NCBI GenBank assembly: GCA_905235795.1
Contig: CAJOMS010000001.1
Coordinates: 444 to 39,604, forward strand
Source: an uncultured Clostridia bacterium
GTDB taxonomy: Bacteria > Bacillota > Clostridia > Christensenellales > Borkfalkiaceae
DNA length: 39,161 nucleotides
Direction: 5' to 3'
Shown: positions 1-39,161 of the stretch, piece by piece
Position numbering within the stretch: position 1 is the first letter of the stretch
Layout of the letters: each line of letters opens with the position of its first letter
Notes under the pieces: model-generated
Seen by the model: the letters and a program-made list of their open reading frames with translations, nothing else
Database searches by the model: none
What the model was told of the DNA's origin: nothing
Position numbers and translations under genes: made by a program

Positions 1-840
1 CCGGAGACCTTGTCGGCCAACAATACCGCGCAGATGAGCGCGCAACTGAAGACGAAGCTCCGCGAGGATGGTTTGCGCCTCCGGGAAGCCAAAGCCAAGG
101 ACGTGGATGCCATGAAGGTGGAGATGCTCAAGGAGATTTACCATATCCTGACCCTGTGCCTGGGTGTGCCACCGACTGAATTCACCTGGGCCCGCTACAA
201 CGCAAAAGAGGAGTTCGTGAGCGAGAAGACCTACACGCCCAAGTCCTTCTATCAGGAATTCATCGGCGAGGATCTGGAGAACAATTATGTCATGGTGATG
301 AACAATCCTACGTTGGAATACGGAAAACTGTACGAAATCCAGTACGACCGCCATGTGTATGACGGACAGAATTGGGTGTACGTGAACCTGCCGATGGACA
401 AAATCAAGGAAATGGCCATCGCTTCCATCAAGGACAATACGCCGCTGTATTTCTCCTGCGACGTGGGAAAATTCCTGGACCGCAAGCGGGGCGTGGCCGA
501 TTTGAACAATTTCGACTACGAATCCCTGCTGGGCGTCAGCTTCGGCATGGACAAGCGTGAACGCATTCTCACGCATGCCAGCGGCTCCACGCACGCGATG
601 ACCCTCATCGCGGTTGACCTGAAAGACGGGAAGCCGCAGAAGTGGATGGTGGAGAACAGCTGGGGCGCCGACAGCGGATACAAAGGCAATATTATCATGA
701 CGGACGAATGGTTCGACGAATATATGTTCCGCCTGGTGGTGGAGAAGAAATATGTGCCGGCCGATGTGATGGCCCTGACCGGGCAGAAGCCCATTCTCCT
801 GCCTTCCTGGGATCCGATGTTCGCTCCGGAAGAGGATTGA
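1..840 (+). CDS. C1 family peptidase (bleomycin hydrolase/aminopeptidase C-like), 5' truncated by window edge
   Basis: Frame is open from base 1 (PETLSANN...). C-terminal catalytic region has 'SGSTHAMTLIAVDLKDGKPQKWMVENSWGADSG', the His/Asn motif of C1B peptidases. Confidence 0.85.
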   Translation, partial: PETLSANNTAQMSAQLKTKLREDGLRLREAKAKDVDAMKVEMLKEIYHILTLCLGVPPTEFTWARYNAKEEFVSEKTYTPKSFYQEFIGEDLENNYVMVMNNPTLEYGKLYEIQYDRHVYDGQNWVYVNLPMDKIKEMAIASIKDNTPLYFSCDVGKFLDRKRGVADLNNFDYESLLGVSFGMDKRERILTHASGSTHAMTLIAVDLKDGKPQKWMVENSWGADSGYKGNIIMTDEWFDEYMFRLVVEKKYVPADVMALTGQKPILLPSWDPMFAPEED

Positions 841-942
841 AAAGTCCTATTTGCAAAATAGCCCGCTGAAGAAAGATTTGCCTTTATCGGCAAATCTTTT
901 TATATTAGTAGGCTTAAAATAATAACCATCCGCCCAAACCAC

Positions 943-1614
943 ATGGACGAAGTAAAAGTAATCGAAATCAAGAAAAGCGTCTTTGCCGACAATGAGGCCG
1001 ACGCCAATGGCCTTCGCAGCGAACTCAAGCAACGCGGCGTGTATTTGCTGAACCTGATGTCATCGCCCGGCAGCGGCAAGACAAGCACCCTTATCCGGAC
1101 ACTCAACCTCCTGAAAGACAAGCTGAAAATAGCCGTGATGGAGGCCGATATCGACAGCGATGTGGATGCCGTCAAGATCAAGAATGCCACAGGCGTTTCG
1201 TCCATTCAGCTCCACACCGGCGGCATGTGCCACCTGGATGCGGAAATGACCCGCCAGGGGCTGGACAATGTCGCTCTGGCCGACAGGGATCTGGTCATTT
1301 TGGAGAACGTGGGCAATCTGGTATGTCCTGCGGAATTCGACACCGGCGCCGTTCGGAACGCGATGATTCTTTCCGTTCCGGAAGGGGACGACAAACCCCT
1401 CAAATATCCGCTGATGTTCTCCGTCTGCGACCTTGTCCTTATCAACAAGACAGACGTACTCCCGTACTTTGACTTTGACCTGGAGCGTTGCAAGGAAAAT
1501 ATCCACCTGCGTAATCCCAAAGCAAAAGTTATCCCGATTTGTGCTAAAACAGGGGAGGGAGTGGACCAGTTTGCCGACTGGCTTCTGGAAGAAGTAAGAC
1601 AATGGAAAAAATAA
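943..1614 (+). CDS. hypB: HypB-like hydrogenase nickel incorporation GTPase
   Basis: 'LMSSPGSGKTSTLIRTL' P-loop, 'EADIDSDVDA', 'HTGGMCHLDAEM', 'ENVGNLVCPAEFDTG', 'LINKTDVLPY'. Confidence 0.88.
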   Translation: MDEVKVIEIKKSVFADNEADANGLRSELKQRGVYLLNLMSSPGSGKTSTLIRTLNLLKDKLKIAVMEADIDSDVDAVKIKNATGVSSIQLHTGGMCHLDAEMTRQGLDNVALADRDLVILENVGNLVCPAEFDTGAVRNAMILSVPEGDDKPLKYPLMFSVCDLVLINKTDVLPYFDFDLERCKENIHLRNPKAKVIPICAKTGEGVDQFADWLLEEVRQWKK

Positions 1615-1625
1615 ATACTTGAACT

Positions 1626-3686
1626 ATGCCTGAGATGTCAACGAAGTTCGTTCCCAAGCATTTTGGCGACGAAAACCCGAACCCCAAGCTTATCAAACTG
1701 GTGCGAAAAATCACCGACCGCATCCCCGGAAAAATCAAGATGACCACCGAAGCCCCGGAATACTGGGGCCTGGCCTGCATCTTCGAGGATGAAATGGATG
1801 AGCAAACCCGCGAAGCCTCGCTGGACTTCCTTCTGGACCTTATTTCCAAAAAACCTTTCACCGTCCGCGAGCACCACAAGTATGCGGAGCTTTTGGAATG
1901 GAACCGCAAAAAGCACTATGTGGCCACCGATGAGGAATTCAACGACCTGCTGGAAAAGCTGGCATATTTCGGAATGATAGAATTCGACTACGGCGACAAA
2001 TACACCAAAGACGGCCCCATTCCCGGAACCAGCTATCGTTTTGAAGACCGCGAATACTGGGTGCCGATGTTCGTCCCCGGCAGCGCGGAATACACCAATA
2101 TGAACGTGGACCTGATGGACCGGCATCCGGAACTGGCGATGTTCTTCGAGCGGATGACCTTCCTCCCGCTGGAAAAGATTACGCCGATGGTTCCCCTGGG
2201 CGGTTCCGGCATAGGTATGCACGTCATCCCCGTGGAGAAAGCCATCTCAATGGAGAACGAATCCGTTGATATCGAGCACCTTTCCTATTGGCTCAAGCGC
2301 TATGAAGGCCATCTGAGCGTGGGCATCTGCTCCTGCCGCTACGGCCGCAAGAAGCTGGACGAAGGCTGCGCCGACGACTACCGCGACTGGTGCATCGGCG
2401 TGGGCGATATGGCCGATTTCTGCGCCGAGACGGGCCGCGGCCACTACATTACGTATGAAGAATGCCTCGACATCCTCAAGAAGGCCGAGGACCACGGCTT
2501 CGTGCATCAGGTGACCAATATCGACGGGGAAGGAAAGATCTTCGCCATCTGCAACTGTAACGTAAAGATTTGCAATGCGTTGCGCACGTCGCAGCTCTTC
2601 AATACGCCCAATATGTCCCGCAGCGCCTATGTGGCGTCGGTGGACAAGAGCAAGTGCGTGGAGTGCGGAATGTGCTCCAAGGCCTGCCCGTATAACGCGA
2701 TAATAAACTACAAACGCCCCTGCGAAGCGAGCTGTAAAGCAGGCGCAATTTCAATGGGCGCGGACAAGGAAGCAGAGATAAATTACGATAAATGCATTTC
2801 TTGCGGGGCATGCGTATATATGTGCCCGTTCGGCGCAATTTCCGATAGATCGTACATACTTGACGTAATTGACTTGATTTTGCATAAGTCGGAAGGTTAT
2901 AAGGTAAACGCGCTCGTCGCGCCCTCGATAGCCACCCAGTTTCCGGAAACGGGAAAAGTGTATTCCGCTATAAAATTACTGGGGTTCGACGATATCGTCG
3001 AAGTCGCCATAGGCGCGGATATGGTTGCGGATAAAGAGTCGGAAGAACTGCGAAATAAGGGGTTTTTGACGTCTTCGTGCTGTCCCGCGTTCGTAAGTTA
3101 CGTGGAGAAAAACTTTCCGGAACTGAAAGATAATATTTCACACAACCTTTCGCCGGCGGGTACCATAGCCAAGTATTTAAAGGAGAAGGATCCCACGTGC
3201 AAAAACGTTTTCATAGGGCCGTGTACGGCTAAAAAAACGGAATTTCAGCGCGAGGAATACGAGGGGCTTATAGACAGCGTTTTGACCTTTGAAGAATTGC
3301 AGGCGCTTTTTGCAAGCAAGAAGATAGAACTTGCGGATTTGCCCGAAACGGAAACGAACGACGCTTCTTACTACGGCAGAATATTTGCGAGAAGCGGCGG
3401 ATTGTCCGAGGCGGTGGAACAGGCTTTAAAAGAACACGGCGGAGATTTTTCCGCAAAGCCAATCGTTTGCAGCGGGATTCCCGATTGCAAAAAGGCGCTG
3501 ACTTTGGCGTCGAAGGGTTTGCTTCCAAGCAATTTTATAGAGGGTATGGCGTGCGAGGGCGGCTGTATAAACGGCGCGGGCTGTTTAAATCACGGCGAAA
3601 AGAACAAGCCGCTTGCCGACGCGTACGGAAATAAATCGCAATATAAAGAAATAAGAAAAGCGCTGGAAAATAACGTTGTAAAATAG
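1626..3686 (+). CDS. Composite ORF: N-terminal ~350 aa of a 4Fe-4S oxidoreductase-type protein joined to a monomeric [FeFe]-hydrogenase (group B-like)
   Basis: N-terminal part has CSCRYGRKK and CNCNVKIC cysteine motifs, then a ferredoxin motif CVECGMCSKACPYNAI. C-terminal part has H-cluster motifs TSCCPAFV, GPCTAKK and EGMACEGGCINGAGC. Base composition and codon style change near 2690-2715. Confidence 0.75.
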   Translation: MPEMSTKFVPKHFGDENPNPKLIKLVRKITDRIPGKIKMTTEAPEYWGLACIFEDEMDEQTREASLDFLLDLISKKPFTVREHHKYAELLEWNRKKHYVATDEEFNDLLEKLAYFGMIEFDYGDKYTKDGPIPGTSYRFEDREYWVPMFVPGSAEYTNMNVDLMDRHPELAMFFERMTFLPLEKITPMVPLGGSGIGMHVIPVEKAISMENESVDIEHLSYWLKRYEGHLSVGICSCRYGRKKLDEGCADDYRDWCIGVGDMADFCAETGRGHYITYEECLDILKKAEDHGFVHQVTNIDGEGKIFAICNCNVKICNALRTSQLFNTPNMSRSAYVASVDKSKCVECGMCSKACPYNAIINYKRPCEASCKAGAISMGADKEAEINYDKCISCGACVYMCPFGAISDRSYILDVIDLILHKSEGYKVNALVAPSIATQFPETGKVYSAIKLLGFDDIVEVAIGADMVADKESEELRNKGFLTSSCCPAFVSYVEKNFPELKDNISHNLSPAGTIAKYLKEKDPTCKNVFIGPCTAKKTEFQREEYEGLIDSVLTFEELQALFASKKIELADLPETETNDASYYGRIFARSGGLSEAVEQALKEHGGDFSAKPIVCSGIPDCKKALTLASKGLLPSNFIEGMACEGGCINGAGCLNHGEKNKPLADAYGNKSQYKEIRKALENNVVK

Positions 3687-3736
3687 GCTTTACTTAAAGC
3701 CGATTTATAAATTATTAAGGCAAAGGAGAGAGGAAA

Positions 3737-4894
3737 GTGAAAAAACTATTTAAAATTACGTCTGTAATATTGATTCTTGCCGTTATGGTAGGACTTGTTT
3801 CCTGCAAGAACGGGAAAAAGAGCGGGATATCCGCCGGGTATCAAGGAACGGTAAACGGCGTTACTTTCGAACTTAGCGATATGGGCAAAAGCGTAAATTT
3901 GCACAGCGAACTGCAAAATGAATATCTCGAATATATTAACGAAGAAAACGGAGAATTTGACGATATAGGGCTTTACGCTCGCGGTATTACCGAAAACAGC
4001 TTACCCGCACCTGTGCATTTGGAGTGGACGGCTACCGCGGCAACGACTGAAATAATTTCGTCTTACACGGTAAATTTATCTGAAAACAAAGATATGTCGT
4101 CGGAATATTCGATAGATACTACCGAAACCGAGCTTGACGTTTTTAATTTGAAGATTGCCACCACCTATTACTGGACGGTTACCGCCTATCTTTCGGATGG
4201 TTACGCCACGAGCGGCACCGCATATTTCACCACGAGCTACGACGGTCCGAGGAATCTATACGTGGACGGCATCACTAACGTCAGAGATCTCGGCGGTTAC
4301 GATATAGGCGGCGGCAAAAAGGTAAAGCAAGGGCTTTTATACCGTTGCGGCAGGCTGAACAAAACTAACGATCCCACCCCGACGATAGAGATATCCGACG
4401 ACGGCATACAAACGATGAAAAAGCAGCTCGGCGTTAAGACGGAAATTGACCTTAGATGGGATGAAGAGGCCGGATTGATAGAAGAAAGCCCGTTAGGTTC
4501 GGACGTTGGATATTACAGAATTTGCATGAGCTACAGCGGAAATATCCTTAATATAAATTCCGACGCTATAGTGAATGTGTTCGAGATTCTCGCAAAAGAG
4601 GAAAATTACCCCATGATTTTCCATTGCAGCATCGGTACGGACAGAACGGGCGTCATCGCCTTTTTGGTTAACGGACTCCTCGGCGTTTCGGAAGACGACC
4701 TTTGTCTCGATTACGTCTGGTCGAATTTCGGTCAGATAGGAAGCTCTCGCAGATCGGACCTCATCGCCAACACGTATTTGCCGAGAATAAAGTCCATGAA
4801 GGGTAGAAAGTTGAAAGATAAATTCTACAATTATCTTTTAAATATAGGCGTTTCTTCTAAAGATCTCAATTCTATTATTTCTATTCTTGCCTGA
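3737..4894 (+). CDS. Lipoprotein with tyrosine-phosphatase (Y_phosphatase3-like) domain
   Basis: Lipobox-like 'VGLVSCKNG'; 'NVRDLGGY' and P-loop 'HCSIGTDRTG'; RBS aaaggagagagg upstream. Confidence 0.85.
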   Translation: MKKLFKITSVILILAVMVGLVSCKNGKKSGISAGYQGTVNGVTFELSDMGKSVNLHSELQNEYLEYINEENGEFDDIGLYARGITENSLPAPVHLEWTATAATTEIISSYTVNLSENKDMSSEYSIDTTETELDVFNLKIATTYYWTVTAYLSDGYATSGTAYFTTSYDGPRNLYVDGITNVRDLGGYDIGGGKKVKQGLLYRCGRLNKTNDPTPTIEISDDGIQTMKKQLGVKTEIDLRWDEEAGLIEESPLGSDVGYYRICMSYSGNILNINSDAIVNVFEILAKEENYPMIFHCSIGTDRTGVIAFLVNGLLGVSEDDLCLDYVWSNFGQIGSSRRSDLIANTYLPRIKSMKGRKLKDKFYNYLLNIGVSSKDLNSIISILA

Positions 4895-4940
4895 GTATAT
4901 TATAGATAGCGGAAATTGTTTGCATACTGCGTAAATATTT

Positions 4941-5060
4941 AAAAGTGCCCTAAAACGCACGAAAACAAACAAAAAGGCGGAAATCGTTCCAACGGTGCCG
5001 TCTTTTTCTTATATAAGAGGGTAAAAGTGCGTTTAACGCGTGTTTTACGGCACTTTCACG
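4941..5060. repeat. Inverted-repeat element (~120 bp) with ~20-bp imperfect arms, containing an internal terminator-like hairpin
   Basis: Left arm aaagtgccctaaaacgcacg against reverse complement of right arm aaagtgccgtaaaacacgcg (about 17/20). Internal stem aaaaaggcgg...ccgtcttttt. Confidence 0.5.
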
Positions 5061-5095
5061 TTATTTCAGGCGGTTGAAATTAAAACACGGCAAAT

Positions 5096-5128
5096 GAAAA
5101 AGCCCCTGCCTTGCGGCCGGGCTTTTTC
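5096..5128 (-). terminator. Rho-independent-type terminator of the small minus-strand ORF
   Basis: Minus strand: aaaagcccggccgcaaggcaggggcttttt hairpin directly after the stop codon. Confidence 0.6.
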
Positions 5129-5134
5129 GGGCGG

Positions 5135-5305
5135 TCAAACGTTCGTGCGGTTGCATAGGCGCCTTCCGAAGAAACCGCCGTTGCCGTCGCCGTCGTTTTC
5201 AGTTGAGAGCAGCGCAAGTAACAACAGCAACTGCGTAGTGCTTATTTCCCCACCCGAGGTCAGTAAGAGAATTAGCGCCACCAACGTGATATTGTCAGCT
5301 GACAT
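5135..5305 (-). CDS. Small hydrophobic protein, 56 aa: MSADNITLVALILLLTSGGEISTTQLLLLLALLSTENDGDGNGGFFGRRLCNRTNV
   Basis: Read by hand. Preceded on the minus strand by gaaaaaaggaggtaaggtaa-ATG (AGGAGG, 8-nt spacing) and followed by a terminator hairpin. Not in the supplied ORF list. Confidence 0.72.
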   Translation of the reverse strand: MSADNITLVALILLLTSGGEISTTQLLLLLALLSTENDGDGNGGFFGRRLCNRTNV

Positions 5306-5446
5306 TTACCTTACCTCCTTTTTTCGACATTAATATGCCATATTCCATTATATTCGGCAAATTTAGAAATATGAACGGTTTGACATATTAACTTGCGATA
5401 TTGTATCATAAATTTAAATAAAATATACTCTGAAGGAGGTCGTACT

Positions 5447-5785
5447 ATGGAAAACGCATTACAGCTCGATAAACGCACTCAGACGATGATCGAAAATTGT
5501 ATACTTTCAGATGATATTATTACGGAACTAAGCTGGTTTTTTACTATTTTTTCAGACAGAACGAGGTTAAAACTGCTATCTGCGCTTGCGATATCCCGCA
5601 TGTGCGTAAGTGATCTTGCGGGCATATTAAACCTTAACCAAACTACGGTTTCGCATCAGTTAAGGCTGCTTAAAAACCTCGGCGCGGTCGATTACGAGCG
5701 AAACGGCAAAATAATAACGTATTTTTTAAAAGACGAGTTAATCGGCGACGTTTTGCTTAAAGGTATGGAATTTCTCGGAGGTTGA
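5447..5785 (+). CDS. ArsR-family winged-helix regulator
   Basis: 'FSDRTRLKLLSALAISRMCVSDLAGILNLNQTTVSHQLRLLKNLGAVDYERNGKIITYFL'; RBS gaaggaggtcgtact-ATG. Confidence 0.92.
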   Translation: MENALQLDKRTQTMIENCILSDDIITELSWFFTIFSDRTRLKLLSALAISRMCVSDLAGILNLNQTTVSHQLRLLKNLGAVDYERNGKIITYFLKDELIGDVLLKGMEFLGG

Positions 5786-5858
5786 TTTTCCGCCCTTAAA
5801 GCCTTGAAAATTTTTATCGGTTGTGGTAAAATGAATAATACGAAGGAAGGTGCCCAAC

Positions 5859-7667
5859 GTGAATACCATTGAAGAAAAACTTAAATTGCTGCCCGATCAG
5901 CCGGGTTGCTATATAATGCTTGACGACCGTGGCGACGTAATTTACGTCGGCAAGGCAAAGGTATTGAAAAATCGCGTAAGGCAATACTTCCAAAACGGTC
6001 CCAAAAACGAAAAGACGCGCCAACTCGTTTCTAACATAGCGGATTTTCAATACGTGATAACGAGAACGGAGATAGACGCGCTCTCTTTAGAAAACAACCT
6101 TATAAAAAAATACAAGCCAAAATATAATATTCTCCTTAAAGACGATAAGCAATATCCGTATCTGCGCGTCGATCTCAAAGAGTATTACCCCACGTTTACC
6201 GTGGTAAGAAAGATACGCAAAGACGGCGCAAAGTACTTCGGCCCGTTTATGGGCGGCGTTTCCGTAAACGACGTTTTAGAGATAATTTATATGTGTTACA
6301 GCGTGCGCCGCTGTACGGGTAAGATGGACGGAACGCTTAAAAAAGAGTGCCTCAACTACCACATAAAGCGCTGTCCGGCTCCCTGCGCGGGGTATATAGA
6401 CCGCGACGCGTATATGCAAAACGTGCATCAGGCAATAGACTTTTTGGGCGGGAACGACAACTCTGCCGAGCGCATCCTTCAAGAAAAGATGTACAAGTTT
6501 GCCGAGGCGGAGGAGTACGAGCTCGCCATGAGCTGCCGCGATAAGCTGCGCATGCTCACGCGCATCAAGCAAAAGAGAATCACGTCTATGAACAGATTTA
6601 TGGACGTTGACGTGATAGGCATTTACGGCAACGGCATCTATCAGGTGATAACCGTGCTGGTAACGCGCGGCGGAAGGATGCAGGGCGCAAAATATTTTAC
6701 GCTCGAAACGGGCATGGAAACCGCAGAGGAGGCGCTTTCGGGCTTTATAATGCAGTATTACAAGGCCGAAACGGGCGCACCGGACGAAGTTTTGCTTAAT
6801 ATAGAGTGCTCCGACGCAAATTCGATAGAGCAGATATTAAAAAGCCGTCTTGGCAAAATAATAAATATAGTTACTCCCAAACAGGGGGTAAAGCGAGAGC
6901 TCGCGCTTATGGCGGAAAAGAATTCCGCGGAATATCTTGAAAAATCAGTAAGCAAGATAAAGCATAAAGACGATATGACGGTCATCGCGTGCGAGCGCCT
7001 GCAAGAGATTTTAAAACTTAAAAATTACCCCCGCCGCATGGAATGTTACGATATTTCGCACATAAGCGGCACCGATAAAGTCGGTTCTATGGTGGTATTT
7101 AAGGACGGCGAGCCGGAAAAGAGCAGTTATCGTCGTTTTCGCATAAAGACGGTAGAGGGCAACAACGACTTTGCCTGCTTGCAAGAGGTACTCAGGCGCA
7201 GGCTTGAAAAACTCGGCAGTCCGGAGGAGGAACATTTCCCCCGCCCCGACCTTATAGTTATCGACGGCGGCAAAGGTCAACTTTCTTCGGTAAAGGCAAT
7301 TTTCGACGAAATGGGTTGCGATATAGAGCTTATAGCTCTCGCAAAAAAAGAAGAGGAGATTTACACACTCACCGACGAATATCCCGTTACCCTCGATAAA
7401 AAGGATTACGTTTTAAAACTTTTGCAGAGGATAAGGGACGAGGCTCACCGCTTTGCCATAACTTACCACAGGTCGATACGTTCAAAAAACATGCTCGCGT
7501 CCGCGCTGGATTCTATCGACGGTATCGGCGAAAAACGCCGCAAATTGCTGATTAAAAAATTCGGCACGGTAGAGGAGATAAAGAGCGCTTCCGTCGAGGA
7601 GCTTATGCAGGTCGAAAGCATCGGCCGCAAACAGGCGGAGACGATTAAATCATACTTCGAGGATTAA
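5859..7667 (+). CDS. uvrC: Excinuclease ABC subunit C (start GTG at 5859 or 5850)
   Basis: 'LLPDQPGCYIMLDDRGDVIYVGKAKVLKNRVRQYF' GIY-YIG domain, 'CYDISHISGTDKVGSMVVF', C-terminal HhH. Confidence 0.97.
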   Translation: MNTIEEKLKLLPDQPGCYIMLDDRGDVIYVGKAKVLKNRVRQYFQNGPKNEKTRQLVSNIADFQYVITRTEIDALSLENNLIKKYKPKYNILLKDDKQYPYLRVDLKEYYPTFTVVRKIRKDGAKYFGPFMGGVSVNDVLEIIYMCYSVRRCTGKMDGTLKKECLNYHIKRCPAPCAGYIDRDAYMQNVHQAIDFLGGNDNSAERILQEKMYKFAEAEEYELAMSCRDKLRMLTRIKQKRITSMNRFMDVDVIGIYGNGIYQVITVLVTRGGRMQGAKYFTLETGMETAEEALSGFIMQYYKAETGAPDEVLLNIECSDANSIEQILKSRLGKIINIVTPKQGVKRELALMAEKNSAEYLEKSVSKIKHKDDMTVIACERLQEILKLKNYPRRMECYDISHISGTDKVGSMVVFKDGEPEKSSYRRFRIKTVEGNNDFACLQEVLRRRLEKLGSPEEEHFPRPDLIVIDGGKGQLSSVKAIFDEMGCDIELIALAKKEEEIYTLTDEYPVTLDKKDYVLKLLQRIRDEAHRFAITYHRSIRSKNMLASALDSIDGIGEKRRKLLIKKFGTVEEIKSASVEELMQVESIGRKQAETIKSYFED

Positions 7668-7678
7668 TTACTTTTTTT

Positions 7679-8515
7679 ATGAAATACAAAATGTTTGTTA
7701 CCGATTACGACAATACCCTGCTCCGCACCGACGGCACGATCCTTCCCCAAACGTGGGCGGCGATCAAAGAGTACGAAAGGCGCGGAGGAAAGTTCGTGAT
7801 CGCTACGGGTAGGATGCTTTCCTCGTTTTTAAAGACGGTGGAGCCGTACGGGCTTACCGGAGAGTTGATAGCATTTCAGGGCGGCGTGGTCGTCGATATC
7901 GAAAGCGGCGACGTGTTGATGAAAAAGTACGTCGATCCCGTTGGTATGGACCTTTTAAAAGATTTGCAGGCGGCGGGTTATTATATTCAGGTATATAATA
8001 ACGGCGAATATTTCGTAAACAGATTCACTAAGCGCACGGAGCGTTATATAAGGGCTAACGACCTTTACCCTACGGTCGTCGGCGAAGACGTGTACGGCTA
8101 CGTAAAAAGCCACAATATGCTGCTTGACAAGATAGTTTTCGGGCTGGATGACGACGGCAACGTAACGGACTACGCCGAATTAGAGCGCGTAATGTCGCTT
8201 TACGGACAAAAATATGCGGGCAAACTCGTTTTCAATTCGTCAAATACGTTTTTGATAGAGGCGATATCCGCAACCGCAACCAAGCGCGAGGCGGTCGCCT
8301 TTGTCGCGGAGCGGCACGGAATAGCCCCGAGCGAGGTTATTTGCATAGGAGACGCGTTAAACGACGCCTCCATGGTAAAATGGGCGGGACTCGGCGTTGC
8401 GGTCGGTAACGCCACGCACGACCTTAAAGAAGTTGCGGATATAGTAACCGTTTCCTGCGATGAGGACGCGGTCGGCACTATAATAAAAAAATATTGTTTG
8501 GGGGATGAGGAATGA
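7679..8515 (+). CDS. Cof-type HAD-superfamily hydrolase
   Basis: 'MFVTDYDNTLLRTDGTI' and 'VICIGDALNDASMVKWAGLGVAVGNA'. Confidence 0.92.
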   Translation: MKYKMFVTDYDNTLLRTDGTILPQTWAAIKEYERRGGKFVIATGRMLSSFLKTVEPYGLTGELIAFQGGVVVDIESGDVLMKKYVDPVGMDLLKDLQAAGYYIQVYNNGEYFVNRFTKRTERYIRANDLYPTVVGEDVYGYVKSHNMLLDKIVFGLDDDGNVTDYAELERVMSLYGQKYAGKLVFNSSNTFLIEAISATATKREAVAFVAERHGIAPSEVICIGDALNDASMVKWAGLGVAVGNATHDLKEVADIVTVSCDEDAVGTIIKKYCLGDEE

Positions 8516-9423
8516 CTGAACGCATAGTAAACGTCTCGGTAGAAGATTTTGCAACCGCGCTTAATTTGCGCATAATAGAGCGCGGCCGCGGAACCATTCC
8601 GCTATCGTCAAAAAACATATCTCGTCCCGGCTTGCAACTCACGGGGTATTTCGAACATTTCGATCACACCCGCGTGCAGGTAATAGGCATGGCGGAACAC
8701 GAATATATCGAAACGTTGCCCGCAGATACCGCGCAAGCCGTATTCAAACAGCTTTTCGGCAAAAATATACCCTGTTTGGTCGTCGCGCGCGATCTGGACG
8801 TTTTAGACGGCATTATCTCCGCAGCAAAGGAATTCGATTGCCCCGTCTTTTCTTCGTCGGCAATAACCACGCAGGTTTATAACGACATTTATTTTTATTT
8901 AAGCAGACTTTTAGCCGACGAAACCATGCGCCACGGCGTTTTGATGGACGTATCGGGCGTGGGCGTGCTGTTTGAGGGCGACGCGGGCATCGGCAAGAGC
9001 GAAATAGCGTTGGAGCTGATCAATCGCGGACACCGCCTCGTTGCGGACGACTGCGTTATAATAAAGCTGATAGACGGCAATCTCATAGGCACCGCTCCCG
9101 AAAAAATAAGAAATTATATGGAAATACGCGGCCTTGGCATAATAAACATACAAACCATGTACGGGCCGGGCTCCGTTCGTACGGAAAAAAGCATAGATAT
9201 AGTCGTTCAGCTCGAAAAGTGGGACGAAAATAAGGAATACGACAGAATAGGCGACGTAAACATTACTTCGACCATACTCGGCGTAGAAAAATTTAAACTT
9301 TTAATACCCGTTTCTCCCGGCAGAAATATTCCTACCATCATAGAGACAGCCGCGCGCAAATACCGCCTGAAACAGTACGGGTACGACGCCGCGCAGGAAC
9401 TTTTAAACAAAACTTTAAAATAA
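8512..9423 (+). CDS. hprK: HPr kinase/phosphorylase
   Basis: Walker A 'GDAGIGKSEIALELINRGHRLVADD'; 'EIRGLGIINIQTMYG'. Overlaps the stop of the HAD gene. Confidence 0.96.
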   Translation: MTERIVNVSVEDFATALNLRIIERGRGTIPLSSKNISRPGLQLTGYFEHFDHTRVQVIGMAEHEYIETLPADTAQAVFKQLFGKNIPCLVVARDLDVLDGIISAAKEFDCPVFSSSAITTQVYNDIYFYLSRLLADETMRHGVLMDVSGVGVLFEGDAGIGKSEIALELINRGHRLVADDCVIIKLIDGNLIGTAPEKIRNYMEIRGLGIINIQTMYGPGSVRTEKSIDIVVQLEKWDENKEYDRIGDVNITSTILGVEKFKLLIPVSPGRNIPTIIETAARKYRLKQYGYDAAQELLNKTLK

Positions 9424-9515
9424 AATTTAAATATTGAATATTCGGTAAATTTTAAAAAATTTTTATTTAAAATAATACTTTAAGGTGTAAGCCTAAAATA
9501 TCGCCACGTATTATA

Positions 9516-9544
9516 AAAGCCCTGCCGCACAACGGCAGGGCTTT
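9516..9544 (+). terminator. Terminator-like hairpin after hprK
   Basis: aaagccctgccgcacaacggcagggcttt. Confidence 0.65.
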
Positions 9545-9568
9545 GGATGTTTGCCTATTTTGATAAAA

Positions 9569-10597
9569 TTATTTTCTTGCCTTATTAAATTTAATTATCA
9601 TTACAGCCGTAAATATGCTCACAAGAAAGTCGAGTGCAATTACAACATAGCTAATTACGGATAAACCGCCGGCCATACCGGCAATAAGATTACCTATGAA
9701 ACCTGAATCTCCCGATAAATTGCCAAACACGTTAGCAACAAGTGAAAGTAACAGATTTCCCATAATGGCTGAAATAATCTCTTTTGCCGCGCTGAATACA
9801 GCTAAAATTATGCATACAACCGCTGCAAAATTGCCGCCGCTCTTTGTTCCTGCGCTTTTATCCTTTTCAATACTCTGGCCGACATTGAGAAGTTTTTTGA
9901 TTGAACTGAAGTAAATAATAGAAAATACAAATGTTATGAGGGATATAATAAAACCTAAAGGATTTGCCACAAAAGTGAACAGCCCGCCTATAAGCTCTAA
10001 ACTCCCACCTATTATATTGAAAATGAATACTATGATGAACGGAACTTTAATCAGCGTCACGCCGGCAGAAGAAAGTTTCTTTTTCTTTGCGGTTGCAAAT
10101 ATTACCCACAATCCGACGACCGTTAGAATATCGAATATACCGCCAAACAATTTTGTAAAATTAAGGCTTAATATATTCCCGATAAATCCCGTAATGAGAG
10201 TGAGGGTGGAAAAAATGCAAAAAATCAGCATCATAAGGCTTCCGCCAACACTAAATACAGCTTCTTTTTCCTTTTCTGTCGCAGGAATAGGCGCAGGTTT
10301 TACGGCTACCGTATTTTGCACAGGGGCATATTGAGGTTGCCCGTAGTAAGGCTGACCGTTGGGGTACTGCTGTTGTCCGTTGTAAGGCTGACCGTTGGGG
10401 TACTGCTGTTGTCCGTTGTAAGGCTGACCGTTGGTATACTGCTGTTGCCCGTTGTAAGGCTGACCGTTGGTATACTGCTGTTGCCCATTGTAAGGCTGAC
10501 CGTTAGGGTGCTGCGGTTGCCCGTTGTTAGGCTGACCGTTTTGCAAATTACCCTGAGGCCTTTCGTTTAAGTTGTTTTGGCTTTCGTTTTCATTCAT
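9569..10597 (-). CDS. Multi-TM membrane protein with an N-terminal Gln/Pro/Tyr/Gly-rich 12-aa repeat domain
   Basis: Tandem 'NGQPYNGQQQY(P/T)' repeats, then hydrophobic segments. Confidence 0.8.
   Translation of the reverse strand: MNENESQNNLNERPQGNLQNGQPNNGQPQHPNGQPYNGQQQYTNGQPYNGQQQYTNGQPYNGQQQYPNGQPYNGQQQYPNGQPYYGQPQYAPVQNTVAVKPAPIPATEKEKEAVFSVGGSLMMLIFCIFSTLTLITGFIGNILSLNFTKLFGGIFDILTVVGLWVIFATAKKKKLSSAGVTLIKVPFIIVFIFNIIGGSLELIGGLFTFVANPLGFIISLITFVFSIIYFSSIKKLLNVGQSIEKDKSAGTKSGGNFAAVVCIILAVFSAAKEIISAIMGNLLLSLVANVFGNLSGDSGFIGNLIAGMAGGLSVISYVVIALDFLVSIFTAVMIIKFNKARK
10336..10525 (-). repeat. In-frame 36-bp coding tandem repeat (about 5 units)
   Basis: Repeated ccgttgtaaggctgaccgttggg/tatactgctgttg within the 9569-10597 CDS. 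Confidence 0.85.
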
Positions 10598-10617
10598 AAT
10601 TTGTACCTCATCTTTTT

Positions 10618-10756
10618 TTTAGCAAAAAATGCGAATTCTATATATATCCCAAAAAACAGCATTTTTTGCTAATTAATCCCATTATACACGCAAAATTTGC
10701 TAATGTCAAATAAAAAATAGTATTTTTTGCTAACAATTTTAATGTATTTAGCAATT
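10618..10756. promoter_or_regulatory. Cluster of five operator-like half-sites (TTAGCAAAAAAT / ATTTTTTGCTAA) between divergent genes
   Basis: 10618-10632 tttagcaaaaaatgc; 10659-10674 gcattttttgctaatt (inverted, 13-bp perfect arms with the first); 10693-10704 aaatttgctaat; 10721-10733 tattttttgctaa; 10745-10756 tatttagcaatt. Confidence 0.65.
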
Positions 10757-10778
10757 ATTGCAAGTGAGATAAAATGTT

Positions 10779-11111
10779 ATGATAAAATTAAAAGAATTGA
10801 GAACTCAAAAAGGACTTACGCAACGAGCTTTGGCTGAAAAAATAGACGTAAAAAATTATACCATAGGTAAATGGGAACAAGGGATTGTCGAACCGAGCAT
10901 ATCGGATCTTGTCGCTATGGCGGATTTTTTTGAATGCAGTATCGATTATTTGATTGGGCGAGAAGATGATTTAGGCGTTATAATAGTCGGCGCGGATAAG
11001 GATGCCGACAATATGGAAATAATAAATTATTTTTCAAAGCTATCTCCCGAAAGGAAAAAGACGGCTAAATCTATTTTGCGCGATATGTTTATCGCTAACG
11101 ATAGTAATTAA
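10779..11111 (+). CDS. XRE-family transcriptional regulator
   Basis: 'LKELRTQKGLTQRALAEKIDVKNYTIGKWEQGIVEPSISDLVAMADFFECSIDYLIGR' HTH. Confidence 0.93.
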   Translation: MIKLKELRTQKGLTQRALAEKIDVKNYTIGKWEQGIVEPSISDLVAMADFFECSIDYLIGREDDLGVIIVGADKDADNMEIINYFSKLSPERKKTAKSILRDMFIANDSN

Positions 11112-11439
11112 AATTATTTTTTAGCGTTAATTTCCGCACAGTCGAAATCTAACCGTTTGCGCCGAGGGGTAACCCGAACGGAAAGCCGAAACCAAAGCGT
11201 ATTTCTACGTGAAAATAATTAAAAATTTGAAAATTATACTCAAGTTATCAAAACTGCTTGAATTTTGGGGAACTTTTGCTATATATAATAATGTTATAAA
11301 TTTCCCCATAAGGAGAAAGCGAGTATGGATTATCGATAATGTCGGAGAAAGGGGATTTGGTCAATATAAAAAATTTCAGCCGAAAGCCTGAAAATCTCAC
11401 CTTCAGGCGTAAGCCTAAAATATCACTCAATAAAAATTT

Positions 11440-11465
11440 AAGCCCCGTTTTTGCGGGGCTTTTTC
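11440..11465. terminator. Terminator-like hairpin
   Basis: aagccccgtttttgcggggctttttc. Confidence 0.65.
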
Positions 11466-11467
11466 CT

Positions 11468-11668
11468 TCAATCGGTCAAACCGAGTATATAATCCGTGGT
11501 CTCGTCAAAAAATTCGGCAAGGGCAATTATGGCAGAAGCGGTAGGCTCGGTTTTGCCAAGCTCCCACTTTGCCACAGCCGACTGGCTGACGTTTATTTTT
11601 TTAGCAAGCTGCATCTGACTAAGCCCCGCATTCGTACGCAAATCTTTTATTCTATCCTTATATTCCAT
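11468..11668 (-). CDS. XRE-family transcriptional regulator (start at MEYKDRIKD)
   Basis: 'IKDLRTNAGLSQMQLAKKINVSQSAVAKWELGKTEPTASAIIALAEFFDETTDYILGLTD'. Confidence 0.92.
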   Translation of the reverse strand: MEYKDRIKDLRTNAGLSQMQLAKKINVSQSAVAKWELGKTEPTASAIIALAEFFDETTDYILGLTD

Positions 11669-11703
11669 TATAATATTATAAACGGTAATAATCGTTAAAA
11701 TAC

Positions 11704-11732
11704 TTGACAAGTCTTATAAGACTTGCTACAAT
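11704..11732 (+). promoter_or_regulatory. Consensus promoter TTGACA-N17-TACAAT with an 18-bp palindrome filling the spacer
   Basis: TTGACA 11704-11709; TACAAT 11727-11732; palindrome caagtcttataagacttg 11708-11725. Confidence 0.72.
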
Positions 11733-11785
11733 TAATAAATGTTGGGAATTTTTCCATTTAAAAAATTTTTTTAGGAGGACTTATT

Positions 11786-12949
11786 ATGAAAAAACACGTA
11801 CTAATTACGTCGTTGCTTGCCATGCTTATGGTCGTTGTAATGGCGTTTACGGCTTGTACCACGGAGGGTACCGGCAAAAGAGATAATGATAATTTATCTT
11901 ACAAAAAAATCAGAACGCTTGACGATTTGCTTGAAGTTGAACTCGACCCCACTGCTAATTATAAATTGATGGACGATATCGACTGCGGCGGTACCATCCT
12001 GCGCGCTATCGGTACGGAGGAGACGCCCTACAGCGGAACTTTCAACGGTAACGGCTATACGATAAAGAATTTTAAACTCGCGCCGGGGCTTTACACGGGC
12101 GTTTTCGGCTACGTAACGGGCGTGATAAAAAATCTTAACATAGCGGATTTTTCAATGGAACTTCTCTCTAACTACAACGTTGCCGATATATATTATATGG
12201 GCGGTATAGCGGCTTTCCTTACAGAGCCCAAAGTTGAAGAACCCGAAACGTCGGAGACTGAAGGGAAAGAAGGCGAAACCGCGGCTGAGAAGCCCGAAAA
12301 AGTCGTTGCAGGCGGCATAATCCAAAATTGCACCGCTATAAACGGCGACTTTAAAGCGACAACCGGCAAGCAAGCTAACATGGGCTTAATAGTAGGCTAT
12401 TGCAAAGGCGCAACCGTAGTTGAAAACTGTGTAGCGGCGGGCAGCATTTATTATTATAGTAGTTTAGCCGGTACAGCTGACGGCTTCGGCGGCATAGTGG
12501 GTAAGTCCGACGACGCTGCGTCGGTCGTCGACAAGTGCCTTGCAGACGTGCGGCTTGATGTAACGCATGGATATACATATCGTTATTATGAAGGATTCTT
12601 ACCTGCCACTGGTACTGCTCGCGGAGGTTACGTCGGTATAATAGCGGGATACGACGTCGGCACTGTGAGCAACTGTATGTCTTTAGGTTCCATTAATCAC
12701 CTTTATGTATATGGAGCTAATGAAGTATGCGGCTGGGGAAATATTATTTCAAACTGCTATGCGTCTGACGACGTAAACATAAAAAATCAAGCTTTGCAGT
12801 TCATAGCGAGGGAGAGCATAAACAGGTCGTTCTTCTTGGTTACGCTTAACTGGAGCGAAGATATATGGAACTTGAAAAAAGTTGACTTCACTTTAGGTGA
12901 AAACGAAGACGGAACTGCAAAACAAACGGTTTATCCTTCGCTTAAGTAA
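11786..12949 (+). CDS. Surface lipoprotein with GLUG-like repeats
   Basis: Signal plus lipobox 'MVVVMAFTACTTEG'; 'YSGTFNGNGYTIKNFKL' and 'GLYTGVFGYVTGVIKNLNI' repeat type. Confidence 0.75.
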   Translation: MKKHVLITSLLAMLMVVVMAFTACTTEGTGKRDNDNLSYKKIRTLDDLLEVELDPTANYKLMDDIDCGGTILRAIGTEETPYSGTFNGNGYTIKNFKLAPGLYTGVFGYVTGVIKNLNIADFSMELLSNYNVADIYYMGGIAAFLTEPKVEEPETSETEGKEGETAAEKPEKVVAGGIIQNCTAINGDFKATTGKQANMGLIVGYCKGATVVENCVAAGSIYYYSSLAGTADGFGGIVGKSDDAASVVDKCLADVRLDVTHGYTYRYYEGFLPATGTARGGYVGIIAGYDVGTVSNCMSLGSINHLYVYGANEVCGWGNIISNCYASDDVNIKNQALQFIARESINRSFFLVTLNWSEDIWNLKKVDFTLGENEDGTAKQTVYPSLK

Positions 12950-12971
12950 TGGTGGAAATATAATTTAAATA

Positions 12972-13003
12972 CGGGGCTTGCCTTTTATTTAGGCAAGCCC
13001 TTT
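12972..13003 (+). terminator. Terminator-like hairpin
   Basis: acggggcttgccttttatttaggcaagcccttt. Confidence 0.6.
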
Positions 13004-13050
13004 CAAGTCCTGCAAAATGCCGATAATGCGCGATAAAGGCGGCTTTTTGA

Positions 13051-13575
13051 TTAAACGAGCAATTCGGGGTGGCGTATTACAGCCGATTCCGGCGGGGTGG
13101 AATCGGGGAAAACTTTCCACAAAAAGCTTTCGGTAGAAGTCGTGGCTTCAAGCGGGGTGCGCACGTATTTTGCGGTGGCGGTGGCAAGCACGTTGCCGCG
13201 CTCGTCCTCTATATAGCCCTTACCTGTAAAGCCGAGCTTGTAAAGCCCCGTTATCTTGCCGAAACACAGCAGGGTTTCGCCCAAGGGCACGGGCTTTTTA
13301 AAGGATACTTCTATCTTCCCCGTAACGCCCCATATATCGGGATCGGTTATCTGTACGGCGCGGCATATCGTTTCGTCTAAAATGGCGGTTATCATGCCGC
13401 CGTGCATGCGGTCGGGGTAGCTTTGGTGAGGAAATTTACCCTTGGCAACGCCCAAAAGCACGCCTTCTTCCAGCTCGTAAAAATCCATGCCGAGCGCCGT
13501 TTCTGCGGTTTTGCCGCACACTATGCAGTTATCGCTGTTGCATTGTTTTTTTAAAACTTTTAAAATCTCGTCCAT
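13051..13575 (-). CDS. PaaI-like hotdog-fold thioesterase
   Basis: 'FPHQSYPDRMHGGMITAILDETICRAV' hotdog motif (HGG...LDE). Confidence 0.82.
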   Translation of the reverse strand: MDEILKVLKKQCNSDNCIVCGKTAETALGMDFYELEEGVLLGVAKGKFPHQSYPDRMHGGMITAILDETICRAVQITDPDIWGVTGKIEVSFKKPVPLGETLLCFGKITGLYKLGFTGKGYIEDERGNVLATATAKYVRTPLEATTSTESFLWKVFPDSTPPESAVIRHPELLV

Positions 13576-13795
13576 AAATTACCTCTCAAACATTATAGCA
13601 CTTTACGTAAATCGGTGCAACGTTTGACTTAAACGTTTACCGCGTTTTAATTTTACCGATTTTAAACAAATTGCTTTACAAACCGAGCGATATGTTTTAT
13701 AATTATTAAAAATTGTAAAAACGCCGATCTCGGTTTATAAATACGTACATTTAAGGCATATTTAAGGTCTTATTTATACCAAGCGGGGGGATAAA

Positions 13796-14164
13796 ATGAA
13801 AAATTCGGAATCTCGTGAAATGTATCTTGAAACGATACTTATTCTTAAAAACAACGGTATGCGGGCGCGCGCCGTGGACGTTGCCAACGAACTCGGCTTT
13901 TCGAGGCCGAGCGTTTCAAACGCGATGAAACTGTTGCAGAACGAGGGATACGTTTACGTAGATACCGCCGGCGAAATAGCCTTTACCGAAAAGGGAAAAT
14001 ACGCCGCGGAAAAGGTGCTTGAAAGGCATACTTTGCTTACCGCAATGCTTATGGACGCGGGCGCCGACCGCGAGCTGGCGGAAGATAACGCCTGCCGCAT
14101 AGAACACGTTATTTCCGACGAGATGTTTGAAATACTGAAAAAGAAGTATAAAAAAATAAATTAA
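13796..14164 (+). CDS. DtxR/MntR-family metal-dependent regulator
   Basis: 'SREMYLETILILKNNGMRARAVDVANELGFSRPSVSNAMKLLQNEGYVYVD' and 'ERHTLLTAMLMDAGADRELAEDNACRIEHVISDE'. Confidence 0.92.
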   Translation: MKNSESREMYLETILILKNNGMRARAVDVANELGFSRPSVSNAMKLLQNEGYVYVDTAGEIAFTEKGKYAAEKVLERHTLLTAMLMDAGADRELAEDNACRIEHVISDEMFEILKKKYKKIN

Positions 14165-14549
14165 AATTCATCTCAAGCTAAACAAATATCTTTATCAAAA
14201 TCCATTAAGGGATCAATCGGCGTGATTGAAGAAATATTGCGAGGTTAAGGATTATTAACCATTTTAAAAGTTGTTTGAAAGGACTTTTTGTTGGCGACAG
14301 TATCGTATCCGTTGAATGTAGAAGAATAAATGGCGGTTATACTTCTCACGCATTTATACTTAATTTAAATAGAAGTAAAATATACATTGAAACGAATTTT
14401 AGGATAAAAAGCAATTCAAAAATCTTATTAAATTTTAACGATCTATTTTAAAGCGTTTCAAAACGAAATCGGGACTCGGGTATATTATCCGAGCTTTTTT
14501 CTTTTCAATTTCTGCAAAATTTGAGGTTTTTATATTTGAATATGTCAAA

Positions 14550-14583
14550 ACCTATTGACAAAAAATATAACAATAGGTATAAT
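14550..14583 (+). promoter_or_regulatory. Consensus promoter TTGACA-N17-TATAAT overlapped by an inverted repeat
   Basis: TTGACA 14555-14560; TATAAT 14578-14583; arms acctattg (14550-14557) and caataggt (14571-14578). Confidence 0.75.
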
Positions 14584-14615
14584 ATAAAATATAATAAATA
14601 TTATAGGCGGTTTCT

Positions 14616-15491
14616 ATGCGAGAACTAATCAAACAAATACGGCAATATACGGGTTTAAGCCAAACTGAAATGGCAACGAAAATAGGGGTGAGATATGCAA
14701 CCATTAACCGTTGGGAGAACGGTCATTCTCAGCCGACTCGCCTTGCGCAGGAAGGGCTTTACACTTTATGCGAGGATTTTAACGTTCCCGCTTATGAAAT
14801 GATTATTGAAAAAATCAAGCGAGAAGTCGCCTCTCTTACCATAGACGAAGGGCGCATTTTACTATATCACGGTTCAAAAAGCGGTTTGGTGGGCGATATA
14901 AAACCTATCAGCCGTGAAAAATGCGACTTCGGCAAAGGTTTTTATATGGGGACTACGCCCGAACAGCCCCTTACCCTTATTTGCGACTTTGAAGAGTCAA
15001 AATTCTACGTAGTTTCTATTGACGCAAGAGAACTTGAGAGCATTGAAATTTCCGCGGACATAGATTGGGCAATGGTAGTGGCTTATCATCGCGGAAGAAT
15101 GGAAAGAATTAAAGGCAATAAGTTATATGAAAAGTACAGCACTATGACGAGCGGAAAGGATTTGGCTATCGGCAGCATTGCAAACGACAGAATGTTTTAC
15201 GTTATAGATAATTTTTTTCTGGGGAATATTACGGACGTTGCGCTGGTAAATAGTCTGTCTGCCCTTCAACTCGGGAAACAATACGTCGCCCTTACCGAAA
15301 AAGCATGCAAAGCGATAAAGATAGAAAAAGATATAGAACTTTCTTATTTTGAAAAGAAAGTTTTAAGAAAGGTAAGCGAGGGCAATCGGCAAAAGGGGGT
15401 AGACCTCGCCAATGGAATCTGCAAGTCATACCGCAGAGAAGGAAGATTTTTCGATGAAATTCTGGACGATGCTATAAAAGGAGAGAAATAA
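14616..15491 (+). CDS. XRE HTH fused to a DUF3990-type (ADP-ribosyltransferase-like) domain; putative toxin
   Basis: N-terminal HTH 'YTGLSQTEMATKIGVRYATINRWENGHSQPTRLAQEGL'; then 'LLYHGSKSGLVGDIKPISREKCDFGKGFYMGTTPEQPLTLI', typical of DUF3990. Confidence 0.8.
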   Translation: MRELIKQIRQYTGLSQTEMATKIGVRYATINRWENGHSQPTRLAQEGLYTLCEDFNVPAYEMIIEKIKREVASLTIDEGRILLYHGSKSGLVGDIKPISREKCDFGKGFYMGTTPEQPLTLICDFEESKFYVVSIDARELESIEISADIDWAMVVAYHRGRMERIKGNKLYEKYSTMTSGKDLAIGSIANDRMFYVIDNFFLGNITDVALVNSLSALQLGKQYVALTEKACKAIKIEKDIELSYFEKKVLRKVSEGNRQKGVDLANGICKSYRREGRFFDEILDDAIKGEK

Positions 15492-15916
15492 TGGACGCTT
15501 TAGAGTTGAAACTGTGCGATATACAAGGCAGGCTGTTTGAACTTTTCGCCGATACCGAATACGATGCCGAAAGCCTTGTAAAAGCATTTATGAACAGCGA
15601 AATAGCCAAAAATCTTGACTCTGAGTACAATCGCATGCAATGGGCGGGGGAGGAATATCTTTTGGAAGAACTTCTCGCCACTTGCAAAAACAAGTTTACA
15701 GGCAAGCGGGAAGGCTTTTCAAAAGACGTTTTGTTCTGGATGGGTTACGTTTATCGCTATTGGCATTTTTATACGGGCGAGGAAAGCAATAAAATATATA
15801 AACAGGCGCCGTATGAAACAATGAACGTCAATTATCTTATGTTCCATACGATGGACGTGGAAATGGCAGTCGACGATTTAAAAGAAATTTATAAACAAAA
15901 GAAAAAAAATTTATAA
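15491..15916 (+). CDS. Small protein paired with the DUF3990 gene; putative antitoxin/partner
   Basis: Start codon overlaps the upstream stop (taATGga). 'FMNSEIAKNLDSEYNRMQWAGEEYLLEELL...VLFWMGYVYRYWHFYTGEESNKIYKQAPYETMNVNYLMFHTMDVEMAVDDL'. I recall similar proteins beside DUF3990 genes, not verified. Confidence 0.75.
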   Translation: MDALELKLCDIQGRLFELFADTEYDAESLVKAFMNSEIAKNLDSEYNRMQWAGEEYLLEELLATCKNKFTGKREGFSKDVLFWMGYVYRYWHFYTGEESNKIYKQAPYETMNVNYLMFHTMDVEMAVDDLKEIYKQKKKNL

Positions 15917-16066
15917 ATACGACTGTTTGATTTGATATAAAAATAATCGTAGTTATAGCCCTGTATCTGATAGAATTAATATTTCCTATAGCGGGCACTT
16001 TATTTAGCGGGCACTTCATTTGCCCGCGTTTTTTTGTAAAATATTTTTTATTGCGATAGGATGAAA

Positions 16067-17032
16067 TTACAATTTCCTCACGGTAACTTCTCCGCTGGTG
16101 AGGGTAACGTTTCCGATCGGCGTTTGAACTATAAGCCCGCCGTTATCGTCTATATCGAGCGCTTTGCCGACCTTACGTTCGCCCGAAACGAAGTATTCTA
16201 TATCTTTTCCCGTAAGGTAGCCGTGCGCCCTGTAATACGGAATGTGCGCGTTATCTTTCGCGCTCGGCAAAGCGGAGAAAAACTCGCAAACCACCGCCGA
16301 AATAAGCGCGCTGCGCGTAAAACCGCCGCCGATACTGCCCGCGTTGGGGATCTCTTTCGGGAAGTTTTCCGTCTTTATATTTATACCTATTCCTATTATT
16401 ATATCCGAAACGTTGCCGCATTCTATATCCGTTACCGCCTCGGTAAGTATCCCGCATACCTTTTTATCGCCGAGATACACGTCGTTTACCCATTTTATAG
16501 AGGGTGAAAGTCCCGTTAATTTTTCAAGCGCCCTGCACACGGCAACCGCCGCCAAAGAAGTGACCTTTACCGCGTTTGAAAAATCCGTTGCACCGTGCAA
16601 CGCCAAGGTGAAGTACGCGCCCGTTTTATCCGGAGAATAAAAACTTTTGCCCGATCTGCCGCGCCCGCACGTCTGTTCTTCCGCCGCTATCAACGTGTTT
16701 TTGCCGGTGTGTATTGCCGTGCGTTTCGCCTCGTTATTGGTGGAATCTATCGTGGCAAAACATTTTACGTCGAGAGAGGGGAAAGGGTTTTCGATTCCGT
16801 CAGCTTCGGCATACGCTTTGCCGCAAGCGGAAAGTTCTTCCGGAGATAACACGTCCTTCCCGCGCAAAATATAGCCCGCGCGGTTTGTTCCGCTTATATC
16901 GTAACCTTCGGATTTAAGCGCGTTTATTGCCTTCCAAACGGCGCTTCGCGATACGTTCAGTTCCTCGGCGATCGTCTGCCCGCTGACGTATTCCCCGTCG
17001 GAAAGTTTTTTTAATATCTCGTCTTTAAGCAT
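16067..17032 (-). CDS. birA: Biotin-[acetyl-CoA-carboxylase] ligase with N-terminal HTH (BirA)
   Basis: HTH 'GEYVSGQTIAEELNVSRSAVWKAINALKSEGYDI'; 'EEQTCGRGRSGKSFYSP'; 'IKWVNDVYLGDKKVCGILTE'. Confidence 0.95.
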   Translation of the reverse strand: MLKDEILKKLSDGEYVSGQTIAEELNVSRSAVWKAINALKSEGYDISGTNRAGYILRGKDVLSPEELSACGKAYAEADGIENPFPSLDVKCFATIDSTNNEAKRTAIHTGKNTLIAAEEQTCGRGRSGKSFYSPDKTGAYFTLALHGATDFSNAVKVTSLAAVAVCRALEKLTGLSPSIKWVNDVYLGDKKVCGILTEAVTDIECGNVSDIIIGIGINIKTENFPKEIPNAGSIGGGFTRSALISAVVCEFFSALPSAKDNAHIPYYRAHGYLTGKDIEYFVSGERKVGKALDIDDNGGLIVQTPIGNVTLTSGEVTVRKL

Positions 17033-17097
17033 ATTTATATTTTATCATTGAATAAAACGGAAGTCAAGCTTATGCCGGTAAAGTTAATTTTTGTCAC

Positions 17098-17292
17098 GGC
17101 GTGGTGGAACGGGTGGCACCGGTGGGAAGTCAGAAAATGGGCGTAAGGCGGAACAGGTGGCACCGGTGGGAAGTCAGAAAATGGGCGCACGGTGGAACAG
17201 GTGGCAGCGGTGGGAAGTCGGGAAATGGGTGTAAGGTGGAACAGGTGGTATCAGTGGGAAGTTTTGGAAAATAGTCGTAAGGCGGAACAGGT
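17098..17292. repeat. Intergenic G-rich tandem repeat, 44-bp period, ~4 copies
   Basis: The 'ggaac' anchors end at 17110, 17154, 17198 and 17242 (exact 44-bp spacing), with a degenerate copy at 17288. Unit resembles ggaacaggtggcaccggtgggaagtcagaaaatgggcgtaaggc. Confidence 0.88.
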
Positions 17293-17539
17293 TGCGCGGC
17301 ATTTCAGAGGCAATTTACCACAGACAGGCGGCGATATGGGTTAAACGTAAGCAGGGGGCACGAATAGCGCATAATACGGCTCGAGTAGAAAAAATAACGG
17401 CTTTTTCAGCTAAAAGACGCAAGTCTTTCAGACTTTAATATGGGCGCTTAGCTAAAAGAAGAAATATTTTAAGACTAATTCGGGCAAAGGTAAAAAAAAC
17501 GAGAAAAATCCGCGTTAATTATCTATCTCAACGATTGCG

Positions 17540-17566
17540 TCTTTGAAGGTCAATGACCTTCAAAGA
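17540..17566. promoter_or_regulatory. 27-bp perfect palindrome (13-bp arms, 1-nt centre) upstream of the hydrogenase operon
   Basis: tctttgaaggtca-a-tgaccttcaaaga. Confidence 0.6.
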
Positions 17567-17781
17567 TATTCAACTATTCGCAAAACAAACGACAATTTGA
17601 AAAATTTTACAATAAAATTTAAGAAAATTATGATAAAAACACGAAAATTTTGTTGTAATTTGATTTAAAATGTGTTATCATTATTTAAGTATGAGAAGGA
17701 CAAAATTACGACTAATTTAGGCGGGATTTGAAATTCTTTATACGAAAGCATTAATGGAAATAAACCTAACGGAGGTTCTAA

Positions 17782-18273
17782 ATGGCAAATCAACAAAAAA
17801 TTCCCTTTACGGGGACTAAGGCTCAGGAGCAGAAGTTGAGAAAGGTTCTGCGCGGGCTTAAAAACGTAGACGGCGCGCTTATGCCCGCTCTGCAACAAGC
17901 GCAGGATATATACGGCTATTTGCCCATAGAAGTGCAAGAGATAATAGCCGATACGCTCGGTTTGTCGCTGGCGGAAGTTTACGGCGTTGCAACGTTCTAT
18001 TCTCAGTTCACGCTTACGCCTAAGGGCAAATACAAAATAGGCGTTTGCCTTGGCACGGCTTGTTACGTTAAGGGTTCGGGCGATATTTACGCCGAAATTC
18101 AAAAACAGCTTGGCATAGAGAGCGGCATCACGCCGGATCTTCAATTTTCGCTTGACGCAACGCGTTGCATAGGCTGCTGCGGTCTTGCGCCTGTTATGAC
18201 CGTAAACGACGACGTGTACGGCAAAATGACCAAAGATCAGGTCGCAGGCATAATCGCTAAGTATAAAAACTAA
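17782..18273 (+). CDS. NuoE-like [2Fe-2S] subunit of NAD(P)-dependent/bifurcating [FeFe]-hydrogenase (HydC/HndA-type)
   Basis: 'GVATFYSQFTLTPKGKYKIGVCLGTACYVKGSGDI' and 'DATRCIGCCGLAPVMTVNDDVYG'; operon context. Confidence 0.93.
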   Translation: MANQQKIPFTGTKAQEQKLRKVLRGLKNVDGALMPALQQAQDIYGYLPIEVQEIIADTLGLSLAEVYGVATFYSQFTLTPKGKYKIGVCLGTACYVKGSGDIYAEIQKQLGIESGITPDLQFSLDATRCIGCCGLAPVMTVNDDVYGKMTKDQVAGIIAKYKN

Positions 18274-18289
18274 CGGGAGAGGCAGAATA

Positions 18290-20164
18290 ATGAATATTAA
18301 CGAATTAAACGAGATAAAGGCTCGCGCACTCGCTTCAATGGGCCCGCGCGTTGCTGATCACACAAAAAAGGACATTACCGAGCGCACGGTACTCGTTTGC
18401 GGCGGTACGGGCTGTACTTCCGGCAAATCGAGGGTTATTTTAAAGGAATTTAAAGACCTCGTAGCGGAAAAAGGTTTGGGCGATAAGGTCCACGTTATCA
18501 TGACCGGCTGTTTTGGCCTTTGCGCCCTCGGCCCCGTCGTTATAGTTTATCCGGAAGGAGCCTTTTATTCTCAGGTTCAGCCCGAATACGTTGAGGAGAT
18601 AGTAAACGAACACCTCGTAAACAATAACGTCGTTAAAAAATATCTTTACAAAGAAACCGTTCAGGAAGACGGGGTTATCAAGGCTCTCAACGAAACTTCC
18701 TTCTATAAAAAGCAGAACCGCGTCGCGCTCCGCAACTGCGGCGTTATCGATCCCGAGAACGTTGAAGAATATATAGCGAGAGACGGCTATCAAGCTTTGT
18801 ATAAAGTAGTTACCTCCATGACTCCCGACGACGTAGTAAACACCATTACCGCATCCGGTCTCCGCGGCCGCGGCGGCGCAGGTTTCCCCACGGGCAGAAA
18901 GTGGATGTTTGCAAAGGCTTCTAAGGCAGAAAAGAAATACGTGCTGTGCAACGCCGACGAAGGCGACCCCGGCGCGTTCATGGATAGGTCTGTGCTCGAA
19001 GGCGACCCGCACGCAGTTATCGAGGCAATGGCTATCGCCGCATACACTATCGGCGCAGATCAAGGCTATATTTACGTCCGTGCGGAATATCCTATTGCGG
19101 TACAGCGTTTAAAGATAGCTATCAAACAGGCTAAAGAGTACGGCCTTATCGGTAAAAACATATTCGGCAGCTCGTTCAATTTTGACATTGACGTGCGTCT
19201 CGGCGCAGGCGCGTTCGTTTGCGGCGAGGAGACGGCGCTTATGGTTTCCATCGAAGGCAACCGCGGCGAGCCGAGGCCCAGACCTCCTTTCCCGGCCGTC
19301 AAGGGCTTGTTTGGCGTTCCTACTATTCTTAACAACGTTGAAACTTACGCAAACGTCGCCCAGATAATTTTAAAAGGCGCAGACTGGTTCGCGTCAATGG
19401 GTACCGAAAAGAGCAAGGGCACCAAGGTATTCGCTTTAGGCGGAAAGATAACCAACACCGGCTTGGTTGAAGTTCCTATGGGTACTACCCTCCGCGAGAT
19501 AGTCGAGGAGATAGGCGGCGGCATCCCGAACGGCAAAAAGTTCAAGGCTGCGCAGACGGGCGGTCCTTCCGGCGGATGTATACCCGCAGACAAGATGGAC
19601 GTTCAGATCGATTACGACAACTTGATCGCTATCGGCTCCATGATGGGCTCCGGCGGACTTATCGTTATGGACGAAGATAACTGTATGGTAGATATAGCTA
19701 AATTCTTCCTTGAATTTATAGTTGACGAGTCGTGCGGTAAATGTACGCCTTGCCGTATAGGTACTAAGCGCCTTTACGAAATGCTTACCAAGGTCACCAA
19801 CGGCACCGCCGAACTCGAAGACCTCGATAAGATGGAAGAGCTTTGCCAATACATAAAAGACAACTCGCTTTGCGGCTTAGGTCAAACCGCACCGAACCCC
19901 GTGCTTTCTACGTTGAGGAATTTCAGAGATGAATATATTGCCCACGTAGTAGATAAGCGTTGCCCCGCAGGCGTGTGCAAAAACTTGCTTAAATACAACA
20001 TTATGCCCGATAAGTGCCGCGGCTGTACCGCGTGCGCAAGAAAGTGCCCCGTCGGCGCTATCAGCGGCACCGTTAAAGAACCGCACGTTATCGATCAGTC
20101 TAAGTGCATAAAGTGCGGCGCATGTATTGCAACGTGTAAGTTCGGCGCAATTAATAAAGGTTAA
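18290..20164 (+). CDS. NuoF-like flavoprotein subunit of [FeFe]-hydrogenase (HydB/HndC-type)
   Basis: 'SGLRGRGGAGFPTGRKW', 'NADEGDPGAFMDRS', 'ESCGKCTPCRIGTKR', C-terminal 2x[4Fe-4S]. Confidence 0.95.
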   Translation: MNINELNEIKARALASMGPRVADHTKKDITERTVLVCGGTGCTSGKSRVILKEFKDLVAEKGLGDKVHVIMTGCFGLCALGPVVIVYPEGAFYSQVQPEYVEEIVNEHLVNNNVVKKYLYKETVQEDGVIKALNETSFYKKQNRVALRNCGVIDPENVEEYIARDGYQALYKVVTSMTPDDVVNTITASGLRGRGGAGFPTGRKWMFAKASKAEKKYVLCNADEGDPGAFMDRSVLEGDPHAVIEAMAIAAYTIGADQGYIYVRAEYPIAVQRLKIAIKQAKEYGLIGKNIFGSSFNFDIDVRLGAGAFVCGEETALMVSIEGNRGEPRPRPPFPAVKGLFGVPTILNNVETYANVAQIILKGADWFASMGTEKSKGTKVFALGGKITNTGLVEVPMGTTLREIVEEIGGGIPNGKKFKAAQTGGPSGGCIPADKMDVQIDYDNLIAIGSMMGSGGLIVMDEDNCMVDIAKFFLEFIVDESCGKCTPCRIGTKRLYEMLTKVTNGTAELEDLDKMEELCQYIKDNSLCGLGQTAPNPVLSTLRNFRDEYIAHVVDKRCPAGVCKNLLKYNIMPDKCRGCTACARKCPVGAISGTVKEPHVIDQSKCIKCGACIATCKFGAINKG

Positions 20165-20181
20165 GCGGAGGACAGGATAAT

Positions 20182-21921
20182 ATGATAAATCTTAAAATAA
20201 ACAATATACCCGTTAGCGTAGAAGAAGGTACCACAATTCTTCAAGCCGCCAAAAAGGTTGGCATAAAGATTCCTACGCTTTGCTATATGAAGGATATAAA
20301 CGCCATCGGCGCTTGCCGCGTGTGCGTAGTTGAAGTTAAGGGTGCAAGGTCGCTCGTTGCGGCTTGCGTTTACCCCGTTAACGAGGGGATGGAAGTATTT
20401 ACGGATACTCCTAAGGTAAGGGCTTCGAGAAAGACCACTATCGAACTCATCCTTTCGGATCACAATAAAGAATGTCTTTCCTGCGACCGTAACACTCATT
20501 GTGAATTGCAGGAATTAGCTTTTGAATACGGCTGTAACGACAAGCGTTTCGTCGGAGCTCATCACGAGTGCGAGAAGGATACTTCTACTTCTTACCTCGT
20601 TCGTGATAACTCTAAATGCGTACTCTGCCGCAGATGCGTTGCAGTTTGCAGAAAGATACAGGAAGTTGGCGTTATAGGTCCCGAAAAGCGCGGCTTTAAA
20701 ACTCAGATAGGTTGCGCGTTCGAAACCGATCTTGCAGGCAGCCCCTGCGTAGCTTGCGGCCAATGTATCAACGTTTGCCCCACGGGCGCTTTGCATGAAA
20801 AGGAAGAGATAGACATCGTTCGCGCGGCTATAGCCGATCCCGAAAAGATAGTTATTGCCGGTCCCGCACCTTCCGTGCGCGCAGGTTTGGGCGAAGAATT
20901 CGGATATCCTATGGGCACCAACGTAGAGGGCAAAATGGCAACTGCTTTGAAAATGCTCGGTTTCGACAAGGTGTTTGACGTAAACTTCACAGCTGACCTC
21001 ACCATTATGGAAGAGGCTAACGAACTCGTTGAAAGAGTAAAGAACGGCGGTCCGTTGCCTATGTTTACGAGCTGCTCTCCGGGATGGGTAAGATATCTTG
21101 AATATTACTATCCGGAACTCATACCCAACGTTTCTACCTGCAAGAGCCCGCAGCAGATGTTCGGCGCTATAACCAAAACTTACTACGCCGAAAAGATGGG
21201 CATCGATCCTTCTAAATTATTCGTCGTTTCCATCATGCCTTGTACCGCTAAGAAGTTCGAAAAGACGAGAGATAATCAAAATGCTTCAGGCTACCCCGAT
21301 ATAGACGCCGTACTCACCACCCGTGAGCTCGCAAAGATGATCAAGCAAAACGGCATAATCTTCAACGAGTTGCCCGAAGGTAAGATGGACGATCCTCTGG
21401 GCGTATATACCGGCGCAGGCGTTATCTTCGGCGCTACCGGCGGCGTTATGGAGGCGGCATTGCGTACCGCTGTTGAAACCATAACCGGCGAACCCGCTCA
21501 AGACGTTGAATATAAGAAAGTTCGCGGAACCAAGGGCGTGAAAGAGGCTACTTACGAAGTAGGCGGAATGAAGATTAAAGTTGCGGTTGCATCCGGCATT
21601 TCAAACGCTAAAAAGGTTTGCGAGAAGGTTGCAAGTGGCAAGAGCGACTATACGTTTATCGAAATCATGTGCTGCCCCGGAGGTTGCGTAAACGGCGGCG
21701 GCCAGCCGATAATGTCAAGCGTTGTAAGAGAAAACGTAGATTACAAAGCTCTCCGCGCAAGCGTGCTTTATAAAGCCGACAAAAAGGCAGAACTCCGCAA
21801 GAGCCACGATAACCCCGTTATTAAAGAGGTTTACGACTCTTACCTCGGCGAACCCGGTAGCCACAAGGCGCACGAGATATTGCATACGTCTTACGTTACC
21901 AGAACGCGTTACGAAAAGTAA
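20182..21921 (+). CDS. hydA: [FeFe]-hydrogenase catalytic subunit (HydA/HndD-type)
   Basis: H-cluster motifs 'FTSCSPGWVRYLEYYYPELI', 'IMPCTAKKFE', 'EIMCCPGGCVNGGGQP'; N-terminal [2Fe-2S] and ferredoxin domains. Confidence 0.96.
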   Translation: MINLKINNIPVSVEEGTTILQAAKKVGIKIPTLCYMKDINAIGACRVCVVEVKGARSLVAACVYPVNEGMEVFTDTPKVRASRKTTIELILSDHNKECLSCDRNTHCELQELAFEYGCNDKRFVGAHHECEKDTSTSYLVRDNSKCVLCRRCVAVCRKIQEVGVIGPEKRGFKTQIGCAFETDLAGSPCVACGQCINVCPTGALHEKEEIDIVRAAIADPEKIVIAGPAPSVRAGLGEEFGYPMGTNVEGKMATALKMLGFDKVFDVNFTADLTIMEEANELVERVKNGGPLPMFTSCSPGWVRYLEYYYPELIPNVSTCKSPQQMFGAITKTYYAEKMGIDPSKLFVVSIMPCTAKKFEKTRDNQNASGYPDIDAVLTTRELAKMIKQNGIIFNELPEGKMDDPLGVYTGAGVIFGATGGVMEAALRTAVETITGEPAQDVEYKKVRGTKGVKEATYEVGGMKIKVAVASGISNAKKVCEKVASGKSDYTFIEIMCCPGGCVNGGGQPIMSSVVRENVDYKALRASVLYKADKKAELRKSHDNPVIKEVYDSYLGEPGSHKAHEILHTSYVTRTRYEK

Positions 21922-22001
21922 TATTTTGTTTGTCAGGTAGCGTACTCTGTGCGGAATAACTTCCTTTCCGGTTGTTTTTTCGTTAAACGCAAATAAAAAT
22001 G

Positions 22002-22040
22002 AAACGCCCGCCCTTTAATATGAAAAGGGGCGGGCGTTTG
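22002..22040. terminator. Terminator-like hairpin
   Basis: aaacgcccgccctttaatatgaaaaggggcgggcgttt. Confidence 0.65.
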
Positions 22041-22047
22041 TAAAAGC

Positions 22048-22085
22048 AAAAGTCCCCGAAAACGCGTGTTTTCGGGGACTTTTTA
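22048..22085. terminator. Bidirectional terminator-like hairpin
   Basis: aaaagtccccgaaaac-gcgt-gttttcggggactttt, perfect arms. Confidence 0.7.
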
Positions 22086-22089
22086 AAAA

Positions 22090-22365
22090 TCAAATCATTT
22101 TTTTCAAATCTTCAAGCGCGCTTTGCAAATCTGTTATCGCGCGTTTCTTTTTTTCGGATGAATAAAGATCGTAATTTGTTCGACAGACGAGGTAGTCTAT
22201 AGAAACGCCAAAGAAGTCCGCAAGCTTTATCAGAGCATAACTATCGGGGTTAGATTTTCCCGTTTCGTAGTTGGAAATAGTCCTTTGATCAATTCCCGTA
22301 GCTTTAGCAAGGTCACTTTGTCGCAAATTTTGATTCTCTCTTAATGCTTTAATTCTATTGTTCAT
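22090..22365 (-). CDS. XRE-family transcriptional regulator
   Basis: 'IKALRENQNLRQSDLAKATGIDQRTISNYETGKSNPDSYALIKLADFFGVSIDYLVCRT'. Confidence 0.92.
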   Translation of the reverse strand: MNNRIKALRENQNLRQSDLAKATGIDQRTISNYETGKSNPDSYALIKLADFFGVSIDYLVCRTNYDLYSSEKKKRAITDLQSALEDLKKMI

Positions 22366-22385
22366 GATATTACCTTACTTAATTT

Positions 22386-22481
22386 TACCAAAAATATTTC
22401 ATTTTAACCATATTTTTGGTAGAAATTATTTGACATACTAATTATAATCATATATAATATATATATACTAAAATTTTAGTA
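22386..22481 (+). promoter_or_regulatory. Divergent regulatory region: 12-bp inverted repeat, consensus promoter TTGACA-N17-TATAAT, and a 16-bp palindrome near the start site
   Basis: taccaaaaatat (22386-22397) / atatttttggta (22410-22421); TTGACA 22430-22435; TATAAT 22453-22458; tactaaaattttagta 22466-22481. Confidence 0.75.
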
Positions 22482-22513
22482 AACAATATTAATAAAAGGA
22501 GGAGAATTTTAGT

Positions 22514-22855
22514 ATGATAGGTTTTTTAATTATTTTATTAGTAATTGGCATTGCTATTATGATCATTGTTCTTGGAAATAAAGCAATGTCTAAACACAAA
22601 AATGCGATGAAGCGTTGCGACAGTTGCGGAAAGCCGACATTGAATTACAAAGGCATCGTCAGTACATTTGGAGATGATGATTTTACAGGAGATACGGATT
22701 TCCGTGTGATAAAAGATCCTTCCGGAACAAAACATATAGATTTACCGGTCGATGTTCAGTGTCCGTATTGCGGAACAATAAACCATAAGACACTTTATAT
22801 AGCTTTGGACGGTCGCAAGTCGCTCGAACAGGCGGTAAAAGAGCAATATGTATAA
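22514..22855 (+). CDS. Small membrane-anchored zinc-ribbon protein
   Basis: N-terminal TM 'IGFLIILLVIGIAIMIIVLG'; CxxC pairs 'CDSCGKP' and 'CPYCGTI'; RBS aaaaggaggagaa. Confidence 0.8.
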   Translation: MIGFLIILLVIGIAIMIIVLGNKAMSKHKNAMKRCDSCGKPTLNYKGIVSTFGDDDFTGDTDFRVIKDPSGTKHIDLPVDVQCPYCGTINHKTLYIALDGRKSLEQAVKEQYV

Positions 22856-22856
22856 T

Positions 22857-24557
22857 ATGGAAAATATGTCTTTTAATGAGTACGTCAAGGATATTTTAAA
22901 TGGGCTTGATGAACTTGTTCCGCTTTTTACTGAATTAAAAAACGCATTTGATTACTCAAACAGGGATGATGATAAATTAAATTATTTTAATATTTGTTTA
23001 AACGCCAGCGATGATTTCATTAAAATGAAGATAAAGGAAATGGCGGATGAAATAGACCCTGTGCTGGCAGCGGAATTTCCACGCGATCGTCAATATGCTT
23101 ATGATAAGTTGGTTAATAAATACGGAAAAGAAAAAGCTGATTTTTATTTGGAAAAAGGTAGAGAGGTTATACAATCTCAAAGTACTGATGTATTAGAACA
23201 ACTTTTCAATGAAGAATATAATCTGTACCAAATAAGCGCTGTTTGTAGTTTAGGATACAAAAATCGCGTCGATGCTTTATTAAAGTTTCACGAAATATTT
23301 GTGGAAATTATAGAAAATAAAATAGAAAGCGATAAACCGGAAGATAGATTGATAATTGCACATTGTTTTATCATTTTTGTACGCATTATTGATGAGTATA
23401 TAAAATTACTCAATAATATCGGAAGTATCGAGACGTTTGAAAAAAAGAAAAATCTTACCGATCAAGTTGTTTTTCCGTATATAGACAGATTTACAAAGCA
23501 AAATATTGTTAAAACATCTAAATTTAAAGAAAAGCTCCCTTTACCTGATTACGTTCATCCTGCGGGCGATGGAGGCAGGCGAGGAAAGATGGCGTTTTTT
23601 GGCACGATAATGGGAATTGCCGGGTTTGTTTCGATTCCGGCGACTTATCTCGCTATCGCTGTAATAGTGTGTGCTTTGTCGGGCATAGATATAGCGGAAG
23701 TCTATGAAAATTGGCTTGGGATGTTTGGTTTAACAGGAAATTTTGAAAGTGCTTATGGGTTATTGTATGCGCTTGGTGGAATGATTGGAGGTATAATCGG
23801 CGGAATCAATATAGGGAAAGCCTCCGCAGAATCTGCGGCAAAAAAGAAATATAAAAAAGCTAACCGCGAAATCGTTCAAGAAAGAGAACGTTTGAAAGCA
23901 ATAAATGATCAAATAGAAAAAGATAACAATGCTTTAATTAACGAGTTTCTAACAAAATTAAAAGAAGGAGTGGATACCGAATTTATTTATTTTCTTTTTG
24001 AAAGAAAAGATCAAATTCAAGAAAAGTTATATGATCTAAGATCAAAATGTGTAAGGTTATATGATTACCCGGAAATGAGTTTTATTCCATATAATTATAG
24101 AACAGATGAAGAGGCAATACAAACAATGATTGACTATTTCAATGATAAGCGTGCAGATAATATCAAAGAGGCTATTAATCTTTATATTTCAGAAAAGGAA
24201 ACAAACGAGTATCGCCAACGCATGGAGTATATGCAAAAGCAAACGCTTGAAGAAGAACAACGCAAGACATATTACGAGCAACAGCAGGCAGAATCACAAC
24301 TTCGTATGGAAACAGAAAGATCTGAGTATTATCAACGAATGGAACAGCGACAAGAGGAGTATTATCAGCGTATGAAGGAAGAACAAGAAGAGGCTTTGAG
24401 TAATATGAAAAAAGCAGAAGCTGCGAGAGCAGAGGAGATTGAAAAACTGCGTACGGATGTTCTGCGAAGCGAACAAGAATTGCGCAATACGCGCGAAGAG
24501 CTGTGGCGCGCAAATAACGAAACAGAAAAGATAAGAAAAGAAATAGAAGGGAAATAA
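22857..24557 (+). CDS. Large membrane protein with glycine-rich TM hairpin and long C-terminal coiled coil (unknown function)
   Basis: Helical N-terminus; TM 'FFGTIMGIAGFVSIPATYLAIAVIVCALSG' and 'LLYALGGMIGGIIGGINIG'; Glu/Gln/Arg-rich C-terminal coiled coil. Start MENMSF 22857 or upstream 22848. Confidence 0.78.
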   Translation: MENMSFNEYVKDILNGLDELVPLFTELKNAFDYSNRDDDKLNYFNICLNASDDFIKMKIKEMADEIDPVLAAEFPRDRQYAYDKLVNKYGKEKADFYLEKGREVIQSQSTDVLEQLFNEEYNLYQISAVCSLGYKNRVDALLKFHEIFVEIIENKIESDKPEDRLIIAHCFIIFVRIIDEYIKLLNNIGSIETFEKKKNLTDQVVFPYIDRFTKQNIVKTSKFKEKLPLPDYVHPAGDGGRRGKMAFFGTIMGIAGFVSIPATYLAIAVIVCALSGIDIAEVYENWLGMFGLTGNFESAYGLLYALGGMIGGIIGGINIGKASAESAAKKKYKKANREIVQERERLKAINDQIEKDNNALINEFLTKLKEGVDTEFIYFLFERKDQIQEKLYDLRSKCVRLYDYPEMSFIPYNYRTDEEAIQTMIDYFNDKRADNIKEAINLYISEKETNEYRQRMEYMQKQTLEEEQRKTYYEQQQAESQLRMETERSEYYQRMEQRQEEYYQRMKEEQEEALSNMKKAEAARAEEIEKLRTDVLRSEQELRNTREELWRANNETEKIRKEIEGK

Positions 24558-24610
24558 GATTTTCTTATAGTGAATTGTAAAGTGCTAAACTTGTATAATT
24601 CAAATCGCAT

Positions 24611-24647
24611 AAAAACGCCGCCTGCAAAGATTTTGCAGGCGGCGTTT
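24611..24647. terminator. Terminator-like hairpin between convergent genes
   Basis: aaaaacgccgcctgcaaagattttgcaggcggcgttt. Confidence 0.7.
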
Positions 24648-24717
24648 CTGCCGTTTGTTTAGTTAAATATACAGTACGCAGCTTATACGGCAGAGGGTGG
24701 TGTCAAATAGAATGCGG

Positions 24718-26100
24718 TCAGTTAAAAATTATTCTTTCCGCAATAAAGTTATCAAGCTCGGCTATGGGCAGACGAATCTGTTCCATCGTGTCGCGGTCGC
24801 GCACGGTAACGGTGTTATCTTCCAAAGTGTCGAAATCTATCGTTATGCAGTAAGGCGTGCCTATTTCGTCCTGTCTGCGGTAGCGTTTGCCGATAGAGCC
24901 TGCCTCGTCGTAAGTTACCATAAACTTTTTGGAAAGTTGCGCGTACACTTCGTTTGCCTTTTCCGAAAGGTTCTTTTGCAGGGGAAGAATTGCCGCTTTA
25001 TAAGCCGCAACGGCAGGGTGGAAGTGCATTACCACGCGCGTATCGCCGCCTTCGAGCTGTTCTTCGTCGTAAGCCTCCGAAAGGGTGGCGAGCATCAATC
25101 TGTCCGCACCGATAGAATATTCGATTACGTAAGGTATATACTTTTCGTTGGTGATGGGGTCGTTGTAAAGCATAGCTTTGCCCGAATATTCCTGATGGCG
25201 AGAGAGGTCGTAATCCGTGCGGTTGTGTATGCCGTTGAGTTCCGACCAGCCCATCGGGAACAAATATTGTATATCGCACGCCGCTTTTGCGTAGTGCGCG
25301 AGTTTATCGTGATCTTTAAACCTTAAATGTTCGGGCTTAAAGCCGAGAGAGATAAGAAAGTCAAACGCCTTTTTCTTGAATTGCTCGTAATACTCGGTAT
25401 CCGTTCCTTCCTTGCAGAACCATTGATGCTCCATCTGTTCGAACTCGATAGTTCTGAAAATAAAGTTGCCGGGCGTTATCTCGTTTCTGAAAGCCTTACC
25501 TATCTGAGCTATACCGAACGGGACTTTTGCACGCGTCGTGCGCTGAACGTTCTGGAAGTTTACGAATTCGCCCTGCGCCGTTTCCGGACGGAGATATATG
25601 ACGTTCTGGCTCTCCTCCGTAACTCCGCGCGACGTTTTAAACATAAGGTTGAACTGGCGAATAGGCGTCCAATTGAAGTTGCCGCAACGGGGGCAAGTAA
25701 CGTGATTTTCCGCGATATAGGCCTCCATTTGCTCGTTAGTCATCAAATCCGGATTTACCGCGCCCTTAGAAAACGCCTCGATAAGGTTATCCGCACGGTG
25801 GCGGGATTTACACTCTTTGCAGTCCATTTGCGGATCCGAGAAGGAAGTGGTGTGGCCGCTTGCTTCCCACACGCGCGAGTTCATAAGTATAGCCGCGTCA
25901 ACGCCGAAGGAATTGTGATTTTCCTGCACAAAACGCTTCCACCAAGCGCGTTTTAAATTATTTTTTATCTCAACGCCTACGGGGCCGTAGTCCCAGGTGT
26001 TGCCCATTCCGCCGTAAATTTCGCTGCCGGGAAAGATTATGCCCCTCGACTTGCAAAGATTTACTATTTTGTCCATAGTTACCGTGCTTTTTTCATCCAT
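24718..26100 (-). CDS. glyS: Glycyl-tRNA synthetase (homodimeric class II)
   Basis: '[39 protein letters not shown]', '[54 protein letters not shown]'. Confidence 0.97.
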
Positions 26101-26293
26101 GATAGCTTATAACCTCTGTTTTTCATTCAAAGCTATTTTATAAAAAAAAACGGATAAAGTCAAGTAATTTGATTTGAAAAAATCAAACCTTATGTTACAA
26201 TTTAATTACGAGGTATATAGGAGAGTTTTTATGAAAAAAATATAATCCACATAAGAAGCAGTGAGCTTTATTATTAGGATTAGGAGATATACT

Positions 26294-26611
26294 ATGATAG
26301 AAGTTAAAATTTCTTACAAACAAGGTTGCGTGCTTTACTACGTTATGTATTGCGAAGAAGGCGTTTTTGAGGGCGGCGTCGATAACAAATTCCGCCTTTT
26401 CGTCGCGCCCGATTGCCCATACAAAGAGCTTATGTTGCGCGCACTCATAAACAAGTGCATGGATACGCCCTTTCAACACTTCACCACCGACGACGTTTGG
26501 GGAATGAAACTTGAAAGATTCGGTTTCCACGTGGAGACCGAAGACGGCAAAGAGGTTTACGCTGCCGCCGCGCAGGACTTAAAACTCCCCGGCGATTGCG
26601 GAGATCATTAA
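26294..26611 (+). CDS. Hypothetical protein (~105 aa)
   Basis: ORF with ATG after taggagatatact; Clostridia-like codon use; no recognised domain. Confidence 0.6.
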   Translation: MIEVKISYKQGCVLYYVMYCEEGVFEGGVDNKFRLFVAPDCPYKELMLRALINKCMDTPFQHFTTDDVWGMKLERFGFHVETEDGKEVYAAAAQDLKLPGDCGDH

Positions 26612-26659
26612 TTTCGACGTTTAAACCGTGCCCGCACAATCTTTTGCAACGGAAATTTT

Positions 26660-26717
26660 TAAATGTCAACCATAATCATAAAAAATAGTTGACATTTATT
26701 TTATTTGCGTTTATAAT
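26660..26717 (+). promoter_or_regulatory. BirA-type operator overlapping the bioY promoter
   Basis: taaatgtcaac (26660-26670) / gttgacattta (26688-26698); CAACC-N15-AGTTG core. TTGACA 26689-26694 and TATAAT 26712-26717 with 17-bp spacer. Confidence 0.75.
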
Positions 26718-26723
26718 TAAGGC

Positions 26724-27302
26724 ATGAGTAAAACGGAAGTAACGAAAGAGAAGAAAAGTGTTGACGTTGGCAAAAGCGTGGCGTATATAGCTATATGCGT
26801 AGCGCTTATGGCGGTGTGCGCGTGGCTTACGGTGCCCATGCCGGCGCCCTTCGTGCAATTTACCATGCAAACGTTTGCGGTATTTTTCACGATACTGCTT
26901 TTAGGTGAGAAAAGGGCGACTATTGCCATTGCGGCGTACGTATTGCTCGGGCTTGCGGGCGTACCCGTGTTTTCGAAATTTACGGCAACCTCCGCGCTTT
27001 TGGGCAGCACGGGCGGATATATAGTAGGCTTTTTGTTTATTCCGCTGTTTTCGTTTCTAGCGGGGCTTTTGCCAATAAATAAAAAGGTTGCGCAAATAAT
27101 AGGTCTTTCAGCCGGGCTTGTAGTGTGTTACGCGTTCGGAACGGCGTGGTTCGTTGTACTATATACGGTAAACAACGGCGGAATATCTTTTTGGCAGGCG
27201 CTTACGTTGTGCGTTATCCCGTATATTTTGCCTGACGCCTTAAAAATGGCGCTTGCGTTTTTTTTGGCGCCTAAGATAAAAAAGGCGGTAAAACTCGATT
27301 AA
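26724..27302 (+). CDS. bioY: BioY biotin transporter (S component)
   Basis: 'ALMAVCAWLTVPMPAPFVQFTMQTFAVFFTILLLGEKRATIAIAAYVLLGLAGVPVFSKF'. Confidence 0.95.
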   Translation: MSKTEVTKEKKSVDVGKSVAYIAICVALMAVCAWLTVPMPAPFVQFTMQTFAVFFTILLLGEKRATIAIAAYVLLGLAGVPVFSKFTATSALLGSTGGYIVGFLFIPLFSFLAGLLPINKKVAQIIGLSAGLVVCYAFGTAWFVVLYTVNNGGISFWQALTLCVIPYILPDALKMALAFFLAPKIKKAVKLD

Positions 27303-27538
27303 ATTAAAGTTTTACAATGGGTACTCGCAAAAAATTTAATTTTTAAAATCTAAAAACAGTCGGGATCGAGTAATTCGATTTCGGCTGTTTTTAATCGTTT
27401 ATTCACCGGATATACGTCGGCATAACTTACCGTGTTTTCGGCGGAACGAGTCGCTAAAAAATAAAAATTTTTGATTGACGAAAAAGGCTTAAAGGTATAT
27501 AATAATATATACATTCGGTTTTTAACGGGAGTTTGTTA

Positions 27539-28912
27539 ATGAAGATAATCATAGTAGGTTGCGGGAAAATCGGAAAGACTATAATTTCCAGTCTGCTTAA
27601 AGAGAATCACGACGTGCTTGCAATGGATATCAATCCTGCAGTTGTCGAGGAAGTGACCAACGTTTACGACGTAATGGGCATTTGCGGCAACGGTACCGAA
27701 TACGAAACGCTTAAAGAAGCGGGTGTGGATAAGGCGGATATATTCGTGGCGGCAACTAATTCGGACGAAGTGAATATGTTGAGCTGCTACGTGGCGCATT
27801 GTATGCATGCAAAACATACCATAGCCCGCATACGAAACAGCGGAAACAATAGCGTCATAGGGCTTGCGTTTATGAAAAAACAGCTTTCGCTTTCCCTTTC
27901 CATAAATCCGGAATTGCAGGCTGCAAAGGCAATTTACAACATAATTAAGCTCCCTTCGGCAACCAAGGTCGAAATGTTCAGCAGTAACCGTTTTGAGATG
28001 ATAGAGCTTGTTTTAAAAGAAGAATCTCATCTCGACGGCATGACCTTGATCGACTTAAGAAAGAACATAAAACAAAACTTTTTGGTTTGCGCCGTCAGCC
28101 GCGATGGAAAAGTATATATTCCTCAGGGCAATTTTAAACTTAAAAACGGGGACAAGATAGGTATTATCGCCTCCGGTAAGGATGCGCCCAAGTTGCTCAA
28201 AGCGTTCGGCGTACAGCATAAGCCCGTGCACAACGTTATTATAATAGGTGCGGGCAAAACTTCGACCTACCTTGCGGAAATGCTGGTAGAGGACAAGATA
28301 GGCGTAAACGTAATAGAGATAGACGAAAAGCGTTGTACGGAAATGTGCGAAAAAGTTCCTTCGGCAACGGTCATTCACGGCAACGGCATGAGTCAGGACG
28401 TGCTTTTGGAAGAAGGCGTGGAAACGGTGGACGCGTTCGTTGCGCTTACCGGTCGGGACGAAGAAAATATACTTATATCCTTCTACGCCATGTCGCAAAA
28501 GAACCCGAAGGTAATATGCAAAGTAAACGGAGAAGAACTTTCGGATATTGCCGAAGATTTAGGGCTTGAATGTATAATTTCACCCAAAAAGATAATTGCC
28601 GATATAATCGTGCAATATGCTCGCGCGCTTAAAAATTCCGAGGGAAGCAAGGTAGAAATGCTTTACAGCTTGCTTAACGGTCAGATAGAGGCTTTGGAAT
28701 TTAACGTTTTGCCGGATTTCGAATTTTGCAACATACCCCTTAAAAGGCTAAAATTCAAAGATAACGTATTGCTTGCCGGCATAGTGCGCGGCACCGAAAC
28801 GATAATTCCGAACGGCGAAGACAGCATTATTGCAGGCGACAGGGTGATAATAATTGCCGTCGGTAAAACGATATACACGCTTGGCGACGCCATTAAGGAG
28901 ACTGCCAAATGA
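27539..28912 (+). CDS. trkA: TrkA-type potassium uptake regulatory protein (two RCK domains)
   Basis: 'IIIVGCGKIGKTIISSLLKENHDVLAMD' and second 'VIIIGAGKTSTYLAEMLVED'. Confidence 0.93.
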   Translation: MKIIIVGCGKIGKTIISSLLKENHDVLAMDINPAVVEEVTNVYDVMGICGNGTEYETLKEAGVDKADIFVAATNSDEVNMLSCYVAHCMHAKHTIARIRNSGNNSVIGLAFMKKQLSLSLSINPELQAAKAIYNIIKLPSATKVEMFSSNRFEMIELVLKEESHLDGMTLIDLRKNIKQNFLVCAVSRDGKVYIPQGNFKLKNGDKIGIIASGKDAPKLLKAFGVQHKPVHNVIIIGAGKTSTYLAEMLVEDKIGVNVIEIDEKRCTEMCEKVPSATVIHGNGMSQDVLLEEGVETVDAFVALTGRDEENILISFYAMSQKNPKVICKVNGEELSDIAEDLGLECIISPKKIIADIIVQYARALKNSEGSKVEMLYSLLNGQIEALEFNVLPDFEFCNIPLKRLKFKDNVLLAGIVRGTETIIPNGEDSIIAGDRVIIIAVGKTIYTLGDAIKETAK

Positions 28913-30360
28913 ACCACAAAATGATCATACACACCATCGGGCAAGTCCTTTTGGTCGAGGCGGCGTTGTTGCTCTTGCCGGTGTTCGTATCGCTGTTATA
29001 CGCAGAGTGGTGGGGAGCGGGTTCGCTGCTTATATCGGCGGCTATTTCGCTCGTTTGCGGGGCGGTGCTCACCCTTTTAACAAAAAAAAGAAAACACTCT
29101 ATTTACGCCAAAGAAGGGCTGATAATCGTTTCGCTCGCCTGGATTGCCGTCTCGTTAGTAGGGGCGTTGCCGTTTGTTATAAGCGGGGCGATTCCCTCGT
29201 ATATAAACGCGCTGTTTGAAACGGTAAGCGGCTTTACCACTACCGGTGCTACCATACTCTTGGACAATCAGATAGAGAGCATGGGGCACGGATTACTGTT
29301 TTGGCGAAGCTTTACCCATTGGATAGGGGGTATGGGCGTACTCGTTTTCGTTATGGCGATAATTTCGCGCACGCCGGACAGAACTATGAACATTCTCCGC
29401 GCGGAGATGCCCGGACCGATAGTCGATAAACTTGTTCCACGCGCAAAAGATACCGCTAAAATTCTTTATTTTATTTATATAGGGCTTACGCTCTTGCTTA
29501 TAATTTTGTTGCTTGCAGGCGGTATGCCTCTGTTCGACAGCGTCGTTTACGCCATGGGCACGGCAGGTACGGGCGGCTTTGGCATAAAAGCTGATAGCTT
29601 GGCAAGTTATAACCACTATCTGCAGTGGGTGATAACCATGTTTATGCTGCTTTTCGGCGTAAACTTCAACATTTATTATCTCATACTGATACGCAAATTC
29701 AATCAGGCTTTCAAAAGTCACGAATTCTGGACGTATGTTTGCATCTTCTTAGTTGCGGCAACGCTCGTTACGGTCAGCATTTACCCCATATATAAAAACG
29801 TCGGTGAAGCAATAAGGCTTTCGTGTTTTCAGGTTTCGTCGCTGCTCACCACTACGGGATATTCGGTGGCGGATTTCACCGCTTGGGATGCCCAGCTCGC
29901 CAAAACTCTGCTAATAATTTGCATGTTCATAGGCGGGTGTGCGGGTTCTACGGCAGGCGGCTTTAAAGTATCAAGGTTGGTAATACTGTTTAAAAAAGTC
30001 TGCAACGACCTTAAAAAAGTCCTTCATCCTCGTGCGACTTCCGTGGTAAAGTTTGAAGGGAAAGTGGTTGACGACACGGTGCTCAGCAGCCTTGCCACCT
30101 ATGCGGCAGTGTATATTATGTCGTTCATTACAATACTTATATTACTGTCTTTAGAGGCGAATTTCAGCTTTGAGGCAAACTTTACGGCGGCGGCGTCTTG
30201 CTTTAACAACATCGGTCCTATTTACGACGTTGCAAGCGGCACGTTTACCGATTATTCCGCCCTTTCAAAGATAGTTCTTATCTTTGCGATGCTGCTGGGA
30301 AGGTTGGAGATATATCCGTTACTTCTCACTGCAAATCCTTACACCTGGATAAAGAAATAG
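28909..30360 (+). CDS. trkH: TrkH-family potassium transporter
   Basis: 'ALFETVSGFTTTGATILLDN', 'SFTHWIGGMGVLVF', 'MGTAGTGGFG', 'SLLTTTGYSVADF', 'GGCAGSTAGGFKVSR'; overlaps the trkA stop. Confidence 0.94.
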   Translation: MNHKMIIHTIGQVLLVEAALLLLPVFVSLLYAEWWGAGSLLISAAISLVCGAVLTLLTKKRKHSIYAKEGLIIVSLAWIAVSLVGALPFVISGAIPSYINALFETVSGFTTTGATILLDNQIESMGHGLLFWRSFTHWIGGMGVLVFVMAIISRTPDRTMNILRAEMPGPIVDKLVPRAKDTAKILYFIYIGLTLLLIILLLAGGMPLFDSVVYAMGTAGTGGFGIKADSLASYNHYLQWVITMFMLLFGVNFNIYYLILIRKFNQAFKSHEFWTYVCIFLVAATLVTVSIYPIYKNVGEAIRLSCFQVSSLLTTTGYSVADFTAWDAQLAKTLLIICMFIGGCAGSTAGGFKVSRLVILFKKVCNDLKKVLHPRATSVVKFEGKVVDDTVLSSLATYAAVYIMSFITILILLSLEANFSFEANFTAAASCFNNIGPIYDVASGTFTDYSALSKIVLIFAMLLGRLEIYPLLLTANPYTWIKK

Positions 30361-30418
30361 CCTGTTTTTAGATACTTGGCTAATTGGTTTATAAATATAA
30401 TTTTAAAGGAGAAAAAAA

Positions 30419-30871
30419 ATGTTTGAATTCGAAAAAATCTGTCATGACGTAGAAAAAATGGACCCCATTACTTATTCGGCCTTAGTTGCCGAAAAGAGTA
30501 AGGACGTAATTGCCGGCCTCGTTGATATTACCGAGGGCGGTTTATCCGGTATAGCTATTTACACCGGTTTGGTATTCGGTGCGATAGTAAGTGACGGAAA
30601 AATTTCCGAAGAGGAATTTTTGCTTATCGAACCTCTGCTTTCACTCTCGCTTGGCGAAAGAGTTACTTACGACGACGCTAAGGCGATGATGAAGTATTAT
30701 AAAAAGGATTCCAAAGAGTACAAAAAATTCGTTGACGCGGCAGTTGATCTGTTCGGCGAAATTTCCGAAGATTTAAAGGCGGATATCGTTACCGTATGCA
30801 TGCTCATCTGCGGAATCGACGGAAAGATTTCTCACAAAGAAAAAGTTTGGCTTAAACAGCTTATTAAATAA
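30419..30871 (+). CDS. TerB-like protein
   Basis: 'AIVSDGKISEEEFLLIEPLL' and 'MLICGIDGKISHKEKVWLKQLI', acidic helical pairs as in TerB. Confidence 0.6.
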   Translation: MFEFEKICHDVEKMDPITYSALVAEKSKDVIAGLVDITEGGLSGIAIYTGLVFGAIVSDGKISEEEFLLIEPLLSLSLGERVTYDDAKAMMKYYKKDSKEYKKFVDAAVDLFGEISEDLKADIVTVCMLICGIDGKISHKEKVWLKQLIK

Positions 30872-30996
30872 GAGGAATATTTTTGCGGCTTAATTTGTAG
30901 TATTTGAGGGTGTCTAATAAAAATTTTTAGTGAGAACGGAATGTTTAAGAAACTTAAAAAAATTTAATTCTTCAATGACCACGGCTGAAAAAAATA

Positions 30997-31836
30997 GTGT
31001 TTTACGTGGTTTACGCCTCTTTGATAGCGTCGCTGATATTCGTAATAGTAAAGTTGATAATCTCCCCAATACAAGGCGATGATTACGAAAGGGTAAAATC
31101 CGACTATCTATTGACTTTACTTCAATGCATTGCGGCGCTTTTGGTGATGCACATACCTATTATTTTAGAGGTAAGGTTTCAGCTCGACGTACCTTCCGGC
31201 ATGACTATTTTGTTTATAGTTTTCCTTTATGCCGCCGTGTATTTGGGCGAATTCAGAAGTTTTTACTATAAGTTTGCACATTGGGATACGATTCTGCACG
31301 CCATAAGCGGCTTTATGGCGGGCGCGGCGAGTTTTTCTTTGATAAGTTATCTCGCCAATTCCGAAATTATAAAACTAAGGCCTTCGCTGGTAGCTGTGTT
31401 TGCCTTTTGTTTTGCCGTAACTATAGGTGCCCTGTGGGAGATTTACGAGTTCGCTTGGGATAGCTTAGCCAACCTGAATATGCAAAAATACGCCGATGAA
31501 TTAGGCAATGTTTATTCGGGCAGGGTTGCGCTTGCAGACACGATGTTGGATATAATAGTCGACACCATCGGCGCCGCCGTAATTTCCATAATCGGCTATA
31601 TTTCCATCAAATTCGATAAAAGATGGATAGAAAAACTTATAGTAAAGAAACAAAGCAGTAAAGTTCCCGACGTCTCTACCGACCTTGTGGCGACAGAGGG
31701 GACGCCCGTTGAAATTTCTGCCGAAGCAGCAGTTTCCGCCGAAACGCCTTCTGAAGAATCGTCGTTTTTAGGGGAAAATACCCCTGCAGAAACTAATTCC
31801 GTCGAAGAAGAATCTTCGGCAGAAAAACTATCTTAA
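30997..31836 (+). CDS. Multi-TM membrane protein, DUF2238/YjdF-like
   Basis: 'YYKFAHWDTILHAISGFMAGAASFSLI', 'GALWEIYEFAWDSL', 'DTMLDIIVDTIGAAVIS'; GTG start with weak upstream signals. Confidence 0.68.
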   Translation: MFYVVYASLIASLIFVIVKLIISPIQGDDYERVKSDYLLTLLQCIAALLVMHIPIILEVRFQLDVPSGMTILFIVFLYAAVYLGEFRSFYYKFAHWDTILHAISGFMAGAASFSLISYLANSEIIKLRPSLVAVFAFCFAVTIGALWEIYEFAWDSLANLNMQKYADELGNVYSGRVALADTMLDIIVDTIGAAVISIIGYISIKFDKRWIEKLIVKKQSSKVPDVSTDLVATEGTPVEISAEAAVSAETPSEESSFLGENTPAETNSVEEESSAEKLS

Positions 31837-31898
31837 AAAGCTTAAAAAGTAGAGTTAATGCGCGTTTTACGGGGCTAATGCTTATTTAAAAAATTGTG

Positions 31899-31938
31899 GG
31901 GCTGTTGCGAGTTGAGATTAATCAACTCGCAACAGCCC
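31899..31938. terminator. Long perfect hairpin (17-bp arms), terminator or palindromic repeat
   Basis: gggctgttgcgagttga-gattaa-tcaactcgcaacagccc followed by attttaatcgtttt. Confidence 0.6.
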
Positions 31939-31989
31939 ATTTTAATCGTTTTAGATAAAAAGCAATTCGTTGCAATTTGCCTTGTCTTG

Positions 31990-32212
31990 AAATGGCTCCC
32001 AAAAAGTTTTGCAAAGCAAAAGTTTTTGAAAAAAGAACCCGCGAGGAAATTTTTGATAAAAATATACGCGCGGTAAGGAGAAGTTTGCCTCGTAGCAGGG
32101 CGGCGAGAGCCATTAGCCGCCCGCAAATATGGCAACACTTCGACGTGGAGCCGACGTAAAAGCAAAGAGGTTACCTAAAGTAACCTCTTGCATAAATCGT
32201 CGTGCTCCGACG
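31990..32212 (-). repeat. tRNA-Ala-linked repeat, inverted copy of sequences at 38.6-39.16 kb
   Basis: Contains the reverse complement of 'cacgtcggagcacgacgatttatgcaagaggttactttaggtaacctctttgcttttacgtcggctcc' and of 'acgtcgaagtgttgccatatttgcgggcggctaatgg...cgccgccctgctac.aggcaaacttctcc'. Confidence 0.88.
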
Positions 32213-32288
32213 TGGTGGAGATAAGGGGATTCGAACCCCTGGCCTATGCGTTGCGAACGCATCGCTCTACCAACTGAGCCATACCCCC
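32213..32288 (-). tRNA. tRNA-Ala (anticodon CGC), CCA encoded
   Basis: Reverse complement gggggtatggctcagttggtagagcgatgcgttcgcaacgcataggccaggggttcgaatccccttatctccacca. Loop ttcgcaa gives CGC; G3:U70 identity pair present. Confidence 0.96.
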
Positions 32289-32406
32289 ATTCGCATTACT
32301 ATTGTATAACTTTTTTTAAATTTTTTCAACTTTTTTAACGGCGTTTTGAAAAAAATTTTTTTATTTTGCCAAATTCATAATTTTGCAATTTACAATTGTA
32401 AAAGTT

Positions 32407-32434
32407 TTGCCCCGCCGGAGTGCGGCGGGGCAAT
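32407..32434 (-). terminator. Terminator-like hairpin of the DUF308 gene
   Basis: ttgccccgccggagtgcggcggggcaa. Confidence 0.6.
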
Positions 32435-32455
32435 TAAAAAGTATTTTATTGGTTT

Positions 32456-32923
32456 TTATGCATTCTGCTTGCCCAACAAAACAAGTACGCCGTCGATTAT
32501 CAACGAGATGCCTATTATTATAAACAACCAGTCGCTTGCCCAGGTGCCTATAACAAGCAGAACACCCACGACAATGGTTAATATGCTCATTATCATCGGG
32601 AAAATCAACTTCGGCCCTTGTATCAAAGACAAAACTCCGTTTGCAGCTATCAAAACGCCAAAAATGATGAGCGCTACCGTTGAAATATTAGCCGCGCCAA
32701 TTATAAGAATAATTGCGCCGATAGCAATTTCAAACACACCGCCTACTGTGTTGTGGCCAAAGATAAGGTCAAGTATGCCTTGCACGATAAAGACTATGCC
32801 GGCAATCCAGATAATGTAATCCAAAGCCGTTTTTTTGTTGATGATGAACAAAATGCCTATAACGATGTAAGCCACTGCCGTGAGCACCGCAAGCAAAATA
32901 TTTCTTGATTTTTTATCAGCCAT
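32456..32923 (-). CDS. DUF308/HdeD-like membrane protein
   Basis: Repeated hydrophobic segments 'AIGAIILIIGAANISTVALIIFGVLIAANGVLSLIQG' and 'IIGISLIIDGVLVLLG'; RBS on minus strand aaaggaggtaaatt. Confidence 0.75.
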   Translation of the reverse strand: MADKKSRNILLAVLTAVAYIVIGILFIINKKTALDYIIWIAGIVFIVQGILDLIFGHNTVGGVFEIAIGAIILIIGAANISTVALIIFGVLIAANGVLSLIQGPKLIFPMIMSILTIVVGVLLVIGTWASDWLFIIIGISLIIDGVLVLLGKQNA

Positions 32924-33023
32924 AATTTACCTCCTTTAAGCAAAAAAACCGCCTTTTTATTACAAAAGACGCAATTCTTGCAAATTCTTTATACATTATA
33001 TCACAACGCAAAATTCAAGTCAA

Positions 33024-34019
33024 CTATATTCTCAATTTTTTATAGACCTTGTCGTTTTGCATTATTTTACCTGCACCGAGCACCGAGACGAATTCCGGAT
33101 CTTCCGTAACGTTTACCGCAAGCGAAAACTCGTTATAAAAATATTCTTCAAGCCCCACGATGCGTGAAAGCCCGCCCCCAAGATATATGCCCGTATTCCT
33201 TATTTCGGCAGATACTTCCGGCGGAAGCTTGGCGAGTAACATTGAAGATATTTCGTAAATTTTATTCACGAAGTATCGAATGGGCTCGTAAACGTCTGCC
33301 GCGGTGATCCTTACGGAACGCGGCGCCCCGCTGCTTATATCCATTCCGCTTATGACCATGGGCATGGTGTCGCCGGGCAATAAGCTGCCTATTTCGCACT
33401 TTATCTGCTCTGCGGTCTGGCTGCCGATGCGTAAACTCTTGCGGTCTTCGATGCTGTCTATTATCATTCCGTCAATAAGATTTCCGCCCAAGTTCGCCGA
33501 AACGCCGGCAATCACCCCGTCGAGCGAAACCGCTGCTATATTAGTTACTCCCCCGCCCATATCGATTATAAAACACGGGGCGGACTCGGATATCGGCGCG
33601 CCTGCGCCGACTGCCGCAGCTATGGGCGATTCTATAAAATTAACGTTGTTTATACCGCATGCAGAAAAAAGTTCTTTAAACCGCGATATAGCGGCTTTTT
33701 CTGTGCCGCAGGGCACGGTGGCGCACACTTCTACACGCGTAAATCGGTTAACTTCTATTTTAGAAAGAAACTTTTCAAGCATTATTTTTGCGGCAGAAAG
33801 ATCGCGTATCTCGCCTTCCGAAACGGGCGATATAACCGTTGTGGAGATTGCGGATTTTCCGAGCATACGCTTTGCGTCAAGCCCGATTTCGTAAGAGGTT
33901 TTCTTTCCTCCTCCCGAAACCGAAACGAGCGACGGCTCGCACAGAATAACGCCCGCGCCAACTTGAAACACGGAAGTCTTGGTCGTTCCTATATCTATCG
34001 CAAGCTTTAAGCTACTCAT
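33024..34019 (-). CDS. MreB-like actin-family rod-shape protein
   Basis: 'LAIDIGTTKTSVFQVGAGVILCEPSLVSV', 'IESPIAAAVGAG', 'FIIDMGGGVTNIAAVSLDGVI', 'LGGGLSRIVGLEEYF'. Confidence 0.85.
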   Translation of the reverse strand: MSSLKLAIDIGTTKTSVFQVGAGVILCEPSLVSVSGGGKKTSYEIGLDAKRMLGKSAISTTVISPVSEGEIRDLSAAKIMLEKFLSKIEVNRFTRVEVCATVPCGTEKAAISRFKELFSACGINNVNFIESPIAAAVGAGAPISESAPCFIIDMGGGVTNIAAVSLDGVIAGVSANLGGNLIDGMIIDSIEDRKSLRIGSQTAEQIKCEIGSLLPGDTMPMVISGMDISSGAPRSVRITAADVYEPIRYFVNKIYEISSMLLAKLPPEVSAEIRNTGIYLGGGLSRIVGLEEYFYNEFSLAVNVTEDPEFVSVLGAGKIMQNDKVYKKLRI

Positions 34020-34575
34020 TTGCTATCTCCTTAAAAATCTCGGTAAGGTCCTCAACAGGCAGACCTATTACGTTACTCAAGCTGCCGTCCACTTTTGCCA
34101 CTATAGGGAACCCGTCCTGCACGCCGTAACTGCCGGCTTTATCCATTGGCAGGCCGGTGGCGACGTATTCCTCTATCATCTCGTTCGAAAGGTCGTTGAA
34201 ATACACTTTGGATTCCGCGTGCCCCACCTTGCGTTTTTCGTGATTTTCGCCATAAATAACGCAATAGCCCGTAATTACCATGTGGCATTTGCCGGATAGC
34301 CTTTTTAAAGTTTTTACGGCACACTCACGCGAGGATGGCTTGCCTATAATTTCGCCTTCGAATACCACCACCGTATCCGCGCCTAACACCGTGCCGGGCA
34401 CGTTAGCCGCAACGCTGCTCGCTTTAAGTTCCGCAAGGCGCTCGACGTAAATATGCGGCGGAAGGGATCTGTCGGCAATTTCTTCCGCATCTGAAGGAAT
34501 GACCGTAAAATCCACGCCGGTTTGTTTGATAAGTTCTCGCCGCCGAGGCGACGCACTTGCCAAAATGACTTTCAT
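34012..34575 (-). CDS. maf: Maf-family nucleotide pyrophosphatase
   Basis: 'MKVILASASPRRRELIKQTGVDFTVIPSDAEE', 'VLGADTVVVFEGEIIGKP', 'GSYGVQDGFPIVAKVDGSLSNVIGLPV'. Confidence 0.96.
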   Translation of the reverse strand: MKVILASASPRRRELIKQTGVDFTVIPSDAEEIADRSLPPHIYVERLAELKASSVAANVPGTVLGADTVVVFEGEIIGKPSSRECAVKTLKRLSGKCHMVITGYCVIYGENHEKRKVGHAESKVYFNDLSNEMIEEYVATGLPMDKAGSYGVQDGFPIVAKVDGSLSNVIGLPVEDLTEIFKEIANE

Positions 34576-34697
34576 TAATATTAATTATACAAAATAAGGC
34601 CGATTTTGTAAAGCGATTTGTCAAAACTGTGCAAATTTAAAATAGAATTTTGTCAAAAACGTTTGATTTACGAGGTTTTTTATGTTAAAATCTAATT

Positions 34698-35516
34698 ATG
34701 AAAAACTCGTGGCTAAATGAAAAAACCTTAGTTATAACCGGTGCTTCGTCGGGACTCGGTAAAGAGCTTACCAAAATGCTGATAACCAATAACGGATGCA
34801 GGGTAATAGGAATAGGAAGAAGTAAAGATAAATTCGACGCTTTTAAGAAAGAACTTGGCCCGCTTGAGGAAATGCTCACCGTGGAGCTGTTTGACGTTAC
34901 GGATATTTCCCGCTGGGAAGAATTTGCCTTGAAATACACGCAGATAGACGGGCTTATCAACTGCGCCGGAATCCTGCCGCCGTTCAAGCGCGCGACGGAT
35001 ACCCCGATTGAGCTGACCAAGACAGTTCTCGAGGCGGACTACCTCGCCTGCGTCTATTCGATTAATGCCCTTTTTCGCGCGTTATCGGCATCAAAAGCCC
35101 CTATGATAGTAAACGTTTCAAGCTCTGCAGCGCTACTTACGATCGCCGGCACTTCTGCATATTCCGCGGCGAAAAGCGCGCTTAAAAGTTACACCGAGGC
35201 GCTCGCCGTTGAGCTGAAAGGCAAATTTTACGTTTCACTCGTTATGCCGGGGTTTGCAAAAACAGATATATTCAGATCTCAAAAGGCGGGAGCGGCAAAT
35301 AACAAGCTAGTTGATTCTTTCAGCATGCCGGCCGAAAAAATGGCAAAAAAGATATATCGCGGGCTATTAAAGCAACGCAAGAGGATGGTCTTGGGCAAAG
35401 ACGCGCATTTGATGGATTTATATTACAGGCTGTTTCCCAAATCGGCGCCCGCCGGCACTTCGGCAGTAATAAAAAGCGCTAAAACGGATTTATTTTCGGA
35501 CGTATTCGAAAAGTAA
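34698..35516 (+). CDS. SDR-family short-chain dehydrogenase
   Basis: 'LVITGASSGLGKELTKML', 'LINCAGILP', 'VNVSSSAALLTIAGTSAYSAAKSAL'. Confidence 0.93.
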   Translation: MKNSWLNEKTLVITGASSGLGKELTKMLITNNGCRVIGIGRSKDKFDAFKKELGPLEEMLTVELFDVTDISRWEEFALKYTQIDGLINCAGILPPFKRATDTPIELTKTVLEADYLACVYSINALFRALSASKAPMIVNVSSSAALLTIAGTSAYSAAKSALKSYTEALAVELKGKFYVSLVMPGFAKTDIFRSQKAGAANNKLVDSFSMPAEKMAKKIYRGLLKQRKRMVLGKDAHLMDLYYRLFPKSAPAGTSAVIKSAKTDLFSDVFEK

Positions 35517-35524
35517 ACTACATG

Positions 35525-35563
35525 TAAATGCCCGCGACAAAACGCCGCGGGCAAGTTTTTATA
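35525..35563. terminator. Terminator-like hairpin
   Basis: tgcccgcgacaaaacgccgcgggcaagtttttat. Confidence 0.6.
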
Positions 35564-35714
35564 ATTCCGGTTCTTGATAGCTATAACTGTCACAACAGGT
35601 GCAATCCGTACAGTCCGTGGTTATTTTTACCTGCGAGAGAGAGCAGTTTTTGCCCGCGCAATTATGCTTGCAGGTGCTTACGTCGCACCTGATGTTTTCG
35701 TTTGCAAACGGCAT
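35559..35714 (-). CDS. DUF1540-like small cysteine-rich protein (51 aa)
   Basis: MPFANENIRCDVSTCKHNCAGKNCSLSQVKITTDCTDCTCCDSYSYQEPEL; RBS aaaaaggaggtgaataaa-ATG. Confidence 0.8.
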   Translation of the reverse strand: MPFANENIRCDVSTCKHNCAGKNCSLSQVKITTDCTDCTCCDSYSYQEPEL

Positions 35715-35846
35715 TTTATTCACCTCCTTTTTATTAAATGTGTGCAAAAACAGCGATTATATAATTGACTTTTTGCTTTGATTATAATATAATATTTCTT
35801 ACAAGGATACGTATATCGTAAAGTTATTTGTTTTCGGAGGTGCTAT

Positions 35847-36290
35847 ATGAAGGTAATTCTTCTTGCAGACGTTAAGGGAACGGGCAAAAAGGGCGATATT
35901 AAAGAAGTGAGCGACGGCTACGCCAGAAATTTTCTTTTTAAGAAAAATCTCGCCAAAGAAGCCGATTCCGTAAGCGTAAACAATCTGAAAATGCAAAACG
36001 AGGCGGCGGCTTTCCACAAGCAGGAAGAGATAAACCGCAATACCGAGCTCGCAAAACAAATGAACCTTGCCGAGGTTACCGTTAAGGTAAAATGCGGTGA
36101 AAAGGGCAGAATTTTCGGCTCCGTTACTTCGCAGGAAATTGCCGACGGGTTGGCTGCCATAGGTTACGAGATCGACAAAAAGAAAATAATCGTTAAAGAC
36201 CCAATCAAAAATTTGGGTATTTACAGGGTAGACGTTAAGCTTATGCCAAACATAAGCACAAAGATCGTAGTTAAGGTAGAAGCGCTTTGA
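35847..36290 (+). CDS. rplI: 50S ribosomal protein L9
   Basis: '[36 protein letters not shown]'. Confidence 0.97.
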
Positions 36291-36374
36291 TCTTCCTTTA
36301 TTAAGTTTTTTACAACACTCAGCCGCGCCGTTTATAACGGCGCAACTTTTATGTTTTGACCTTGCGAGGGTAAT

Positions 36375-37640
36375 ATGGACGAAGAAAGATCGGCCGAAGA
36401 ATTAAAAAAGAAAAGTGAATATTCCGGTCCGAACGATTTTCCCGTTGCAGAGGACGTCTCAGCGTTACAGCCGGAGGAAAACGTGGTTTCGGCAGACCAG
36501 AAAGCCCCTTCGGAAGAAGAGGTTTCTTTGCCTGTTTCCGCGCTGGATCTTGACGATGAGATAAATCATAAACATACCAACAACGCAAAAAAGAGCAGAA
36601 AGAAAACTTGGTCGTTTTTGCTGTTCATAGCGGCAAACGTTATAGTCATAGCCATCACCGCAATGTTCGAGTTTGGTGGAAACAAAGCTAACGACGGAAG
36701 CAAGCTTTCGGACATAGCGGCGTCGATATCAAAAAACTGGTACTATCTTCTCGGCGCATTCGGCTGTTTTTTGGGTATTTATTTCTTTCAGGTACTTAAG
36801 GTAACGAGAATGTTACGCGTAACCACCGGCAAAAGCCACGTGCGCGCAACGATAAACAGCGTCATTCTCGGCAAGTATTACGACAACATAACTCCGCTTG
36901 CAATAGGCGGGCAACCTTTTCAGGCGTATTACCTTTCACAAAACGACGTGCCCGTTGGCGTAGCAACCGCCGCGCCAATAGCGCAGTTGTTTTTAGGTAC
37001 GCTCGGCTTTATAACGATAGCTATAGCCGCGTTTATATTTTACAGCGGAGAGGCAATATCTCCCGTAATACGCGTGTGCGCCTACATCGGTTTGGGCATA
37101 AATTCCCTCACTCCTATAGCAATAGTATTCCTTTCCGTTTTGCCTAATCTGACGACGAGTATAGTTTCGTTCTTTATAAAGATTTTTGCAAAGCTGCACA
37201 TAGTTAAAGACGCCGCCGTAACTACAAAAAAGGCGATAGGTACCATAAACGATTATCGCACTAGTTTGGGTTTCATGTCCCGCTCTAAAAGTACGATAAT
37301 CATCGGATATCTGCTATCTATACTTGAAAAAATATCGGAAATGTCTATAACATTTTTCGTTATAATGGCATGCTTTAACGGACAGGGGAATTATTTGCAG
37401 ATTACCGCATTGACGATTTTCATCTACGCGGCAACGAGCTTTATACCTACACCGGGCACGGCAGGCGCGGCAGAAGGCTCGTTCTATATCGTATTCGGCA
37501 GCTTTTGGCCGATGTTCATTTGGAGACTCTTCTCGTACTACTCGTATCTGCTATTCGGCTTGATATTCATTATCGCGAACGGTGCTCGCCGTGCGGCGGC
37601 GCGCAAAAAAGAAGGGCAACAAACTAACAATGTGCCCTAA
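36375..37640 (+). CDS. Lysylphosphatidylglycerol synthase TM-region/MprF-like flippase family protein
   Basis: 'FQVLKVTRMLRVTTGKSHVRATINSVILGKYYDNITPLAIGGQPFQAYYL' and 'SFIPTPGTAGAAEGSFYIVF'. Confidence 0.85.
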   Translation: MDEERSAEELKKKSEYSGPNDFPVAEDVSALQPEENVVSADQKAPSEEEVSLPVSALDLDDEINHKHTNNAKKSRKKTWSFLLFIAANVIVIAITAMFEFGGNKANDGSKLSDIAASISKNWYYLLGAFGCFLGIYFFQVLKVTRMLRVTTGKSHVRATINSVILGKYYDNITPLAIGGQPFQAYYLSQNDVPVGVATAAPIAQLFLGTLGFITIAIAAFIFYSGEAISPVIRVCAYIGLGINSLTPIAIVFLSVLPNLTTSIVSFFIKIFAKLHIVKDAAVTTKKAIGTINDYRTSLGFMSRSKSTIIIGYLLSILEKISEMSITFFVIMACFNGQGNYLQITALTIFIYAATSFIPTPGTAGAAEGSFYIVFGSFWPMFIWRLFSYYSYLLFGLIFIIANGARRAAARKKEGQQTNNVP

Positions 37641-37672
37641 AACGCGCGTTATTCAACATTTTTTAAATAAAC

Positions 37673-38266
37673 TTAAAGAGTTTTAAGCTCGTAAAAGACA
37701 AGAAAAGCTTGCCCGTGCGGCAGCTTTTTTTCGTTTACTTCAAAGGCGTAGCTCCACTCGGTATAGATTGACGAACCCTCTGCAAGCTCGTCTCTGAAGG
37801 ATCTGCGCAAGACGGAAGCGCAGTTTACAAGCTCGGCAGTTCGCTCGCTTGTAAGCGCGTTTGTATTAGTAAGTTCCATCAATTTGTCAGACGCAAAGTC
37901 GTATTTAAGCGTACCGTCCGTATGGCCGGAATCGACGAGGTTCCACAAGTCGCCGCGAACGCATTCTATTTCCGCTGCGGTTTGCGAAACGATGAGCGTT
38001 CCGCTCAATTCTGCCACGAAAAACGGGTAATAAATCACCAATCCGCCCGCGCCGAGTTTAGAGTAAAGGTTTTCGGCAAATTTCTGCGCGGCGATTGCCT
38101 CCGCGCCGATCAATCTTGGGAGTTCAAAATCCTTGCCGCGCATAACGGCGCACCGCACGGTCCACAGATGGTCATTTGAAAATTTTATGCCCGGTTGAAA
38201 GGCTTTCCACTCTACCGTGGGCAGATTAATTGAATTTAATTTAAAAAACCCGTCAAGCTTATTCAT
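37673..38266 (-). CDS. Hypothetical protein (~197 aa; start at MNKLDGFFKLN)
   Basis: Long ORF, plausible codon use; ATG at 38266 after gtgttataatatattc; no family recognised. Confidence 0.65.
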   Translation of the reverse strand: MNKLDGFFKLNSINLPTVEWKAFQPGIKFSNDHLWTVRCAVMRGKDFELPRLIGAEAIAAQKFAENLYSKLGAGGLVIYYPFFVAELSGTLIVSQTAAEIECVRGDLWNLVDSGHTDGTLKYDFASDKLMELTNTNALTSERTAELVNCASVLRRSFRDELAEGSSIYTEWSYAFEVNEKKLPHGQAFLVFYELKTL

Positions 38267-38388
38267 GAATATATTATAACACAACCCGCAAATTTTAGCC
38301 ATAAATTTTTGTAAAACGCAAAAATTTGCTTTTGCCTTTAAAAATCTCTTTACAAATATTATAAATAATGTTAAAATATAATTGCTTT

Positions 38389-38464
38389 GGGGGTGTAGCT
38401 CAACTGGTAGAGCGCTTGAATGGCATTCAAGAGGTAAGGGGTTCGACCCCCCTCATCTCCACCA
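38389..38464 (+). tRNA. tRNA-Ala (anticodon GGC), CCA encoded
   Basis: gggggtgtagctcaactggtagagcgcttgaatggcattcaagaggtaaggggttcgacccccctcatctccacca. Loop atggcat gives GGC; G3:U70 present. Confidence 0.96.
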
Positions 38465-38644
38465 CTTTCGGCAGCCTGTTTCATATCAGGCAATAAAAAA
38501 AGAAGTTTGACCACTTCTTTTTTTATTGCCATCAATTTATGGCTGCCTTCGGTCGATTCAATGTGCGGATAACGAAATAATGTAGCACTCCATTTCATTC
38601 CGTTTACCTCGCTTTGCGAGGACGACCCCCCTCATCTCCACCAC
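38444..38644. mobile_element. ~179-bp insert flanked by 22-bp direct repeats of the tRNA-Ala 3' end
   Basis: cgacccccctcatctccaccac at 38444-38465 (inside tRNA) and 38623-38644. Confidence 0.65.
38470..38547. repeat. Nested long inverted repeat inside the tRNA-linked insert
   Basis: ggcaataaaaaaagaagt (38489-38506) / acttctttttttattgcc (38513-38530), 18-bp perfect arms; outer ggcagcc (38470-38476) / ggctgcc (38541-38547). Confidence 0.8.
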
Positions 38645-39161
38645 GTCGGAGCACGACGATTTATGCAAGAGGTTACTTTAGGTAACCTCTTTGCTTTTAC
38701 GTCGGCTCCTCCTTTATCCCGCGGATATTTTCTTTGAAAATCTCCGCGGGAGCCCTTTTTTTGCACGACGAATTATGCAAGAGGTTACTTTAAGTAGCCT
38801 TTTTGCTTTAACGCTTGCCGCTCCTTTATCCCGTGGATATTTTACTTTGTAAAATCTCCGCGGGAGCCCTTTTTTTAGCAAAGCGAATTATGCAAGAGGT
38901 TACTTTAAGTAGCCTTTTTGCTTTGACGCTTGCCGCTCCACGTCGAAGTGTTGCCATATTTGCGGGCGGCTAATGGTTCTCGCCGCCCTGCTACAAGGCA
39001 AACTTCTCCTTTCCGCTCGGATATTTTTCTGAAAAATCTCCTCGCGGGTGTTTTTTAAAAACTTTTGATAGGAAAAACTTTTTGGGAGCCCTTTTTTTAT
39101 GCACGACAATTTATGCAAGAGGTTACTTTAGGTAACCTCTTTGCTTTTACGTCGGCTCCAC
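38645..39161 (+). repeat. Array of four diverged hairpin-containing repeat units downstream of tRNA-Ala, running off the window
   Basis: 'atgcaagaggttacttta(g/a)gtarcctytttgctttwacg' units; 'gcaagagg' begins at 38665, 38777, 38892 and 39115, separated by ggatattt...aaaatctccgcgggagccctttttt spacers. Confidence 0.85.

Follow-up and report, generated by a model that had tools for sequence, protein, structure and literature searches.

The 178-bp repeats at the tyrT locus of Escherichia coli carry copies of the tRNA 3' end, and we know of no agreed account of their origin; a search of the literature on tyrT/RtT repeats and on repeats of tRNA ends found nothing pertinent. These RtT repeats (RF00391), which are widely annotated in E. 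coli as an sRNA, are arranged in tandem at tyrT/tyrV, and each closes with a duplicate of the tRNA-Tyr 3' end. In strain K-12, the tRNA-Tyr 3' end recurs in 178-bp steps behind tyrV (L204, 1210-1829), and each unit, as noticed in the present analysis, contains GGGGAAGGAT...TTCGA, an inverted copy of the T-stem and acceptor strand of the tRNA that precedes the hairpin-rich part and folds onto the direct copy. More generally, tRNA 3' ends are standard att sites, at which integrative elements duplicate the end of the tRNA and leave the tRNA itself intact (PMC4383910). The casposase of A. boonei produces a duplication of 14-15 bp at the 3' end of tRNA-Pro and reads a TCAAATC motif (PMC6614799), and the Xer-dependent filamentous phages provide a comparison for a folded attP (PMC4246890).

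The stretch of DNA analysed here (the window, 39,161 nucleotides from an uncultured Clostridia bacterium) has the RtT layout, namely a 179-bp unit closed by a repeat of the upstream tRNA's 3' end. The host gene, tRNA-Ala(GGC), identified with ARAGORN and Rfam, occupies 38389..38464 on the + strand, with nt 56-76 at 38444-38464, and all parts of the unit lie on the same strand. The 22-bp segment CGACCCCCCTCATCTCCACCAC at 38444-38465 recurs with 100% identity at 38623-38644, at a spacing of 179 bp; this direct copy comprises the tRNA-Ala 3' end from C56 to CCA plus one C. The inserted unit, from the CCA end to the second copy (38465..38622), is only 158 bp long and, as a first, sequence-only reading of this DNA had noted, codes for no integrase. 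It has a 5' module (38470..38547) in which an outer 7-bp stem (GGCAGCC at 38470-38476 and GGCTGCC at 38541-38547) encloses an A/T-rich terminator-like hairpin, the inner hairpin having perfect 18-bp arms (38489-38506 and 38513-38530); the module is supported by covariation in 35 relatives. Next come the position of IRa, the tRNA 3' end repeated in inverted orientation (38551..38576), which is clear in relatives and degenerate in the window unit, where its match to the tRNA end is at chance level; the conserved type-1 core GAAATAATGTAGCACTCCATTTCATTCCGTTTACC (38574..38608), delineated by alignment and by pattern and model searches; and the terminal hairpin CCTCGCTTTGCGAGG plus an A (38607..38622, the hairpin itself at 38607-38621) that abuts C56 of the tRNA copy. 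The exact duplication and the nested and small hairpins described in the sequence-only reading could thus all be located, and the predicted fold of the segment is 6.9 SD better than that of dinucleotide-shuffled sequences.

Another claim of that reading, that the insert had split the tRNA gene from its trailer, stands only in its observational part. The sequence behind the second copy indeed matches the flank of tRNA-Ala(CGC) at 32.2 kb over 65/65 bp, and that gene (32148..32288, - strand) has the repeat directly behind it and carries no unit. The 'trailer' (38645..39161, + strand), in contrast, is no proof of a split because it is dispersed: with at least eight matches in the window genome, including copies behind tRNA-Val(GAC) and a tmRNA, it represents a separate repeat family and not a private trailer. 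At 38645-39161 and 32148-32212, two hairpin repeats, GCACGACGATTTATGC... and CCCGCGGATATTTT..., alternate in tandem; this array also stands behind tRNA-Val(GAC), tRNA-Gln and a tmRNA in the window genome and behind tRNA-Ala in congeners, and is another dispersed tail-type repeat. The comparison with putative empty sites is similarly mixed: in two congeners (G004 and G005), the insert is missing and the repeat array directly adjoins tRNA-Ala(GGC), but synteny around this locus is not conserved within 3 kb. The insert would accordingly not be present at every orthologous locus, the pattern that had been named as evidence against an insertion.

A search at other tRNA ends, suggested from the sequence alone, recovers the same element within the window genome. 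A ~82% homologue of the insert lies directly behind tRNA-Val(CAC) (G000:C35:3923-4109) and ends in the 3' end of tRNA-Val (CGAGTCCCTCCGTCTCCACCAC), not in that of tRNA-Ala, which argues that the duplication is a property of the host tRNA rather than of the element; a truncated second unit comes next. Downstream copies of the tRNA's own end are also found at tRNA-Gln(CTG), tRNA-Asn(GTT), tRNA-Ser(GGA) and tRNA-Leu(CAA), the last of which (contig C29) shows the clearest IRa of this genome, which forms a stem along nearly all of the tRNA end. In all, 5 of about 46 tRNAs in this genome have a copy of their own end (two or fewer mismatches, within 2.5 kb). At tRNA-Ser(GGA) (L076, 2029-2359), the whole 168-bp trailer with its terminator is repeated after the tRNA-end copy, at a contig end; this repeat is a plain tandem duplication.

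Relatives of the unit are spread in uncultured gut Clostridia, and their distribution was traced in two ways. A pattern built from three copies and run on GTDB genomes matched 8 stretches, and those inspected are mostly located behind tRNA genes. A covariance model of the right end of the unit, searched over 396 genomes of the order, is positive in 21, nearly all of them from a single genus (g36 of family f19), with 1 to 12 copies each; that genus accounts for more than 120 copies, compared with two in the window genome and two in a neighbour genus. At the ~40 loci examined, nearly all units are located directly behind a tRNA gene and end in nt 56-76 of the same tRNA, as expected of the non-autonomous element targeting tRNA 3' ends that had been proposed for the window. 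The hosts cover more than 15 anticodons, including Leu(CAG, CAA, AAG), Ser(TGA, CGA), Glu, Ala(GGC, CGC), Met, Pro(GGG, CGG), Arg, Val(CAC, GAC), Ile and Gln. Unit length in relatives is mostly 172-193 bp (170-189 bp in 35 of 45 type-1 units). A related, type-2 right end (GTGACG..GATTG..CAATC..CTATTCCGTC..CGCTCCTTA) is present in the window genome, its genus, family f3 and the unit-rich genus g36. A census of tRNA ends (18-mer, 3 mismatches allowed, within 1.2 kb) finds tails behind 13 of 37 tRNAs in genome G257, where chance would yield an estimated 0.02 hits or so, judging from the 18-mer probability, and behind 4 of 33 in G011. In the latter genome, near-identical ~175-bp units with a different right end (...GGACAGTGGACACCCACTGTCC...) follow tRNA-Leu(CAA) and tRNA-Leu(TAG) (L029), each carrying the end of its own tRNA.

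From the tRNA outward, the order in a typical unit is outer stem with terminator-like hairpin, spacer, IRa, core, terminal hairpin plus A, and direct copy. In the alignment of 35 units, 86% of the inner-stem cells are paired, compared to 70% (sd 1.5) after shuffling, and 84% of the outer-stem cells, compared to 70% (sd 1.8); in both cases, 0 of 500 shuffles reach the observed value. The core, GAAATRAYGTAGCRCTCC...CGCTTACC, is nearly invariant among the aligned units. IRa repeats, imperfectly and in inverted orientation, the host's T-loop and T-stem together with some of the acceptor strand, with an insertion of 1-3 nt. Its score is 10.95 against its own tRNA, permuted tRNAs give 8.38 (sd 0.32), and 0 of 5000 permutations attain the observed score; opposite nt 57, the IRa base fits the host in 36 of 42 cases. 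In the direct copy, which spans C56 to A76 of the host tRNA, nt 57 is the host's own nucleotide in 43 of 44 units.

A tree of 35 units, from which IRa and the tRNA copy had been removed, requires 20 changes of isotype (minimum 8; shuffled mean 24.0), suggesting that units switch hosts while the duplication fits the new host. For example, the Ala and Val units of the window genome group together (support 100/100), as do the Leu and Ser units of G257 with a Glu unit of G154 (support 99/92); the Glu, Gln and Met units cluster partly by tRNA. In 30 of 44 units the direct copy reproduces the host end without a mismatch, the mean being 0.57 mismatches in 21 positions, and the 5' modules at the same isoacceptor show a mean identity of 65%. 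Units were collected with up to four mismatches, such that decayed copies are under-counted, and several tRNAs of G257 are followed by a 5' module with no recognisable copy. Given that most units are old (pairs at the same tRNA differ by roughly 10-40%), movement may be rare or a matter of the past; a search for a syntenic pair of empty and filled sites found none.

Some loci are more complex. Tandem units occur, e.g., at a tRNA-Glu in G268, with six copies of the tRNA end, and at a tRNA-Ser in G226, with three. In G257, genes for two D12 adenine methyltransferases and an HNH protein lie between two units behind tRNA-Ser(CGA) (L187, 6251-9625). This cargo looks restriction-modification-like; no integrase was identified in the larger unit, and no relatives of the HNH protein were detected in viral contigs. 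A longer unit behind a tRNA-Leu of G268 contains a small zinc-ribbon-like ORF. Conventional elements, among them the G138 prophage described below, also occupy tRNAs that carry units. In G154, an element with a large serine recombinase, oriented tail to tail with tRNA-Leu(CAG), ends before a type-1 unit (L184, 7519-12793). In four genomes, tyrosine recombinase genes of two unrelated families are located 5' of tRNA-Leu(CAG), outside the tail units (L116, 914-1813; L154; L156; L178), an arrangement that recalls, by analogy, an integron platform.

Candidate enzymes were surveyed among 20 carriers and relatives. Cas1 and reverse transcriptase are each encoded in 4 of the 20 genomes, resolvase in 13 and Y1 transposase in 12. 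Each of the four is missing from several carriers and was rejected as a universal mobiliser: G257, with its 13 tailed tRNAs, lacks them all, and the window genome is devoid of Cas1 and reverse transcriptase and has only a sub-threshold fragment of a Y1 transposase. Tyrosine recombinases are the only tested class found in every genome tested (17 of 17), and G120, with four units, has just one. A dedicated tyrosine integrase was also rejected: there are two families of ~300 aa proteins, neither present in all carriers, with three members of one and one of the other adjoining tRNA-Leu(CAG). Beyond the universal Xer-like enzyme (~360 aa, e.g. L161, L175), no tyrosine integrase is common to all carriers, and none of the families tested is confined to them.

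Comparison with the systems outlined above places the units among known architectures only in part. With the RtT repeats they share length, tandem arrangement, the terminal tRNA-end copy and the inverted copy that folds onto it, but in K-12 RtT is seen here only at tyrT/tyrV, whereas the Clostridia units stand behind many tRNAs and share a core and a terminator module. No RtT match is obtained at the Rfam gathering threshold in the window and three further unit-bearing loci, a relaxed scan of the units yields only chance matches besides the tRNA, and a search of annotated phages with the 3' part of RtT gives one partial, non-significant match. Given this lack of sequence similarity between RtT and the Clostridia units, what they have in common is an architecture, either homologous and diverged or convergent. 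The prophages and genomic islands that use tyrosine integrases likewise leave an intact tRNA and a flanking duplication of its 3' end, but the tail units have no integrase, are ~180 bp long, occupy many tRNA targets with one core and match the duplication to the host. In outline, the imperfect, bulged inverted repeat around a variable loop resembles the integron attC and the folded attP of CTX-phi, from which it differs in consisting of tRNA sequence and in the 21-nt duplication; the arrays would be comparable to integron cassettes at a fixed entry site, with the likeness to attC confined to the folded stem. Casposons, too, duplicate their target at a tRNA 3' end, but the duplication is 14-15 bp long and they possess terminal inverted repeats and a Cas1 gene, which most carriers lack. 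For a REP/RAYT system, the Y1 transposase would be expected, and it is absent from G257.

Taken together, these observations make it probable that the insert belongs to a family of non-autonomous, non-coding elements of about 180 bp, here called tRNA-tail units, whose insertion point lies precisely at the junction of a tRNA's CCA end with its trailer. The units share one anatomy with covarying stems, duplicate the end of their own host, are spread over many tRNAs, form tandem arrays and occasionally carry cargo. The window feature itself is real and structured and is part of a large family that appears mobile. Insertion would duplicate nt 56-76 of the tRNA (T-loop C56 to A76), so that the tRNA stays intact, and the 5' module would bring a new terminator. 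The right end (IRa, core, terminal hairpin and direct copy) is predicted to fold, with the inverted copy pairing with the direct copy in a long stem. Movement would depend on an enzyme supplied in trans. The most likely candidate is a tyrosine recombinase, possibly the Xer-like one resident in these genomes, which would act on the conserved right end, perhaps in the form of a folded single strand. We infer this step from the presence of such enzymes in all genomes tested and from the analogy with CTX-phi and integrons. Against this proposal counts the fact that conservative tyrosine recombination alone does not give duplications that follow the new host; the simplest account would be a target duplication at insertion that is later kept or refreshed.

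The units could instead be RtT-like RNAs or terminators that are maintained by the host, being tandem-duplicated at each tRNA and preserved by selection, without any mobility; one conceivable benefit is that the inverted copy would sequester the second copy of the tRNA 3' end. The shared layout of E. coli tyrT/RtT, annotated as an sRNA, the partial clustering of the Glu, Gln and Met units by tRNA, the near identity of the copies to the tRNA while the rest of the unit diverges, and the existence of tandem arrays are all compatible with such maintenance. Nevertheless, one conserved core and 5' module stand behind more than 15 different tRNAs, the tree includes 20 isotype changes and a fully supported clade of Ala and Val units from one genome, and duplications arising independently would not share a core, which renders host maintenance unlikely.

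If the mobile elements themselves were of another kind, a target-duplicating integrase related to casposase/Cas1 or to retroelements would explain a long duplication that follows the target, with the casposase at tRNA-Pro as a precedent (14-15 bp, PMC6614799; here 21-22 bp, always host-matched). We consider such miniature elements improbable, as Cas1 and reverse transcriptase are rare among the carriers and relatives and both absent from the window genome and G257. Very improbable is the notion that the units are scars of prophages or islands, i.e., attL/attR sites left by internal deletions. In its favour, tRNA 3' ends are standard att sites (PMC4383910), and in G138 the tRNA-Met locus holds an inovirus-like prophage with a Zot domain, a G2P-like Rep, BRO-N and a tyrosine integrase that has the tRNA end at its flanks (L186, 524-11984). 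This prophage, however, has its own, longer att repeat and lies between the tRNA and a complete unit; moreover, deletions would not leave units of uniform length (~180 bp) and common core behind so many tRNAs, neither the type-1 nor the type-2 module is matched in IMG/VR by exact pattern, and a search of annotated phages did not find the type-2 module.

That the tail units, as mobile elements inserted at tRNA ends, form a distinct class of protein-less tRNA-end elements is plausible but unproven. A bolder version is offered tentatively, as a possibility less likely to be true than false: the ~180-bp units might constitute a new mobile class that hops between tRNA genes, with the folded right end as the substrate of a resident recombinase, each hop duplicating nt 56-76 with a matching inverted copy; E. 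coli RtT might then be a surviving member, and the arrays might be integron-like platforms for cargo such as restriction-modification genes. A genus in which roughly one third of the tRNA genes, covering many isoacceptors, are followed by units, some of them with cargo, turns RtT from a curiosity into a comparative system, where one can look for empty and filled sites, for excised forms and for the enzyme. If the units are mobile, they would be protein-less elements whose target duplication follows the host, and would represent a new way for tRNA 3' ends to gather DNA while the tRNA remains unbroken.
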